This document shows positions 1 through 64,000 of a DNA stretch of 64,000 nucleotides, piece after piece. Source of the DNA: Methanomassiliicoccales archaeon (lineage in GTDB: Archaea > Thermoplasmatota > Thermoplasmata > Methanomassiliicoccales > UBA472); assembly GCA_013415865.1 (NCBI GenBank), contig CP058896.1:1035957-1099956 (forward strand), read 5' to 3'. A program made the translations under genes and the position numbers. Under the pieces are notes generated by a model that was not told the DNA's origin, did not search any database, and saw nothing but the letters and a program-made list of their open reading frames with translations. Position 1 is the stretch's first letter. Each line of letters starts with the position of its first letter.

Positions 1-2
1 TC

Positions 3-1316
3 ACCATGGACCACCTGAGGAAGGTGGCCGTCATAGAGAGACGGGCGGCCATCGAGGCGCGCAGGATGGTGCCCCAATGTTCAGAGGTAAGGGAGTTCCA
101 CGACGGGGACGTTGTGGTGGTGAAGGACGTCACCGGCGTCTCAGACTGCATAGCCACGGTCGAGGGCTTCGCCCAGTATTTTCAGGACAGGTTCGCCGCC
201 CTGAAAGGGCTGCTACTGAAGCGAAGGGACATGGTCGGGGCAACGACCGTCGACAAGGCCCTTGACCCCCGGAGGCTCTCGGTCGACAAGGAGGTCAAGG
301 TCATCGGCATCGTCAATGAGGTCAAGGACTGGAGCTCGGGTGACAGGATGGTGGAGATTGAGGACGAGACGGGCAGGATGACGGTCCTCATCTCAAGGGA
401 CTCCAGGCTCGTCAACGATTCGATATTGCAGGATGAGGTGGTCGGGGTGATAGGAAGGCCCACCTCGCGGGACAAGAAGCTCCTGGCAACGGCGATCATC
501 AGGCCTGATATTCCTCATGGGAGCGGTATGGATAGGAGGGACCTTTCTTCGGTCATCGGTTTCATGTCCGATGTCCATGTCGGGAGCAACACTTTCCTGA
601 GAAGACAGTGGGACGAGATGATAGATTGGGTCAAGCTCGAGGGGCCGGGCATGGGCCTCCAGTACCTCGTCGTCCCAGGCGATTGCGTCGATGGCATCGG
701 GATCTACCCCAATCAGGAGGAGGAGCTTGAGATAGACGACATCTTCCAGCAGTACTATCAGCTGGCAGAGCTGCTGAAGGAGGTCCCGGACGACATCAGG
801 GTCATCGTTCAGCCTGGAAATCATGATGCTGTCAGACCGGCCGAGCCGCAGCCTGCGCTGGCAGGGGAGATAGCCAGGATGTTCGACTCCTCGACCGTGC
901 TGATAGGGAATCCGGCCTATGTCGAGGTGGAGGGAAGGAGCATATTATCGTACCACGGCAAGTCCTTCGACGACCTCATGGCGACCGTTAAGGGACTATC
1001 ATACTCAGATCCGTTGCGGGCCATGAAGGAGATGCTCAAGAGGAGGCATCTGGCCACCATTTACGGAAGCAGGACGCCGTTGGCCCCGGAGAGGAGGGAC
1101 TTCCTTGTCATCGACAGGGTCCCGGACATCTTCGTCACAGGGCATGTCCACGGCGCGGGGGTGGACCATTACAACGGGGTCAGGCTTATCAATGCCTCGA
1201 CCTGGCAGTCGCAGACGACCTTCCAAAAGATGCATAATTTCAACCCCGACCCCGCCAAGCTCATCCTGGTCCATCTTGGGACGGGGCAGGTACACGTGGA
1301 GGACTTCAGCTCGTGA
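3..1316 (+). CDS. DNA polymerase D small subunit DP1, 5' end outside the window
   Basis: Small (exonuclease/regulatory) subunit of the euryarchaeal replicative polymerase PolD. An OB-fold region lies at about residues 95-165 of the visible part. It is followed by a calcineurin-like phosphoesterase domain with the metal-binding motifs SDVHVGS (about 188), PGDCVDG (about 223), QPGNHD (about 274) and VTGHVH near the C-terminus, so the Mre11-like 3'-5' nuclease site looks intact. The frame stays open to the window edge and family members are usually longer at the N-terminus. The ATG at 6 is therefore probably internal and the true start upstream. Its stop codon directly abuts the stop of the convergent small ORF at 1317. 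Identity is secure; only the start is unknown. Confidence 0.93.
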   Translation, partial: TMDHLRKVAVIERRAAIEARRMVPQCSEVREFHDGDVVVVKDVTGVSDCIATVEGFAQYFQDRFAALKGLLLKRRDMVGATTVDKALDPRRLSVDKEVKVIGIVNEVKDWSSGDRMVEIEDETGRMTVLISRDSRLVNDSILQDEVVGVIGRPTSRDKKLLATAIIRPDIPHGSGMDRRDLSSVIGFMSDVHVGSNTFLRRQWDEMIDWVKLEGPGMGLQYLVVPGDCVDGIGIYPNQEEELEIDDIFQQYYQLAELLKEVPDDIRVIVQPGNHDAVRPAEPQPALAGEIARMFDSSTVLIGNPAYVEVEGRSILSYHGKSFDDLMATVKGLSYSDPLRAMKEMLKRRHLATIYGSRTPLAPERRDFLVIDRVPDIFVTGHVHGAGVDHYNGVRLINASTWQSQTTFQKMHNFNPDPAKLILVHLGTGQVHVEDFSS

Positions 1317-1448
1317 TCACGGTGGGCCGTTCCAGAAGATGAACATGAAGAAAAAGCCGAGTATCATCATGAAAAGAGAGATGATCCAGAAGTAGCGCAG
1401 CAGTTCGGCGCGCTTCTCTGGCGTGTTGTAAAGGTCTTCCAGTCTCAT
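1317..1448 (-). CDS. 43-residue single-span membrane protein coupled to atpD
   Basis: A small ORF just downstream of atpD. Its ATG overlaps the atpD stop codon in an ATGA arrangement (1448-1445), which suggests translational coupling. The predicted peptide has a charged N-terminal part (MRLEDLYNTPEKRAELLRYF) followed by one strongly hydrophobic, Phe/Met-rich helix and a short NGPP tail. That suits a membrane peptide of about 20 spanning residues. It ends exactly one base after the stop of the convergent PolD subunit gene. I do not recognise a family. Position implies co-expression with the ATP synthase, perhaps as an accessory or assembly subunit, but this is inference. Confidence 0.62.
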   Translation of the reverse strand: MRLEDLYNTPEKRAELLRYFWIISLFMMILGFFFMFIFWNGPP

Positions 1449-2077
1449 GCTTTCGCGGCTTTCTGCTTGACGCGCTTGAGCCTGAAGGTGTTCTCCCTCT
1501 CCATCTCCTCAAGGCGCAGGCGGATGAATGCCTCTGCCTCCTGGAGCTCTGGGATGACCTTGAACTCCAGGGCGTTGACGCGGCGCTTCGTCTTCTCGAT
1601 CTCGTCCAGCAGCTTCTTCATCGTGGTCTCTATCTCCGCGGCCTCGATGATCGTCTCAACGAGGTCCTCGAACGCCTTTGCGGCCTCGTCGATGTAGACC
1701 GAGGTCCCGACGACGCCATAGCCTCTCTGGTCCATGGGCGTGCGTATGGAGTTCGCCTCGATCTCTGGTACGACCAGTCCCATGACGTTCTTGGACCTCA
1801 GCTTGATCTCTGGCTTGGTCTTCAGGGCGTAGGCGGCGGACTTCACCGCGATGACCCCGTCGACGGCGTCGGCGATGGCGATCTTCTCCATCGCTATCTC
1901 GTAGTTCTTCGTGACCTTCTCACGGACCTGCTTCGCCTGCTCCAGGATCTTGAAGAACTCGATGATAAGGCCGTCCCGCTTCATTTTGAGGATCTTATAG
2001 CCCGACTTGGTGAGCTTGATCTTCCTCTTGATCTCGAGGAGCTCGGACCTTGTCGGCTTCACTTCCCTCTGCGGCAT
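1445..2077 (-). CDS. atpD: A-type ATP synthase subunit D (central stalk)
   Basis: Central rotor-shaft subunit of the archaeal A1Ao ATP synthase, linking the A3B3 head to the membrane rotor. The 210-residue product begins with the family-typical basic segment (VKPTRSELLEIKRKIKLTKSG) and is largely two long helices, with the conserved central region between them. The length is normal. It follows atpB after a 14-base gap in the minus-strand ATPase operon. Its stop overlaps the start of the small membrane ORF at 1448. Confidence 0.95.
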   Translation of the reverse strand: MPQREVKPTRSELLEIKRKIKLTKSGYKILKMKRDGLIIEFFKILEQAKQVREKVTKNYEIAMEKIAIADAVDGVIAVKSAAYALKTKPEIKLRSKNVMGLVVPEIEANSIRTPMDQRGYGVVGTSVYIDEAAKAFEDLVETIIEAAEIETTMKKLLDEIEKTKRRVNALEFKVIPELQEAEAFIRLRLEEMERENTFRLKRVKQKAAKA

Positions 2078-2091
2078 CCTTCAACCCCTTT

Positions 2092-3474
2092 TCAGGCCTT
2101 CTTGTACTTCGGGTGGTATTTCTCGATGTACTTGCGGTCGATCCTGGTCAAGGAGCTCTCGTCAAGCGTGGCAAGTATCTCCCACATCATATCCAACGTG
2201 GTCTCGATGCTGCGGTCCTCGTCCCTTCCCTGTTTGACTATCTTCTTTTCGAAGAGGTCGGCGAAGTCAAGGAACTTGCGGTCACGCTCGGACAATGCGT
2301 CCTTTCCGACGATGGCGACCAGACCGCGGAGGTCCTTCCCTTCCGCATAGGCGGCGTAGCATTGGTCTGATACCGCCTTGTGGTCCTCTCGGGTCTTTCC
2401 CTTGCCTATGCCCTCGTTCATCAGCCTGGAGAGGGATGTGGAGACGTCGATCGGGGGGTATATACCAGCACGCACTAGCTCGCGCTTGGCCACGAGCTGG
2501 CCCTCCGTGATGTAACCGGTAAGGTCGGCTATGGGGTGCGTGATGTCGTCACCCGGCATTGAAAGGATCGGGATCTGGGTGATGGAGCCTTTCTTTCCCT
2601 TGATCCTCCCTGCCCTCTCGTACAATGAGGCCAGGTCGGTGTACATGTATCCTGGATAGCCACGACGGCCAGGGACCTCCTCGCGGGCGGCGCCGATCTG
2701 GCGCAGCGCCTCGCAGTAGTTGGTGACATCGGTGAAGATGACCAGGACATGGTATCCTAGTTCATAGGCTAGGTACTCGGCGGTCGTCAGCGCCAACCTC
2801 GGCGTGATGATGCGTTCGATCGCAGGGTCATCGGCCAGGTTCAGGAAGACGACGGCCTTCTTCAGCGCGCCTGTCCTCTCGAAGTCCTTCATGAAGTACT
2901 GCGCCTCTTCGTTGGTTATGCCCATCGCGGCGAAGACGACCGCGAACTCCTCCTGGGCCCCTAGGACCTTTGCCTGGCGTGCGATCTGCAGGGCGATCTC
3001 GTTGTGCGGAAGGCCCGACCCCGAGAAGATCGGTAGCTTCTGTCCCCTCACCAGGGTGTTCATCCCATCGATGGTGGATATCCCGGTCTGGATGAACTCT
3101 GATGGCGAGTCCCGGGCCCATGGGTTGATGGCCGCACCGACTATGTCGAGCCTCTTTTCAGGAACTATCGCCGGCCCTCCGTCCAACGGTTCACCGCTCC
3201 CTGAGAGGATGCGGCCCAGCATGTCACGGGAGACCGGCATCTTCATGGTCTCGCCGAGGAACCTCGCGCCCGAGGCCTTCTCGATACCGGCCGTACCTTC
3301 GAACACCTGGATGACGACGAAGTCGTCGGAGGTGTCAAGGACCTGGCCCTTTTTCTCGGTCCCGTCCGGCAGACGGACGATGGCCAGCTCGTTGTATCCG
3401 ACCGGCTCGGTCTTCTCAACGAAGACGAGCGGACCAGCGATCTGCGAGATCGTTCTGTACTCCTTTGTGGTCAT
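2092..3474 (-). CDS. atpB: A-type ATP synthase subunit B (non-catalytic nucleotide-binding subunit)
   Basis: Regulatory subunit of the A3B3 head, 460 residues, normal length. It lacks a canonical Walker A; the corresponding segment is FSGSGLPHN, as in other A/V-type B subunits. It keeps family blocks such as the [11 protein letters not shown] segment and [19 protein letters not shown]. Its start codon lies immediately after the atpA stop (adjacent bases 3474/3475), implying coupled translation. It forms a hexamer with AtpA in the cytoplasm. Confidence 0.97.
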
Positions 3475-5208
3475 TTACTTCGCCCCCAGGGTCTCGAATT
3501 CCTTTGCAAGCTCTCCGCCGAGGATGGAGTCGAGGATCTGGTCAACGTTCTCCTCGAGTTTGGCCGTCTGCAGTCTGGCGCGGACCTTCATCTTGGAGAT
3601 CGCGTCGACCGGGACATCTCCCTCCAAGGCCTTCTGGGCATGGTCGTTGAACATCTTGATGATCTTGAGATACTTGTACTGGCGGATCATCGGGGAATAG
3701 GTGTCGACCTTGTGGTATGCGTTCTGCTGCAGGAAGATCTCTCGGACCATCCTCGACACCTCGAGCGTCAGCTTCTGCTCCTCAGGCAGCGCGTCAGAAC
3801 CGACGAGCTGCACTATCTCCTGGAGCTCTGCCTCCTTCTGCAACAGCTCCATAGCCCAGTTGCGCAGCTCCGGGAAGTCCTCTGCGACATTCTGCTTGTA
3901 CCAGTTGTCCAGACCTCCGGCGTAAAGGGAGTATGAGGTGAGCCAGTTGATGGCAGGGAAATGCCTTCTCTCACGTAGCTTTGAGTCCAACGCCCAGAAG
4001 ACACGGACGATGCGCAGCGTGTTCTGCGTGACCGGTTCGGACATATCCCCGCCTGGTGGGGACACCGCACCTACGACGGAGATCGAGCCGAGGCTTCCAT
4101 CGGGAAGCTCGACCCTGCCTGCACGCTCATAGAACTCAGAGAGCCTTGCGGCGAGGTAAGCAGGATATCCTTCCTCACCAGGCATCTCTTCCAGCCTTGA
4201 GGAGATCTCCCTCATGGCCTCTGCCCACCTGGAGGTGGAGTCGGCCATCAGAGAGACGTTGTAGCCCATGTCGCGGTAGTACTCTGCGATGGTCATGCCA
4301 GTGTAAACGGATGCCTCACGGGCAGCCACCGGCATGTTGGAGGTGTTCGCGATGAGGACGGTCCTTCCCATGAGGGGCTTGCCGGTCTTTGGGTCTTCCA
4401 GCTCTGGGAATGTCGTAAGGACCTCGGTCATCTCGTTCCCGCGCTCTCCGCACCCGATGTAAACGACGATCTCGGCATCCGACCACTTGGCCAATTGCTG
4501 CTGGGTGACGGTCTTTCCGGTACCGAACGCGCCGGGGATGGCGCCGGTGCCTCCCTTGGTGAGCGGGAACAGCGTGTCGAGGATCCTCTGCCCCGTGACG
4601 AGCGGGACGTCGGGGGCCATCTTCTTTATGAAGGGCCTTCCGAAACGGACGGGCCACCTCTGCATCATCGTTACTGCCTTACCGCCGATCACGGCGACCG
4701 TGTCGGTGACGGTGAACTCGCCCTGTTTTATCTCCTGGACCTCTCCGGACACCCCTGGCGGGACAAGCACCTTGTGCAATATCGACCTCTCAGGTACGGT
4801 ACCTATGACGGTGCCTGGTGCGACCTTGTCCCCCTTCTTGACGGTCGGGGTGAACTGCCATTTCGCCTTACGGTCCAGACCGGGGGCGGCGACCCCCCTT
4901 TTGATGAAGTCTCCCATGACGGCCATCAGCTCCGGGAGGGGCCTTTGTATCCCATCATAAACGCTCCCGAGCAGGCCGGGGCCGAGCTCGGCGACGAGGG
5001 GCTGTCCAGTGTTGATGACAGGCTCGCCCGGGGAGACACCCGATGTATCCTCGTATACCTGGATGACGGTCTTGTCACCGACGATCTTGATGACCTCTCC
5101 CATCAGCTTTTCCTTGCCGACCAGGATGACATCGTACATCCTAGGGGAGATCCCTTCTGCCGTCACGACAGGTCCAGCAACTCTATAGATCTTGCCTTCA
5201 TTCGCCAT
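3475..5208 (-). CDS. atpA: A-type ATP synthase catalytic subunit A
   Basis: Catalytic ATPase subunit, 577 residues, normal length, with no intein. The P-loop reads GAFGTGKT, whereas the usual archaeal form is GPFGSGKT, so there is a Pro-to-Ala and a Ser-to-Thr change in the catalytic loop. The [13 protein letters not shown] block (catalytic Glu region) and [17 protein letters not shown] are intact, as is the A-type-specific bulge (non-homologous) region near residues 110-180. It lies between atpF and atpB in the operon. Confidence 0.97.
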
Positions 5209-5217
5209 TTAAACCCC

Positions 5218-5514
5218 TCATGTCTTGTATAGATCAACGCCAATTGCCCTCTTGACCTTCTCGCGAAGGTCGCCTTCTTTCCTGCCCACCATGACGACCA
5301 CCGGGGCGATGCTCTCCATCACCTTCTTTCTGGCCGTCGGGCTCAGCTTGTCAATGTCATTTGAATCGATCGCCAACACACCGATGGACGGGTCGGCGAT
5401 GAGCTCCAATATCGTCTTTTCGTACATGTCCGGGGCCGGAATGTACGTCCTCTTCACGCCGCCTAGGCGGAAGCCGATGACGAACTCCTCGTTTCCTAGT
5501 ACCGCTACGTCCAT
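5218..5514 (-). CDS. atpF: A-type ATP synthase subunit F
   Basis: Small regulatory subunit of the central stalk, 98 residues. It carries the typical N-terminal strand (MDVAVLGNEEFVIGFRLGG) and the IGVLAIDSNDIDKL region of a Rossmann-like fold. It starts one base inside the atpC stop region and is followed by atpA after a 9-base gap. It binds subunit D in the rotor shaft. Confidence 0.93.
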   Translation of the reverse strand: MDVAVLGNEEFVIGFRLGGVKRTYIPAPDMYEKTILELIADPSIGVLAIDSNDIDKLSPTARKKVMESIAPVVVMVGRKEGDLREKVKRAIGVDLYKT

Positions 5515-6578
5515 TAGACCACCAGCAGTTTCTTTATCTGCTCGACGTCCAGCCCGCTCTGCTTGCCGCGAGCGATGACCCGGATGTTGTCGACCTCGAT
5601 CTTCTTTCTTATCATGTAATCGATTATCGGAAGCACGGAGAGGGGGTACACGTGCCCGAACCTCTCCGACTGTTTCGCCTGTATCTTCCTCAAGGCCAGG
5701 CCGACCTCTGTGAGCGACCCTTTCTGCTTCACTGTCTCCAGTTCTTCTTTTATATCTTCGTAGAACGAGAGCTTGTTCATCTCAGAGATCATCTGGTCCA
5801 TCGTCTCGGTGGATGCCAGCCTTATGAGCTCTTTGACAGGAAGCTCTTGGCCGCCGTCAATGAAGTATGTTCCTACCTTGTCCACCGGGACCTTGTCGCG
5901 CTTGAGCTTCAATAACGTCAATATGTTGACGTTGTCTATCTCCTTCCTCACGAAACTGAGGAGCATCCTGTCGGCCTTTGAACCCTTCTCGAGCTGTCCG
6001 ATCAGGTCCTGGTAGTACAATTTATCCAAGTAATCCTCGATCGGCCCCAACGTGCCGCTCGTCTCGAACGCCGACCTCACATCATCAGGAAGGACGATGT
6101 TGGCCCTCTTCCTTATGTCCTCCAAGATGTCGTTGATGGTATCAAGGGAGTAGAGGTGGTTCAAGTACTCTTCAGAGAGCTTGCCTGAAGGGATGAGCTC
6201 TTCCTGTACCTCTTCCTTGGTCGCCCCTGAGAACTTACCCCTCAGCAGGGTCTTTATGTTCCAATAATCCCACCTGCCGAGGTACTTCTCGACCGTCTCC
6301 TTCAGATCGCCGGTGCAGAACGATATGATCTGTCTGTTGACCCTTGCGAGGTTCCTCGCCGTGCCGAGCTCGATAAGGTTGACGCCGTCATATTTCGATG
6401 CCAGTTCGGCCATCTCTACTTCGTACTGCGTCTCTCCAAGGAAACGTCCGATCTCGTTCAGGTCCATCATCAGGAGCTTGGGGTAGTTGTCCTTTGTGAG
6501 CAACAAGCTCTTTTTGGCCTTTACCCTTGCGCAGGCATATGAATAGTTACCTTTGTTCCTACCCCACAATAGCGCCAT
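5514..6578 (-). CDS. atpC: A-type ATP synthase subunit C
   Basis: Funnel-shaped socket protein that connects the central stalk to the membrane c/K ring. The 354 residues match the family length. The sequence is helical with the recognisable YSYACARVKAKKSLLL start and several C-subunit repeats. It lies four bases downstream of atpE and its end overlaps the first base of atpF. Confidence 0.93.
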   Translation of the reverse strand: MALLWGRNKGNYSYACARVKAKKSLLLTKDNYPKLLMMDLNEIGRFLGETQYEVEMAELASKYDGVNLIELGTARNLARVNRQIISFCTGDLKETVEKYLGRWDYWNIKTLLRGKFSGATKEEVQEELIPSGKLSEEYLNHLYSLDTINDILEDIRKRANIVLPDDVRSAFETSGTLGPIEDYLDKLYYQDLIGQLEKGSKADRMLLSFVRKEIDNVNILTLLKLKRDKVPVDKVGTYFIDGGQELPVKELIRLASTETMDQMISEMNKLSFYEDIKEELETVKQKGSLTEVGLALRKIQAKQSERFGHVYPLSVLPIIDYMIRKKIEVDNIRVIARGKQSGLDVEQIKKLLVV

Positions 6579-6582
6579 CAGT

Positions 6583-7140
6583 TCACCCGAACAAGATGTT
6601 CGAAACGTTCTTCAGTTCCTTTTCCCAGACGCCTTCCAGGACCGTCTTGAAACGGTAATCGAGGCTGATCGTTCCATCCTCGCTCTCGAGAATGAGCCCT
6701 GGCTCCATGTCCTTCTCGATTACGGCCCGGACGCCCATCGCGTTTCCAAGGAGGGCGGCGTCGCCCTTCGGGCAATAGACCTTAGGGTTAGGGATGACGC
6801 TCTGCGCCTTGGTGATGATCTTTCCGTAGACCTTGGCCCTTTCGGTCGAAGATATGGAGTTAAGCTCCTTCAACGTCTCTTGGAACGCCTCGTCCAAAGC
6901 GGCCTTCTTGGCGTTTAGGACGACCCTTTTCGCCTCGAGCTCGGCACTGGACATCTCCTGTTGTCTCAGACGGGCCAGAGCAAGCTCGAGCTCCTTCTCC
7001 TGGGCCTTCTTTTTCGCTGCGATGTTCTCGTCGGCCTGCTGAAGGATCGCTGCCTTCTCCTTCTCCGCTTCTTGGATCAGCTTCTCTGCTTCTTTGTTCG
7101 CGCTGTCCAAGATTTGTCCAACTACATTATCCAATGCCAT
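6583..7140 (-). CDS. atpE: A-type ATP synthase subunit E (peripheral stalk)
   Basis: Peripheral stalk subunit of 185 residues. It has a long N-terminal Ala/Glu/Lys-rich coiled coil (about residues 10-80) that pairs with AtpH, and a globular C-terminal domain that contacts the A3B3 head. Length and position between atpK and atpC are typical. Confidence 0.93.
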   Translation of the reverse strand: MALDNVVGQILDSANKEAEKLIQEAEKEKAAILQQADENIAAKKKAQEKELELALARLRQQEMSSAELEAKRVVLNAKKAALDEAFQETLKELNSISSTERAKVYGKIITKAQSVIPNPKVYCPKGDAALLGNAMGVRAVIEKDMEPGLILESEDGTISLDYRFKTVLEGVWEKELKNVSNILFG

Positions 7141-7173
7141 GGAACGGCCTCTTGCTAGCTTTCAGCTTCCCGT

Positions 7174-7395
7174 TCACTCCATCTTGATCCAGAGCAGAAC
7201 GGAGACGACCAGTCCAAAGATGACGATGGTCTCAGGGATAACTGTCAGGATCAGGCCCTTACCGAAGAGCTTCTCGTTCTCGGCCATGGCGCCGACCGCC
7301 GCGGCACCGATGGAGGACTCGGCAATGGCCGATGCCAAACCAGTTAGTCCGACCGCTATTCCCGCTCCGATTGCTATCAATCCCAAGTCTGCCAT
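7174..7395 (-). CDS. atpK: A-type ATP synthase subunit K (membrane rotor ring)
   Basis: Proteolipid of the ion-translocating ring. At 73 residues it is a single helical hairpin, not the duplicated form of some archaea. The first helix is Gly/Ala-rich; the second holds the ion-binding carboxylate in VIPETIVIFGLV. The Thr after the Glu fits ligands seen in both Na+ and H+ binding rings, so ion specificity cannot be decided from sequence alone. It starts three bases after the atpI stop. Confidence 0.93.
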   Translation of the reverse strand: MADLGLIAIGAGIAVGLTGLASAIAESSIGAAAVGAMAENEKLFGKGLILTVIPETIVIFGLVVSVLLWIKME

Positions 7396-7398
7396 TTC

Positions 7399-9426
7399 TT
7401 ACTCACCTGCTTTTTCGGTTGTTATCTTTCTCACGATGCGTAACGGGTCGAACTTGACCCCCCCGCCCTCGTAGAACTTCTGGAAGAGCTCAACGTAATG
7501 CAACCTGATGCTGTGCATGCCCGCGGATATTATCCCAAGGATGAACACCATCAGCTGTCCGACGATGAACACTGCCAATGCAACTATCGCAAAAACGATG
7601 TCCACTTCTTTTGTGACGTCTATGATTATCTCAAAGGCCAGTGTGTTGAAGGCGAATGCCAGGCCAGCCTTTGACATCCCTATCGCAGTAAGACGTGTAT
7701 AGGACATGACATTGGACATCAGCCCAGGAAGCTCAAGGAGGGCCCCGCCCCCTTCGCCCAGGTAAGCCATTACCACGCCCGGTATGATCATTGCCAAAGA
7801 TATGTAGAGATACATGTCCAACAGCGGGAATCCCCAAGAATCCAATGGGGCCACCAGCATATCGATGATATAGATGAGAAGGAACCATCCGCCTATGAGG
7901 ATCAGAAGCCAAGAGAATTTCTCCATGACCGCGTGCTTGAGACCGTACCTTATGGTCTTGTTGTAAAATCCGATGCCAAAGCCCATGGCAAGATGCGCGA
8001 ACCCAATCATCAAGGAGATGAACAGCAGGATCTTCACATCGTGAAGTTTGCTGAACGGCTCAGATATGAACGGCATGTCTATGTTCGTGTGCAACAAGGT
8101 GGACCATGTGAGCTCGTCTCCCATGGGCTCGAAGTGCATACCGAGCGCTTCACCGAACATGAAATAACCTATAATGATCGCCCATATGCCCCCGAAGAAC
8201 AGCATCGTGGCGATCGTCCTCCATTCCGGGGACCTGCACTTCTTGAGACCGAGGGCGCCCAGGCTAGCGAATGCTATACCATAACCGACATCGCCCACCA
8301 TCAGACCAAAGAAGAGAGGGAAGGTAATGGCCAGTACGAACGAGGGGTCTATCTCATTATACTTAGGCGTTGAGATCATCTCGGTCAGGAACTCGAACTT
8401 CTTCACCGTTCTGTTGTTCGATTGCTTGGAGGGCGTCTCGTCCTTCTTTCCATAATCGATCAGTTGGATGTGGCCAGTGTCGTGAGCATGGCCTTCGAAC
8501 CTCTTGGCGGTCTCCAGAACATCCAAAAAGACCTTGTCCCCCACCCCTTCCTCAAGTGCTCTTCTTAGTTTGTCCACATCGGCGGTCGGTACCCACCCAT
8601 CGATGATGAAGGCATGGGGGGTGGTCCCAAAACGCAAGGGGGTCTCTGCCACCTGGACCTCTATGCTCAGCTGCTCATCGGCCGCTGCGACCGTCAATCC
8701 GAACTTCTCTCGGATCTCGTCGAGCTTCTTGGTCGATTCCTCGAGCGATGCTTGGAGCTTGAGGATCTCCTCGTCGATCTCCTTGACCCTGTCAGAAGGC
8801 ATCCCTTTGCCTGAAGGGATCTGGACCTCCACGAACCCTTTTTTAACTAGTATGTCCTGGACCGCGTTGGCATCCTTGAGCGGATAGAAGATGGCAAAGT
8901 TCTTCCCATCCTTGGAGGCGAAGACCTCCGCGTCTGGGGAAACCTTCTTGATGTCGGAGGTGGGGTCCCCATTGACATGGCCTGCGATGACCCCTATCGT
9001 GTAATATCCTTTATAAAGTTCTAAGGGGAGCTCGATCTTGACAAATGGTTCAAGGGACTTTTTCTCGATCTGGAGCTCGTTGAGCCTTGCCGCGGCCTTT
9101 GCTTTTGCCTCGATGACCGCTCCGAGCTCCTTGTCCAGCTCCTCCATCGACATCTCAAGCTCCGCCTTGATCTTGCTGACCGGGACGGTACCCTTGACCG
9201 GACCGTTGGTGAGCCCTAGGTCCTTCTCCAGGGCGCGGAGCTTGAGCAGCTTCTTGGAGGCCTCTGAGGACTCGGGCAATGGTGAACCGAGAGAGAAGCC
9301 CTGTTCATCCGCAGGAAAATCTATGACGTGAATTGATTCGCTCTTATACAGGACCTCTATCGTCTTTTTCATGCTTTCTTTTGAACCGACGATGATTATC
9401 CTGCTCATCTCTTCCGGGATCAACAT
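7399..9426 (-). CDS. atpI: A-type ATP synthase subunit I (membrane stator, a subunit)
   Basis: Stator subunit of 675 residues. The N-terminal half (about 1-340) is soluble and contains coiled coils that bind the peripheral stalk. The C-terminal half has about seven to eight membrane spans that form the ion half-channels, beginning near FPLFFGLMVGDVGYG, a hallmark of the family. The essential Arg is expected in the MSYTRLTAIGMSKAG region. Ten bases separate it from atpH. Confidence 0.95.
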   Translation of the reverse strand: MLIPEEMSRIIIVGSKESMKKTIEVLYKSESIHVIDFPADEQGFSLGSPLPESSEASKKLLKLRALEKDLGLTNGPVKGTVPVSKIKAELEMSMEELDKELGAVIEAKAKAAARLNELQIEKKSLEPFVKIELPLELYKGYYTIGVIAGHVNGDPTSDIKKVSPDAEVFASKDGKNFAIFYPLKDANAVQDILVKKGFVEVQIPSGKGMPSDRVKEIDEEILKLQASLEESTKKLDEIREKFGLTVAAADEQLSIEVQVAETPLRFGTTPHAFIIDGWVPTADVDKLRRALEEGVGDKVFLDVLETAKRFEGHAHDTGHIQLIDYGKKDETPSKQSNNRTVKKFEFLTEMISTPKYNEIDPSFVLAITFPLFFGLMVGDVGYGIAFASLGALGLKKCRSPEWRTIATMLFFGGIWAIIIGYFMFGEALGMHFEPMGDELTWSTLLHTNIDMPFISEPFSKLHDVKILLFISLMIGFAHLAMGFGIGFYNKTIRYGLKHAVMEKFSWLLILIGGWFLLIYIIDMLVAPLDSWGFPLLDMYLYISLAMIIPGVVMAYLGEGGGALLELPGLMSNVMSYTRLTAIGMSKAGLAFAFNTLAFEIIIDVTKEVDIVFAIVALAVFIVGQLMVFILGIISAGMHSIRLHYVELFQKFYEGGGVKFDPLRIVRKITTEKAGE

Positions 9427-9435
9427 GATAGCGCC

Positions 9436-9756
9436 TCAGAGCGATCTGTCGAATGATTCCTTTAGATACTGACATACAGCGGAGGTTCTGGAGGCCGAGT
9501 GGGCCTTGACTTTGCCCGCCTCCTCCTTGCCTTTGTTGATGAGCTCGGCCTTTATAGCCCCGATCTTTGCCCTCTCTGTCGCGAGCGCCTTCTCGTGGTC
9601 CTCCCTCATCTTCGCCTCAGCATCCTGGATCCTCTTGATGGCGTCGCGCCTTGCATTTGCGACGATGGCCCTCTGTTTTTCCTGAGCATCCTTGATTATC
9701 TGGGCCGCCTTTGCTTCGGCGTCCTTGATCTGTAGAAGTGTGTCAGCCCTAGTCAC
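9436..9756 (-). CDS. atpH: A-type ATP synthase subunit H (peripheral stalk)
   Basis: First gene of the ATPase operon, 106 residues, almost entirely charged coiled coil with a hendecad-like Ala/Arg/Glu pattern. It pairs with AtpE in the right-handed peripheral stalk. The start is GTG (9756-9754) with a GGGGA Shine-Dalgarno-like stretch a few bases upstream. The C-terminus is less conserved. Position before atpI is typical. Confidence 0.9.
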   Translation of the reverse strand: MTRADTLLQIKDAEAKAAQIIKDAQEKQRAIVANARRDAIKRIQDAEAKMREDHEKALATERAKIGAIKAELINKGKEEAGKVKAHSASRTSAVCQYLKESFDRSL

Positions 9757-9796
9757 AGGACTCTCCCCGCTGATTTCCCCACCGAATCAATTTATG

Positions 9797-9804
9797 TTAT
9801 TTAA
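9797..9804 (-). promoter_or_regulatory. TATA box of the ATP synthase operon
   Basis: TTAAATAA on the minus strand, centred about 44 bases upstream of the atpH GTG. This would place transcription start near 9774 and leave a short leader that contains the ribosome-binding site. The whole gap 9757-9984 is AT-rich, and no gene is visible in it. Confidence 0.55.
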
Positions 9805-9866
9805 CCATTTGCTACGTCGTGACACGGACAAACGGAATAAACGATAGAATATGAAGAGGCGTCATC

Positions 9867-9881
9867 AATTCCTCAGAGGAA
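9867..9881. promoter_or_regulatory. 15-bp dyad upstream of the ATPase promoter
   Basis: Perfect inverted repeat ATTCCTC-A-GAGGAAT, about 65 bases upstream of the ATPase TATA box in otherwise AT-rich intergenic DNA. It could be an operator for the ATPase operon or a structure in the 3' region of the dCMP deaminase transcript. No T-run follows it directly. Confidence 0.35.
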
Positions 9882-9984
9882 TATTTTATTATTCGCCAGC
9901 AAATGATTAAACGATATGCATATTGGAATGCTGTCGGTGCCGGTAATTATGATTATATTGATAATATATATTTAAATAAATTAT

Positions 9985-10437
9985 TTAATTTTTAAGGTCG
10001 CATCTTCTGACCTTCACGTTGGTCTCCGCGAGGATGTCCCGTGAGAGCGGGTCGATGTAGTCGTCCTTGAAGACTATTTCAGCTATGCCGGCGTTCAGAA
10101 GTATCTTGGTGCACATCACACAGGGATATGTGGTGGTGTATATCGTACCGTCCTTGATGCTCACTCCGAAGTAGGCGGCCTGGATCACGGCGTTCTGCTC
10201 GGCATGAACGCCGCGGCAGAGCTCGTGTCTTGTGCCGGATTCGATGTTGTTGTTGAGCCTGACGCACCCCACCTCTTCACAATGTCTAAGGCCCTTAGGG
10301 GCCCCGTTGTATCCTGTGCTGAGCACCCTCTTCTCTTTGACGATGACCGCACCGACCTTCCTCCTCAGGCAGGTCGAACGAGTGCTGACCAGGTCGGCCA
10401 TGCGCATGAAATAGGTATCGTTATCGGGTCTGTCCAT
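9985..10437 (-). CDS. dCMP deaminase family protein
   Basis: Zinc-dependent deoxycytidylate deaminase that would make dUMP for thymidylate synthesis. The 150-residue product contains the zinc motif HAEQNAV with catalytic Glu, and PCVMCTK supplying two zinc cysteines. Additional upstream cysteines (CLRRK, CEEVGC, ELCRG) resemble the extra zinc site of ComE-type dCMP deaminases. The stop lies in a strongly AT-rich stretch. It is divergent from the signal peptidase gene, and both share the 105-base promoter region 10438-10542. Confidence 0.88.
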   Translation of the reverse strand: MDRPDNDTYFMRMADLVSTRSTCLRRKVGAVIVKEKRVLSTGYNGAPKGLRHCEEVGCVRLNNNIESGTRHELCRGVHAEQNAVIQAAYFGVSIKDGTIYTTTYPCVMCTKILLNAGIAEIVFKDDYIDPLSRDILAETNVKVRRCDLKN

Positions 10438-10542
10438 CTTTGCCCCTGCGGCTTGATAGCGGTACCATTATAATAAAAATGCCTGCGAACCCTGCACAAT
10501 AATATATCTAGAAAGGCGACGGTTCCTTCGGGCTGTAAATAG

Positions 10543-11427
10543 ATGGTGACCGCAAAGAAGGTTTGGGACGAGGTCAGGTCCTTCGTCATCACGATCGCCG
10601 TTTTCCTCATCATCATAGGGGCCCTGTTCCTCTACAGCGGGATATGGCCTCCGTTCGTGGTGGTCGAATCGGGCAGCATGCAGCATTCCGACGACAGGAG
10701 CAAAATTGGAATCATGGACACTGGAGACCTGATACTTGTCAGGGAGCTCGGCGAGGATGGTGGCATCGTCACTTATGTGGAAGGATATTCCACTGGATAC
10801 CGCACCTTCGGCGATTATGGGGACGTCGTCATGTACAAGCGGGATGGCACCGACCGCTTCACCCCGGTCATCCATAGGGCCATAGTACTTCTCGAGTTCA
10901 ATTCGACGTCGGGAAGCTACGATGTTCCTTCCTTGGCCAATCTCCCGAATGAAAAATGGTCCCACGATGGTGCATCAGATGGAAGATGGTGGGACCTTGA
11001 CGGCACGTTGTACATCTATGGCGTTGGTTACAAAAAAGAGACCTTGGAGATCCATCTTGACGACCTTCTATCTTATGGCCGAGGTGGTTACATCACCAAG
11101 GGCGACCACAATGATGTCATCGACCAGAACCCTCAGGCCCCCATCTCCACGGGGCCTGTCCTGGAAGAGTGGGTCATCGGGACCGCCAAGGCGGAGCTTC
11201 CTTGGTTCGGGCTGATCAAGCTATGGTTCTCTGGACAATATAGACCATATGGACCGGGGGTGCCCGATAATAGCTGGACGGCGTTGTTCCTGACCATAGC
11301 CCTCATGGTCCTAGTGCCGATCGCCGTTGAGGTTGGGGACGTGCTTTTGAAGCGGAGGGGGATAGACGTCGTTGCCAGGATAAGGTCAAAGGTGCCCTGG
11401 ACTAAAAAGAGGCCGAAGAGGCCCTGA
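10543..11427 (+). CDS. Signal peptidase I, archaeal/ER type (S26B)
   Basis: Membrane-bound protease that removes Sec signal peptides. One membrane span lies at residues 13-33. The catalytic Ser is in VVESGSMQHS just after it. The general base is His in PVIHRA, as in archaeal/ER enzymes rather than the bacterial Lys, and the YITKGDHNDVIDQ block carries the conserved Asp residues. A second span occurs near residues 245-265, followed by a basic tail. At 294 residues it is longer than minimal archaeal enzymes, mainly through an insertion before the His. A TATA-like AATATATC at about 10500 fits the start. It is convergent with orc1/cdc6 three bases downstream. Confidence 0.87.
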   Translation: MVTAKKVWDEVRSFVITIAVFLIIIGALFLYSGIWPPFVVVESGSMQHSDDRSKIGIMDTGDLILVRELGEDGGIVTYVEGYSTGYRTFGDYGDVVMYKRDGTDRFTPVIHRAIVLLEFNSTSGSYDVPSLANLPNEKWSHDGASDGRWWDLDGTLYIYGVGYKKETLEIHLDDLLSYGRGGYITKGDHNDVIDQNPQAPISTGPVLEEWVIGTAKAELPWFGLIKLWFSGQYRPYGPGVPDNSWTALFLTIALMVLVPIAVEVGDVLLKRRGIDVVARIRSKVPWTKKRPKRP

Positions 11428-11430
11428 TCG

Positions 11431-12669
11431 TCAGATCAATGTCGTCTGGTTCTTCGGTTTGTATTGCTTCAGCTCTTGGAAGATGTCATCCTCTTCCAGG
11501 ACCTTTTTTGTCTCGCTCAACGAGACGCTCAGGTCGATCTCCTTGGTGCGTCCGCCACGACCGAACGACTTCACCTTCGCATGGATTATCCCCATCATAT
11601 CGAGCTCTGAGATAAGGTCGGTTATGCGCCTCTGGGTCAGCTGCACCATCCCAAGGTGCCTGGCCATATCTCGATAGGTCTCATACACCTCCCCGGTCGT
11701 GAGCCTCTCGTTCCCCTTCTCCTCATTGAGGATGATGCACATCAATACCAGCTTCGACTGAGTGGGCAAGGTGCGTACCGCCTCCGACACGCAGTCGAGC
11801 TCCATCTTGTTCTTGGCCTTCAGGACATGCACGTCTGATATCCTTTCAGATCCTTCCCTTTCGGCGATCTCCCCAGAGATCCTCAGCAGGTCTAGCGCTT
11901 TTCTTGCATCGCCGTGCTCTTGGGCGGCCAAAGCCGCGCACAAGGGTATGACCCCCTCCTCAAGGACGTTGTCGTCGAATGCCAGAGCGGCCCTTTGCCT
12001 TAAGATGTCCTGAAGCTGTTCTGCGTTATACGGGGGGAATACCATCTTCTCCCCCTCCAAACGGCTTTTAACTCGGGGGTCAAGAAGGTCTGTGAAAAGA
12101 AGGTCGTTCGAGATCCCTATTACTGTCACCCTTGCGTTCTTCAGGTCATCATTGATCTTCGATAGATGATAGAGGACGTCGTCGCCGCTCTTATAGACGA
12201 GCTTATCGATCTCGTCAAGTGCGATTATTATCACTCTCCTCTGCTCATCGAGGTTGTCTCTCAGCATCTGGTAGACCTGCGTTATGCTCAATCCTGTGAA
12301 AGGTATCCGCTGCTCGAAGTCCTGGATGAACTGGTTGCCGATGTTCTGCAGAACGCCATATGGTGTATCGACCACCTCACAGTTCATATATATGAATGTG
12401 ACCTGGCCCTTGTCCGCATCGGCCTTCTTTATCTCGTTCCCGATGTATTTCACGCAGGCGGTCTTTCCTGTGCCGGTCTTTCCAAAGATCAGAATATTAG
12501 AGGGTCTCTCTCCCTTCAAAGCCGGAACAAGCACAGATGCAAGCGAGTTTATCTGCTCCTTTCTATGCGGCAGCTCACCAGGTATATAGGATGGCCTCAG
12601 AATCTCTCGGTTGCTCTTCTTGAATATCTGCTTCCTGTCCAGGTGTGCCTGGAATATATTTGGTTCCAT
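11431..12669 (-). CDS. Orc1/Cdc6 replication initiator
   Basis: AAA+ origin-binding protein. Walker A is FGKTGTGKT, Walker B IIIALDEID, and there is a C-terminal winged-helix domain (about the last 100 residues). The reading frame opens at 12747. I prefer the ATG at 12669 because the family N-terminus matches there (IFKKSNREILRPSYIPGELPHR) and GAGGTC sits seven bases upstream; the longer form would add 26 atypical residues. The gene runs away from the intergenic region with ORB-like elements, the usual arrangement for an archaeal origin. It would bind those elements and load MCM. Confidence 0.95.
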   Translation of the reverse strand: MEPNIFQAHLDRKQIFKKSNREILRPSYIPGELPHRKEQINSLASVLVPALKGERPSNILIFGKTGTGKTACVKYIGNEIKKADADKGQVTFIYMNCEVVDTPYGVLQNIGNQFIQDFEQRIPFTGLSITQVYQMLRDNLDEQRRVIIIALDEIDKLVYKSGDDVLYHLSKINDDLKNARVTVIGISNDLLFTDLLDPRVKSRLEGEKMVFPPYNAEQLQDILRQRAALAFDDNVLEEGVIPLCAALAAQEHGDARKALDLLRISGEIAEREGSERISDVHVLKAKNKMELDCVSEAVRTLPTQSKLVLMCIILNEEKGNERLTTGEVYETYRDMARHLGMVQLTQRRITDLISELDMMGIIHAKVKSFGRGGRTKEIDLSVSLSETKKVLEEDDIFQELKQYKPKNQTTLI

Positions 12670-12796
12670 CCTGATGACCTCTATGACGTCGAGCGCCCCG
12701 GCGAAAGCGTTTAGTTGATTTAAGAGGCTCGCAGAAGCGGAAATCATAGTAAGGGGTTGCCCAATAAAAAGGTAATTTTTATCGGGGCCATCGAAT

Positions 12797-12878
12797 TCGA
12801 CAGGAAACGCAGGTCTCTACTAATAAAATAGTAGGTATTCTGGCATCCAACCCCTACCCCTTCATTTCCACTAGAGAT
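12797..12878. other. Candidate replication origin with two inverted ORB-like elements
   Basis: Upstream of orc1/cdc6, the plus strand carries GACAGGAAACGCAGGTC (12799-12815). The minus strand carries AGTGGAAATGAAGGGG (12872-12857), extended by further Gs. Both resemble the archaeal origin recognition box core (purine-rich GGAAAC/TG followed by a G tract) and point towards each other. Between them lies an AT-rich block holding an 18-bp palindrome, a plausible unwinding element. Adjacency to the initiator gene is typical of archaeal origins. Function is inferred, not shown. Confidence 0.68.
12817..12834. repeat. 18-bp palindromic element, copy 1
   Basis: CTACTAATAAAATAGTAG, with six-base inverted arms around an AT core. 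It lies exactly between the two ORB-like elements. An identical 18-bp sequence occurs on the other strand at 33400-33417. The core could also serve as a TATA box for either strand. Confidence 0.6.
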
Positions 12879-12943
12879 GTGAACGTCTTTGGGCGTTGAA
12901 ACTTCATTATCGAAGAGGGGTATTGAGGAGACCGGGTGAGTGA

Positions 12944-14218
12944 TTGGAAGAAAGGACGGCCATCCTAAAGCGGGCGGCCTTGGTCAGCTTGGACCGCGAT
13001 GTCGATGAGGTAGAGGAGCTTGCTAGGACTGCTGGCTATGAGGTGGTGTACGAAATTGTGCAGAGGAGGAAGAGGCCTGAGCCTTCTCTATACATTGGGC
13101 GGGGCAAGGTCGAAGAAATAAAGGAGCTGTTGGCCGAAAGCCCTGTTGAGGCTATTATAATAAATGGAGAGGCGAAGCCGTCCCATCATTATAATCTGGA
13201 AAGTTTGCTGGGGGTGGAGTGTGTAGATAGGATAAGGTTGATCCTTGATATTTTCAAGACGAGGGCGAACAATAAAGAATCCAGACTTCAGGTTGAAAAG
13301 GCCAGATTAAAATATGAGGCCCCACTTTTGAAGGAGTGGATACATAGTGCAAAGGCCGGGGAGCACCCTGGCTTCATGGGAGGGGGTGAGTATGCCATCG
13401 ATGTTTACTATGATTTGATCAAAAAGAGGATCAAGAGCATCGACCGAGAGCTATCAGAGATGAGGAGGGTCTCAGATCAAAAGAGGAATAGAAGGGAAAG
13501 GAATGAACTTTTTATCGTCACGTTAACTGGATATACAAATGCCGGTAAATCCTCCTTGATGAGGGTGTTGACCAAAGAGGATGTTTTGGTTGAGGACAGA
13601 ATGTTCTCTACTCTATCAACCACAACAAGATCCTTGAGCGGGGAGGATATCCTCATCGTTGACACTATTGGGTTCATAAAGAACCTTCCTTACTTTATGA
13701 TAGAATCTTTTAGGAATACTATCGAAGAGGTCTTTTATTCTGATCTGGTGTTGCTAGTGATAGATTGCTCTGATCCGCTAGATGATCTGCGAAGGAAACT
13801 GAACGTATCTTTGGAGATTCTACTTCCAAGAATAGACAAAGAAAAGATAATTATTATATTAAATAAAATAGATAAGAAATCTAATAAAAATCAATACTTC
13901 GATATAGAGAACTTGATATTCCAATCGCTTGGTGATGTTGAGATTGTAAGAACCTCTGCAAAGGAAATGATTGGAATTGAAGAGCTTAAGGATAGGATCC
14001 AAGCAAGGTTCAAAAGGGACGTCTTTATCTCAGTATCTCTCCCAAATCTCCCAAATTCACAATCCAACGTCTCAAGGATCTTTGACCTCTGCGACGTTCT
14101 GTCGTGTGAATACTCGAAAAACATCACAATAAAAGGCAAATGCCATCTGGCAGATGTTGGAAAAATCGAGAAGATCGCTAAGGCATCAGGTGGAAGACGT
14201 CTAAGAGGAGAGAAATGA
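12944..14218 (+). CDS. hflX: HflX-family ribosome-associated GTPase
   Basis: 424-residue GTPase that binds the large ribosomal subunit and rescues or splits stalled ribosomes. The N-terminal HflX domain (about 1-175) includes the SLYIGRGKVEEI block. The G domain has G1 GYTNAGKSS, G2 TTTR, G3 DTIGF, G4 NKID and G5 SAK. Translation starts at TTG 12944, since an in-frame TGA lies just before it; GGTGA four bases upstream may guide it. The second half of the gene is far richer in A and T than its neighbours, with runs such as the ATTATATTAAATAAAATAG region near 13853. This suggests acquisition from another lineage or relaxed composition beside the origin. Confidence 0.92.
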   Translation: MEERTAILKRAALVSLDRDVDEVEELARTAGYEVVYEIVQRRKRPEPSLYIGRGKVEEIKELLAESPVEAIIINGEAKPSHHYNLESLLGVECVDRIRLILDIFKTRANNKESRLQVEKARLKYEAPLLKEWIHSAKAGEHPGFMGGGEYAIDVYYDLIKKRIKSIDRELSEMRRVSDQKRNRRERNELFIVTLTGYTNAGKSSLMRVLTKEDVLVEDRMFSTLSTTTRSLSGEDILIVDTIGFIKNLPYFMIESFRNTIEEVFYSDLVLLVIDCSDPLDDLRRKLNVSLEILLPRIDKEKIIIILNKIDKKSNKNQYFDIENLIFQSLGDVEIVRTSAKEMIGIEELKDRIQARFKRDVFISVSLPNLPNSQSNVSRIFDLCDVLSCEYSKNITIKGKCHLADVGKIEKIAKASGGRRLRGEK

Positions 14219-14257
14219 AATTAGGAAGCCTCTCCAATGGAAATAAAGGGGTCCCCC

Positions 14258-14692
14258 TTATTTCACGTCGAACTCCTTCTTTTTGTTCGCGACCTTTTCA
14301 TCGAATCTCGAAGGGAGGCGCCACGCAGTATATTCCAGCTCGTCCTTTATCGCAACAAACTCCTTCTTGCTCTTCACCGCCATCATCTTATTGAACGAGC
14401 GGACCCTTTTTACATATCCATAAAGAAGGAGAACCCCCGCCAAAAGAACGATGAAACCGATCGACACCAGATAATACCCCCACCCACCCACATCAAACAG
14501 TTCTGGCGCATAGAAGTCCAGGATCCCAAGCACGAACAGGAGAGCACCAAGCCCGATCAGCAGACAATCAAATGGAAGAGCATGCTCAACATAAACAGGC
14601 CTTGCCATGCCGACGCGAATCGACTTATCCCTATTCAAGATTTTCACTGGTAGTCTGATTGCATCCAACACGACCTTTCTGATAAAATCCAT
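14258..14692 (-). CDS. Two-span membrane protein of unknown function
   Basis: 144 residues from the ATG at 14692. A GTG nine codons upstream is possible but would overlap the divergent gene. Two hydrophobic helices (about residues 42-60 and 72-93) are followed by a charged cytoplasmic helix and a Lys-rich tail. I cannot assign a family with confidence; small two-span proteins of this kind occur in Thermoplasmata. It is divergent from the 14702 gene with only nine bases between starts, so each promoter must lie inside the other gene. Confidence 0.7.
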   Translation of the reverse strand: MDFIRKVVLDAIRLPVKILNRDKSIRVGMARPVYVEHALPFDCLLIGLGALLFVLGILDFYAPELFDVGGWGYYLVSIGFIVLLAGVLLLYGYVKRVRSFNKMMAVKSKKEFVAIKDELEYTAWRLPSRFDEKVANKKKEFDVK

Positions 14693-14701
14693 CGACCGTA
14701 T

Positions 14702-15064
14702 ATGACCCCCTCCAAACACCAGACCGCGCCGACCATCGCACTTGCCACACTCTCGGTCCTCGCCCTACTTTTGATCAGTGACATGGCCCCCCGCCAGGCC
14801 GACGACTTCGCCGATCTGCCCGCCGATGGGAAACCATTTGAGATCCTCTGCACGATAACCACGCAGAGGGATGCAAGGGGAGGCAAGCTCTTGGAGCTTA
14901 GGGACCAGGAGGGAGAGCTGATGAGAGCATATTGCCCAAACGGCACATGGGTCGATATCCAGCTTCCTTGCGTCGCCTACATCACCGGCCATCTGGACAA
15001 TGGCGCAGAGCCCTTTATGTTCATAGACGCGATCGAGCCTTGTGACAAGGCAAGTTTAATCTAA
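14702..15064 (+). CDS. Membrane-anchored OB-fold-like protein
   Basis: 120 residues. The N-terminus is hydrophobic (about residues 9-27) and looks like an anchor or uncleaved signal. The remainder is beta-rich (KPFEILCTITTQRD, KLLELRDQEGELMRAYCPNG, VAYITGHLDN), which resembles an OB fold such as nucleic-acid-binding stress proteins. It sits directly upstream of tiaS, about 30 bases before its start, in the same direction. Function unknown; the OB-fold reading is by pattern only. Confidence 0.62.
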   Translation: MTPSKHQTAPTIALATLSVLALLLISDMAPRQADDFADLPADGKPFEILCTITTQRDARGGKLLELRDQEGELMRAYCPNGTWVDIQLPCVAYITGHLDNGAEPFMFIDAIEPCDKASLI

Positions 15065-15093
15065 TCCCCATTCCTGAGGTGGTAGCCGACACC

Positions 15094-16419
15094 ATGTTCG
15101 TAGCGTTCGACGACACAGATTCCACGGAGTTCATGTGCACCACGTTCCTTGCGACAGAGGTCATCGATGCCATGCGGGAGTACGACCTCATCGGGCTTCC
15201 AAGGTTGGTAAGGCTCAATCCCGCGGTGCCTTGGAAGACCAGAGGGAACGCTGCCGTTGCGTTGAGGTTCGGGAGGGGAAAGGGCCAGGCAGCTCTGGCT
15301 GGGATGATAAGGGACACGCCCGTCTATTGTTACCAAAAGATGATAGAGCCCGCCCCGGCAGGTGAGGCGCTCGACAGGTGCTCTTTCCTACTTGATAAGT
15401 GGTCGAGGGTCAAGGAGGATGCCAGTCCCGGGCTCGTCGTAACTGAGAAGAGGCCCTCTCCTCGACTGTATTGGCGTGCCGTGAGGGACATCGTGGAGAA
15501 GGAGGACGTCATTAAGGAGATAGAGAGGATAGGTGCCAAGAGGTACGAGCTGGCCGGCGGGAGAGGGGTGATAGGCGCGACCGCCGCCCTGTCCTGGCGC
15601 CCTCGGGACCGCACGTTCGAGGTCATCGCCTACAGGTCCAGGGACAGGTGGGGGAGGCCAAGGCACCTTACTGACGCGTCGGTACTGGAAATGGACAGGA
15701 AGTTCACATCCACGTTCAACAACTTCGACCAATGTGAAGGCAGGAGGGCGATATCTCCCCACACGCCATGCCCTGTGCTCTTCGGGATCAGAGGTGATGA
15801 CCCCTATGTGCTGCCCTCGGCGATGCTCAGCCTCGACTCGGAGCCGATAGACAGATGGCTCCTATATCTCACCAACCAAGGCACCGACGACCATATAATC
15901 CACAATTGGACGAGTTTGGTCCCCGACCGCTCATATGATGTGCAGGCGACGGTCGTAGAAGGGCCCAGGACGATCAGGGGCGGGCATGTGGTAATAGGCA
16001 CGCTCACGGACCGAGGCCATCACAGGCTCGAAATGACCGCCTATGAGCCATCGAAGGACTTCAGGGAAGTTATAAGGCAGTTACAGGTGGGGGACAGGAT
16101 CAGGGCCTATGGCGAGCTGAGGCGCAGCCCAAGGACCCTTAACATCGAGAAGCTCGAGATAGTCGCGCTGGTCCATGCGTACGAGAAGGTCTCGAACCCC
16201 GTCTGTGGCACATGTGGTAAGAGGATGCAGTCGATGGGCACCGCCGGGGGATACCGTTGCAAGAAATGCAGGCTCAAGGCCCCCGAGTCTGCCGCTGAAA
16301 GACGTAAGATCGAAAGGAAGATCGCCACTGGGTGGTATGAACCCCCCGTCTGCGCGAGAAGGCATCTCAGCAAACCTCTGAAGAGATGCCAGACGGAGCA
16401 TGATAGGATTACGTTATGA
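15094..16419 (+). CDS. tiaS: tRNA(Ile2) 2-agmatinylcytidine synthetase
   Basis: TiaS modifies C34 of tRNA-Ile2 with agmatine so that the CAU anticodon reads AUA codons, an archaea-specific step. The N-terminus MFVAFDDTDSTE is the family signature. An OB-fold segment (about residues 280-365) is followed by a zinc ribbon CGTCGKRM...CKKC near residues 370-395. I start at ATG 15094 because the family begins there and GAGGTGGT lies ten bases upstream; a GTG at 15079 is the longer alternative. From that ATG the product is 441 residues, near the usual length. Confidence 0.93.
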   Translation: MFVAFDDTDSTEFMCTTFLATEVIDAMREYDLIGLPRLVRLNPAVPWKTRGNAAVALRFGRGKGQAALAGMIRDTPVYCYQKMIEPAPAGEALDRCSFLLDKWSRVKEDASPGLVVTEKRPSPRLYWRAVRDIVEKEDVIKEIERIGAKRYELAGGRGVIGATAALSWRPRDRTFEVIAYRSRDRWGRPRHLTDASVLEMDRKFTSTFNNFDQCEGRRAISPHTPCPVLFGIRGDDPYVLPSAMLSLDSEPIDRWLLYLTNQGTDDHIIHNWTSLVPDRSYDVQATVVEGPRTIRGGHVVIGTLTDRGHHRLEMTAYEPSKDFREVIRQLQVGDRIRAYGELRRSPRTLNIEKLEIVALVHAYEKVSNPVCGTCGKRMQSMGTAGGYRCKKCRLKAPESAAERRKIERKIATGWYEPPVCARRHLSKPLKRCQTEHDRITL

Positions 16420-16507
16420 GTCGATGAGGACCATCGACAATATTTTATACACATATCCTTTTGCTACGGGCTGAAAAAGGCTGGAAAGGACCAGAGAGGA
16501 TGCTTCA

Positions 16508-17686
16508 ATGCAGGATGTTGTGATCTTGAGCGCTGCGAGGACCGCGATAGGGAAGTTCGCGGGCAGCCTGAAGGATGTGCCGGCCGTGGAGCTCGGCGCT
16601 TTGACCATTAGAGAAGCGGTGAGCAGGGCCAAGCTTGACCCGAAGGATATTCAGGAATGCATAATGGGCAACGTGCTGCAGGCAGGTCTGGGGCAGAACC
16701 CAGCAAGGCAGGCGGCCGTGAAGGCCGGCCTTCCATACGAGATCGGGTCGGTCACCATCAACAAGGTCTGTGGTTCGGGGCTGAAGGCCGTTATGCTCGC
16801 GGCGAACTCGATCAGGGCAGGGGAGCACGAGGTCCTTGTCGCCGGCGGCATGGAGAACATGAACCAGGCCCCCTATCTTCTGAGAGAGGCGCGGTTCGGA
16901 TACAGGCTCAACGACAACAAGATCGTCGACCACATGGTGAACGATGGCCTCTGGGACAGCTTCAATCAGATCCACATGGGCATGACAGCGGAGATATGCG
17001 CCGAGAGGCACAATGTAAAAAGGGAGGAGGCGGACGAGCTATCGCTCCAAAGTCACATGAAAGCCCAACGTGCGACCGTCGAAGGGCGCTTCGAGAAGGA
17101 GATCGTGCCCTACGTCATCAGGTCGAAGAAGGGCGACACCGTCCTCAAGGTCGATGAGGGCATCAGGCCAGACACGACCATGGAGGCGTTGGCCAAGCTG
17201 AGGCCCGCCTTCAAGGAAGGAGGGCAGGTCACCGCCGGTAACTCCTCGCAGCTGAGCGATGGAGGGGCCGCCCTCGTGGTGGCATCAAGAAAATTTGCCG
17301 AAGAGAGGGGCATCAGGCCTTTGGCGAGCATAATAGGTTATCACACCGGAGGTACCAGGCCCGAGTGGATCATGGAGGCCCCGATACCCACCACCAAGGA
17401 ACTTCTTTCAAAGCTTAAGATGAGGCCGGAAGAGATAGACCTTTTCGAGCACAACGAGGCCTTCGCGGCGGCGTCGGTCGCGGTCAAAAGGGCGTTCGAT
17501 ATACCAGACGATAAGTTCAATGTGAACGGGGGGGCGGTCGCTCTGGGTCACCCCATCGGATGCAGCGGGGCCAGAGTCCTCACCTCTCTGATATACGCGC
17601 TTCACGACAGGAAGAGGGACTTAGGCCTGGCGACACTGTGCCTCGGTGGAGGGAACGCCGTATCGATGGTCGTGCGCCGTGAGTGA
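16508..17686 (+). CDS. Acetyl-CoA C-acetyltransferase (thiolase), bacterial-type
   Basis: 392-residue thiolase condensing two acetyl-CoA, or the reverse. The acyl-accepting Cys is C88 in KVCGSGLKAV, the His is in EHNEAFAAAS and the second Cys in GHPIGCSGAR, all in canonical form. It resembles the bacterial PhaA/AtoB type. The archaeal mevalonate-pathway thiolase is distinct and normally sits beside HMG-CoA synthase and a DUF35 protein, none of which are present here. A TATA-like ATTTTATAC lies near 16440. Role is probably acyl-CoA metabolism or mevalonate entry. Confidence 0.9.
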   Translation: MQDVVILSAARTAIGKFAGSLKDVPAVELGALTIREAVSRAKLDPKDIQECIMGNVLQAGLGQNPARQAAVKAGLPYEIGSVTINKVCGSGLKAVMLAANSIRAGEHEVLVAGGMENMNQAPYLLREARFGYRLNDNKIVDHMVNDGLWDSFNQIHMGMTAEICAERHNVKREEADELSLQSHMKAQRATVEGRFEKEIVPYVIRSKKGDTVLKVDEGIRPDTTMEALAKLRPAFKEGGQVTAGNSSQLSDGGAALVVASRKFAEERGIRPLASIIGYHTGGTRPEWIMEAPIPTTKELLSKLKMRPEEIDLFEHNEAFAAASVAVKRAFDIPDDKFNVNGGAVALGHPIGCSGARVLTSLIYALHDRKRDLGLATLCLGGGNAVSMVVRRE

Positions 17687-17689
17687 CCA

Positions 17690-17788
17690 TCATCTCCTAC
17701 GGCGCCCGAACAGAAGCCAGAGCATACCCGCGATCAAAATGATACCGAAAAGGGAAAGACCGATCAGCGCGGCCTCCTGCAGCTCCAT
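17690..17788 (-). CDS. 32-residue single-span membrane peptide, leaderless
   Basis: A short ORF with an N-terminal MELQEAAL segment, one hydrophobic helix (IGLSLFGIILIAGMLWLLF) and an Arg-rich end (GRRRR), which favours a cytoplasmic C-terminus. A TATA box TTAAATAC on the minus strand (17818-17811) is centred about 26 bases upstream of the ATG. That is the archaeal TATA-to-start distance, so a leaderless transcript would begin at the start codon. It lies in the 218-base gap between thiolase and peptidase genes, which otherwise looks empty. Not a recognised family. Confidence 0.5.
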   Translation of the reverse strand: MELQEAALIGLSLFGIILIAGMLWLLFGRRRR

Positions 17789-17904
17789 GATTTCATGATA
17801 ATATTCAGTGGTATTTAAGCCGAGCTTCTAGGGCAGGACAGTATTGAACAGAAGATAACTGGCAAGGAATTAATACACCGAAACCCAATCCTATCCGGAT
17901 CACG

Positions 17905-19146
17905 ATGCCTTCCATTGACGATAAACTGACCTTGCTCGATAACAATCTGGATGAGATGGTGGAGGCGCTCTCCGAGCTTGTCCGCGTACCGGCGATAGGG
18001 CCGGAGAGCGGAGGGGACGGGGAGTTTCTGCGGTCGCGTCTTCTGAAGGAGATGGTGGACAACTGCGGGTTCGACGAGGTCGACATCTATGAATGTTATG
18101 ATGAGAGGGTCAAGCTAAGGTCGCGGCCCAACATCGTGGCCAGAAAGAAAGGGAGGACCGACCAGACCGTTTGGATAGTCTCCCACATGGACACTGTCCC
18201 TCCTGGCGACCTGCAGGCGTGGAGCTTCCCACCCTTCAGACCGAAGCTCTCGGACGGAAAGCTGTATGGTCTGGGGACCGAGGACAACGGGCAGGCGGTC
18301 ATCTCCTCTCTGTTCGCCGCCAAGGCCGTGCTGGATATGGGGGTACCTTTGGAAAGGGGCCTTGGCCTCATCATGGTGGCCGATGAGGAGTTCGGCTCGG
18401 ACAAGGGGATCAAATGGCTGCTCCAGCAGGACATATTCGGCAAGGACGACATCTTCTACGTCCCGGACTCAGGGAGCCCTGATGGGACCTTCATCGAGGT
18501 GGCGGAGAAGACCATCATGTGGCTCAAGGTCAATGTGGCCGGTAAGCAGACCCACGCTTCCACCCCCCACAAGGGGCTCAACGCCGAGAAGATCGGGGCC
18601 GAGCTGATAGCGTTCCTGGTCGATTACATGGACAGGAAATATGGCAAGCTCAACCCCCTATTCGACCCGCCGATGTCGACGTTCGAACCGACAAAACACC
18701 TGATCAACGTGGCGAACGTGAACACCATCCCAGGGGAGAACACGTTCTTCCTTGATTTCAGGATCCTCCCGGAATATGACCCGGAGGATATCATGAAGAC
18801 GATGAGGTGGATCGCGGACCTGTTCGAGGACAAGACGGGGGCGAAGATCACGCTGGAGACCGTCCAGTTCACGAAGAGCGGCAGACCGTCCCCCACAGAT
18901 TCCAAGGCATTCCTTGCGCTCGTCGAGGCGATCAAGAAGGTCAGGGGCGTCACCCCGAAGGCCGGGGGCGTGGGAGGCGGGACCTGTGCCAACTATTTCA
19001 GGCTGGCAGGATATGACGCATATGTCTGGCAGACGATCGACGAGATGATGCATTCACCGAACGAGTACTGCAAGGTCGACAACCTCCTGAACGATGCCAA
19101 GGTGTTCGCCTGCCTGTTGGCGGACCTATGCCTTCAGAAAGAATGA
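17905..19146 (+). CDS. M20-family metallopeptidase/deacylase
   Basis: 413-residue zinc hydrolase of the ArgE/DapE/CPG2 group. The first metal ligand is in VSHMDTVPPGD, the bridging Asp in GLGTEDNGQ, the catalytic Glu pair in VADEEFGSD, a further ligand in PDSGSPDG, and the last His in EMMHSPNEY. A lid/dimerisation domain occupies about 180-300. The substrate cannot be told from sequence; dipeptides or N-acyl amino acids are typical. It stands alone and is convergent with ftsY. Confidence 0.88.
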   Translation: MPSIDDKLTLLDNNLDEMVEALSELVRVPAIGPESGGDGEFLRSRLLKEMVDNCGFDEVDIYECYDERVKLRSRPNIVARKKGRTDQTVWIVSHMDTVPPGDLQAWSFPPFRPKLSDGKLYGLGTEDNGQAVISSLFAAKAVLDMGVPLERGLGLIMVADEEFGSDKGIKWLLQQDIFGKDDIFYVPDSGSPDGTFIEVAEKTIMWLKVNVAGKQTHASTPHKGLNAEKIGAELIAFLVDYMDRKYGKLNPLFDPPMSTFEPTKHLINVANVNTIPGENTFFLDFRILPEYDPEDIMKTMRWIADLFEDKTGAKITLETVQFTKSGRPSPTDSKAFLALVEAIKKVRGVTPKAGGVGGGTCANYFRLAGYDAYVWQTIDEMMHSPNEYCKVDNLLNDAKVFACLLADLCLQKE

Positions 19147-19176
19147 GGTGCAAGGGACCATTAACATTGTCAGATA

Positions 19177-20127
19177 TCAGGAGGAGAACAGCCGCTCGAC
19201 CATCCATTTGGCATCGAACTTCACAATGTCCTCATAATCCTGACCGGTGCACAGGAAGGCTATGGGCTTCTTGATGGTGTACGCGATGCTCAGCGCCGCG
19301 CCGCCCCTGGCATCAGCGTCTATCTTTGTCAATATGACGGCGTCGATGCCTATCTCCTTGTCGAACGTCCTCGCCTGCTCTATGGCATCGTTGCCCGCCA
19401 ACGAATCGCCCACGAAGACCGTCATATGCGGTTTGACGACGCGCTTGATCTTCTTCATCTCGTCCATCAGGTTCGAGTTGGTCTGCATCCTTCCTGCCGT
19501 ATCGATAAGGACGACGTCCCGCTTCCTCGCCTTTGCATGCTCTACCGCATCATATCCTACTGCAGCCGGGTCGCCGCCGGCCTGATGTTTTATGACCTTG
19601 GTCCCCAACCTATCTCCGTGTATGGAGATCTGCTCGATCGCCCCGGCCCTGAAGGTGTCAGAGGCCGACAGCACGGTGGTCAGCCCCATCTTGTGCAACC
19701 GGTGCGCGACCTTGGCTATGGCGGTCGTCTTGCCGGTACCATTTATGCCCACGAACATTATGATGACGGGCCTCTCACGCCTCAGGACCCACTCGTCAAA
19801 GTCAAATGTGCCGCCCTGAAGGGTCTTCTCCACCGCCGTCCTCAGGGCGAGCCTTATCGCATCTTCCACCCGGAACCTCTTATCGACCCTTTTCCCTACG
19901 AGCTCGCTCCTCACCGTGGTCTTTATCTCCTCGATGACCGGGAGGGCCACGTCCGCCTCCAATAGGCCGACCTCGAGGTTCCATAGCATCTCATCCAGGT
20001 CCTTCTCTGAGATCTTCCTGCCAGTGTCACCGACGGCCTCCTCCACCTTCTCAGGGAGGGGCACCTCCTTCGGCGCCAGCCCGAAGATCTTCTTGAGGGA
20101 CTCGAACATATCGCAGGCCACTCTCAC
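19177..20127 (-). CDS. ftsY: Signal recognition particle receptor FtsY
   Basis: SRP-type GTPase that docks SRP-ribosome complexes at the membrane for co-translational insertion. The NG domain has G1 GINGTGKTT, the DTAGRMQT motif and TKIDADARGGAAL. At 316 residues it lacks a long acidic A domain, as is normal for archaea. The GTG at 20127 overlaps the pfdA stop (GTGA); an ATG at 20109 (MFESLKKIFGL) is an equally plausible start. It is the last gene of the LX-pfdA-ftsY operon, a conserved archaeal arrangement. Confidence 0.95.
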   Translation of the reverse strand: MRVACDMFESLKKIFGLAPKEVPLPEKVEEAVGDTGRKISEKDLDEMLWNLEVGLLEADVALPVIEEIKTTVRSELVGKRVDKRFRVEDAIRLALRTAVEKTLQGGTFDFDEWVLRRERPVIIMFVGINGTGKTTAIAKVAHRLHKMGLTTVLSASDTFRAGAIEQISIHGDRLGTKVIKHQAGGDPAAVGYDAVEHAKARKRDVVLIDTAGRMQTNSNLMDEMKKIKRVVKPHMTVFVGDSLAGNDAIEQARTFDKEIGIDAVILTKIDADARGGAALSIAYTIKKPIAFLCTGQDYEDIVKFDAKWMVERLFSS

Positions 20128-20552
20128 ATCTGTGTCTGCTGGCCCATCGCCTGGTATTCCGCCTGGAGCATCTGACTGAGCTGGCTGGACTTCATCTCGA
20201 TGACCTGCCTGCTCTCGTTGAGCTTCTTCATGGCGTCCAGCATCTCCTGCATCCGGGAGTCGATCAACTTCATCGCCTCATCGATGTCCTTTTCGACCGT
20301 TATCCCGCTCCCGACGCCTATGAGCACCTTCTGGCTGTCAGAGACCTTGGCCCTCACGAAAGAAGAACCGCCTATGGGCACAAGCACCTCGTCGCCCTCC
20401 TTGGCGTTCTTGAACTCGGTCAGGGTGGCCTTCGCCCTTCCGTATTCCTCGAGCGAGACCTGCACGAGCTGCTGCTGTTCCACTATCCCTTCGAGCTGCG
20501 CCTTGTAGACCTCGAGTGCGCCGAGGGCCTGGCGAAGCTCCTGCTCGTTCAT
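20124..20552 (-). CDS. pfdA: Prefoldin alpha subunit
   Basis: 142-residue subunit of the hexameric prefoldin chaperone. Two long coiled-coil helices (about 1-45 and 90-135) flank the beta-hairpin region with the family signature VLVPIGGSSFVRAKV. It holds unfolded proteins for the thermosome. ATGA overlaps with both the LX gene upstream and ftsY (GTGA) downstream indicate coupled translation. Confidence 0.94.
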   Translation of the reverse strand: MNEQELRQALGALEVYKAQLEGIVEQQQLVQVSLEEYGRAKATLTEFKNAKEGDEVLVPIGGSSFVRAKVSDSQKVLIGVGSGITVEKDIDEAMKLIDSRMQEMLDAMKKLNESRQVIEMKSSQLSQMLQAEYQAMGQQTQM

Positions 20553-20794
20553 TTCGCACCACCGATCAGGTGCTGGACCACGTGGTCGGTTACCTCTTCC
20601 TTCTTCAAAGGCACGATCTCCGTGATCTTTATGTTCTTCCTCGCGACGCGATGCCTGGACCCGATGTTGGAGATGACCCTATGGGCCGCGTCCGCCTCGT
20701 CCTCGGCCGCGATCTGGATGCTGAACGGCTGTACGCTGTTCATCGAGTTCTGTTTGCATATGATGTAAGAGCCTGTGGCGCGGAAAGCTTTCAT
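20549..20794 (-). CDS. rplX: Ribosomal protein LX (L18Ae/eL20)
   Basis: 81-residue archaeal large-subunit protein of the L18a family, with the conserved KAFRATGSYI start, the AEDEADAAHRVISNIGSRH block and KITEIVPLKKEEV. It heads the pfdA-ftsY operon, which is a common archaeal order; the usual eIF6/L31e/L39e genes upstream are absent here. Its start region is divergent from the radical SAM gene. Confidence 0.93.
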   Translation of the reverse strand: MKAFRATGSYIICKQNSMNSVQPFSIQIAAEDEADAAHRVISNIGSRHRVARKNIKITEIVPLKKEEVTDHVVQHLIGGAK

Positions 20795-20852
20795 TCTATC
20801 GCCTTGACGCAGGAAAGAGGTTCATTGAATAAATCTTTTGGTCCCTTCGTCC

Positions 20853-21707
20853 ATGACCTTTTCCGTGCCTAAAGACATCGCCCTGTACTATCCAGGCCGC
20901 GGTTTCAGGACACTATCGGTCACTGGCCGGGCCTGCTCCTTACAATGTGAGCACTGCATGGGGGCATATCTGCATAACATGACCGACGTCTCAGCGAAGG
21001 GCAGCATGGTCACGGTCGGCCGTCATCTTCTGAGAATTGGTGTGAAGGGCGTCCTGGTGAGCGGGGGATGCGAGAAGGATGGGAGGGTGCCCTTGTGCGA
21101 CCGCATCGACGAGATCACGGAGCTGGTCCGGACGGGGCTGTTGGTGAACATCCATACCGGGCTGTTGGACGAAGACCTCGCGAGGGCACTTGCAGATACA
21201 GGTGCTCAATCGTTCTCGGTGGATGTGCACGCCTCATCGGAGGTGATAAGGGAGACCCTTCACCTTGACAGGACGCCCTTGGACTTCGAAAGGACCATTG
21301 ATGCAATGTGCGCCCATGCCCCTGGGAGGGTGTCCCCGCACATCCTCGCCGGTCTGGAAGGCGACAGCACGATATCAGAGAAGAAAGCTCTCAGGATGCT
21401 CGCAGGAAAGGAGCTTGCGTCGGTCATCCTGCTGAGGCACGTCAGGACCAGGGGGGCGGCCCTCGACCCAAGGCCGCCCCTGAGCGACGATTCCTTCCTT
21501 GAACTAGTAGATCATGCCGCCTCACTTATGGACGTCCCAATAGTGATAGGATGCATGAGGCCCAGACCATCGGTCGACCTCGAGGTCGAATGCGTCAGCC
21601 GAGGGGCCTCAGGCATAGCCTTGCCATCGTCTACGACGAGGAAAAGATTGGAGGCCCTTGGCCACAGGGTCAGGACGTCCGACCACTGTTGCGCCCTTCA
21701 GCGATAG
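20853..21707 (+). CDS. Radical SAM protein of unknown specificity
   Basis: The CxxxCxxC cluster motif appears as CSLQCEHC near residue 32, followed by a TIM-barrel pattern with the SAM-binding LVSGGCEKDG segment and the ILAGLEGDS strand. The sequence start (IALYYPGRGFRTLSVTG) is reminiscent of the archaeal biotin-synthase-like group COG1856. Such proteins have been linked with archaeal lipoyl synthesis, but I cannot decide this here. I start at ATG 20853; an in-frame TTG at 20838 would add five residues. AATAAATC about 22 bases upstream could be the TATA box of a nearly leaderless transcript. It is convergent with the membrane protein gene, overlapping by ten bases. Confidence 0.75.
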   Translation: MTFSVPKDIALYYPGRGFRTLSVTGRACSLQCEHCMGAYLHNMTDVSAKGSMVTVGRHLLRIGVKGVLVSGGCEKDGRVPLCDRIDEITELVRTGLLVNIHTGLLDEDLARALADTGAQSFSVDVHASSEVIRETLHLDRTPLDFERTIDAMCAHAPGRVSPHILAGLEGDSTISEKKALRMLAGKELASVILLRHVRTRGAALDPRPPLSDDSFLELVDHAASLMDVPIVIGCMRPRPSVDLEVECVSRGASGIALPSSTTRKRLEALGHRVRTSDHCCALQR

Positions 21708-22543
21708 ATAGCCCTGTTCTCAAAGACCTTCTTGATAGGTCGGAGGTAGAGGATCCAGATGATGTTCATGACGATGAAGATCGCACAGAAGAACGGGACA
21801 TAACCTATCAATTGTCCCGATAGCTCCGCGCTCGTCGTAACGGTCACATTCACGCTATCTCCGTTGGGGCTGTAGAGGCATATGAAGTATTTGCCATACC
21901 TAAGGTCCGGCAGCTCGTATTCCATCCCGGGGTGGGCCTCATAGATGTCCGTGTTTATTCTATACGTGCCCAGCCTTTCGGCCCCTAATGCGACATAATC
22001 GCCATAGTCCTCTTCCGAAACGATGAACACCCAGACCAATCCACCATCGGTATCCACCTTGATCATGTCCATGTTGGTGAGGGCGATAACGTCGCTGCTG
22101 TAGAAACCGATCGTGACGGGGACCGTCGCTGAAGAGACAAGATATCCGTCCTCGTCCTCGGTGGCATTCTTTACAGCATCGTTCAGCAAGGGAAGATAGA
22201 AAAGGAGCAGGAAGACCGCCGCCACCGCGATGACGATGTAGGCGCGGGAGACCGCATTCTTCGTCAAATAATATTTTGAGCTAGGGCTCTTCAGGAACCT
22301 TGTCTCCAGCCTGATGAACACAAAGCTCTCAAGCATTATGATGATGCACATGAAGAGGACGAAATAGAGGAAGGAAGGCACGCCCAGGTGGAACGGTACG
22401 ATGCTGAACTCCCCGCCAGCGTACATCAGAGCGATCACGAACACCACGATGATCATCAGTTCGACGGAGTAGAGCCAGCTCTTTATCCGTCTCATCCTGT
22501 CCAGGCGGAAGCCCCCCTCCATCTGTTCCCTTGCCCTTGACAT
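21698..22543 (-). CDS. Four-span membrane protein of unknown function
   Basis: About 281 residues from ATG 22543, which has a GGAG Shine-Dalgarno eight bases upstream; a longer frame reaches 22579 but has none. Three hydrophobic segments occur in the N-terminal half. They are followed by an extracellular beta-rich domain of about 110 residues (from the NDAVKNATEDEDGYL region to VTVTTSAELSG), and one C-terminal span. Surface-exposed Asn/Thr sequons suggest glycosylation outside the cell. No family recognised. Confidence 0.75.
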   Translation of the reverse strand: MSRAREQMEGGFRLDRMRRIKSWLYSVELMIIVVFVIALMYAGGEFSIVPFHLGVPSFLYFVLFMCIIIMLESFVFIRLETRFLKSPSSKYYLTKNAVSRAYIVIAVAAVFLLLFYLPLLNDAVKNATEDEDGYLVSSATVPVTIGFYSSDVIALTNMDMIKVDTDGGLVWVFIVSEEDYGDYVALGAERLGTYRINTDIYEAHPGMEYELPDLRYGKYFICLYSPNGDSVNVTVTTSAELSGQLIGYVPFFCAIFIVMNIIWILYLRPIKKVFENRAIYR

Positions 22544-22605
22544 CGCCCTCTCCTGTCCAGAGAAAAATATCAACGCCAATTAATAAAACCTTCTATATCT
22601 GAATG

Positions 22606-23811
22606 TCATGGGACAAGGGAGGCCCTCATCCTTAATATCATGAACAGAGCCGCGTATATTGGCAGCTCCATCTCACCATCCCCTCTGAACCTCACACCCT
22701 TGAGGGCGACGTCCACAGGTGAGCTGACCTGTACCTTCACCACGTCATCTGGGTAGATATCGGGGAACGCATCGCGCAAGGGCTCGAAGTCCGTCAGCTG
22801 GTCCCTTCTCATCTCGATGACCCGCATGCCCGTTTTACCATGGAGGGAACCTGGCAGACGGATCAATCTCTTGATGTCCCTGGTGACCGGCTCATCGACC
22901 TCGGCGGCGACCCTCGGCCTCACCTCCGACCGGACAAGGTCCAGCAGCGCCTCCTTATATCTGTCCGAGACGTACTCAAGGCTGTTGTTCGCCAGGATGA
23001 GCTGGTATCCCAGCATGTCGCCTGGCCTCTCCCCGAAAAGCTCCTTGTGCAGCCCAAGGACGACCTGGTCCTTGTACTTCGACAGGACCGGGAACCTCTT
23101 TTTCACCCCGTCGGGCTCCATGAAGCGTAGCTCATCGAACAGCTGTTCCAACGCCCTCCTCGCGTGGCCCCTCCATCCCCCCGCTCCCGACTCAGGGACC
23201 GCGACCGCCTTTTCCACTTTCGTATGCGTCTTGAATTCCTTCTTCATCGCCGCGCTCTGCGGGAATACCCAATCGAGGTCAAGGTCCGTCCCTGAGACAT
23301 AGTCGACGATCTCGCTCCGTTCATGAGATCGTAACGAAAGAACCTTCTTGTCCGATATGTGCGCATGGTATCCTCTCCCTCCGGAGAACACGATGCGGAC
23401 ATCCTCCTCTCCGAAACCCATGTCCCCGAAGAGGAAATCGTCCAAGAGCCTGATCATGTCCTTCTTCACGAGCGCCAGCATCTCAGAATAGGACATCGAG
23501 CCCGCTCCCTTGATATGGTCTGCATCAAGATCGAAGACCAGGTCGGCCCCCTTCCAGCCCTTCATCTCCATCTTCGGTGCGGAGGGCGCATCGTATAGGG
23601 CAGAAGAGTAATAGACGTGCATGGGCACCTGCGAAGACAGGTATTTCCGAAGGTCCTCAGGCCTTTTGAACCCCACATGTCTCCTGACGAAGTCCTTGTC
23701 GAAATACATGAAACCGAACTCGCGGTGTTCTATCTCGGTGGGGCCAGCGATCTCCGCACCGGAATAATATTCCCGGAACCATCGCATCGTGAATTCCTGC
23801 TCCTTCGTCAT
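22606..23811 (-). CDS. priS: DNA primase small (catalytic) subunit
   Basis: Archaeal/eukaryotic primase catalytic subunit, about 401 residues from ATG 23811. The metal-binding motif is DLVFDLDADH, and the nucleotide-binding segment is VFSGGRGYHAHI. The frame extends to 23886, but the TATA box at 23868-23875 lies inside that extension. The true start must therefore be downstream: ATG 23811, or TTG 23823, which has GGAGGT three bases upstream. It makes RNA/DNA primers with PriL, whose gene is not in this window. Confidence 0.93.
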   Translation of the reverse strand: MTKEQEFTMRWFREYYSGAEIAGPTEIEHREFGFMYFDKDFVRRHVGFKRPEDLRKYLSSQVPMHVYYSSALYDAPSAPKMEMKGWKGADLVFDLDADHIKGAGSMSYSEMLALVKKDMIRLLDDFLFGDMGFGEEDVRIVFSGGRGYHAHISDKKVLSLRSHERSEIVDYVSGTDLDLDWVFPQSAAMKKEFKTHTKVEKAVAVPESGAGGWRGHARRALEQLFDELRFMEPDGVKKRFPVLSKYKDQVVLGLHKELFGERPGDMLGYQLILANNSLEYVSDRYKEALLDLVRSEVRPRVAAEVDEPVTRDIKRLIRLPGSLHGKTGMRVIEMRRDQLTDFEPLRDAFPDIYPDDVVKVQVSSPVDVALKGVRFRGDGEMELPIYAALFMILRMRASLVP

Positions 23812-23867
23812 CTCGGCCTGCAATGGACCTCCAGAATATTCTCTTTTGCCAAGGGACCGAGGCCAAC

Positions 23868-23875
23868 TTATATAA
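23868..23875. promoter_or_regulatory. Shared bidirectional TATA box between priS and the 23911 gene
   Basis: The self-complementary TTATATAA is centred about 27 bases before a transcription start near 23845 for priS (minus) and near 23898 for the plus-strand gene. No other TATA-like sequence is seen in the 100-base gap. One symmetric box may therefore serve both directions, with BRE sequences deciding polarity. Confidence 0.5.
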
Positions 23876-23910
23876 TTTCCAGCCAACCATCCCCCCTCAG
23901 AGTGAGAGGA

Positions 23911-24555
23911 ATGAGGGCGTTCATCCGTGTAATATACTCCAGCGAGGGGAGGTCACCTTCTGAGGTCCTCCAGATCATGCATGGACTTGGCTTCGAGAAG
24001 GTCAAGGGGCAGCCGCTGTTCGTCGGGGAGGTCGCCGACGAGGAGGAGCTTTCCCGCAGGCTTGAGGAGGTCCATGTGGCCCTCAGAGGGATGGAGGTAA
24101 GGTACATCCCGTCCCTCGAGGTCCCTACCGATGATGCTGGGAAGGCGGTGTGCAATGCCACCGGGGCCCTTGCGCCGTGGAGGGCGCTCGGCATCGATGT
24201 CGACGAGCTCGAAACATTGCTGAACGCTGACGTGAAGAGGTTCAGGGAAAGGGCGCTGCTCCTGTTCAAGGAGAAGGTCGACGCTGTGGCCGAGGCCAAG
24301 GAAAAGGAGCTGGCAGCTGAGGCGGCGGCAAGGGCGAAGGCCGAGAGGGAGCGCGAGGAGAGAGAGCGGGCCGAAGGCCGCAAACAGAAATTGACGGCCC
24401 TCCTGGCCAACGGGGAAGGAGCGACATTCCAAGAGCTCCATGCCTTCTCTGGCTATGAAATGGACGAGCTCATTGAGGTCTTGAAAGAGCTTATCGATGG
24501 AGGAAAGGTCAAGGCCGCCCAGAAAGGTAAGAACGTCGTCTATTCCGTGGCATGA
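23911..24555 (+). CDS. Coiled-coil protein with C-terminal winged-helix-like domain
   Basis: 214 residues from ATG 23911, with GAGAGGA just upstream; the frame is open further 5' but that part is antisense to priS. The N-terminal domain (1-110, MRAFIRVIYSSEGRSP) is globular. It is followed by a highly charged Ala/Glu/Arg helix (about 120-165), probably a coiled coil, and a C-terminal segment (170-214) that resembles a winged helix. Divergence from priS with a shared promoter hints at a link to replication, but function is unknown. Confidence 0.72.
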   Translation: MRAFIRVIYSSEGRSPSEVLQIMHGLGFEKVKGQPLFVGEVADEEELSRRLEEVHVALRGMEVRYIPSLEVPTDDAGKAVCNATGALAPWRALGIDVDELETLLNADVKRFRERALLLFKEKVDAVAEAKEKELAAEAAARAKAEREREERERAEGRKQKLTALLANGEGATFQELHAFSGYEMDELIEVLKELIDGGKVKAAQKGKNVVYSVA

Positions 24556-24595
24556 TCAGGTCCCTTGAGGCCGATATGCTCCGGCCTTGGCCACA

Positions 24596-25555
24596 TTACT
24601 TGATCTGGTCATGAAGCTCCTTCATGCCCCTGTACCATTCCACGAACCTTTCGATGCCCTCCTCGATGGTGACCTTCGGTGCCCAACCCAGGAGCTCCCT
24701 TGCCTTCCTGTTGTCCCCCCAGGTGTGGTCGACATCCCCTGGCTGGGGCGGCAGGTATTCGGGCGTGAGGTCCTCCCTGCCGGTCGCCTTGAGGATGCTT
24801 TCTACGACCTGATTGACGGTGACGGTCCGGCCCGAGCAGATGTTCAACGCCCCACCTTTCGGGTCTGGACACGACCCGCACCTGATCACAGCTTCGACGA
24901 CATCGTCGATATAGGTGAAGTCCCTCGTCTGCTCCCCATCCCCGAATATCTGGGGCCTCAGCCCCTTCAGCGCCCGGTCCGTGAAGATGCGTATGGCCAT
25001 GTCAGGCCTCTGCCTCGGGCCGTACACCGTGAAGTACCTGAGCGAGACGGTCTGAAGCCCATAGAGCTCGTAGAAGAGCCTGCAATAGTCCTCTGCCGCC
25101 AACTTGCTGGCCGCATATGGAGAGACAGGCCTCAGGGGCATGTCCTCGTTCACCGGCAGTACCTTTGCATTGCCATAGACCGAGGAGGAAGAAGAGCTGA
25201 CGACGCGCCTCACGCCGACATCCCTCGCCGCGATGAGGACAGCAAGGGTGCCGGTGGCGTTCGCCTGGTGGGACCTCATCGGGTCCTTGACGGAGATCCT
25301 GACGCCCGCCTGGGCGGCCAGGTGGTATACGACCTCCGCACCTTCGAAGCACCTTCTCATCGCATCGATATCGAGGATGCTCTCCCTATGCAACGAGAAC
25401 CTCGGGTCGTTCAGATGCGGTTCGAGAAACCTCATCTTGCCCGAGTAGTAATCATCAAAGTTATCGATCGCAACGACCTGATGGCCCATCTCAAGCAACC
25501 GGTCGGTGAGCGTGCTCCCGATGAAGCCCGCTGCCCCAGTGACGGCTATGCGCAT
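24596..25555 (-). CDS. NAD-dependent nucleotide-sugar epimerase/dehydratase
   Basis: Extended short-chain dehydrogenase, about 319 residues. The Rossmann motif GAAGFIGS is at the N-terminus, followed by the YHLAAQAGVR block, catalytic Ser/Thr in SSSSSVYGN and YxxxK as YAASK. It resembles UDP-glucose/UDP-glucuronate 4-epimerases that act in surface glycan synthesis. A TATA-like CTAAATAC (25589-25582) places the transcription start near 25560, so ATG 25555 (MRIAVTG) would be nearly leaderless. ATG 25567 is the longer option. No other sugar genes are adjacent. Confidence 0.88.
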   Translation of the reverse strand: MRIAVTGAAGFIGSTLTDRLLEMGHQVVAIDNFDDYYSGKMRFLEPHLNDPRFSLHRESILDIDAMRRCFEGAEVVYHLAAQAGVRISVKDPMRSHQANATGTLAVLIAARDVGVRRVVSSSSSSVYGNAKVLPVNEDMPLRPVSPYAASKLAAEDYCRLFYELYGLQTVSLRYFTVYGPRQRPDMAIRIFTDRALKGLRPQIFGDGEQTRDFTYIDDVVEAVIRCGSCPDPKGGALNICSGRTVTVNQVVESILKATGREDLTPEYLPPQPGDVDHTWGDNRKARELLGWAPKVTIEEGIERFVEWYRGMKELHDQIK

Positions 25556-25607
25556 GGTATCGGCCATAGAAAATATCGAATGTATTTAGCCGTTGGCAAT
25601 CGAGCGG

Positions 25608-25625
25608 CGGCTAATAAGTTAGCCG
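25608..25625. promoter_or_regulatory. Seven-base-pair stem dyad upstream of the epimerase
   Basis: CGGCTAA-TAAG-TTAGCCG, a perfect inverted repeat just upstream of the epimerase TATA box on the minus strand. It may be an operator. A separate 14-bp palindrome CCCCCATATGGGGG lies at 25657-25670 in the same gap. Confidence 0.4.
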
Positions 25626-25731
25626 TCAAATAGAACATCGCTAAAGGTCCTGCCTCCCCCCATATGGGGGCCAGTGGAACCTCATTCTGGCATCACCATC
25701 TATACGTATAAGATAACTAAAGCCCCCGCCA

Positions 25732-25772
25732 CATCCGTAGGGACAGTGCGTTCCTACCGCTGTCCCCGGATG
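25732..25772 (+). promoter_or_regulatory. Long interrupted hairpin followed by a T-run
   Basis: CATCCG and GGGACAG (25732-25746, with a two-base TA bulge between) pair with CTGTCCC and CGGATG (25760-25772), leaving a 13-base loop. TTTTTAAT follows at once. In plus orientation this has the form of an intrinsic terminator, but no plus-strand gene ends upstream. It may instead be a regulatory structure, or an operator next to the DUF134 promoter whose TATA-like element is the TTTTTAAT itself. Confidence 0.45.
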
Positions 25773-25783
25773 TTTTTAATGTT

Positions 25784-25799
25784 TTGAATTACAATTCAA
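25784..25799. promoter_or_regulatory. 16-bp palindromic operator candidate before the DUF134 gene
   Basis: TTGAATT-AC-AATTCAA, a perfect dyad ending five bases before the ATG at 25805. Placement over the expected transcription start suits repression, possibly autoregulation by one of the two helix-turn-helix proteins encoded next. Confidence 0.5.
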
Positions 25800-25804
25800 T
25801 ACTT

Positions 25805-26089
25805 ATGCCCCGACCGAGATGTTGCGCGAATGTGAGCGCTCTTCCAAGATCAACATCGTTCAAACCGCAAGGGGTCCCGATGTCCGACCTGGAGGTGGTG
25901 GTGATGAGAGCAGAAGAGCTTGAGGCCATGAAGCTCGTTGACATGGAAGGGATGAGCCAGATCGAAGCTGCCACAAGGATGCGGGTTTCTCAGCCCACCC
26001 TATGCAGGCTCCTGATGAGCGGCAGGGGAAAGGTCGCAGAGGCGTTGGTGAACGGAAAGGCCATCACGATAAAGGAGGCAGGCGCTTGA
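25805..26089 (+). CDS. DUF134 (UPF0251) helix-turn-helix protein
   Basis: 94 residues from the ATG at 25805, where the family signature MPRPRCC begins; the frame extends 7 codons further back through the palindrome. The FKPQGVPMSDLE block and a sigma-70-region-4-like helix-turn-helix (GMSQIEAATRMRVSQPTLCRLL) are typical of the family. DUF134 proteins are often found beside NifX/NafY-type cofactor proteins, as here, and are presumed DNA-binding regulators responding to a metal or cluster through the CC motif. It overlaps the next gene by four bases. Confidence 0.85.
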   Translation: MPRPRCCANVSALPRSTSFKPQGVPMSDLEVVVMRAEELEAMKLVDMEGMSQIEAATRMRVSQPTLCRLLMSGRGKVAEALVNGKAITIKEAGA

Positions 26090-26712
26090 TCCTCGCCAAA
26101 TTGACATTCCATATGCCATGCAATCCTGTGGCAAGGCTCAGCAAGGCCACAGGACATACGGTCAAGGTGATGAGATGCGCCCCGTCGTTCGGTGGAGGAG
26201 GACAGGGCCTGATGCGCGTGGACAGCGACGACCTCAGCACCGAGGAGGTCGTCAGAAGGTTAGAGGATGGCGACAGCTCTTTCAAGGTGACGACGGTCTC
26301 TCCAGGGAGGCATATTGTCACTGCAGAGCACCCCTCGTGCGAGGCCTGCAGGGCCCTAATGCACACCCGTTGTTTCCTTGAGGAGGGTCAAGGCGACAAG
26401 GACGGCAGGATGACCTGGACCGTGATCGCCACCGATCAGGAGGAGCTCCGAAAGCTGAAGGGGGAGCTCGAAGCCTCCGGAAGCGAGGTCTCGTTGGAGA
26501 GCGTCAGACATCTGAGGTCCGAGAGGGAGCTCACCCCTCAGCAGGACAAGGTGATCAGGCTGGCGTTCGACCTTGGTTATTATGACATACCTCGCAAGAT
26601 AGACCTGGCCAAGCTCGCGGGCATGCTGGACATCTCAAAGCCCACGCTCGACATCATGCTCAGGAGGGCTCAAAAAAAGATATTGGCCAGCTATCTTCAG
26701 GTAGATGGCTAA
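26086..26712 (+). CDS. HTH_10 (bacterio-opsin activator-like) transcription regulator with Cys motif
   Basis: 208 residues from TTG 26086, which overlaps the DUF134 stop (TTGA) and has AGGAGG about eight bases upstream. The C-terminal HTH_10 domain has the recognisable LTPQQDKVIRLAFDLGYYDIPR start followed by the LAGMLDISKPTLDIMLRRA recognition region. The N-terminal sensor region (1-150) contains CEACRALMHTRC and two earlier cysteines, which could bind a metal ion. Coupling to DUF134 makes a two-regulator unit ahead of the NifX-like and DGC genes. Confidence 0.82.
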   Translation: MILAKLTFHMPCNPVARLSKATGHTVKVMRCAPSFGGGGQGLMRVDSDDLSTEEVVRRLEDGDSSFKVTTVSPGRHIVTAEHPSCEACRALMHTRCFLEEGQGDKDGRMTWTVIATDQEELRKLKGELEASGSEVSLESVRHLRSERELTPQQDKVIRLAFDLGYYDIPRKIDLAKLAGMLDISKPTLDIMLRRAQKKILASYLQVDG

Positions 26713-26715
26713 CAT

Positions 26716-26765
26716 GTTCGCCGAACCTATCATCAGACGGTAGGCGTTCGCCGGCCCTATCGTCA
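26716..26765. repeat. Two 20-bp direct repeats, 30-bp period, before the NifX-like gene
   Basis: GTTCGCCGAACCTATCATCA (26716-26735) and GTTCGCCGGCCCTATCGTCA (26746-26765) match at 17 of 20 positions. The period is 30 bases, close to three helical turns, so two proteins would bind the same DNA face. They fill the only gap inside the cluster, directly upstream of the start at 26782. Confidence 0.55.
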
Positions 26766-26781
26766 ATATCAAGTGAGATGT

Positions 26782-27144
26782 ATGATAATAGCGATATCGA
26801 GCAACGGGCATGGCGGGATGGACGACGATGTTCACGAGCACTTTGGCAGGGCACCGACGTTCACGCTCTATGACACCGAGTCCGGGGCGGTCTGGACGAT
26901 TGAGAATACCGGTGAGCACATGGGCGGGTCCGCGAGGCCGCCACAATTGCTGCAGGCCGAAGGGGTAAGCATCGTGCTGTGCGGGGGCCTGGGCCCGAAG
27001 GCAATAAGGTCCCTGAGGGAGAGGGGCATAGAGGTTTACGTGGGATGCTCGGGCAAGGTCTCGGACGCCTTGGAAAGCTGGTGGAGAGGGCTCCTGGATA
27101 AGGCGGGTCCAGAAAATGCCTGCCGTGAGCACCACCATCATTAA
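26782..27144 (+). CDS. NifX/NafY-like dinitrogenase Fe-Mo cofactor family protein with His tail
   Basis: 120 residues from ATG 26782 (MIIAISSNG); a GTG at 26773 is the longer option. The domain carries DVHEHFGRAPTFTLYD and the GVSIVLCGGLGPKAIRSL block typical of small NifX/NifB-C-terminal-like proteins that bind iron-sulfur or Fe-Mo precursors. The C-terminus ends in CREHHHH, a possible metal-binding tail. No nitrogenase genes are in the window, so a role in generic cluster handling or metal storage is more likely than nitrogen fixation. Confidence 0.85.
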   Translation: MIIAISSNGHGGMDDDVHEHFGRAPTFTLYDTESGAVWTIENTGEHMGGSARPPQLLQAEGVSIVLCGGLGPKAIRSLRERGIEVYVGCSGKVSDALESWWRGLLDKAGPENACREHHHH

Positions 27145-27157
27145 GGAGCGATCGACG

Positions 27158-27556
27158 ATGAGCATGGACAGATATTGGGGCAGGCCGATGACCGTGGAAG
27201 AGAGGGAGCGGCCGAGGCCGACCGTCTTCGCCTGCTCAGGCTCCGCGAACGTAGGACAGCTGGCGAACTCGTGCGCCCTGAGGGCAGAATCAGAAGGGCT
27301 GGCGCTGTTCGCCTGCATCGCCAGCATCGGATGTCATGAGGAGAAGATGCTCGACCTGGCAAGGAGGAGCCCGAAGATAGTGGCCTTGGACGGTTGTCCG
27401 ATCTCCTGCTGCTCCCGCTCGCTGGAACATGCGGGCTTCAGACCTACGGCCAGATATGTCATGACAGACACTGGCCTGATAAAAGATCATTGCAAGCTCC
27501 CGAGCGAGAAGGACATCGAGAGGGCGATGACGGAGGTCCGAAAGCTGTTGCTTTGA
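27158..27556 (+). CDS. DGC-domain putative zinc/metal-binding protein
   Basis: 132 residues from ATG 27158, which has AAGGAG about ten bases upstream; an ATG at 27116 would overlap the previous gene. It belongs to the DGC-domain group, named for the Asp-Gly-Cys motif, here ALDGCPISCCSR. Further cysteines occur in FACSGSANVGQ, NSCAL, FACIAS, IGCHE and DHCK, about nine in all. That is suited to binding zinc or an Fe-S cluster. It is the last gene of the DUF134/HTH_10/NifX cluster. Confidence 0.85.
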   Translation: MSMDRYWGRPMTVEERERPRPTVFACSGSANVGQLANSCALRAESEGLALFACIASIGCHEEKMLDLARRSPKIVALDGCPISCCSRSLEHAGFRPTARYVMTDTGLIKDHCKLPSEKDIERAMTEVRKLLL

Positions 27557-27668
27557 TGCCTTTTTCTGCCATCGGTTCTACAAATAGGACAAACTTTGGT
27601 TCATTTATCACAAGGGGCCAGACATTATGGCCTTTAGGGAAGCATTTTATAGAAGTGCGAGCGAACCA

Positions 27669-27676
27669 TTTAAATA
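27669..27676 (+). promoter_or_regulatory. TATA box of htpX
   Basis: TTTAAATA centred about 35 bases before the ATG at 27708, which leaves a leader of roughly ten bases with GGTGAG before the start codon. This separates htpX transcription from the upstream cluster. Confidence 0.5.
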
Positions 27677-27707
27677 AAACAGGCATCATTGACGCCTTGG
27701 TGAGCAA

Positions 27708-28589
27708 ATGAGCGGAGTCACTGCCAACCTGAGGACATTCTTCATGTTCCTCGTCCTGATAGGCATATTCATGGCCATCGGCTGGCTCGTGGGAGCGTAC
27801 TTCATCGGCAACTGGGTGCTCGGAACGCTGATGTTCCTGATACTGGCCGGCCTGATCAATTTCATCTCGTACTTCTATTCAGCTAAGATAGTGCTCTGGA
27901 GCTACAGGGCTAAGATAGTAAGTGAGGCGGAGTCCCCGAGGCTCCACCGCCTCGTGAGGCAGATAGCAACGATGAACGGCCTGCCCATGCCGAAGATCGC
28001 GGTCATCCCTAGCCAGAACCCCAACGCCTTCGCCACTGGCAGGAACCCCAAGAACGCGGTCGTCGCGGCGACCGAGGGCATCATGCGGCTGCTCGACGAC
28101 AACGAGCTGCAGGGCGTCCTGGCACACGAGATGGCACATGTGAGGAACAGGGACATACTCGTCATGAGCGTCGCCGCCACCGTCGCAGGCGCGATATCCT
28201 TCGCGGCAAGGATGGCCTTCTGGGGCTCGTTGTTCAGCGGAGGGAACCGCAACAATGGGAACATCATCGTCCTGATGATAGTCGCGATAACGGCGCCGAT
28301 AGCCGCAATGCTGTTGCAGCTGGCGATATCCAGGTCCAGGGAGTACAAGGCCGATGCCGAAGGGGCGATGCTGATAGGCAAGCCGTTGTATCTGGCAAGG
28401 GCGCTGGAAAAGCTGGAGGCGGGCGCGAGGCAATATCCGATGCAGCTCGGCAGCCCCACATCGAGCTCCCTGTTCATCGTCAACCCCTTCAAGGGAGGCG
28501 CGCTGGTCAGCATCTTCTCCACGCATCCGCCGGTGCAGGAGCGCATCCGCAGGCTCAAAGCGATGGCGAACAAGATGGGCCAGTACTAA
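27708..28589 (+). CDS. htpX: HtpX-type membrane zinc metalloprotease
   Basis: 293-residue M48B protease for quality control of membrane proteins. Two N-terminal spans (about 11-31 and 37-57) are followed by the zinc site HEMAHVRNRD at about residues 140-149, two further hydrophobic segments (about 152-172 and 187-207), and the third ligand in SREYKADAEGA. Length is normal for archaeal HtpX. Confidence 0.94.
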   Translation: MSGVTANLRTFFMFLVLIGIFMAIGWLVGAYFIGNWVLGTLMFLILAGLINFISYFYSAKIVLWSYRAKIVSEAESPRLHRLVRQIATMNGLPMPKIAVIPSQNPNAFATGRNPKNAVVAATEGIMRLLDDNELQGVLAHEMAHVRNRDILVMSVAATVAGAISFAARMAFWGSLFSGGNRNNGNIIVLMIVAITAPIAAMLLQLAISRSREYKADAEGAMLIGKPLYLARALEKLEAGARQYPMQLGSPTSSSLFIVNPFKGGALVSIFSTHPPVQERIRRLKAMANKMGQY

Positions 28590-28620
28590 ACCTCTTATCT
28601 AAAACCTCTTGTCTTTTTGA

Positions 28621-29130
28621 TCATTCATCGTCCTCGGCAGCCCCTTCGAGCGTGAAATGGACGCTCGCCAATTTCATTCCATATTGCACGCTCCTCACGG
28701 TCATGTCCACCTCTTTGGAAGGGCCGCTCATGTCCGAGATGACCACCACGGAGTCGCCGCGGTCGCAGAGGCCGTTGCCGTTCGCATCATCGATGTAGAC
28801 GACCATCCCATCGATATGCCACGCAGCATCTATGCCTATGAGCCTGTCCAGCGACACCTTCGAGATATGACCATCGATCTCCAGTTCAAAAGCCGAGAAC
28901 GGCGTCCCGACCTTGGAATCGATCATGACCTTGTACCTGCCTTCGACAGAGGAGTCCTTGACCACCGGGCCCAGCTCGACATAATATGGAAGACCATCGT
29001 TGACATGCGGGTCGTTGTAGCTGAGCACGATGAGACCTATCATCACCGCCCCGGCCAATGATACCACAGTAAGGACGACCCAAAGCCCGAAGGACTCGGC
29101 CTTCCTGTCAATGATGGGACCTTTCCTCAA
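28621..29130 (-). CDS. Membrane-anchored secreted protein with Ca-binding-like loop
   Basis: 169 residues from TTG 29130, preceded by GAAGAGG. One hydrophobic helix at about 14-36 is followed by an extracellular beta-rich domain. DDANGNGLCDRGD near residue 125 resembles the calcium loop of dockerin or EF-hand type repeats. The tail is acidic (AAEDDE). No specific family recognised; it could be a pilin-like or signal-anchored surface protein. It is convergent with htpX. Confidence 0.7.
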   Translation of the reverse strand: MRKGPIIDRKAESFGLWVVLTVVSLAGAVMIGLIVLSYNDPHVNDGLPYYVELGPVVKDSSVEGRYKVMIDSKVGTPFSAFELEIDGHISKVSLDRLIGIDAAWHIDGMVVYIDDANGNGLCDRGDSVVVISDMSGPSKEVDMTVRSVQYGMKLASVHFTLEGAAEDDE

Positions 29131-29198
29131 CCTCTTCCCCAGAATTTATTGCATATATCAGAATAAATAACATTCTATTTTATTCACGATGTAGAAGT

Positions 29199-29879
29199 TC
29201 ATTTTAATATCATCATGTCCTCGAGGCGATGTCTCCGTATGAACTCCATCCCCTGCCTGATGTTGACGACCTCGTCGATGCGCCTGTGGGTGTCGGTCCC
29301 TATCGACAGCATCACCTTCCCACCGAACGCCTTGAAGAACCTCTCCCCCAGCTCGTAGAAGTGAAGGCCGTTCCTGACGTAATAGTCGGAGGTGCTCACC
29401 TCCACGAACAGGTCCAGCTCCCTGAGCTTGTCCGCGACTGCCCCAGGGTCGGCATTAGGGAATATCCTGTCGACGTCCCAATGGCACAGCCCACAGGGTA
29501 TGTTGAGCCTGCTCCTGACGTCCTTGAGCTCGTCCAGCGACATCCCCCCATGCATGCGGTCATGCGCGTACTCGAAAAGGACGATGTCAAGCTCGTTCAG
29601 CATGTCGTAAGGCAGCCTGTCATGGTCGCATCTTTCGGGGTTGGTGTCGATCTCCACCCCCGCGACCACATTGATGCGTCCCTGGTACATCATCTTGAGC
29701 GCCCTGAGGTTCCTCAGGTACCTGGGGAACGTCTCCCTGGTCAGGGGGTCGTCGAGCTTGCTCGTCTCGAAGTGGTCCGTGACAGCTATGTGCCTCAGCC
29801 CGCCCTGCCAGGCCCTCAGCACCACGTCCTCCGGCAGAAAGGAGCCGTCCGAATATATGGTGTGGGTATGAAGGTTCAT
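29199..29879 (-). CDS. PHP-domain phosphoesterase
   Basis: 226 residues from ATG 29879, whose start overlaps the stop of the upstream gene (ATGA) and has AGGT seven bases before it. PHP metal-binding residues are visible in MNLHTHTIYSDG, HIAVTDHFETS, VVAGVEIDTN, LCHWDVDRI and LSIGTDTHRR. Such proteins hydrolyse phosphate esters such as histidinol phosphate or trinucleotide ends. Coupling to HPS-RraA suggests a sugar-phosphate role, which is inference. Confidence 0.85.
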   Translation of the reverse strand: MNLHTHTIYSDGSFLPEDVVLRAWQGGLRHIAVTDHFETSKLDDPLTRETFPRYLRNLRALKMMYQGRINVVAGVEIDTNPERCDHDRLPYDMLNELDIVLFEYAHDRMHGGMSLDELKDVRSRLNIPCGLCHWDVDRIFPNADPGAVADKLRELDLFVEVSTSDYYVRNGLHFYELGERFFKAFGGKVMLSIGTDTHRRIDEVVNIRQGMEFIRRHRLEDMMILK

Positions 29880-31174
29880 CAGCGGACCTGTTCCCATTTC
29901 TCCAGCTCCTGGACGCTCGAGAGGGTGCGCCCCCTCTTGATCTCCTCCCTTATACGGTTCTCGCGCTCCATCACGTCCACCGCGCGGTTGGCGACCTCGA
30001 CGGCGCTCTCCTGCGGGACCACGATGAGGCCGTTCTCGTCCCCTATTATCCAATCTCCCGTCCTGACATGCTGTCCGCCGCAGTTTATCTCCTGCCCGAT
30101 GCCCCCATAGCCTTTCGGCTCGCCAGCATGCGGGGAGACATGGCGCGTGAATATGGGGAAGCCCATATCGATGATGGAATCGATGTCCCTTCCCGCGCCA
30201 TCGATGACCACGCCTGCCACCCCCGCCACCTTGGCGCTCCAGGAGGCCAGCTCCCCCCAGACGGCCACGTCGCTCCCGCCAGCGTCGATGACTATGACGT
30301 CGCCCTTCTGTGCGTGGTCTATCGCCTCCACCGGCTTCGCCCAGTCGCCCTTGGAGGTCTGGACCGTCAATGCCCTGCCGCACATCTTCGTGCCGTGAGG
30401 GTTCCTCATGACCAGGCCGGTCATCACGCCCCTCTTGTGTTGGGCGTCGGCGATGTTCGGAGTCGAGACCTTCGAGAACGCCTCGAAGAGCTCGTCCTGC
30501 GAGTACTTCTTCTCGAAAGAGGCGGAGATGTTCCGCTGCTCCTCCATCGCCATCTTCATCTTCCTGGCGGCCTCGGTCACATCGTCCGTCTTGATGATGC
30601 CGCCGCCTACGATGATTATCGTGGCCCCTGCCCTGAGCACGTCCGCCACGCTCTCGGAGGTTATGCCCCCGGCGACGGCCACTGGCAATTTCACCGCATC
30701 GACCACCTGTCTCACAAGGTCTTCGACCCTTACATTGCCCTTCATCTGCTCATCGATGCCTGTATGGAGGCAGACATATCCTGCGCCGAGAGCCTCGCAT
30801 CTCTTGGCCCGGGACACCTTGTCCTCGACGTTCATGAGGTCGACCATGATCTTCGAGCCGTACCGCTTGGCCACCGCCACCGACTCGGAAATGGTGGAGT
30901 CGTCGGCAAGCCCCATCACCGTTATGACATCGGCCCCGGCCTTCGCGGCTATCTCGACTTCGAACCCCCCGACGTCCATGGTCTTCATGTCCGCCACGAC
31001 GGTGTAGCCTGGATAGGCCTTTTTGATGGCCCGGATGGCCTCGGCCCCCTCGCTCTTTATGAGAGGCGTCCCGACCTCTATCCAATCCGCGCCCCCGTTC
31101 ACGGCCTCCTTCGAGATCTCCAGCGCCCTCTTGAGATGCATCAGGTCAAGGGCGACCTGCAGTACGGGCTTCAT
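29879..31174 (-). CDS. 3-hexulose-6-phosphate synthase fused to RraA-like domain
   Basis: Two-domain protein of 431 residues. Residues 1-205 form an OMP-decarboxylase-like barrel with the HPS signatures VALDLMHLKRAL, DMKTMDVGGFEVE, CLHTGIDEQ and AVAGGITSE. Residues 225-410 form an RraA/demethylmenaquinone-methyltransferase-like domain (NIADAQHKRG, VIDGAGRDID). In archaea HPS runs the ribulose monophosphate route, which makes ribulose 5-phosphate and formaldehyde from hexulose 6-phosphate and so replaces the oxidative pentose pathway. The same fusion is known in other archaea. The isomerase partner (PHI) is not fused here and is not in the window. Confidence 0.9.
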   Translation of the reverse strand: MKPVLQVALDLMHLKRALEISKEAVNGGADWIEVGTPLIKSEGAEAIRAIKKAYPGYTVVADMKTMDVGGFEVEIAAKAGADVITVMGLADDSTISESVAVAKRYGSKIMVDLMNVEDKVSRAKRCEALGAGYVCLHTGIDEQMKGNVRVEDLVRQVVDAVKLPVAVAGGITSESVADVLRAGATIIIVGGGIIKTDDVTEAARKMKMAMEEQRNISASFEKKYSQDELFEAFSKVSTPNIADAQHKRGVMTGLVMRNPHGTKMCGRALTVQTSKGDWAKPVEAIDHAQKGDVIVIDAGGSDVAVWGELASWSAKVAGVAGVVIDGAGRDIDSIIDMGFPIFTRHVSPHAGEPKGYGGIGQEINCGGQHVRTGDWIIGDENGLIVVPQESAVEVANRAVDVMERENRIREEIKRGRTLSSVQELEKWEQVR

Positions 31175-31255
31175 GGTAGTGCAGTTCTCGCCCCCCGATA
31201 ATATTGTTTCGCTAGAACATCTAAGGCTCGCAAAACGATATAAGACCTGAAGGGC

Positions 31256-31993
31256 ATGCGCAACGCAATGGCAGCGGCGCGCATCCTCTTTGAAAAAAGA
31301 TGTCCGAGCGGTATCGAGGACCTCGACAAGATCATCGGAGGCGGCTTTCCCCTGGGCGGGACCGTGAACGTAGCTGGAGGATGCGGGTGCGGGAAGACCA
31401 CGCTGGCAGTGGAGTTCCTCGTCAGAGGGGCGCTGATGGGTGAGAAAGGAGTCTATATTGCGACTACCTGCTCGCCCCTTAAGGCCTTCAAGGGGACCGT
31501 GAGGCTGTGCGTATTCGATGACAGGATGATCGATGACAAGACCATCCGCCTGGTCGACATCGAGGACATCATGGGGAAGGTCCCTCAGCCTAGGAGGCCC
31601 CTCGGAAGGAACGCGGCACTGGATCTCCTGAACGCCATCGAGAACATCATCGTGAAGAACGGGGCGAAGAGGCTGGTCATAGACCCTATAACCCCGATGT
31701 TGATGGACATGGAGCCGGGCGTGGAGCGGGACTTCATGAAGGTCTTGAATGACTCCATGTCAAAGAAGGAATGCACCACGGTCATAGTGTCCTCGGGTCC
31801 CGAGGACGCCATCGGGCCGCTGAGCGCCGATGGGAGGATCCTCATGGAGGATTTCGAGAGGGACGGGGACTTCATAAGGGTGCTCCAGGTGCAGAAGATG
31901 GCGGGGGCGCAGCATTCCAGGGCAAGGTACGCGTTCGACATCACCTCGTGCGGGATCCTTATGACCCCGCTCATGAAAGGGAGCGGTCAGTGA
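31256..31993 (+). CDS. KaiC/RadA-like RecA-superfamily ATPase
   Basis: 245 residues, single RecA-type domain. Walker A is GGCGCGKTT after the typical GIEDLDKIIGGGFPLGG lead-in, and Walker B is RLVIDPITPML. Family members act as signalling or motility ATPases (KaiC, FlaH/ArlH). The first ATG is 31256. GATATAAG (31237-31244) is centred 27 bases before the in-frame ATG at 31268, so a leaderless start there is possible. The next gene overlaps its stop by one base and encodes a similar but Walker-A-less protein. Confidence 0.85.
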   Translation: MRNAMAAARILFEKRCPSGIEDLDKIIGGGFPLGGTVNVAGGCGCGKTTLAVEFLVRGALMGEKGVYIATTCSPLKAFKGTVRLCVFDDRMIDDKTIRLVDIEDIMGKVPQPRRPLGRNAALDLLNAIENIIVKNGAKRLVIDPITPMLMDMEPGVERDFMKVLNDSMSKKECTTVIVSSGPEDAIGPLSADGRILMEDFERDGDFIRVLQVQKMAGAQHSRARYAFDITSCGILMTPLMKGSGQ

Positions 31994-32574
31994 TGGCAAA
32001 GGAAGCGGCCGAGACCGTGATGGAAAAGCTCGACGAGGTCGGGCCATCTGTCGCGGTGACATTCCTGATGGGCCCGGAGAGCTACTTCGAGGTGATCTCG
32101 GGCCTGGTGGACAACTTCTGCAGGAAGAACGACCTCGACTGCATCTATGTTGCGGTCTCCGTGCCTGCCAGGACGATAATGGGAGCGTTCGACTCGCTCG
32201 AGATCGACAGAGGCCACGTGAGGTTCGTCGACTGCATCTCCTACGCGACGATGCAGAGCGTCGATTCCGAGGAGATATCCTTCGTCGAGAGCCCCTCGAT
32301 GCTGGAGACGATAATATTGCGCGTGAGATACCTGTTCAGGAAGTTCGACGACGGTAAGAGGAAGGTCGTCATAATAGATTCCGCCAACGCGCTGTCCATG
32401 CACAATGATGTGAGGATGCTGACCGGGTTCATCCATGTGCTGATGACAGCATTGAAGGAAAAGGAGGCGTACCCCGTCATACTTGGCCTGGGGGACCAGC
32501 TGAGGCCCGAGGTGAAGGAGATGCTCGGGCTGCTGAGCGACCAGGTCGTGGACGTACCGAAGAGCGGGGAGTGA
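31993..32574 (+). CDS. Degenerate RecA-like partner of the KaiC-like ATPase
   Basis: 193 residues from ATG 31993, overlapping the previous stop (TGATG). The fold pattern parallels the upstream ATPase. The Walker A position reads FLMGPESYFEVI without GKT, while a Walker-B-like strand KVVIIDSANAL remains. It therefore probably does not hydrolyse ATP and may be a regulatory partner. It is intact, not a pseudogene. Its neighbour 195 bases downstream is a type IV pilin. Confidence 0.72.
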   Translation: MAKEAAETVMEKLDEVGPSVAVTFLMGPESYFEVISGLVDNFCRKNDLDCIYVAVSVPARTIMGAFDSLEIDRGHVRFVDCISYATMQSVDSEEISFVESPSMLETIILRVRYLFRKFDDGKRKVVIIDSANALSMHNDVRMLTGFIHVLMTALKEKEAYPVILGLGDQLRPEVKEMLGLLSDQVVDVPKSGE

Positions 32575-32700
32575 GATAACCGGGGGAGCACTTTCCTATC
32601 AATAAATATGAGGACCTGACGATAGTTCGGATTTTGATAATGTTAGAATAAGGCCAGGAGGGCTATATTTTTACATTTTATTATTGATAATAACACCGAG

Positions 32701-32711
32701 ATAAATATATA
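32701..32711 (+). promoter_or_regulatory. Pilin promoter (TATA) and strong ribosome-binding site
   Basis: ATAAATATATA lies in an AT-rich block and predicts transcription from about 32732. The leader has a small CTCAG/CTGAG hairpin and GAGGAGGA (32753-32760), ten bases before the ATG at 32770, which suggests strong translation. The rest of the gap 32575-32769 holds nothing else recognisable. Confidence 0.6.
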
Positions 32712-32769
32712 CATCCTAAGAAAATATCACGTTCACTCAGGGCATCCGCTCTGAGGAGGACTGAACAAT

Positions 32770-33210
32770 ATGAAGACATGGAACATGAGAAAGAAGAAGG
32801 AGGCCGTTTCACCGGTCATCGCAACCATTTTGATGGTCGCCATCACCGTGGTCCTGGCGGCAGTTCTGTACGTCATGGTCATGGGATTTGGTGGGGATCA
32901 GGATCAGACGCCGTCTGGAACATTTGACGACACCCTGTTGTCTACAAACCAAGACGGTTCCAGGACATATAGGATAACTCTAATCGCTATTAGCGATGAC
33001 ATCCCTATTGCTGATACTGAACTGGCCGTTGTTGGTGCAACAGGAACAATCCCAACAGCATTAACTTCGGCAATAGCCGGTTCTACGAACGTTGGAGCTG
33101 GGGACTATGCTGATGTTACGATAGCTGCTGGCGATACGGCAACCATAACCCTCAGGGATAAAAATAACGGTAATGCGATTGCTTCAATTACCATATCTGT
33201 CCCAGCATAA
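32770..33210 (+). CDS. Archaeal type IV pilin
   Basis: 146-residue pilin of the archaeal Pilin_N (DUF1628) type. The class III signal is RKKKEAVSPVIATILMV, with cleavage by the prepilin peptidase expected before VSPV. A hydrophobic assembly helix follows and then a Thr/Ala/Ser-rich beta-domain low in charge. It is preceded by a strong promoter and SD and followed by a clear terminator, so it is expressed as a single, probably abundant, transcript. Composition is more AT-rich than its neighbours. Confidence 0.9.
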   Translation: MKTWNMRKKKEAVSPVIATILMVAITVVLAAVLYVMVMGFGGDQDQTPSGTFDDTLLSTNQDGSRTYRITLIAISDDIPIADTELAVVGATGTIPTALTSAIAGSTNVGAGDYADVTIAAGDTATITLRDKNNGNAIASITISVPA

Positions 33211-33227
33211 AGAAATCATTTAATTTC

Positions 33228-33256
33228 CAGTGATCCAACGGGTCACTGATTTTTTC
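33228..33256 (+). terminator. Transcription terminator after the pilin gene
   Basis: CAGTGATCC-AACG-GGTCACTG forms an eight-pair hairpin with a single bulged T, followed by ATTTTTTC. It sits 18 bases after the pilin stop codon. Confidence 0.65.
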
Positions 33257-33554
33257 TTATATTTGTGACCACTCAGCTCGCCCGTCTCTCTTCACCAGAT
33301 CAGAGCTGGGTTCATCATCACGGTGGCATACTGAATAACATGGACCAAGGAAATAAACCTATCCCAAGGCCCCCAACAATTTTTAGAACATCCTTTCAAC
33401 TACTATTTTATTAGTAGAATTCATGAAAAAGATTATGTTTCTGTAGGAAATGGCCATTGTGACAATTTTCCTTATTGCCTTATACCCTATACAAGTGCAT
33501 ATGGTAATTCGGAAATGCCACCTCACAATTCAAAGATCATCTGGGGGAAGTCAA
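33257..33554. other. AT-rich intergenic region with no gene
   Basis: About 300 bases between the pilin terminator and the ArsC-like gene. It contains the second 18-bp palindrome at 33400-33417 and TATA-like TTATACCC near 33479. A reading frame upstream of and in phase with the ArsC-like gene (from ATG 33450) has poor codon character and is more likely leader sequence than protein. Confidence 0.6.
33400..33417. repeat. 18-bp palindromic element, copy 2
   Basis: CTACTATTTTATTAGTAG is the exact reverse complement of the element at 12817-12834 in the candidate origin. It stands alone in intergenic DNA between the pilin terminator and the ArsC-like gene. Confidence 0.6.
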
Positions 33555-33977
33555 ATGGCCAAGAGCAAACAGACCATACTCTTCATCTGTCAGGGCAACA
33601 ACGCCAGGTCGTTGATGGCGGAAGGCCTTGTCAATCACCTCTTCAAAGACCGATACGAGGCGTTCAGCGCGGGCACGCAACCTTCCAAGGTCGACCCCCT
33701 TGCCGTCAAGGTGATGAAGGAGATAGGGATCGACATCACCAAAGCGAGGTCGAAGAACGTTGATACCTACTATGGCAAGCCCTTCGATTACGTCGTCACG
33801 CTCTGCGATGAAGCTGAGGAAGAATGCTCTTTCTTCATACAGGGGAAGGACTACATCCATGAGAGCTTCCCTGACCCTACAAAGCTCGAGGGCAGCGAGG
33901 AGAAGGTCATCTCTGACTATCGCAAGGTCAGGGACGGGATCAGGGCGTTCGTCAAAGAGACCTTCGGAGGAAGATGA
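33555..33977 (+). CDS. Low-molecular-weight phosphatase/arsenate reductase family protein
   Basis: 140 residues from ATG 33555, with GGGGGAAG upstream. The active-site P-loop CQGNNARS fits Cx2N-x2-RS of thioredoxin-type ArsC proteins, and FPDPTKLEGSEE holds the general-acid Asp region. TLCDEAEEEC supplies the further cysteines expected for the arsenate reductase disulfide relay. It could detoxify arsenate or be a protein phosphatase. No ars transporter or regulator is nearby. Its stop overlaps the Tsr3 start (ATGA). Confidence 0.82.
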   Translation: MAKSKQTILFICQGNNARSLMAEGLVNHLFKDRYEAFSAGTQPSKVDPLAVKVMKEIGIDITKARSKNVDTYYGKPFDYVVTLCDEAEEECSFFIQGKDYIHESFPDPTKLEGSEEKVISDYRKVRDGIRAFVKETFGGR

Positions 33978-34489
33978 TACCTCTATTCGTCTACGATGAG
34001 AGGGACTGCGACCCTAGGAAATGCACATCCAGGAAGATGGTAAGGTTCAAGCTCGTCCAGGAGCTGAAAGGAATAAGGTCCGTCCCTTACGGGAGCATAG
34101 TCCTGAACCCCATGGCACAGAAGGCGCTGTCGCAAGAGGATAAGGAGAGGGCGCATCAGCATGGCATCGTCGTCCTGGACCTTTCCTGGGCGAACATCGA
34201 GAGACTGCCAGATCTTCCAGGGAATGTCGCGGAAAGGGCCCTTCCCTATATGCTCGCGGCCAACCCCGTCAATTGGGGGAGACCCTTCCGCCTGAGCAGC
34301 GTGGAAGCATTGGCCGCTTCCGTATACATATTGGGCGAGAAGAAACAGGCCGAGGCGCTTCTTTCAAAGTTCACGTGGGGCATGAACTTCCTCGACCTCA
34401 ACCGCGAGCCTCTTGAGAGGTACTCCAAGGCTAGGACGAGCGCGGAGGTGGTCGAGATACAGAACGAGTACCTGCCGGAGGAGGGGTGA
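33974..34489 (+). CDS. tsr3: Tsr3, 16S rRNA aminocarboxypropyltransferase
   Basis: 171 residues. It transfers the 3-amino-3-carboxypropyl group of SAM to a hypermodified pseudouridine of small-subunit rRNA. The DPRKCTSRKM motif near the N-terminus, VVLDLSWANIER, and the RALPYMLAANPVNWGRPFRLSSVEALAA block are characteristic. Length fits archaeal members. A GGAGG...CCTCC hairpin with a T-rich tail just after the stop (about 34494-34525) may terminate the transcript. Confidence 0.9.
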   Translation: MIPLFVYDERDCDPRKCTSRKMVRFKLVQELKGIRSVPYGSIVLNPMAQKALSQEDKERAHQHGIVVLDLSWANIERLPDLPGNVAERALPYMLAANPVNWGRPFRLSSVEALAASVYILGEKKQAEALLSKFTWGMNFLDLNREPLERYSKARTSAEVVEIQNEYLPEEG

Positions 34490-34568
34490 AAAGGAGGTCC
34501 CGCCCCCCTCCGTTTCTTCTGCTTCCTATGGAATCTGGCATGAAAATATTTTGACATCGAAAACATGC

Positions 34569-34584
34569 AGTGGAAATCAAGGTG
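34569..34584 (+). promoter_or_regulatory. ORB-like element upstream of the mcm promoter
   Basis: AGTGGAAATCAAGGTG differs at only two of 16 positions from the ORB-like AGTGGAAATGAAGGGG in the candidate origin at 12872-12857. It ends nine bases before the probable mcm TATA box GATATATA (34593-34600), so Orc1/Cdc6 could bind next to the mcm promoter. Confidence 0.5.
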
Positions 34585-34639
34585 CCAGCATTGATATATA
34601 CACTTTCGAGCATCTCCCTAAGCAAACGATATCAGCCCC

Positions 34640-34662
34640 GGTCACGAAGGGGGTTCGTGACC
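34640..34662. promoter_or_regulatory. 23-bp dyad in the mcm leader
   Basis: GGTCACGAA-GGGGG-TTCGTGACC, a perfect nine-base inverted repeat ending 14 bases before the mcm ATG. With the TATA box at 34593-34600 it lies in the transcribed leader. It may form an RNA hairpin or bind a repressor as DNA. Confidence 0.55.
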
Positions 34663-34676
34663 ATCGTTCAAAGGTG

Positions 34677-37600
34677 ATGATTTTGCCGATCAACTACAGT
34701 GACGAGGACCTCATCGCGCGCTGGGAGGAGTTCTTCGAGACCAGCGAGAACAGGCTCAAGGTTATGGAGGTGGCGGACCGATACCCAGAGGTAAGGAGCC
34801 TGTCGATATCCTACAACGACATCGACATGTTCGACCCCGACATGGCGTCACAGATGCTCGACGACCCTGACACCGTCCTCTCTATCGGGGAGAAGGCCAT
34901 CAAGAAGATCGTGCAGCAGGGCAAGAGCGGGGACATCAAGATACATCTCAGGGTCAAGGAGCTGCCGAAGCAGAGCAAGGTCGAGATAAGGCACCTTCGG
35001 AGCGAGCATCTGGGGAAGCTCATCTCCGTCGAAGGGCTGGTCAGGAAGGCGACCGAGGTCAGGCCGAAGATGACCGAGGCGCACTTCAAGTGCTTCCGTT
35101 GCCCTGCGGTCATCATCGAGCCCCAGGACGGGCTGTTCTTCAAGGAGCCGTTGGAATGCTACAAGGAACAGAACGGTTGCGGGAGGACCGCAGGCAGCAC
35201 CAAGTTCCTCCTTCTCGCCGAGGAGTCCAAGTACATCGACACGCAGAAGATAGAGATCCAGGAGAACCCAGAAGGGCTAAGGGGAGGGGCGCAGCCCGAA
35301 AGGCTCACCGGCTTCCTTGAGGACGACCTCGCTGGTAAGATATTCCCCGGCGACCGTGTCAGCCTGAACGGCGTACTGAGGTCCGTCCAGAAAGGGGAGA
35401 AGATCAAGTCGACCCTGTTCGACATCCACCTCGACGTGCTGTCCATCGAGTCCAAGGAACAGGAGTACGAGGACGTAGAGATCACCGAGGAGGACGAAAA
35501 GAGGATCATCGAGGAGGCGAGGAGCGAGGACATCTTCGAGAAGATCATCAAGTCCATATCCCCGACCATCAAAGGATATGACGAGGTGAAGGAATCGATC
35601 GCCCTCCAGCTCTTCGGCGGGACATCGAAGCAGCTGGACGACGGCACCAAGGTGAGGGGGGACATCCACATACTCCTCGTCGGTGACCCGGGCGTCGCAA
35701 AATGCGTCACCGGCGATGCGAAGGTCATGCTCGCCGACGGCTCGTCCAGGGCGATCAAGGAGATAGTGGAGGAAGGTCTGGCGAAAGGAGGCGCGAGACC
35801 TATCGACGACGGAGTCTATGCCGAGGTGGACATCCCCGTGCTTACGTTCTCTTGGATGGGGGCGGTCGAGCCAGGGAAGGCCACCAAGGTGTGGAAGAGG
35901 ACATCGCCCCCCAAGCTGCTCAGGTTCACGACCGCATCTGGAAGGAGCATCACCGTCACCCCGACCCACCCGCTGTTCGTGCAGAACGGGCCTTGGATAG
36001 CCGCGAGATACGCAAGGCACATCTACAAGGGCCAGGCGATCGCAATCGCGACCGGACCAGGGAAGAGGGGGCACGACGAGACCTTAGGGAAACAGAGAGG
36101 TCTCGACTGGGACACGGTGACGGAGATAGAGGAGGTGGACCCGCCAGAGCCGTACGTCTACGACCTCGAGGTCGACACCACGCACATCTTCATCGCCAAC
36201 GAGATCATCAACCACAACAGCCAGATGCTACGTTACATGTCACATCTCGCGCCTAGGGGCATCTACGCCTCCGGCAAATCATCATCCGCCGCGGGCCTAT
36301 GCGTCGCGCCGGATACAAAGATAGAGGTAGACGGCGAGGAGGTCATGATAGGGGATTTCGTCGAGGGGATGATGAAGGACCCCGTCGAGGTCGAGAAGGG
36401 GGAATGGAAGCAGGACGTCCATGTGAATGGTGTTAAGACGATGGCGGAAGGGGGCTCGACATCGACGAACCCCGTAGTGTCTGTCTTTCGTCTGACAACC
36501 CCTTCATTTCTCGTGGAGATAACCTCATCCAGCAAAAAGAAGGTGAGATTGACCGGGGAGACAAGGCTCTACACAAGATCAGGGGGCAAGGAGTCATGGA
36601 CCAGGGCCTTTGACATCCTAGAGGACGACGAGGTCCTGACCTGCGATAAAGGCTCGGGGCCCGTCTGGGAGAAGGTGGTCAACAAAAGGCTGGTCACAAA
36701 GAACCTTCCTAAGAACGTCTACGACCTCACCGTGAAGGACGCCCACTGCTTCTTCGCGAACGGTTTCCTCGTGCACAACACGGCCGCGGCCGTCAAGGAC
36801 GAGTTCGGGGAAGGAAGATGGACCCTGGAGGCCGGCGCCCTGGTCCTGGCCGACAGGGGCATCGCCGCCATCGACGAGCTCGACAAGATGACGGAACAGG
36901 ACAGGAGCTCCATGCACGAGGCGATGGAGAGCCAATGTTACGACGATGGAACAGAGGTCCTTACCAACGAGGGTTGGAAGTTCTTCAAGGACCTTAACGG
37001 TCAAGAGAAGATCGCATCTCTGGATAAAGAGGGACATATCGAGTTTGTCGAGGCCACCAACCGTTTCGAATACGATTATGATGGCGAGCTTTACCATATT
37101 CGTTCCAGACAGGTAGATCTGTTGGTGACGCCGAACCACAGGATGTATGTCAATGTGAACAAGAGGGCCGACGAGTTCTTGGGTTTCAAGCTCATCGAGA
37201 TGAAGGACATACCAAAAAGCCGACGTTTCAAGTTCAAGAAGAACGGAATCTGGCAGGGGGTTGAGAGGGAGGTTTTTTTGATCCCATCAGTGATCAAATA
37301 CGGCAATCAGAGACCTTCTAGTGCAAAGGAGACAGAACCGATCGTTGTCAAGATGGATGACTGGCTCGAATTCTTAGGTTACTTCCTATCCGAGGGGTCG
37401 GTCCAATTCAAGGGAAAGGTGCCCTATCGGGTCAACATCACTCAGGTGAAACACGAAGACAAGGTCTATAAGATCGAGGATTGCATCCAAAGGTTGGGCT
37501 TCAAGTATAATTACGATACGCATAACTTTTCAATATCCAACAAGCAGCTGGCATCATACCTGTCCCAATTTGGAAAGGTCAATGAGAAATTTGTGCCGAG

Positions 37601-38882
37601 GGATATACTTGAGCTCTCGCCAAGGCAGCTCAGGATCCTCCTTGAGGCCCTGATGCTTGGTGATGGTTGCTGTGGAAAAACAAATCACCACAGGCTCTAC
37701 TGCACCTCATCCAGGCAGCTTGCGGACGATGTTCAGGAGATCGCGCTCAAGATCGGCGTAAGCGCGAACATCAGATTGGCCTACAAAGCTGGTAAGGAGA
37801 GGAAGATCAAAGGTAGTACTATCAAGTCGAGACACGACCACTATCACATTTCTCTTCTAGAAAGTTATGGGAGGAACTCCAACGAACCAATGGTAAATGC
37901 CTTGGAGAACAGGATGGAGCAGATCAAGAAGGTCCATTATACGGGCAAGGTCTACTGCGTCGAGGTCCCGAACCACATCATATATGTGCGCAGGAACGGA
38001 AAGCCGGTCTGGTGTGGAAATTCCGTATCGGTCGCGAAGGCCGGGATCACCGCGACATTGCAGACCAGGACCTGCGTCCTCGGCGCAGCTAACCCGAAAT
38101 ACGGCCGCTTTGACGAGAACGAGCCTTTAGCAAACCAGATAGACATGCCCCCCGCCCTGCTCTCCAGGTTCGACCTGATCTTCGCGCTCCTGGACAAGCC
38201 GAACCAGGAGAAGGACATGAAGATAGCTGACCATATAATCAAAGGGCACACCAGGGGGGCGGCGATGAAGCAGATGTCGTCCGGCCAGGTGGAGGGCATA
38301 GACATTGACGAGATTATGGCCGAGACCGAGTCCTTCAAGCCCTACTTCGAGGCGGACTTCATCCGCAAGTATGTCAAGTACGCGAAGAGGGTCACGCCTG
38401 TGCTCAGCAAGGACGCGCAGAAATTGATACTGGACACATATCTTTCCATACGCAAGATGGGCGAAGGCCCGAACGCTTCTGTGCCCATCACCGCGCGCCA
38501 GCTCGAGGCCTTCATCCGTCTTAGCGAGGCATCGGCCCGCATCCGTCTGAGCCCGGTGGTCACGAAGGAGGACGCTCAGCGCGCGGTCCGCATCGTCCGC
38601 TACTACCTCGAGAAGATGGCCAAGGACTCCGGACAGATGGACGTGGACAAGCTAATGACCGGCACGACCAGGACCGAAAGGAACAAGATCTCCATCGTCC
38701 GCACCATCATCCACGAGAACTCCGACCCGCACAAGGGGGCCCCCGAGCACGTCCTTGTCGAGAGGGCCGCCGCCAGGAACATCAGCGAGCAGGAGCTGAA
38801 GGAGGTCCTCAAGAAGATGAAGAGCGCAGGGGAAATCTACGAGTCCCAGAGCGGCTATGTCAAGTTCGTGGGCAACGATTGA
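34677..38882 (+). CDS. mcm: Replicative helicase MCM precursor with three inteins
   Basis: The 1401-residue precursor would splice to about 707 residues, the normal MCM length. From ATG 34677: the N-terminal domain with zinc ligands CFRCP...C...CG (about residues 112-160), the OB fold, then the AAA+ core. Walker A GDPGVAK/S is split by intein 1, GLTAA... by intein 2, and the MESQ/SVSVAKAG region by intein 3. Walker B is GIAAIDELDKM, the arginine finger region LLSRFDLIF, and a C-terminal winged helix follows. The frame is open upstream, but family similarity begins at MILPINYSDED. The ORB-like element and leader dyad upstream may control it. Confidence 0.95.
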   Translation: MILPINYSDEDLIARWEEFFETSENRLKVMEVADRYPEVRSLSISYNDIDMFDPDMASQMLDDPDTVLSIGEKAIKKIVQQGKSGDIKIHLRVKELPKQSKVEIRHLRSEHLGKLISVEGLVRKATEVRPKMTEAHFKCFRCPAVIIEPQDGLFFKEPLECYKEQNGCGRTAGSTKFLLLAEESKYIDTQKIEIQENPEGLRGGAQPERLTGFLEDDLAGKIFPGDRVSLNGVLRSVQKGEKIKSTLFDIHLDVLSIESKEQEYEDVEITEEDEKRIIEEARSEDIFEKIIKSISPTIKGYDEVKESIALQLFGGTSKQLDDGTKVRGDIHILLVGDPGVAKCVTGDAKVMLADGSSRAIKEIVEEGLAKGGARPIDDGVYAEVDIPVLTFSWMGAVEPGKATKVWKRTSPPKLLRFTTASGRSITVTPTHPLFVQNGPWIAARYARHIYKGQAIAIATGPGKRGHDETLGKQRGLDWDTVTEIEEVDPPEPYVYDLEVDTTHIFIANEIINHNSQMLRYMSHLAPRGIYASGKSSSAAGLCVAPDTKIEVDGEEVMIGDFVEGMMKDPVEVEKGEWKQDVHVNGVKTMAEGGSTSTNPVVSVFRLTTPSFLVEITSSSKKKVRLTGETRLYTRSGGKESWTRAFDILEDDEVLTCDKGSGPVWEKVVNKRLVTKNLPKNVYDLTVKDAHCFFANGFLVHNTAAAVKDEFGEGRWTLEAGALVLADRGIAAIDELDKMTEQDRSSMHEAMESQCYDDGTEVLTNEGWKFFKDLNGQEKIASLDKEGHIEFVEATNRFEYDYDGELYHIRSRQVDLLVTPNHRMYVNVNKRADEFLGFKLIEMKDIPKSRRFKFKKNGIWQGVEREVFLIPSVIKYGNQRPSSAKETEPIVVKMDDWLEFLGYFLSEGSVQFKGKVPYRVNITQVKHEDKVYKIEDCIQRLGFKYNYDTHNFSISNKQLASYLSQFGKVNEKFVPRDILELSPRQLRILLEALMLGDGCCGKTNHHRLYCTSSRQLADDVQEIALKIGVSANIRLAYKAGKERKIKGSTIKSRHDHYHISLLESYGRNSNEPMVNALENRMEQIKKVHYTGKVYCVEVPNHIIYVRRNGKPVWCGNSVSVAKAGITATLQTRTCVLGAANPKYGRFDENEPLANQIDMPPALLSRFDLIFALLDKPNQEKDMKIADHIIKGHTRGAAMKQMSSGQVEGIDIDEIMAETESFKPYFEADFIRKYVKYAKRVTPVLSKDAQKLILDTYLSIRKMGEGPNASVPITARQLEAFIRLSEASARIRLSPVVTKEDAQRAVRIVRYYLEKMAKDSGQMDVDKLMTGTTRTERNKISIVRTIIHENSDPHKGAPEHVLVERAAARNISEQELKEVLKKMKSAGEIYESQSGYVKFVGND
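35703..36218 (+). other. Intein 1 in MCM Walker A (172 residues, mini-intein)
   Basis: Starts at Cys (CVTGDAKVMLADG) directly after GDPGVAK and ends IINHN before Ser-Gln of the extein. Block B TPTHPLF with its His, and block F YDLEVDTTHIFIAN, are present. No LAGLIDADG motifs fit in 172 residues, so it lacks a homing endonuclease. Splicing restores GDPGVAKSQ, so helicase activity requires it. Confidence 0.92.
36300..36779 (+). other. Intein 2 in MCM (160 residues, mini-intein, altered block B)
   Basis: Starts with Cys (CVAPDTKIEVDG) after SSSAAGL and ends FFANGFLVHN before Thr-Ala-Ala. The block B region reads RLTGETRLYT where TxxH is expected, so the usual catalytic His is Thr. The block F segment YDLTVKDAHCFFAN looks normal. 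There is no endonuclease domain. Confidence 0.9.
36936..38021 (+). other. Intein 3 in MCM (362 residues, with LAGLIDADG endonuclease)
   Basis: Starts with Cys (CYDDGTEVLTNEGW) after HEAMESQ. Block B is VTPNHRMYV. A dodecapeptide-type homing endonuclease has FLGYFLSEGS and LLEALMLGDG as its two acidic motifs. It ends VWCGN before Ser-Val-Ser, with Gly instead of the usual penultimate His. Parts of the coding sequence are more AT-rich than the exteins, which fits later arrival. Confidence 0.92.
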
Positions 38883-38950
38883 CCGCTTTGGTCCTTGCAA
38901 ACCTTTATCTGCCCTAGGACCGTGCTCTAGGGACGAAAAGGTGGCTAGGA

Positions 38951-39244
38951 TTGATCACCGTCAAGGTCTACAAGCAGGGAAGGGAGATCCTCGTCGCGGC
39001 ATGCGACAAGGACCAGCTGGGCAGGACCCTCCGCGAGGGAGAGATAAAGCTCACGGTCGACAGGGACTTCTATGAAGGGGACGACGGCGACGAGGCGATG
39101 CTCGTGAACCGGCTGGAGAGCTCGACCATGGCCAACCTTGTCGGTGAGACGGCCTGTGCGATAGCGATAAAGCACAAGTTCATCACCGAGGAGTGCGTCC
39201 TGAGGATACAGGGCGTGCCTCATGCCCAAATGGTGAGATGGTAA
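38951..39244 (+). CDS. DUF424 family protein
   Basis: 97-residue archaeal protein of the DUF424 family, from TTG 38951 with AAGGTGG upstream. Typical segments are VKVYKQGREILVAACD, LREGEIKLTVDRDFY and EECVLRIQGVPHAQMVRW. Function is unknown. It is often found next to nmd3 and other ribosome-biogenesis genes, as here where nmd3 begins three bases after its stop. Confidence 0.85.
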   Translation: MITVKVYKQGREILVAACDKDQLGRTLREGEIKLTVDRDFYEGDDGDEAMLVNRLESSTMANLVGETACAIAIKHKFITEECVLRIQGVPHAQMVRW

Positions 39245-39247
39245 AGA

Positions 39248-40288
39248 ATGTCCTTCTGCGTGAAGTGCGGGGCCGAGGGGCCGACATACGAGAGGGTGTG
39301 CAGGTCATGCTTCCTAGAGAACAAGAGGTTCACGAGGTTGCCCGACCATGTGGACCTGGTGAGATGTCATCACTGTGGCGAGTATGGCATAGATGGCAGA
39401 TGGGTGGCGCATCTGGACCATGAGCACGCGGCGGAGGACGCCGCCATGCGGGCGGTGGAGGTGCTCAAGGACACCAGCATCGAGGAGATGAGCGCATCCG
39501 TCGTTGCGGCCGACAGCGCGAACTTCAAGGTCCACATAGACGTCACGGTAGACCATAAAAGGTTGGTCGTGGAAGAGGAGCTGGATACGATCGTACGCCT
39601 CAAGAGCTCCGTCTGCGACCGTTGCTCGAAGATAAAGGGGTCCTATTTCGAGGCGATATTGCAGATACGCTCGAGGGACAGGAAGCTGCTGGAAAAGGAG
39701 ATCGACGAAATACTTGACAGGGTCGACAAGCTCGTCAGGGAGGCCGCCACAGAGAACCGTGAGGTGTTCGTGTCGAAGGTCGATAGGATGGTCGGCGGTT
39801 CAGGAGGGGCCGATGTCTACATCTCTTCCAACTCGGTAGGGAAGATCATCTCCAGGGAGATAGCGGACCAGTACGGCGCCGAGATCAAGGACACGGCGAA
39901 GCTCCTCACGCAGAAGGAGGGCAGGGACGTCTATAGGGTCACATACCTCGTCAGGCTACCGTCATATCGTTTCGGGGACATGCTGGTCTTCAGGAAAAGG
40001 ATGTACCTTGTAGGGCCGATGAGGACCAACAACGTCAAGCTGACGGACATGAAGAGCGGGGAGTCGGTCACGTACAGCCACAACGACCTCGTCGACGCGA
40101 AGGTCATCGGCCACAGGGAGGACTATCTCGACGCCGTCGTGCTGACGGAGAGCGACAGGGAGGTGCAGATCATGCACCCGAAGAACTTCAGGCCGCTCGA
40201 GCTCAGGAAGCCGCCCAGGTTCTGGTCGAAGGACGGCTCCGTCAAGATATTCATCCATGAGGACGAGGTCTATCTGGTCCCAAAATGA
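39248..40288 (+). CDS. NMD3-like ribosome biogenesis protein
   Basis: 346-residue archaeal homolog of the eukaryotic 60S export adaptor Nmd3. The N-terminal zinc-binding part has Cys pairs CVKCGAEG, CRSC, CHHCGEYG and CDRCSKI. The C-terminal half is the beta-rich eIF5A/SH3-like domain. It is thought to act in late large-subunit maturation. Together with DUF424 it probably forms a two-gene operon. Confidence 0.9.
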   Translation: MSFCVKCGAEGPTYERVCRSCFLENKRFTRLPDHVDLVRCHHCGEYGIDGRWVAHLDHEHAAEDAAMRAVEVLKDTSIEEMSASVVAADSANFKVHIDVTVDHKRLVVEEELDTIVRLKSSVCDRCSKIKGSYFEAILQIRSRDRKLLEKEIDEILDRVDKLVREAATENREVFVSKVDRMVGGSGGADVYISSNSVGKIISREIADQYGAEIKDTAKLLTQKEGRDVYRVTYLVRLPSYRFGDMLVFRKRMYLVGPMRTNNVKLTDMKSGESVTYSHNDLVDAKVIGHREDYLDAVVLTESDREVQIMHPKNFRPLELRKPPRFWSKDGSVKIFIHEDEVYLVPK

Positions 40289-40352
40289 CAATGGTCATGA
40301 AATAAGATATGAATATTTTTATAAAGATAAACAATTTAAAAAAGGGTTTTGT

Positions 40353-41210
40353 TCACGACACCATCTCGCGCTTCCTGAAGCCGAGATATCCTGCAACGGC
40401 CGAGACGACGGCATATGCCAGCATGACAGCTGCGGCGGTCCACGGCTGCGGATAGTAGTACCATATCGTCATTGGGCTGCCGGTCCCCACGTCGAAGGTG
40501 TCGCTGTAGTCCTGCGGGTACGGGTCGTCGAGTATGTAGACCGTCGAATCCGCCTGGAAAGTCAGCAGGAAGTCCGGTTTCAGCTCGGTCAGCGATAATA
40601 TCCCGGACACCATCGGCATGATCAGGAACAGGAGCGCGAACGTGAGGATCAGTGCGCCCGTCGATCCTTTCATGAACGAGCTGATCATGAACCCCAGCGA
40701 TATCGTTGCGGCCATGTAGATGAAAGCCAAGAGCATCGACCATACCAGAAGGACCGTGGAACCTCCTGTGAACACGAACGTCAGTATCGCAACTATCGCA
40801 TAGTATACCGCCACGAGCACGACCCCCAGGCCCAACGCCGCCGCGACCTTTCCGACGTACAACGACCATCTCTTCACCGGGTTGGGGAAGAGCAGGTAAC
40901 CTGTCCTTCCCTGGAACTCCGAGACTATGGCATCGCCGGCGAAAAGCGTGGCGACGATTATAATAAAGGTCGGCATGAACCCGATGAACCCGCTGGCGAA
41001 ATCAGCAGGGTCGTCGGAATAGTCCTCGCCGAGCGCCGGAGGGAGCACGAGGTTCACTATGATGAGGATGGCCGCGATGGCGAGGATGCCATAGAGCCTC
41101 TTGCTCCTAAGGTGCTTATAGACGTCATATCTGGCCACGGTCATGACCTGGGCCACGTCCGAGGGGGTCCTCTTCCTCTCTCTGATGGTGGTGTCAGCCA
41201 CTTCTGTCAT
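40353..41210 (-). CDS. ABC-2 type transporter permease
   Basis: 285 residues with about six membrane spans. A cytoplasmic N-terminal segment begins at VADTTIRERKR. The region between spans 1 and 2 (GEDYSDDPADFASG) and the last loop (about residues 225-250) are external and acidic. It pairs with the ATPase encoded just upstream, five bases away. The substrate is unknown. An AT-rich block follows its stop at 40290-40350, convergent with nmd3. Confidence 0.85.
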   Translation of the reverse strand: MTEVADTTIRERKRTPSDVAQVMTVARYDVYKHLRSKRLYGILAIAAILIIVNLVLPPALGEDYSDDPADFASGFIGFMPTFIIIVATLFAGDAIVSEFQGRTGYLLFPNPVKRWSLYVGKVAAALGLGVVLVAVYYAIVAILTFVFTGGSTVLLVWSMLLAFIYMAATISLGFMISSFMKGSTGALILTFALLFLIMPMVSGILSLTELKPDFLLTFQADSTVYILDDPYPQDYSDTFDVGTGSPMTIWYYYPQPWTAAAVMLAYAVVSAVAGYLGFRKREMVS

Positions 41211-41215
41211 TTAGC

Positions 41216-42154
41216 TCACCTCGTGTCCGATATCAGGGACATGTAGAACGACTCAAGGGCCACTCCCGACTCCTTGTAGGAGACGATCTTCAGTCCCAAG
41301 GCCTGAAGGTCCAACAGGGCCTTCGCCTGCTCCTCGTCCCCGTTCACGACATCGAAGGTGAAGGTGTAAGGCCCGTTGACGAAAAGCCCTTTGAGCTTCA
41401 GCTCGTTGGCCATCCTCGCCGTCGTCTGGATGTCGATGGGGTTGGCCGTCCTGACCTCGATCTTCTTTCCCTTCGTCTCCTTGACCAGGTCCGAGACGAG
41501 ACCGGACTTGATCAGTCTGCCACGGTTGATGAGGAACGCATGGGTGCAGACCTCCTGTACCTCGTTGAGCATGTGCGAGCTCATGAATATGGTGAAGTCC
41601 GCCTTCTTCAGGTCGTTGAGGACCTGGCGGACCTCGAACATCCCCCTCGGGTCGAGGCCGGACGTAGGCTCGTCGAGGATGATCACGCTCGGCTCGTGCA
41701 GCACGGCCTGCGCGATCGCGATCCTCTGCTTCATTCCCTTGGAGAACTCCCCGATGCGCTTGTCCTTGTTCTCCTCCATCTTGACCAGCTCGAGCACGTC
41801 CTTCGACCTCTTCTTGATGTCCTGTGATGACATGCCACGCAGCTTCCCGAGATACTCCAAGGTCTCCATCGGCGTGAGATAGGGATAGAACTCTGGTGTC
41901 TCGACCACCGCGCCGACATCGGCCAGGGCCTTTTTTGGATCCTCGGTCGCGTCGGTCCCGTTGATGTAGACATGACCGCTGGTGGCGGAAAGCATGTTGG
42001 TCATGATCTTGATGGTGGTCGTCTTCCCGGCGCCGTTCGGGCCTAGGAACCCGACGAACCCTTTCTTTGGGACAGTCAGGCTCAGCTCGTCAACGGCCCG
42101 GAAGCCGCCTTTGTACGTCTTGACGAGGCCGTCAATGACGATAGGTTCGCTCAT
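41216..42154 (-). CDS. ABC transporter ATP-binding protein
   Basis: 312 residues from ATG 42154, which has GAGGGTC seven bases upstream; the frame extends 29 codons further but without family similarity. Walker A is GPNGAGKTTT, the signature FSKGMKQR and Walker B VIILDEPTSGLDP. The C-terminal extension (about 215-312) is typical of ABC-2 exporters in the CcmA/DrrA group. It energises the permease encoded next. Confidence 0.92.
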   Translation of the reverse strand: MSEPIVIDGLVKTYKGGFRAVDELSLTVPKKGFVGFLGPNGAGKTTTIKIMTNMLSATSGHVYINGTDATEDPKKALADVGAVVETPEFYPYLTPMETLEYLGKLRGMSSQDIKKRSKDVLELVKMEENKDKRIGEFSKGMKQRIAIAQAVLHEPSVIILDEPTSGLDPRGMFEVRQVLNDLKKADFTIFMSSHMLNEVQEVCTHAFLINRGRLIKSGLVSDLVKETKGKKIEVRTANPIDIQTTARMANELKLKGLFVNGPYTFTFDVVNGDEEQAKALLDLQALGLKIVSYKESGVALESFYMSLISDTR

Positions 42155-42272
42155 GTTTGACCCTCGAAGGGGTGCAGAACAGGTGTGGATATATAAGACT
42201 GATACCGAACAGCGGCGGTCCTGATGATCCCTACGCCCCATCTATGGGCAGGACAAAGAAATATCAGGTCAG

Positions 42273-43160
42273 ATGGTGTTCGCCTCACCTATGGGCATTC
42301 AGGTGCTGGTCGAGGAGACGGTCGTCAGGCTGATAAGGACGGCCGTGACCACGCTGCCGGAGGACGTCGTGGCGGCCCTGCATAGAGCGCTCGAGCACGA
42401 GACGGAGGAGGTGGCCAGGGTCCATCTCAGGACGGTAATCGAGAACGTGCGGCTTGCCGAGACCAAGGGCGTTCCGATGTGCCAGGACACTGGTGTACCG
42501 ATATTCTTCGTTAGCGGTCCCTGCTCCTCGGAGGTCGAGGAGGGCATGATCAAGGGGGTCGTGAGGGCGACAAGGGAGGTGCCCCTCAGGCCTAACGTGG
42601 TCCACCCTTTGAAAAGGCACGGCACCGGCTCGAACATCGGGGAAGGGATGCCCGTAATACATCATGAACCGCCCAGGGGAGATTTCATCGAGATCGCGTT
42701 CATGCCGAAGGGCGCGGGCTCGGAGAACATGAGCGTGATAAAGATGCTCGACCCGACCAAAGGCATCAGGGGCGTCAAAGAGACGGTCCTGGAGGCGGTG
42801 GTGGCAGCGGGCGGAAGGCCCTGTCCCCCTTCCATCGTGGGCGTGGGCGTCGGTGGTACCGCAGACTCGGCGATGCTGTTGGCCAAGAGAGCGCTGCTAA
42901 GGCCTTTGGGGAGAAGGAACAAGGATGATGACATCGCAGATCTGGAATCAGAGCTTGAGGATCTCATCAACATGACCGGCATAGGTCCGATGGGCCTTGG
43001 CGGCAGGACGACCGCGCTGGCCGTGGCCATTGAGAAGGCGGACTGCCACACGGCATCGCTGCCCGTCGCGGTCAACATACAATGCTGGGCCGCCAGGAGG
43101 GCGTTCGCGAGGATATATCCCGATGGCAAGGTCAGGTTCAGCACGGAGGGGTTCGAGTGA
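42273..43160 (+). CDS. Fumarate hydratase (class I), alpha subunit
   Basis: 295-residue N-terminal subunit of an iron-sulfur fumarase/tartrate-dehydratase type enzyme. The 4Fe-4S cysteines are in VPMCQDTGVP and in GRPCPPSIVGVGVGG, with a third in NIQCWAARR. Together with the beta subunit it hydrates fumarate to malate in the (partial) citric acid cycle. ATG 42273 is used; ATG 42291 would fit a leaderless start with the TATA-like AAATATC at about 42259. GTGA overlap with the beta gene. Confidence 0.9.
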   Translation: MVFASPMGIQVLVEETVVRLIRTAVTTLPEDVVAALHRALEHETEEVARVHLRTVIENVRLAETKGVPMCQDTGVPIFFVSGPCSSEVEEGMIKGVVRATREVPLRPNVVHPLKRHGTGSNIGEGMPVIHHEPPRGDFIEIAFMPKGAGSENMSVIKMLDPTKGIRGVKETVLEAVVAAGGRPCPPSIVGVGVGGTADSAMLLAKRALLRPLGRRNKDDDIADLESELEDLINMTGIGPMGLGGRTTALAVAIEKADCHTASLPVAVNIQCWAARRAFARIYPDGKVRFSTEGFE

Positions 43161-43741
43161 GGCTTGTTTCGCCTGTCAGGGAAGACGACATCCGCCAGCT
43201 GTCATTGGGGCAGGAGGTCCATATCAGCGGAAATGCCTTCACCGCTCGGGACGAGGCGCACCTGCGGGCGTTGGAGATGGCCAGGAGAGGTGAGGGATTG
43301 CCCTTTGACCTCGAGAGGGCGGTGATCTACCATTGCGGCCCGATAGTCGAGAGGGAAGGGGAAGGGTGGAAGGTCATCGCGGCCGGTCCCACCACCAGCT
43401 CCAGGATGAACGACCTGGAGCCGGAGCTCATCGAGAGGTTCCGTCCAGGGGCCATCATAGGCAAGGGCGGGATGTCCTCGGCGACGGCAGAGGCCTGCAG
43501 ACGATATTGCTGTGCATATCTGGTGTTCACAGGAGGGGCGGCCGTCATCGCAGCACAAGGCATAAAGAAGGTAAAGGGGGTCCATTGGCTCGACCTTGGC
43601 ATGCCCGAGGCGGTGTGGGAGCTGGAGATGGAAGATTTCGGGCCCCTCATCGTCGCCATCGATGCCCAGGGCCGCTCGTTGTACGAGAGCATAGGAAAGA
43701 AGGTGGCACAGAATCTCGACGCGCTCAGGAGGAAGGTCTAA
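43157..43741 (+). CDS. Fumarate hydratase (class I), beta subunit
   Basis: 194 residues from GTG 43157, overlapping the alpha stop (GTGA). The family blocks VHISGNAFTARDEAH, YHCGPI, AGPTTSSRMN and GKGGMSS, and the AVIAAQGIKKVKGVHWLDLGMPEA segment are present. It contributes the other half of the fumarase active site. Its end overlaps the convergent surface-protein gene by four bases. Confidence 0.9.
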   Translation: MRLVSPVREDDIRQLSLGQEVHISGNAFTARDEAHLRALEMARRGEGLPFDLERAVIYHCGPIVEREGEGWKVIAAGPTTSSRMNDLEPELIERFRPGAIIGKGGMSSATAEACRRYCCAYLVFTGGAAVIAAQGIKKVKGVHWLDLGMPEAVWELEMEDFGPLIVAIDAQGRSLYESIGKKVAQNLDALRRKV

Positions 43742-44769
43742 TCCCCCTCGTCCTTTTCCTTTCGTTCTATCTGGGCCAGAAGTTCCGGCTTCTTTTGCCC
43801 CCTGACATTCACTAGTACGCCGAGGAGCACGATCACCAGCCCCACGATGAACCCGATGATCATCAACGAGTGGGCCAGGTCATAACCGAAGAGCACCGTC
43901 ACCCCTTCGGCCTGTTCCCGGACCAACGTTATATCCACCATTTTTTCCTCGTAAGGGCCGAAGTCGAAGCTCTTCGTCACCGTCTCATAGCCCTCCTTCT
44001 CGAACGTCATGGTATACGTCCCAGCGGAAAGCTTTCCTATCGAATAATTGCCATCTGGGCCTGTGTCAGTGAACGTGTTCAGAGAACCATCGGAGGCCTT
44101 GAGGGTGACCCTTACATCGCCTATCGGGCGCCCGTTCTCAGCGGTCACGACGCCGAACACCCTCGCCGGTTGCGCCTCGAGGGTCATGTCGATCTCCAGC
44201 ACCTTCCCTCTTTCGACCTCCACAGGGAGAGGATAGCTGAACCTGTTGTATCCCCGCTTCTCAGCATAAAGCACATAGATGCCAGGCTGTATGCCGTTTA
44301 TCTCGTATCTCCCGAAGAGCTGTGTGGAGGTCGTGGTGTAGTTACGCTCCTCGTTTGATAACCTGACGATGACATTGTACACCGGCCCATCGTTGTCCGT
44401 TATGAACCCCACTATCTTTCCAAGCACCTCGGTCATGGTGAAATCATAGGGTCCCGTTGATATAGCGCCCAGGTTCACATAGGCGTATGAGGTGTTGGCG
44501 GTGTAGTTGACGAGCGTCGCCGTGATGTTGTATGTCCCTAAGGGCACCTCGAGCTCATAGCCACCGGTCTCATTGGTCAGTGATGAAAATATGGCCCCGC
44601 TGGTGGTGTTTATTGCCTTCACGGTGACCCCCTGCAGAGGAGCACCGCCAGGGTCACGGACCGTGCCTGACACCGATACCAGCTCCACAGGCTCCGCTGC
44701 CTGCACATATGGAAACGGGAAGCAGAACAACATGAGGGCCGCAGCGAACAGGGCCAGAGCTCGTCTCAT
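43738..44769 (-). CDS. Surface protein with carboxypeptidase-regulatory-like repeats
   Basis: 343 residues. A Sec signal peptide (MRRALALFAAALMLFCFPFPYVQA) is followed by three beta-sandwich repeats of the CarboxypepD_reg type (starting near VSVSGTVRDPGGAPLQG, GKIVGFITDNDGPVYN and ARVFGVVTAENGRPIG), each with a GxYxI pattern. One C-terminal membrane span (about 300-322) and a short charged tail follow. Numerous NxT/S sequons suggest N-glycosylation. It is probably an anchored, extracellular adhesion or structural protein. Confidence 0.82.
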   Translation of the reverse strand: MRRALALFAAALMLFCFPFPYVQAAEPVELVSVSGTVRDPGGAPLQGVTVKAINTTSGAIFSSLTNETGGYELEVPLGTYNITATLVNYTANTSYAYVNLGAISTGPYDFTMTEVLGKIVGFITDNDGPVYNVIVRLSNEERNYTTTSTQLFGRYEINGIQPGIYVLYAEKRGYNRFSYPLPVEVERGKVLEIDMTLEAQPARVFGVVTAENGRPIGDVRVTLKASDGSLNTFTDTGPDGNYSIGKLSAGTYTMTFEKEGYETVTKSFDFGPYEEKMVDITLVREQAEGVTVLFGYDLAHSLMIIGFIVGLVIVLLGVLVNVRGQKKPELLAQIERKEKDEGD

Positions 44770-44795
44770 CCAATAAGGGATGAACGCTCACAGGT

Positions 44796-45728
44796 TTAAA
44801 TGTTGGCCGTGCTCTCTCGGCCCGATTTCTTCTTTCTTTGTCTAGGCCTCTCCGGCAACGTGACCGAGAGCGCTCCATGCTCGCCCATCACCATCGCCAC
44901 CAGCATGACCTTGAAGGCGGTCAATGCGGAGATGACCTGCACCATATTTGTCGCGACCTTCTTCAGGGCCGTGGGACCGAGATGCACACCATTCCCTGAG
45001 CTAAGATATGGCCATAGGAACACTCCCTTTTCATCGAGCATATACCTCCTACCCAGGACCGCCTGGAGCAGCTCGTCCGTGCTGACCCCATTCACAGGCC
45101 CTAGGGCAAGGATATTGGCCAGATGTGACATTCCTTTGGTCTCCTCCTCATCCAGCATATCGGGGGCGCCCTCGGCGAGCAGATTGTTCAAGAGCGCCAT
45201 GGGGACGATCATCGAGCCACCGCCCCTGTCAGCGAGCTCCACATCATGAGGTCCCACCGCCCTTCCATCGGCAACAAGCATCGCCCATACGAGCCTCATG
45301 AGGTTGGGCCTCACCACCGATAGCAGGTCCATCCCGACCCTCTCGATGATGAGGGGCGTGGCATCATCCCCTGAGACCATCGGGCGATATCCTTGAAGCG
45401 CTAGAGCAGGAGATTCCCAGAAGGTCGTCTCATTCATCCTCCACCCCTCTTCCAAGAGCCATACGGTCTCGTCCATCATGGGGCCGTCCATGTTGTCCGC
45501 CATGTGATGGATGATATGTGCAAAGGCCACAATGGACATCTCCACCCCACGGTCCCGAGCGCAGCCCGCCTCCCTGAGGCAGTCGGTATACACCTTGAGA
45601 CCGAGAGCCGCCATCTTCTCAAGGTCCTCCACATCCTTCAGAGCATCCTCCCACACCCCGGTCTCGATAGATATCGACCTGTCCCTGGTCCTGAACCACT
45701 TCAAGCCCTCACCGTGTGGAATACGCAC
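44796..45728 (-). CDS. Hypothetical protein, 310 residues
   Basis: Largely helical protein with no family I recognise. It starts MRIPHGEGLKWFRTRD and has a His/Met-rich segment FAHIIHHMADNMDGPMM near residue 70. A hydrophobic helix near the C-terminus (about 267-287, ALTAFKVMLVAMVMG) could be membrane-associated. It ends in a basic RPRQRKKKSGRE tail. Composition matches neighbours. It is divergent from the Lhr helicase gene across a 120-base gap. Confidence 0.7.
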   Translation of the reverse strand: MRIPHGEGLKWFRTRDRSISIETGVWEDALKDVEDLEKMAALGLKVYTDCLREAGCARDRGVEMSIVAFAHIIHHMADNMDGPMMDETVWLLEEGWRMNETTFWESPALALQGYRPMVSGDDATPLIIERVGMDLLSVVRPNLMRLVWAMLVADGRAVGPHDVELADRGGGSMIVPMALLNNLLAEGAPDMLDEEETKGMSHLANILALGPVNGVSTDELLQAVLGRRYMLDEKGVFLWPYLSSGNGVHLGPTALKKVATNMVQVISALTAFKVMLVAMVMGEHGALSVTLPERPRQRKKKSGRESTANI

Positions 45729-45848
45729 CCCCTTGGTTCATAAAGGCAGCGCCCCCCATCGCATGTTTCGCCATTTTTCGGGAAACCTTCGGCAAAATAA
45801 TAATATCTGCACAGTGGATAGAAATCGCTTTTACGAGGTTCGCATAAC

Positions 45849-48800
45849 ATGTTGGAGAAGGTGACGAAGAGGGCCACGAAGGCAGAGGTCATGCAGATGA
45901 TGGACCCCCTCATCGCCGAGTGGTTCGAATCGAAGTTCGACGACCTGACAGAACCGCAGTCCTACGCTGTACCGGTGATACATGAGAGGAAGAACATCCT
46001 GGTCTCCTCCCCGACCGGGTCCGGAAAGACCCTGACGGCCTTTCTCTCGATAATCAATGAGCTATTCAAGCGATCTAAGGAGGGAAAGCTTGAGGACAGG
46101 ATATACGCGGTCTATATCTCACCTTTGAAGGCGCTCGCGAACGACATCAACAAGAACCTCGAAGAGCCGCTCCGCGAGATGCACGAGCTCGCGAAGGTCA
46201 AGGGCTATGACTGGCCCAAGGTCCGGGTGGGCGTGCGCTCCGGCGACACGTCCCAGGCCGAGAGGCAGAGGCAACTAAGGTCCCCCCCTCATATCTTCAT
46301 CACCACGCCCGAATCATTGGCGATGGTCCTTGCCGCCCCGAAGTTCAGGGAGAAGTTCTCCCAGGTGGAATACCTCATCATCGACGAGATCCACGAGATA
46401 TGCGACGCGAAGAGGGGCGCCCACCTCTCATTGACGCTCGAAAGGCTCCAGGAGCTCAGCCAGAGACCTATCACCAGGATAGGTCTGTCGGCAACTTTGG
46501 CCCCTATAGAATCAATAGCGTCCTTCCTTGTCGGTTACGAGAATGGTGAGATGAGGGACGTCAAGGTCCTTGAGGTCAAAACGAAGAGGAACCTGGACCT
46601 GAAGGTGATATGCCCTACGGACGACATAACCACCCTGCCTTACGAGATCGTCAACTCAAAGATGTACGACCAGCTCAAGGAGATGATAGAGCAGCATAGG
46701 ACAACGCTCGTCTTCACCAACACGAGGACCGGCACGGAGAGCGTCGTCTATAAGCTCAAAGAAAGGGGGATAGAGAGCATAGAGGCCCATCACGGGTCCC
46801 TATCGAAGGAGACGAGGCTCGATGTCGAAGAAAGGCTCAAGACCGGCCAGCTCAGGTGCGTGGTCTCCTCGACCTCATTGGAGCTCGGCATCGACATAGG
46901 CTCGGTGGACCTTGTCGTCCAGATAGGCTCACCAAAGAGCGTGGCGAAGGGCCTTCAGCGCATAGGGCGCAGCGGGCACTCCCATGTCAAGACGCCCAAA
47001 GGAAGAATGATGGTGTTCGACCTTGACGACCTGGTGGAATGCGCCGTGCTCTGCCGCGCCGCTCATCAAAGGAACATCGACAGGGTCACCATACCTGAGA
47101 ACTGCCTCGATGTCCTGGCGCAGAGCATCGTTGGAATGTCCATCGAGAAGAGGTGGGACGTCGACGAGGCCTTCGACCTGGTCCGCCGCTCTCATTGTTT
47201 CCGCCGCCTTGAACGCGAGACGTTCCTCCAGGTGCTCAGATATCTGGGCTCAAAGGACTCGTATGAGGGGGTGTACTCGAAGATATGGTTCGACGAAGAG
47301 GCGGGGGTCTTCGGCAGGAAGAAGGGCGCCAGGATGATCTATTTCCTCAACCTGGGCACGATTCCGGAGGAGGCGAACTACAAGGTCTTCACCGAAAAAG
47401 GGGCAATGGTGGGGGACCTGTCAGAGAAGTTCGTAGAGCGCCTTGCCACAAGGGATGTCTTCGTTCTCGGGGGCAAGTCTTACGAGTTCATCAGGGCGAA
47501 GGGGATGAAGGCTTTCGTCCGGAACGCCCAGGGACGGAAGCCGACCGTCCCCACCTGGACGGGGGAGATGCTCCCCAGGAGCTTCGACCTATCGATGGAG
47601 GTGGCGAAGTTCAGAGGGGAGATGGCCTCCCGCTTGGACAGAGATGAAAAGGAGAACATAGAGTGGCTTATCAAGGACTTCGACATCGATGAGGGCTCCG
47701 CCCGTTCCATAATCAGCTATGTCAAGGAGCAGAGGGACACGGCGAAGGTACCGGACGACAGGACGTTCATCATCGAGGGCTACCTGGACAATTCTGGGAA
47801 CAGCAACGTCATCTTCCATTTTCCGTTCGGGAGGCGCGTCAACGACGCTCTCTCACGTGCGTACGCGTTCCAGGTCACCGCGAGGCTGGGATGCAATGTC
47901 TCCGTCTCAGTGGTGGACGACGCCTTCATGCTGACCATCCCCAGAAAGGTGGACCTGTCGATGTTCGACGGCCTTGTCCGCTCCGCTGACCTTGAGGACA
48001 TCCTCAGGAGGGCGGTCAAGGACTCGGAGCTATTCAAGCAACGTTTCAGGCACACCGCTGCCAGGAGCTTCATGATCCTGCGAAATTACAAGGGGAGGGA
48101 GGTGTCCGTGAACAGGCAGCAGGTGAGGTCCACGTTCCTTTTGGACAGGCTCGGAGAGGCGAAGGACGCCCCGGTCATCGAGGAGACCTATCGCGAGGTG
48201 CTCGAGGACGTGATGGACATACAGAACGCCGCATTCGTGCTCAAGCAGCTGGAGACAGGAAAGGCAAGGCTGGACCACATCGAGTTCTCACAGACGCCGT
48301 CCCCCTTCGCCCACAACGTCGTCCTCGCAGGCATCAGCGACATAGTACTGATGGAGGACCGCTCCTCCCTGCTGAGGGAGCTGCACCGCCGCGTGCTCTC
48401 CAAGGTCCTTGGCGTCGATGTCCGGGCGTTCGAGTTCGATGCCGACAAGGTCAATGCATATTTCAGAGGGAAGATCGGAAGGGTGGACAGCAAGGAGGCG
48501 CTGCTCGACCTCCTCAGGAGGGCAGGCCCCATGCACATATTCAAGGAGAAGGGAAGGAACGTATATCCCTATTCCAACGTCCCAAGGGAGAAGGTGGACG
48601 CCTGGGCGTCCGAGCTCCTAAGGGAAGGGAAGATAAGTTCGATCGTGATCGACGACGTGCAGTTCATTGCCACGGAGCAACTGCCCGAATACGCGTCCGC
48701 GCTGTCAAAGGAGAAGAGGCCCGATGAGCTTGAGATGAGGTTGCTCCAGGCCTTGACCGAGGAGCGCACGGTGCAGGAGCTTGAACAGCTCGCGGGAGTG

Positions 48801-51239
48801 GAGAACGCAAAGGTCCTGAGGGCGCTCAGGAACCTGGAGACGTCGTTCCTCGTCCGGCGCTCGTCATTTATGGACGGGAAATACCGCTTCTCCGTGCAGG
48901 CGCCGATAGAGAGGAGGGACAGGCAGGCCTCCTTGGACAAGGTCATGGCAAGGTTGCTGGGCATATCAGGCCCCCTAACGGTCGAAGAGGCCGCGTTCAC
49001 ACTGGGCATATCGGAAGATGAGGCGAAGCAGAGCCTGACGGCCCTGGTGGAGGAAGGGATAGCCACCGAGGGGAGGTTCGTAGTCTCTGAGCATATGCAG
49101 TATATGCTGAAGATAGACCACCTCCGCCTGAGCTCAGAGGGAAGGGAGGTCTATGACAGCAGGACCGTCGCCTCGTACAGAAGGACCAAGCTCAACGGCC
49201 CCTTCACGTCCATAGAGGACTGCGTAAGGTTCCTTGGCAATGTCGGAATGCTCATCGATGTGGACAGGAGGGTCCCGGGCTTCAGGCTCGATGACTGGGT
49301 CCGCCTGCGAAAGGAGGGAAAGCTCCTGCTGGGGCGCTTCTTCCGCGGAAGGGTCCGCTATATATTGGAAGAGGATGCCGCTGACCACGTGGCCGCCTTC
49401 AGGCAAGGAACGCTCGGATTCCTTGACGAGCAGATACTGGAGCTTTTGCGCCAGAACGATGGCCTGAGCATGCGCCAGGTGGTCGCCATGACAGGTCTGC
49501 CCAAGGAGGAGGTCAAAGAGAGCATCGACCGCCTGGACCGCGGCATGTACATCGTGAGAAGGTATGAGGATGGAGAGGACTGGTCAAGGGAGAACTTCTA
49601 CATCCCCTACGTCCCTGGTAAGGCCTCCGAGGACCCGAAGCGCAGGATAGTCGAAAGGTTCGTGAGGGCCTACGGCCCCATCCCGGTCTTCACCATCAAA
49701 ATGGTGACCGACTTCTCATATGATGAGGTGGAAAAGATGGTCGCCTCGCTCCCCCTCACAAGGGTCTATGTGGGGGACCAGCGGACAGAGATGGTCCTTT
49801 TTGAGGACGAGAAGGAGGCCCTTGACGGTCATGTTCCAAAGGACGAAGGAATGACCATCGTCTCGCTCTATGACCCCGAGGTGCAACCGATGTGGGCCGA
49901 GATCTCCTCACGTTTCGGGGACGGGTGGATATTCCCCATCCTTCACAATGGCCGCCTGGTCGGAGCGACGGAGAAATGGGAGATGAGCGGGTGCGTCGAG
50001 CTACGGTCCTTGGACCTGGACGACCCTTCCTTGCTGCCTCAAGCATTGGATGCCGTCGACCGCCTCATGGAGTTCTACAGGGGCCTTGGCTTTGACGTGG
50101 TGAGGATAAAGGAGGTGCTGGACCGTCCCGTATCGGACCTTGACGAAGAGGTCAGGGGCATCTTGGAGGAACACGGGTTCATCCGTCTCGAGGGGATGTA
50201 CGTCAAAGGGAGGGTCCTTCCGGTCCAGTATGATGACCAGAGGCTCATGGCCTACGTGCTGAGGAAACAGCGCATCGATCCCGAGGACCACTTCCACGAC
50301 CCCCTGGCAGGGATACGTTTCACAGGGGGGTTCCGGTCGGATGTCCATGCCTGGCAGAGATGCAATGAGAGATGGCCGCTCAAGAAGCTCTATGAACAGG
50401 GGACGCTGGTCAAGGTGTTCGGTGTCCCGGACTATGTCACCTACACGACGATGGAGCATGCCAAGCTGTTCCGTAAGGCGAAGGGGGCACCGCTCGACGA
50501 AAAGGATGTGAGGACCGTACTGAGGGTGTTGGAGAGGGAAGGACCGATATCCAGAAGGACCCTTTATGACCTATCGCCGCTAGGGCAGAGAACGACCTAT
50601 GAGGCCTTGAAGAAGCTCTTCGACTCCACCGCTGTATATCAGGACCGCTCCGGCAAGATAAGGGTCGTGCCGGACATCGACATGAGCGTGGACGAGGCGA
50701 GGAAGAGGGTCGTGAAGCTCATGTTCCGCAACTATGGCACTTTCACGGCCGAGGAGCTCGCGAGGTTCATGAGGATAGGGATGGGGATGCGGCAGATCAG
50801 GGAGGTCCTCGCCGAGCTGGAGGACGAGGGCTTCCTTTCAAAGGGCTTCCTTTTGTCAGGGGACGATTCCTTGCATTGGATGCTTGCCGAGGACGTTGAC
50901 ATGCTGGCGAGGGCATCCTTCGAGCACAGGTTCGTCCTTGCCCCCGACGATTCGCTCATGCTCTACCTGATGCCAAGGATCAAGGCGAGGTTCGGCCTCA
51001 CCATGCCGTTCCATGTGATCTTCGACGGCACCGAGATGGTGGCCATCGTCCGCACCAACAGTCGGGGCAAGGAGATCGCCATCACCGAGTTCATCGGTCC
51101 TAGGGAGGCGAGGCGCATCATGAACGAGCACATCAGGAGGATGGGCCTCACCCTAAGGGAGTCTTTGGACGAAAGGGAGAGGGACTGGGAGATCCAGGAG
51201 TTCTATGAGAGGACCCATTTCGGGGACTTCACCGGTTGA
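45849..51239 (+). CDS. lhr: Lhr-type ATP-dependent helicase with very long C-terminal extension
   Basis: 1796 residues, about twice the usual archaeal Lhr core. The superfamily 2 motor is complete: Walker A SPTGSGKT (residues 54-61), DEIH in LIIDEIHEICD, motif III SATLAP, motif IV FTNTRT, and motifs V-VI SSTSLELGIDIG and QRIGRSGH. The Lhr-specific winged-helix and beta-barrel parts follow to about residue 850. The remainder shows several winged-helix-like repeats (for example around 1180-1240, 1540-1580 and 1620-1680). A segment near 1350-1450 (WIFPILHNGRLVGATEKWEMSG) resembles the HTH_42/YcaQ DNA-glycosylase group. It probably acts in DNA repair of replication-blocking lesions. Confidence 0.9.
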   Translation: MLEKVTKRATKAEVMQMMDPLIAEWFESKFDDLTEPQSYAVPVIHERKNILVSSPTGSGKTLTAFLSIINELFKRSKEGKLEDRIYAVYISPLKALANDINKNLEEPLREMHELAKVKGYDWPKVRVGVRSGDTSQAERQRQLRSPPHIFITTPESLAMVLAAPKFREKFSQVEYLIIDEIHEICDAKRGAHLSLTLERLQELSQRPITRIGLSATLAPIESIASFLVGYENGEMRDVKVLEVKTKRNLDLKVICPTDDITTLPYEIVNSKMYDQLKEMIEQHRTTLVFTNTRTGTESVVYKLKERGIESIEAHHGSLSKETRLDVEERLKTGQLRCVVSSTSLELGIDIGSVDLVVQIGSPKSVAKGLQRIGRSGHSHVKTPKGRMMVFDLDDLVECAVLCRAAHQRNIDRVTIPENCLDVLAQSIVGMSIEKRWDVDEAFDLVRRSHCFRRLERETFLQVLRYLGSKDSYEGVYSKIWFDEEAGVFGRKKGARMIYFLNLGTIPEEANYKVFTEKGAMVGDLSEKFVERLATRDVFVLGGKSYEFIRAKGMKAFVRNAQGRKPTVPTWTGEMLPRSFDLSMEVAKFRGEMASRLDRDEKENIEWLIKDFDIDEGSARSIISYVKEQRDTAKVPDDRTFIIEGYLDNSGNSNVIFHFPFGRRVNDALSRAYAFQVTARLGCNVSVSVVDDAFMLTIPRKVDLSMFDGLVRSADLEDILRRAVKDSELFKQRFRHTAARSFMILRNYKGREVSVNRQQVRSTFLLDRLGEAKDAPVIEETYREVLEDVMDIQNAAFVLKQLETGKARLDHIEFSQTPSPFAHNVVLAGISDIVLMEDRSSLLRELHRRVLSKVLGVDVRAFEFDADKVNAYFRGKIGRVDSKEALLDLLRRAGPMHIFKEKGRNVYPYSNVPREKVDAWASELLREGKISSIVIDDVQFIATEQLPEYASALSKEKRPDELEMRLLQALTEERTVQELEQLAGVENAKVLRALRNLETSFLVRRSSFMDGKYRFSVQAPIERRDRQASLDKVMARLLGISGPLTVEEAAFTLGISEDEAKQSLTALVEEGIATEGRFVVSEHMQYMLKIDHLRLSSEGREVYDSRTVASYRRTKLNGPFTSIEDCVRFLGNVGMLIDVDRRVPGFRLDDWVRLRKEGKLLLGRFFRGRVRYILEEDAADHVAAFRQGTLGFLDEQILELLRQNDGLSMRQVVAMTGLPKEEVKESIDRLDRGMYIVRRYEDGEDWSRENFYIPYVPGKASEDPKRRIVERFVRAYGPIPVFTIKMVTDFSYDEVEKMVASLPLTRVYVGDQRTEMVLFEDEKEALDGHVPKDEGMTIVSLYDPEVQPMWAEISSRFGDGWIFPILHNGRLVGATEKWEMSGCVELRSLDLDDPSLLPQALDAVDRLMEFYRGLGFDVVRIKEVLDRPVSDLDEEVRGILEEHGFIRLEGMYVKGRVLPVQYDDQRLMAYVLRKQRIDPEDHFHDPLAGIRFTGGFRSDVHAWQRCNERWPLKKLYEQGTLVKVFGVPDYVTYTTMEHAKLFRKAKGAPLDEKDVRTVLRVLEREGPISRRTLYDLSPLGQRTTYEALKKLFDSTAVYQDRSGKIRVVPDIDMSVDEARKRVVKLMFRNYGTFTAEELARFMRIGMGMRQIREVLAELEDEGFLSKGFLLSGDDSLHWMLAEDVDMLARASFEHRFVLAPDDSLMLYLMPRIKARFGLTMPFHVIFDGTEMVAIVRTNSRGKEIAITEFIGPREARRIMNEHIRRMGLTLRESLDERERDWEIQEFYERTHFGDFTG

Positions 51240-51861
51240 GCTTCGCCCTTTGTACGGCCGTCTTCATCTCTCTTGCAGCGGTCTCGATATCCTTCTGCCC
51301 CACGACCGCAGAGATGACGGCGACACCATCCGCGCCGGTGGCCATCACCGACCTGACATTGTTCTTGTCGATGCCGCCTATCGCGATGACCGGGACTCTC
51401 ACCGCCTTCCTTATCTCGGTAAGCATCTCCAGCCCCTTGCCGGCGCCCGCGTCGTCTTTGGAGGCAGTATCGAAGACCGGGCTCAGGGCGATGTAGTCCG
51501 CGCCATCCATTTCTGCCCTGACCGCATGGGCCACGCTTCCTACCGAGACCCCTATGATGAAATCCTCAGGGACGATCATCCTAGCCGCCTCCAATGGAAG
51601 GTCGTCCTGACCGAGATGGACGCCATCGGCCTTGGCTGCCAAGGCCACATCCACATGGTCGTTCACGATGAACGACGCTCCCAGGTCGGACAATACCTGC
51701 CTCATCTCGACCGCTGTAAGATAGAGCTCCCTCTTCGACATTGTCTTGTCCCTGAGCTGGACCACATCGGCCCCGCCCTTCGCCGCCATCTTGGCGATCT
51801 CCGCATGACCTAGGCCTCTTCCTATCTTTCTGTCCGTGACGACATAGAGGTCGTACTTCAT
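51229..51861 (-). CDS. thiE: Thiamine-phosphate synthase
   Basis: 210-residue TIM barrel that joins the hydroxymethylpyrimidine and thiazole phosphates. Typical blocks are DVVQLRDKTMSKREL, FIVNDHVDVALAAKADGVHLGQDDLP and GVSVGSVAHAVRAE, with the phosphate-binding VIAIGGIDKNNV. Its ATG overlaps the thiM stop (four bases). Its end overlaps the convergent lhr end by 11 bases. Confidence 0.95.
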   Translation of the reverse strand: MKYDLYVVTDRKIGRGLGHAEIAKMAAKGGADVVQLRDKTMSKRELYLTAVEMRQVLSDLGASFIVNDHVDVALAAKADGVHLGQDDLPLEAARMIVPEDFIIGVSVGSVAHAVRAEMDGADYIALSPVFDTASKDDAGAGKGLEMLTEIRKAVRVPVIAIGGIDKNNVRSVMATGADGVAVISAVVGQKDIETAAREMKTAVQRAKLNR

Positions 51862-52664
51862 TCCTGCACCGTCCTTGTCCGGGCCATCTTTATGACATCT
51901 TCTCCCTTTAGCCCATACGTCTCATCCAGCAATGCCACCTTGAAAGAGCCGGGGCCTTTGGCCCTTTCAGCGGCCTTCTCTCCTGCGATCCCAAGGCACA
52001 CAAAGGCCGATGTGGCGGCATCGACCGGGTCCTCCATCACCGCCGAGAAGGCACCAACGACGGACGCTACCATGCATCCTGTGCCCGATAATCTACCCAT
52101 CAATGGATGCCCGTTGTCGACGAGCACGGTCCTTTGACCATCTGTAATGACGTCAGTGGCCCCGCTCATGGCCACCGTCACACCTGATGACCTGGCAAGA
52201 GATATCGCGACGGACACCGGGTCACCACTGACGCCTTCTGAGTCCACCCCTCGGACGATGCCCCCGCTGCCCGCAAGCACCCCGATCTCCCCTGCGTTGC
52301 CCTTCAGGACCGAAACCTTCAGCTCTGAGAGGAGCATCCTTGTGACCTCAGTCCTCATCTTGGTCGCACCAGCTCCTACGGGGTCTAGGACGATAGGGAT
52401 GGACCTTCTGTTCGCCTCTCTGCCTGCCAGCAGCATGGACCTCACCTGGGCGTCATTAAGGGTCCCGATATTGAGCACCAGCGCCCCTGCCAGGGAGACC
52501 ATCTGCTCCACCTCCCCCTCCGCATCCGACATGACGGGGGAGGCACCGATGCACAGCGTGATGTTGGCGCAATCGTTGACCGTCACATAATTGGTGATAT
52601 GATGCACCAGCGGTCTCTTCCCTCTCAGCACTTCCAATGCTTTGGCATAGGTCATGTTCTGCAT
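51858..52664 (-). CDS. thiM: Hydroxyethylthiazole kinase
   Basis: 268-residue kinase that salvages the thiazole moiety of thiamine. The HHITNYVTVNDCANITLCIGASPVM N-terminus splits into the HITNYVTVND and ASPVMSD family motifs. LDPVGAGATKMR is the nucleotide region and LSGTGCMVASV the anion-hole/catalytic Cys region. GGAAGGTGG lies before the start. It is first in a thiM-thiE operon; thiC is 6 kb away. No TPP riboswitch is recognisable in the 187-base gap upstream. Confidence 0.95.
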   Translation of the reverse strand: MQNMTYAKALEVLRGKRPLVHHITNYVTVNDCANITLCIGASPVMSDAEGEVEQMVSLAGALVLNIGTLNDAQVRSMLLAGREANRRSIPIVLDPVGAGATKMRTEVTRMLLSELKVSVLKGNAGEIGVLAGSGGIVRGVDSEGVSGDPVSVAISLARSSGVTVAMSGATDVITDGQRTVLVDNGHPLMGRLSGTGCMVASVVGAFSAVMEDPVDAATSAFVCLGIAGEKAAERAKGPGSFKVALLDETYGLKGEDVIKMARTRTVQE

Positions 52665-52851
52665 GCGGCCACCTTCCTAGCTCCCGGATAGAACATCATC
52701 AATATTACATGTCGGTCGATGGGCCTTCGGTCCTCTCAGATGGAGCTGTACGACACCGATGCCGGTCCATTGAACATCTGGCCTTGTTCACATGGTCAGG
52801 CTCGGCAGGAAGTGTTAAGTTATTTATTATCGTTAACAATTACTGTCTCAT

Positions 52852-53250
52852 ATGAAGATCCCCTGTGAGCTGATAGTCTGGTACGTCCTGCCCTCGATAA
52901 GAAGGGAGCTGGCAAGAGAGCTTGTCGATAGGCACCATCTGAGCCAGGCGGAGGTAGCCAGACGCTTCGGTGTGACCGACGCAGCAATATCTCAATATCT
53001 GAAGGCCAAGAGGGGGACAAGCAAGGAGATAGAGAACAGCGGCAGGTACGACGAGTTCAAAAAGGAGGTCGAGCAGGCGGCCGTCAGGATCCTGAATGGG
53101 TCTGACATCGTGACCGAGACATGCCGGATCTGCGAGATGGTCAAGAGGTCTGGTATGCTGGTCAAGGTCTATGAGATCCACACGGGCCTCAAGGCGCCCC
53201 AATGCGTCTGCCCCGAGTTCGAATGCGACAAGGCAGACCTAACCGGGTAA
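52852..53250 (+). CDS. Predicted transcriptional regulator (COG2522-type) with Cys-rich C-terminus
   Basis: 132 residues. The N-terminal CELIVWYVLPSIRRELA helix precedes an Xre-like helix-turn-helix (LSQAEVARRFGVTDAAISQYLKAKRG). The C-terminal part holds CRICEMVKRSG and a CVCPEFEC ending, six cysteines that may bind a metal or Fe-S cluster. It is common in archaea, target unknown. It is divergent from thiM; a TATA-like TTATTTATTA at about 52814-52823 predicts a start near 52845. Its end overlaps the convergent glycosylase by 12 bases. Confidence 0.82.
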   Translation: MKIPCELIVWYVLPSIRRELARELVDRHHLSQAEVARRFGVTDAAISQYLKAKRGTSKEIENSGRYDEFKKEVEQAAVRILNGSDIVTETCRICEMVKRSGMLVKVYEIHTGLKAPQCVCPEFECDKADLTG

Positions 53251-54060
53251 GCGCCTGGTCCGCTCCCTCATATGCAGGTAAATGTACTCCTGTGCATAAC
53301 CTGCATAGCGGCCGAAGAGCTGCCTGGACCGTGAGCTGACGCTCCTATAGCTCCCTTGGATGCCCCATAGATGTTTCATCGATTTCTTGATCCTCACATC
53401 TACCGGGAAGGCCTCAAGGTGGTCCAACGAGAACAGCGCGATGCAATCAGCGACCTTGTCCCCTATCCCCGGGAGCTTCACGAGCTCCTTGATGCACCTA
53501 TCATATTCCATCTCCCTCAGGGCATCGAAGTCGACATCCCCCTTCGTGACCAGCTTAGCGAACTCTACAAAGCGCTCGCACCTGAAGCCCAGGCCACAGC
53601 TCCTGGCGACCTCTGGGTCCGAAGCGATGGACTCTGGTCCCGGGAACGACATGACACCTTCCTCGACCTCCTCCCCATATGCGCTGCATAGATTTGCGAT
53701 CATCCTTTCTATCCTGGGGATATGGACAAAGGTGGCGAGGACATATGATGCGGCGCATTCCCATGGGTCCTGCCTGACTATCCTGAGACCACGGTTCCCA
53801 TTCAGGATGACCGTCATCCTCTCGTCCCCGCAGTTGACCATGATGTCCTGATATATCTCGTCCAGGTCGTCATCGGCCCTGAAATACTTCAGGACCTCAT
53901 CTTCCGTCACACGCCCTATGACCTCGATATCACATCCCCTTTGGCGCAATGTGACCGGGCGGCCACCTATAAAGCCGCTCCAACGGTCCCCCTCCTTTTT
54001 CCAACGGAACACCTGGCCACAGGACAGCGTCCTGTCCAGGTCCAGATCTTTGAACATCAT
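53239..54060 (-). CDS. ogg: 8-oxoguanine DNA glycosylase (OGG1 type)
   Basis: 273-residue HhH-GPD glycosylase/lyase. The N-terminal beta domain has LSCGQVFRWKKEGDRW. The helix-hairpin-helix is LPGIGDKVADCIALFSL, with the catalytic Lys in DKVADC and the Asp in FPVDVRIKKSM, in the same arrangement as human OGG1. It removes oxidised guanine from DNA. It is the last gene of a minus-strand run with the methyltransferase (ATGA overlap). Confidence 0.93.
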   Translation of the reverse strand: MMFKDLDLDRTLSCGQVFRWKKEGDRWSGFIGGRPVTLRQRGCDIEVIGRVTEDEVLKYFRADDDLDEIYQDIMVNCGDERMTVILNGNRGLRIVRQDPWECAASYVLATFVHIPRIERMIANLCSAYGEEVEEGVMSFPGPESIASDPEVARSCGLGFRCERFVEFAKLVTKGDVDFDALREMEYDRCIKELVKLPGIGDKVADCIALFSLDHLEAFPVDVRIKKSMKHLWGIQGSYRSVSSRSRQLFGRYAGYAQEYIYLHMRERTRRLPG

Positions 54061-54878
54061 TGCGATTTCCGTGCCACGAAGACCATCATCTTGCTATCGT
54101 CCCTGAAAGGCCCCTGCAGATAATCGCCATAGGTCTCCACCACTTCCAGCCCGCATCGCTCCAGGAGCTCGACCGCCTCCCGCATGAACATGTATCTCAG
54201 GGTGACCGACGTCGTCACCCTCCTGAGGTCCTTGTCCTGCCTGGAGATATCGAAGAAGTACATGGACGTGGTCGTCTGCTTTGACCGGTCGAACGTCTGC
54301 GACTCGAACCAGGTGATGATCTCCCCCGTCCTCATCATCCTGGTCCCTCTGTGGCGCAAGAGGTTCTCTGGGCGGTCCAACTGAGGGTTGAACATGCTCA
54401 GGACGAACCGCCCCTCATCGTCCAGATGCTCTGCGATGTTCCTCAATGCGACCTCTTGGTCCGCCGTCTCCAATAGGTGCAGGAAGGAATTGAAGGGCAC
54501 GAAGATGAGCCTGTACCTCTTCCCGCACATGAAATCGCGTATATCGGCATGCCCCACGTGCACGTTCTCGAGCACTTCCTCATCGAGCGTCTCGAGCTTC
54601 GCCGTCAACTTGTCCAACATGGCGTCGCTGAGGTCGAACCCTGTTATCTCATAGCCCTCCTTGGCCAACGGTATCAGCGTCCTGCCCGTCCCGCACATGC
54701 ACACCAGAACAGGGCCCCCGGTGGAACTGGCCATCCTCTTGTAGAACTCGATGTCCTCGGTGAAATCCTCATGCCAGATATCATAATACTTTGCGAAGAG
54801 CTCATACTGGTCGGCCGCGTCCTCAATGCTTGTAACCGATCTTCCTGAGGAACTCGCGCCTTTCCCTGATGTCATCAT
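54057..54878 (-). CDS. SAM-dependent methyltransferase, class I
   Basis: 273 residues. Motif I is VLVCMCGTGRTLIPLA, followed by ITGFDLSDAMLDKL (motif II Asp) and the motif near VGHADIRDF. The substrate is unknown. The N-terminus overlaps the end of the upstream kinase by 56 bases; its first 20 residues are Ser/Gly-rich and may not all be translated, though no better in-frame start is seen. The product is likely co-expressed with the glycosylase. Confidence 0.85.
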   Translation of the reverse strand: MMTSGKGASSSGRSVTSIEDAADQYELFAKYYDIWHEDFTEDIEFYKRMASSTGGPVLVCMCGTGRTLIPLAKEGYEITGFDLSDAMLDKLTAKLETLDEEVLENVHVGHADIRDFMCGKRYRLIFVPFNSFLHLLETADQEVALRNIAEHLDDEGRFVLSMFNPQLDRPENLLRHRGTRMMRTGEIITWFESQTFDRSKQTTTSMYFFDISRQDKDLRRVTTSVTLRYMFMREAVELLERCGLEVVETYGDYLQGPFRDDSKMMVFVARKSQ

Positions 54879-55299
54879 CTGTCTCCACCCCCTTGGGCGA
54901 TTCGCCGTCGATCACTCCGACTATCCCCCGTCCCTTTTCGTTCGCGGCCACGAGCACAACTAGCTCGTTGGCCGTGGCACAGAAGATGCTGCAGACCTCT
55001 GGTACGTCCTTGATCGCCCTCAGCACGTTCACTGGGTAACAGTTGCGCATCACCACGATGAACGAATGCCCTGCACCTATCCTCATGGCGTTCTTGGCAG
55101 CGCACGACCGCAGCTCAGGGTCATTGCCCTCCACCCTGACCAATCTTGGACCAGAGGCCTCGCAGAACGCGATCCCGAACTTTGCGCTAGGGACGGCGTT
55201 CACCATCGCCTCATAGAGGTCTTCCGCCGTCTTGATGAAGTGCGACTGCCCAATGACGATGTTCACGTCCGCAGGTTTGTCGATCCTGACCTGTTCCAT
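54823..55299 (-). CDS. Adenosine-specific kinase (Ta0551/DUF355 family)
   Basis: 158-residue protein of the adenosine-specific kinase family, first studied in Pyrobaculum and common in archaea. Characteristic blocks are ADVNIVIGQSHFIKTAEDL, FGIAFCEASGPRLVR and NAMRIGAGHSFIV. The C-terminal GVIDGESPKGVE segment is nearly invariant. It heads the kinase-methyltransferase-glycosylase run. It is divergent from the nfo-like gene; the 79-base gap serves both promoters. Confidence 0.88.
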   Translation of the reverse strand: MEQVRIDKPADVNIVIGQSHFIKTAEDLYEAMVNAVPSAKFGIAFCEASGPRLVRVEGNDPELRSCAAKNAMRIGAGHSFIVVMRNCYPVNVLRAIKDVPEVCSIFCATANELVVLVAANEKGRGIVGVIDGESPKGVETDDDIRERREFLRKIGYKH

Positions 55300-55378
55300 C
55301 CTCTTCCCTCGGAGGGAATTAAGGCACTTGCCCGTATTTTATCTTTCGAGGAACACTTGAAATATCCCGGCCTGGGAT

Positions 55379-56251
55379 ATGAGCGCGATGATCAGGGTCG
55401 GACAGGCAGGCCATCCTCCCGGCGCCTCAGACCTGGTTGATGCGGTCGAGAGGACCAGGGCCCTCGGGCTCGACGCGATGGAGGTCCAGTTCGTCCGAAA
55501 TGTCAGCATCCAAGAGGCCGTGGCGCACGAGGCCGGAAGGAGGGCGAGAGAATTGGGGGTCGTCCTGAGCGCCCACGCACCATACTATATCAGCCTGAAC
55601 TCGATGAACGAAGAGACCGTGGCGAAGAGCAGGGATTGGGTGATGAGGACGGCCAGGGCCGCGAAGATGATGGGGGCCTGGATAATAGTCGTGCACGCGG
55701 CATCCTATTCAGGGACAAGCAGCGAGAAGGCAACAAAGAAGGTCATCGAAGGGATCTCGCTCTGCAGGAGGATATTGGACCTTGAGAACAACGATGTGGT
55801 CATCGGGCTTGAGACGATGGGAAAGAAAGGGCAATGGGGCACCATCGCCGAGATCCAGCAGGTGATGTCACACGTCCACGGCGTCCAGCCAGTGATAGAT
55901 TTTGCACATCTCCATGCGAGGGGAGGCGGGTCCATCAAGGGGAGGGAAGGGTTCGAGTCGGTGCTCGCCGAGCACGATGCCCTTCCTGTCAAAAGGACAC
56001 ATTGCCACTTCAGCGGCATCGAGTACACCGGGGCGGGAGAGAAGAACCATTCGGGCCTCGACTCAGGCTCACCAGACTATGAACCGCTGGCGGAGCTGTT
56101 GGCCAGAAGCGAGAGGCACATCACTTTGATCAGCGAGACCCCCTCGCCCATCGATGGCGCCTTGAAAATGAAGGCGATGCTGGAACGTTGTTCGGGAGCG
56201 ACAAGGACCGACAGGAATAAGGCCATCCATTACATTACACCCGTCGACTAG
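55379..56251 (+). CDS. nfo: Endonuclease IV-like AP endonuclease
   Basis: 290-residue xylose-isomerase-like TIM barrel. Metal ligands are visible in LSAHAPYYISLNS, IVVHAASYSG, VIGLETMG, PVIDFAHLHARGG, RTHCHFSGIEY and LISETPSP, as in Nfo. It incises DNA at abasic sites left by glycosylases such as the OGG next door. ATG at 55379 or, three codons on, 55388. It ends in a GTCGAC-TAGTCGAC palindrome (56243-56256) that spans the stop codon. Confidence 0.88.
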   Translation: MSAMIRVGQAGHPPGASDLVDAVERTRALGLDAMEVQFVRNVSIQEAVAHEAGRRARELGVVLSAHAPYYISLNSMNEETVAKSRDWVMRTARAAKMMGAWIIVVHAASYSGTSSEKATKKVIEGISLCRRILDLENNDVVIGLETMGKKGQWGTIAEIQQVMSHVHGVQPVIDFAHLHARGGGSIKGREGFESVLAEHDALPVKRTHCHFSGIEYTGAGEKNHSGLDSGSPDYEPLAELLARSERHITLISETPSPIDGALKMKAMLERCSGATRTDRNKAIHYITPVD

Positions 56252-56266
56252 TCGACCGGTGATATA

Positions 56267-57313
56267 TTGGCCGCCGAAGAAAAGGACGAGGACCAGCAGA
56301 ACGAGGAGTTCGAGTTCGATTGCCCAGAGTGCGGCACCCATATTTCTGGGGGGCAGATGAGATGCCCCAAGTGCGGGACGGAGTTCGTTTTTGAAGAGGT
56401 CGAGGGGATCGAATGCCAATATTGTGGTAATGTCATCCCAGGGGACAGCGAGGTCTGTCCCAAGTGCGAGAGGCCGCTCAAGGAGAAGGCATCCAGCGTC
56501 GAACCGTCACCAGGACCAAGGACCGAGGCTGGACAACATCCAGCATCCGATGAGGAGGAGCTGAAAAGGCAGTTCCCTGTATATGTGTCCGAGGTAAAGC
56601 CCTTGATGGAACTAGCGAAGGAACACGCCATCGACATCACGGAGTGCAGGGTCCTGATAGACAAGGCCGTGAAGGCCGGCAAGAACAAGGAGCTGGCCAT
56701 TGCCGTCGCTAGCGTTAAGGAGTGCCATTCGCTCATCAGGCGGAAGATAGAGGACCGGATCGCTGCGGACATCGAGTACCTCGAGAAGCTGGTACAGATA
56801 GCCAAGGGCATGGGGACAGACCCTTCGGACATCGACGCCTCATCGAGAAAGGCAAGAGAACTTCTTGCAAAGAGGGATTACGAGGGCGCTCTCCGAGAGG
56901 CGAAGAACGGCAGGAAGATATCGGAGAAGGTCACGGGCAAGTACGTCGAGGCAAGGGAGCTCTATGACCAGTTGGAGGCCACCATCCTCAACTCCGAGCG
57001 CTTCTACGTCGACACGAGGGAAGCCCGCCGTATGCTGAAGGAGGCCCAGGACGCTGAAGAGCATGGGGACTGGGCTATGATGGGGATCCTCGCCAGGAAA
57101 GGTAAGGAGGAGCTTATCAGGGTGCTCCCCGATGTCACGAACGCGGAGATAAAGCGGGCCAAGGCGCAGCTCTTGGAGGCCAAGGCCGAGGGTAAGGATG
57201 TCAGCATCTTGGTCAAGGTGCTCAAGGAAGCAGGCCTTGCAGTTAAAAAGGAAAGATATGACAAGGCGCTGGAGCATCTGATCGAGTTCAAGAGCGAGCT
57301 GAAAAGGATATGA
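56267..57313 (+). CDS. Zinc-ribbon protein with long helical domain
   Basis: 348 residues from TTG 56267, GGTGA five bases upstream. Two zinc ribbons are present, CPECGTH...CPKCGTE (about 19-39) and CQYCGNV...CPKCERP (about 51-70). A Pro/Ser-rich linker follows, then about 240 residues of helical, charged repeats with a KAKxLLAKxxYxxAL pattern, resembling tetratricopeptide or spectrin-like bundles. Such architectures are frequent in Thermoplasmata and may be scaffolds. Function unknown. It is convergent with the DUF835 gene. Confidence 0.78.
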   Translation: MAAEEKDEDQQNEEFEFDCPECGTHISGGQMRCPKCGTEFVFEEVEGIECQYCGNVIPGDSEVCPKCERPLKEKASSVEPSPGPRTEAGQHPASDEEELKRQFPVYVSEVKPLMELAKEHAIDITECRVLIDKAVKAGKNKELAIAVASVKECHSLIRRKIEDRIAADIEYLEKLVQIAKGMGTDPSDIDASSRKARELLAKRDYEGALREAKNGRKISEKVTGKYVEARELYDQLEATILNSERFYVDTREARRMLKEAQDAEEHGDWAMMGILARKGKEELIRVLPDVTNAEIKRAKAQLLEAKAEGKDVSILVKVLKEAGLAVKKERYDKALEHLIEFKSELKRI

Positions 57314-57319
57314 AACGGA

Positions 57320-58336
57320 TCAAGCGGACCTGATGACGTTCATCTCCCTCTCGATGATGGACCGCTCCTGATTGTTCAGGCTCGCCGGGTCCACCGACAT
57401 CAAGAACATCGCCTTCTTTTCCGACATCTTGTCAACAAGGCTCCTTATGAACCGGACCGCCCCTTCGAAATTATTGCTGCTGACAAGGTACTGAAGGTCA
57501 TCGATGAGGACAACGCACCTATCGTTCTTTGATAAGAACTCCTCCACAACCACCATGATCTTTTCGAGGGATGGAGAGATCGTCTCTTCGCTCTTGGTCT
57601 CGTGGTCCGTCAACCAGTATATCTGAGCCTCACCCTTTCCTATCCGGGACCGCAGACCTCGAGGGTTGGCCCGTGTGATACCCAGACCGGTCATGCCATC
57701 TTCCACCAGGTAGGCGAATATCCCATGGGAGTAGTCCCTGCTCGCCTCTTCCACCAGGTAGCTCTCCCCCTCCGTCAGCTCGACATCTATCCTCAGCTCT
57801 TTCTTGGGGGAGGCCTTTTCCTTGATGTTCCTCAGATGGAATTCCAATATCGCGGCCGCCATCTGGTCGGCATCATCGACCTGTGCCACGGGGGCTTTTT
57901 GCGCCTTCCCATCGACGACCTTATGATGAAGGATATTCTCAAGAGGTCGGTCGTAGTCCTTGCTCACGTCCCTGCCCTTCAGTACCTTCTCCAGCTCTTT
58001 TATCTCCCCGACCTTGTGCAGCTCGATCTCTGCGTTTGAGTAGAGGGAATCGCCGCAGACGAACTCCATGGCCCTCTCACCACGATAGATGATCTCCACA
58101 GACTCGTTGCCAGATGGTCTGAACGAGTATATAGCATATATCGGCCTGCCCGCTTCAAAGATGATGATGCCGCTGGAATCATGCCCTTCAAGCGCCAGGG
58201 ACGACTGGAGATATCCTGTCAAAGGCATCTTCTTGACCTTTTCCATCACCATGCGGAAGGACTCCTGCCCGCCCTTCCTCACTTCTATCATCTCCCCCGG
58301 GGGGACCGATATCTCAGCTAGCGCACCGACCAACAC
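57320..58336 (-). CDS. DUF835-domain protein
   Basis: 338 residues. The C-terminal half (about 195-338) is a DUF835 domain, recognised by LTEGESYLVEEASRDYSHGI, ITRANPRGLRSRIG and CVVLIDDLQYLVSSNNFEG. The N-terminal half contains a PilZ/DUF4388-like region (MVMEKVKKMPLTGYLQSSL, with GIIIFEAGRPIYAIYS), a pattern also seen in signalling proteins that bind ligands. It is likely part of archaeal signal transduction. A similar split of sensor plus DUF835 is typical of Thermoplasmata and Thermococcales. Confidence 0.82.
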   Translation of the reverse strand: MLVGALAEISVPPGEMIEVRKGGQESFRMVMEKVKKMPLTGYLQSSLALEGHDSSGIIIFEAGRPIYAIYSFRPSGNESVEIIYRGERAMEFVCGDSLYSNAEIELHKVGEIKELEKVLKGRDVSKDYDRPLENILHHKVVDGKAQKAPVAQVDDADQMAAAILEFHLRNIKEKASPKKELRIDVELTEGESYLVEEASRDYSHGIFAYLVEDGMTGLGITRANPRGLRSRIGKGEAQIYWLTDHETKSEETISPSLEKIMVVVEEFLSKNDRCVVLIDDLQYLVSSNNFEGAVRFIRSLVDKMSEKKAMFLMSVDPASLNNQERSIIEREMNVIRSA

Positions 58337-58449
58337 GAAGTATGATTGGGCATCTGAGGATATTATCTTTTGTCTCTTATTGAAATGGTCCTAGAATGGC
58401 CTCGAGGACGAAAGGATTAAATCGGCGGAGCTGATGAAGGCAACCCTAG

Positions 58450-58548
58450 GCCACTGTAGCTCAGCGGCAGTCAATCCGAAGTTGACCGTTATAGAGCGAC
58501 AGTTTCGTAAACTGTAGGCCGGGGGTTCGATCCCCTCCAGTGGCTCCA
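58450..58548 (+). tRNA. tRNA-Thr (anticodon CGT) with a 24-nt D-loop insertion and encoded CCA
   Basis: All four arms pair: acceptor GCCACTG/CAGTGGC (seven pairs), D stem GCTC/GAGC, anticodon stem ACAGT/ACTGT around TTCGTAA, and T stem GGGGG/CCCTC around TTCGATC. The anticodon CGT reads ACG (Thr). Between A21 and G22 lie 24 extra bases. After their removal the D loop is AGCGGCA, a normal length. The discriminator is T, and CCA is encoded (58546-58548). ATTAAATC at about 58412-58419 may be its TATA box. Confidence 0.88.
58470..58493 (+). other. Probable 24-nt intron in the D loop of tRNA-Thr
   Basis: Inserted GTCAATCCGAAG-TTGACCGTTATA contains GTCAA/TTGAC that pair into a five-base hairpin with a seven-base loop. 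Exact splice sites are ambiguous by one or two bases because flanking bases repeat. A bulge-helix-bulge for the archaeal splicing endonuclease is plausible but I could not prove it by eye. Confidence 0.6.
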
Positions 58549-58807
58549 TTTTTTCCTCGTCTTCAGGCGTCAGCGCATTGGATGCCACAGGGCAAGTGAA
58601 TTTTGTGGGACCGACCATCTTGACGATCATTGCCTTAAGAGAGCATCGAAAGGGCCCATACTAAACGCTCTCTTGTCCTTGTGGTCCGTTCATCTTGGAC
58701 CACGTCTCCCCCGGGGCCGAGCTGCAAATGGTGAAAGGTGCGAGGGCACCACGATCGTCAGTGATGAGATCACAGGGCCGAGGACATCCATAGGCCTCTC
58801 AGGACCA

Positions 58808-60079
58808 TCATCTCTTCTTTAGATGCTCTTTCACGATCTTGATCGCGCATACATCGCCGCACATCGAGCAGCCCTGAGCGTCGCCCTGATGCCCTCTGGC
58901 CCGATATCTGCGCGCCTTCTCAGGGTCCAATGCCTCCCGGAACATGCCCTCCCAATCGAGATCCTTCCTTGCCCGGGCCATCCGGTCGTCGCGGTCCCTA
59001 CCCCTCCCCAGCGCGACGTCGGCGGCATGTGCCGCGATGCGCGAGGCCATCAGACCCTCCAACATGTCCTTTTCATCTGGCAGGCACAGGTGCTCAGCGG
59101 GGGTCACATAACAAAGGAAGTCGGCCCCATACAGCGCCGCCATCGCGCCACCGATCGCCCCGACTATGTGGTCATAACCTGGAGCTATGTCGGTCACCAA
59201 GGGCCCGAGCACATAGAACGGCGCGCCATCGCATATGGTCTTCTCGATCCTCATGTTCGCCTCGATCTGGTCCATAGGCACGTGTCCTGGCCCCTCGACC
59301 ATCGTCTGCACATTCTTCCTCCTCGCCCGCTTCACACACTCCCCGAGGGTTATAAGTTCCTGTATCTGGGCCCTGTCAGAGGCATCATGGATGCACCCTG
59401 GCCTCAGACCATCACCTAGGCTGAGCGTGATATCATACCTCTCTGCCATCTCCAGAAGGTAATCATAGTTGGCATAGAGCGGGTTCTCTTTCTCGTTGTG
59501 TATGATCCAGGCGACCAGGAAAGAACCCCCTCTTGAAACGACATCGGTGATCCTGTCAGAGGACCGGAGCCGTTCGACGCTCTCCTTGGTGATGCCGCAA
59601 TGAACGGTCATGAAGTCCACGCCGTCCTTGGCGTGCCTTTCTATCCCGTTGAAGATATCGTCCTCGGTCATGTCGACCACGGCGCTCTCCCTGGCGGCCT
59701 TGAGCCCAGCTTGATAGACCGGCACGCTTCCAAGGGGGAGCTTGACCTCCTTGATCATGCGTCTGCGTATCGCATCGATGTCCCCGCCCGTGCTCAGGTC
59801 CATTATCGCGTCCGCACCATGCTCTGCCGCGAGATGGGCCTTCCTTATCTCCTGTTCGACATCAACCAGGTCTTTTGAGGTACCGATGTTCACATTCACC
59901 TTGACCCTCAGTCCTTCCCCTATGCCACGGAGCTCGATGTCGTGGAGGGGATTGTTCGGGATGACGACGCGACCACCGGCCACCCGCCTCCTGAGGACCT
60001 CAGGGTCAACGCCCTCCATCTGAGCGACCGTTCTGATCTCTTCCGTGACAGAGCCCTTGGCCCTTCGCATGAGCGTCAT
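58808..60079 (-). CDS. thiC: Phosphomethylpyrimidine synthase
   Basis: 423 residues from ATG 60079. It is a radical SAM enzyme that converts aminoimidazole ribotide to the thiamine pyrimidine. The C-terminal cluster motif CSMCGDVC is present, as are the family blocks VNVNIGTSKD, DLSTGGDID, VHCGITKE and DHIVGAIGGAMAALYGADFLCYVTPAEHL. The ATG is preferred over GTG 60088 because it has GAGGACG directly upstream and also lies 26 bases from a TATA box. The gene is not adjacent to thiME. Confidence 0.95.
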   Translation of the reverse strand: MTLMRRAKGSVTEEIRTVAQMEGVDPEVLRRRVAGGRVVIPNNPLHDIELRGIGEGLRVKVNVNIGTSKDLVDVEQEIRKAHLAAEHGADAIMDLSTGGDIDAIRRRMIKEVKLPLGSVPVYQAGLKAARESAVVDMTEDDIFNGIERHAKDGVDFMTVHCGITKESVERLRSSDRITDVVSRGGSFLVAWIIHNEKENPLYANYDYLLEMAERYDITLSLGDGLRPGCIHDASDRAQIQELITLGECVKRARRKNVQTMVEGPGHVPMDQIEANMRIEKTICDGAPFYVLGPLVTDIAPGYDHIVGAIGGAMAALYGADFLCYVTPAEHLCLPDEKDMLEGLMASRIAAHAADVALGRGRDRDDRMARARKDLDWEGMFREALDPEKARRYRARGHQGDAQGCSMCGDVCAIKIVKEHLKKR

Positions 60080-60102
60080 CGTCCTCACCTAATCGATGAA
60101 CC

Positions 60103-60108
60103 GTTATA
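60103..60108 (-). promoter_or_regulatory. TATA box of thiC (leaderless start)
   Basis: TATAAC on the minus strand within GGATATAACGG, centred about 26 bases before the ATG at 60079, so the transcript would begin at the start codon. A leaderless mRNA leaves no room for a TPP riboswitch. Confidence 0.5.
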
Positions 60109-60224
60109 TCCTTTTTCGAAACACTTCGGCTTTGGACGAAATTGCCAGCCCGTCCCTGTGAGCAAAGGCCGTTAACATGCTTCCCTCAAGGCCTAAAAAT
60201 CGACCTCAAATTGCCCCGTCCTTT

Positions 60225-60231
60225 TTATATA
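60225..60231 (+). promoter_or_regulatory. TATA box of the gyrBA operon
   Basis: TTATATA within CTTTTTATATACCC predicts transcription from about 60255, leaving a leader of roughly 125 bases before gyrB. The leader contains GAGGGATCCCTC (60302-60313), a perfect 12-bp palindrome, and a short overlapping ORF (60293-60421). Confidence 0.5.
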
Positions 60232-60330
60232 CCCAGTGTAGTGAAAGGCTATTAATAGTTTGAAGCCATATGGAAGTGTAGCGTTAAAAGGGATGGGAAT
60301 AGAGGGATCCCTCGAGAAGGGCCGGTCTAG

Positions 60331-62274
<1,944 letters not shown>

Positions 62275-62284
62275 GGTGAGATGA

Positions 62285-64000
62285 GTGGCCGACGAGAACG
62301 AGAACAATGGGCAAGATATCCGACCAACGGTCCAGGAGGAGGTCCCGAAGAACCTGATCAAGCGCCCTATAGAGGCTGAGATGAAGAAGTGCTACATCGA
62401 TTATGCGATGAGCGTCATAGTGGGCCGGGCATTGCCGGACGTGAGGGATGGGCTGAAACCGGTCCACAGGCGCATCCTGTACGCGATGTACGACATGGGC
62501 ATCGCCTCTAACAAGCCGCATAAGAAGAGCGCAAGGGTGGTCGGTGACACCCTCGGCCGTTATCACCCTCATGGCGACACCGCGGTCTACGATTCATTGG
62601 TCCGTATGGCCCAACCATTCTCCCTCAGGTACATGTTGATAGATGGTCAGGGGAACTTCGGGTCGGTCGACGGCGATTCCGCGGCCGCGATGCGATACAC
62701 TGAATGTCGTCTCAGCAAGATAGCCGAGGAGATGCTGCTTGACATCGACAAGGAGACGGTCAACTTCGTGGACAACTTCGATGGGAGCCTCAAGGAACCA
62801 GAGGTCCTTCCCGCGAAGCTACCGAATCTGATACTCAACGGAGCGTCGGGAATAGCGGTCGGGATGGCCACCAACATGCCTCCCCACAACCTCAAGGAGA
62901 CCGTGGATGCCATAGTGCATCTCATAGATCACCCCGATGCCGAGGTGATCGACCTCATGCAGTTCATAAAGGGACCTGACTTCCCCACGGGGGGAATTTT
63001 GTATGGTGTAGGTGGCATCCTTGAGGCCTACCAGACAGGAAGGGGCAAGCTCCGGGTCCGTGCAAGGACGGAGATCGAGGAGCACGAGGGCAGGACAAGG
63101 ATCATCGTCAGAGAGATACCTTATCAGGTGAACAAGTCCAAGCTGATAGAGTCGATAGCTGACCTGGTGAAGGACAAGAAGGTCGAGGGCATCACGGACC
63201 TGCGCGACGAGAGCGACAGGCAGGGGATGCGCATCGTCATCGAGCTGAGGAAGGACATTCAGCCGGACATAGTGCTGAACCACCTGTTCAAGCAGACCCA
63301 GCTCGAGTCGGGATTTGGTGTGATAAACCTAGCGCTGGTGAACAATGAGCCCAAGGTCCTGACCCTCAAGGAGCTGCTCCAGAATTACATCGCTCATCGG
63401 CACGACGTCGTGGTGAAAAGGACCAGGTATGAGCTGGCACAGGCAAGGAAGCGCGAACATATACTCATAGCGCTGATCATGGCCGTGGACGCGATAGACG
63501 AGACCCTTGCGATCATCAGGGGTTCCGGGACCCCCGAGGAGGCAAGGAACGGCCTCATGACGAGGTTCGGGATCGATGAAGAACAGGCGAAGGCCATACT
63601 GGACATGCGCCTGCAGAAGCTGACGGGCCTGGAGATCGAAGAGCTGAGGAACGAGTTCGCCGACCTCGAGAGGACCATCGCCGACCTGTTGGACATATTG
63701 GCGAACGAGAGCAGGGTCTACGGCATCATCAAGACAGAGCTGCAAAAGCTGAAGGAGGAGTTCGGGGACGAGCGGAGGACCGAGATAGTGGCAGACGCCA
63801 GGGACCTGGAGGACGAGGACCTCATCCCGAACGAGGACATGGTCGTCATGGTGACCCAGGATGGTTATATCAAGCGCGTCCCGCTCGACACCTACAAGCA
63901 GCAGAGGCGTGGCGGCATAGGCCTCATGGGAATGGAGACCAAGGAAGAGGATTTCGTCACTGACATGTTCGTCACGCTCACCCACAATTTCCTTTTGTTC
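62285..64000 (+). CDS. gyrA: DNA gyrase subunit A, 3' end outside the window
   Basis: 572 residues visible from GTG 62285, which begins ten bases after the gyrB stop with GAGGTGAG in between; the gene runs off the window. The catalytic Tyr region is [14 protein letters not shown], and [20 protein letters not shown] is the DNA-gate helix. Near the end QRRGGIG is the GyrA box that distinguishes gyrase from topoisomerase IV, so true supercoiling activity is expected. It opens with a 15-residue acidic tail (VADENENNG) before the family start. Confidence 0.95.

Follow-up and report, generated by a model that had tools for sequence, protein, structure and literature searches.

The locus described here comprises a signal-peptidase-like gene, an orc1/cdc6.1 initiator gene, hflX (encoding the GTPase HflX), and a small conserved gene convergent with hflX, together with two strong origin recognition boxes (ORBs) that enclose hflX (Table 1). 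It lies in a window of 64 kb, the whole stretch of DNA that was analyzed (64,000 nucleotides; G000:C1:1035957-1099956), on the single-contig, 1,818,080-bp chromosome (99.8% complete) of an uncultured methanogen-related archaeon of the order Methanomassiliicoccales. The named relatives are likewise Methanomassiliicoccales assemblies.

Table 1. Features of the orc1-hflX locus, in window coordinates
Feature	Position	Strand	Basis or remarks
Signal-peptidase-like gene, conserved oriC1 neighborhood	10543..11427	+	weak, sub-cutoff TIGR02228 match; position kept in relatives
orc1/cdc6.1 initiator gene	11431..12669	-	NCBIfam NF001625, 575.9 bits (cutoff 501); Pfam Cdc6_C, Cdc6_lid
AT-rich block of the first-pass annotation	12741..12840		62% AT in 100 bp; 12th least stable 100-bp segment of the window
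Degenerate ORB-like box in opposite orientation (left box of the first-pass annotation)	12798..12816	+	3 mismatches; partly conserved in G004 and G002
Left ORB, TCTAGTGGAAATGAAGGGGT (right box of the first-pass annotation)	12856..12875	-	1 mismatch; G-tract towards orc1; conserved in all near relatives
hflX (GTPase HflX), enclosed by the ORB pair	12944..14218	+	TIGR03156, 290.2 bits (cutoff 216.75)
Candidate unwinding zone in the hflX coding sequence	13806..13955		least stable 150 bp of the window; nearest-neighbor stability scan
Right ORB, TCCAATGGAAATAAAGGGGT	14233..14252	+	1 mismatch; G-tract away from hflX, then CCCCC
Small conserved gene, right flank, convergent with hflX	14258..14719	-	tblastn synteny in relatives

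Initiator gene and origin recognition boxes

The first-pass annotation had placed a pair of boxes in the gap upstream of an orc1/cdc6 gene. That gene is genuine, as judged from its NCBIfam and Pfam matches and from the solved chains nearest to its product, 2qby_A and 2v1u_A, whose entries we take to be origin-DNA complexes of Orc1 homologues. The open frame runs to 12747, and relatives align from residue 26-27; because the similarity begins there, the start is probably Met27 (12669), and the N-terminal extension (12669-12747) is probably not coding. No Pfam family was found for the small gene at the right flank. The order of genes is that of haloarchaeal oriC1, GTP-binding protein, cdc6, and signal peptidase (PMC4010727).

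The chromosome was searched with the common motif of Ori-Finder 2, TCCA[CG]T[TG]GAAA[TC][GA]AAGGGGT (PMC4164010), which is independent of this sequence. Only four sites in the 1.82 Mb have three or fewer mismatches, and the two best are the ORBs on either side of hflX; about 0.003 sites with at most one mismatch are expected on both strands, versus the two that were found, 1.4 kb apart. Both have the GGAAA core followed by a G-tract. They point outward, with the G-tracts away from each other, and stand 1.38 kb apart with the whole of hflX between them, rather than close together in a single intergenic region. The right ORB sits between the hflX stop codon and the convergent gene, and its GGGGTCCCCC extension is conserved at this position.

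Both box strings named in the first-pass annotation occur in the orc1-hflX gap at the coordinates and on the strands that it had reported, but they differ in quality. The minus-strand box is the strong left ORB, whereas the plus-strand box (12798-12816) is weak, with mismatches mostly in its G-tract, and about two other sites in the window reach the same level. Its core, GAATTCGACAGGAAACG, is partly conserved in two near relatives, in one of which (G004) the G-tract is complete; it may represent an additional box, oriented the opposite way, that has decayed. The stronger ORB beyond hflX had been overlooked.

A second orc1/cdc6 paralog, cdc6.2 (0.995 Mb; L002, G000:C1:995053-996147), lies 52 kb away on the opposite strand and shares 32% identity with the first. 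The annotation had allowed that a better ORB cluster might adjoin another paralog, but no ORB occurs within 1.5 kb of cdc6.2. A weak site at G000 986393 (three mismatches, 8.6 kb from cdc6.2) was rejected as an origin.

Conservation of the outward pair in relatives

Loci were fetched from relatives and all copies were oriented alike before comparison. The shared order is signal peptidase (+), orc1 (-), one or two ORBs (-), hflX (+), one ORB (+), the small gene (-), and tiaS (+), and the layout with ORBs on either side of hflX is kept in dozens of relatives. At two or fewer mismatches, 83 ORBs occur in 32 related loci (278 kb). The orc1-hflX gap holds 50 on the minus strand versus 2 on the plus strand; directly after hflX there are 30 on the plus strand and none on the minus strand, and one ORB lies elsewhere. 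Altogether, 80 of the 83 are either on the minus strand to the left of hflX or on the plus strand to its right. The extension that follows the box is GGGGTGGGG on the left and GGGGTCCCCC on the right. When 41 whole genomes were searched with the ORB pattern, it was present in 38, and the reversed-pattern control gave 0 matches in the 41; further matches in these genomes are mostly one repeated site, TCCACAAGAAATGAAGGGGT or near it.

Some matches were set aside. A third ORB-like match in the window (36498-36517, minus strand), which is the site that recurs as TCCACAAGAAATGAAGGGGT or near it, was dropped from the counts because it falls within intein coding sequence of the MCM helicase gene (34413-38882, plus strand), which is interrupted by inteins; this 20-mer recurs nearly unchanged in many relatives, some 20 to 30 kb from the origin where the two share a contig. 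Apparent right-hand ORBs in loci L086-L088 were rejected because they are inside a gcvT-like coding sequence (gcvT being named from the translation).

These counts bear on the anatomy proposed in the first-pass annotation, in which the convergent boxes 12798-12816 (+) and 12856-12875 (-), around the AT-rich block at 12.8 kb, form the functional origin. Both boxes exist, and the left one retains part of its core in G004 and G002. However, that box has three mismatches, the gap boxes of relatives are almost all on the minus strand, and their partner is in 30 of 30 cases the plus-strand box beyond hflX; moreover, the block between the convergent boxes is only moderately AT-rich. Published oriC1 pairs are also oriented the other way. 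In Haloarcula oriC1, read on one strand, the left G-string is CCCCCC and the right is GGGGGGGG, so that the G-tracts face outward (PMC3936714), and the ORB orientations listed for Ca. M. intestinalis and Ca. M. alvus are outward as well (PMC4153887). Given the outward G-tracts of Haloarcula oriC1, 12856-12875 (-) and 14233-14252 (+) form the canonical outward pair and the convergent boxes do not. We consider it very unlikely that the convergent pair is the functional origin, and probable that the two outer boxes are the working pair.

The ORB pair persists while the content that it encloses changes. In G026 (L064), where hflX is missing from the locus, the ORBs homologous to the left and right boxes carry the same extension signatures as those boxes do elsewhere and are 275 bp apart, separated by an extremely AT-rich gap; this arrangement is a textbook compact origin. 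In G024 (L065), hflX is inverted and the outward bracket of ORBs is retained; this locus has one more ORB, within the tiaS region. Members of family f2 have no hflX at the locus, and there outward ORBs bracket orc1. Family f20 has ORBs on both sides of hflX, while its orc1 is carried by a separate contig and has no ORB within 1.5 kb; in loci L167, L168, L171, and L176 of this family, the apparent origin is thus apart from the initiator gene.

A different function for the boxes can be weighed against this record. They could serve orc1, hflX, and the gene convergent with hflX as regulatory or terminator elements bound by Orc1, with replication starting elsewhere. One box does lie in the promoter gap of orc1, and the second is located between two convergent genes, where it is accompanied by a GGGGTCCCC palindrome. 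Against this, both boxes match the full origin-recognition consensus, including the TCCA-GGAAA dyad, the motif is rare genome-wide, the pair outlasts loss or inversion of hflX, and the bin that holds the locus is an extremum of skew and gene-strand bias (see below). We regard a purely regulatory role as highly improbable.

Base composition and strand asymmetry

The AT-rich block at 12.8 kb on which the first-pass annotation relied is only moderately AT-rich (Table 1), and it probably includes the orc1 promoter, judging by a TTTTTATC element. Whether 60, 100, or 150 bp are considered, the stretch of lowest stability in the window is instead within hflX, in a zone that is 74% AT with a core of 88% AT over 60 bp. 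This AT-rich element between the ORBs is outstanding only locally and not unique genome-wide, as 33 segments equally unstable occur in an 800-kb chromosome sample; the GC content of the bracket is in the lowest 5%. In 28 of 28 bracketed loci, which represent 13 genera and 4 families and are not independent, the least stable 100 bp are inside the ORB bracket, which accounts for roughly one-fifth to one-third of the DNA. Their place within it varies: they are within hflX or on either side of it, being right-hand (in or just after hflX) in this window, in near relatives, and in genus g2, and in the orc1-hflX gap, just inside the left box, in several genomes of family f6.

Third codon positions of the enclosed gene show the same bias. 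The GC content at these positions (GC3) of hflX is 0.49, the lowest value among the neighboring open frames that were measured in the window (mean, 0.75), and in 28 of 28 bracketed loci both orc1 and tiaS have a higher GC3 than hflX. In family f2, where orc1 is the bracketed gene, orc1 has a lower GC3 than tiaS in all five loci (mean of -0.19 versus +0.02 elsewhere), and in five of five class-level genomes in which no ORBs adjoin hflX, the gene is not GC3-poor. Family f24 is the exception, as its ORBs lie around hflX plus a neighbor, yet there is no GC3 deficit; in loci L174, L178, L179, L181, and L182 of this family, ORBs stand beside hflX or around hflX together with the small neighbor, and hflX is GC3-rich.

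The chief rival to an origin that spans hflX is a compact one, with initiation confined to the gap between orc1 and hflX, where Orc1 would sit on the left box or boxes. The box beyond hflX would then serve as an accessory site for Orc1, for instance by titrating it, a role that has been suggested for the region rich in ORBs downstream of Haloarcula oriC2. Regulation by downstream ORBs has a precedent in Haloarcula oriC2D (PMC3936714), in many relatives the gap contains a pair of minus-strand ORBs spaced by about 150 bp, and the f6 genomes just mentioned have their least stable DNA there. On the other hand, the gap boxes share one strand and therefore provide no inverted pair, while the right box is single and fixed in position and strand in 30 of 30 relatives. 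Where hflX is missing (G026), the right box pairs with the left as a compact outward pair. The least stable DNA of the window is right-hand, as it also is in near relatives and in genus g2. Initiation confined to the gap seems unlikely, if a good deal less so than the two readings considered above.

Chromosome-wide asymmetry was assessed on a sample of 40 stretches of 20 kb each, evenly spaced and covering 44% of the chromosome. GC skew had been put forward in the first-pass annotation as a check on its origin. Plain GC skew has no extremum at the locus in this sample. As it is confounded by gene strand, we used strand-corrected third-position skew, and the cumulative GC3 skew has its maximum in the bin at 1,035-1,055 kb, with a range reached by 0 of 5,000 permutations. 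The minimum of this skew falls at about 0-200 kb, near the antipode, which is at 140 kb. Gene-strand bias is lowest in the bin of the skew maximum (p about 0.01), so that both extrema share one 45-kb bin, the one that holds the locus; AT3 skew also has its minimum there, though not significantly. The polarity of the skew is opposite to that of bacteria, and in G089 and G051, which are more distant genomes, the skew is not significant. In the sampled chromosome, strand asymmetry switches in the bin of the locus, at a resolution of only about 0.2 Mb. Because bootstrapped positions of the GC3-skew maximum spread over about 0.95-1.2 Mb, the skew supports the region only and does not separate the locus from cdc6.2 at 0.995 Mb; it is the motif evidence, that is, the lack of any ORB near cdc6.2, by which cdc6.2 is excluded as the origin.

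The central claim of the first-pass annotation, that this is oriC, is well supported: the locus has the two best ORBs of the chromosome, the gene order of oriC1, and the shared extremum of skew and gene-strand bias. We conclude that it is very likely the main chromosomal origin (oriC1) of this archaeon, at which initiation is predicted to take place.

A proposed gene-enclosing origin and its meaning

We read the locus as a gene-enclosing variant of archaeal oriC1. We call it a variant since close ORB spacing within one intergenic region is usual in described origins and not essential to the definition. The best explanation of the whole is an oriC1 whose outward ORB pair, 12856-12875 (-) and 14233-14252 (+), encloses hflX, and we assign it a probability of roughly 0.6. 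From these features we infer how initiation might proceed. Orc1/Cdc6.1 would bind both outward ORBs with a fixed polarity, like its homologue in Sulfolobus (PMC12141716), and from each outer box would direct or load MCM inward, so that two loaded helicases would meet or work independently over about 1.4 kb. Melting would start in AT-rich DNA between the boxes, for which the 3' third of hflX (13.8-13.95 kb) is the most likely place; that it lies inside hflX is a tentative proposal, to which we give somewhat less than even odds. The main doubts about this mechanism concern the long spacing, transcription of hflX through the zone, and a finding from Haloarcula, where a locus with single ORBs flanking cdc6D had no plasmid-replicating activity (PMC3528665).

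Comparison with known origins places the locus among familiar elements. It shares with haloarchaeal oriC1 (Haloarcula hispanica and Halobacterium NRC-1) the ORB sequence, the outward pair, and a position of the origin between the gene for the GTP-binding protein and cdc6, followed by the signal peptidase gene (PMC4010727, PMC3936714), whereas the haloarchaeal ORBs flank a short intergenic AT-rich region and not a whole gene. In Sulfolobus oriC1 (ORB3-DUE-ORB2), inverted ORBs likewise flank an AT-rich element and Orc1-1 directs MCM between them, but that origin is intergenic and measures 130 bp in all, so that the spacing of 1.38 kb seen here is about ten times as long (PMC12141716). The oriC of Thermococcales resembles the locus in that ORBs occur within or past a gene adjoining the origin; its ORB and mini-ORB repeats are inside the gene for polymerase DP1 and do not form an outward pair enclosing it (PMC2643942).

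The locus had already been named as the origin for this order (Borrel et al. 2014, PMC4153887; ISO4-H5, PMC5011839), and the origins predicted there agree with ours in ORB consensus and in the orc1/cdc6.1 neighborhood. As far as the accessible parts of these papers go, the pairs are listed only as near orc1, with the ORBs of Ca. M. alvus on both sides of that gene (PMC4153887), and we found no mention in them of an ORB beyond hflX, of a gene-bracketing rule, or of an AT bias in the enclosed gene. A literature search on hflX with orc1 and archaea returned nothing; subscription literature was mostly outside the search. The identification of the locus as an origin is therefore a prior prediction, and the ORB beyond hflX, the bracketing of a gene, and the AT bias of that gene are apparently new.

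With more reservation than for the locus itself, we suggest that much of the class Thermoplasmata may use an ORB pair about 1.4-2.4 kb apart, in which the enclosed gene (hflX, or orc1 where hflX was lost) would be an AT-enriched unwinding zone, two Orc1-MCM loading sites would act at a distance, and coding sequence would be selected for melting. If the ORB pair works across a gene, tight spacing of ORBs is not needed in archaeal origins, models of paired MCM loading must permit action at about 1.4 kb, and a coding sequence has been shaped by a role in DNA melting. The relatives form a natural series, with hflX inside the pair, inverted, or lost from a compact origin, with orc1 inside, or with the origin apart from orc1, which makes origin spacing and content directly testable and would aid the prediction of origins in this order of gut methanogens.
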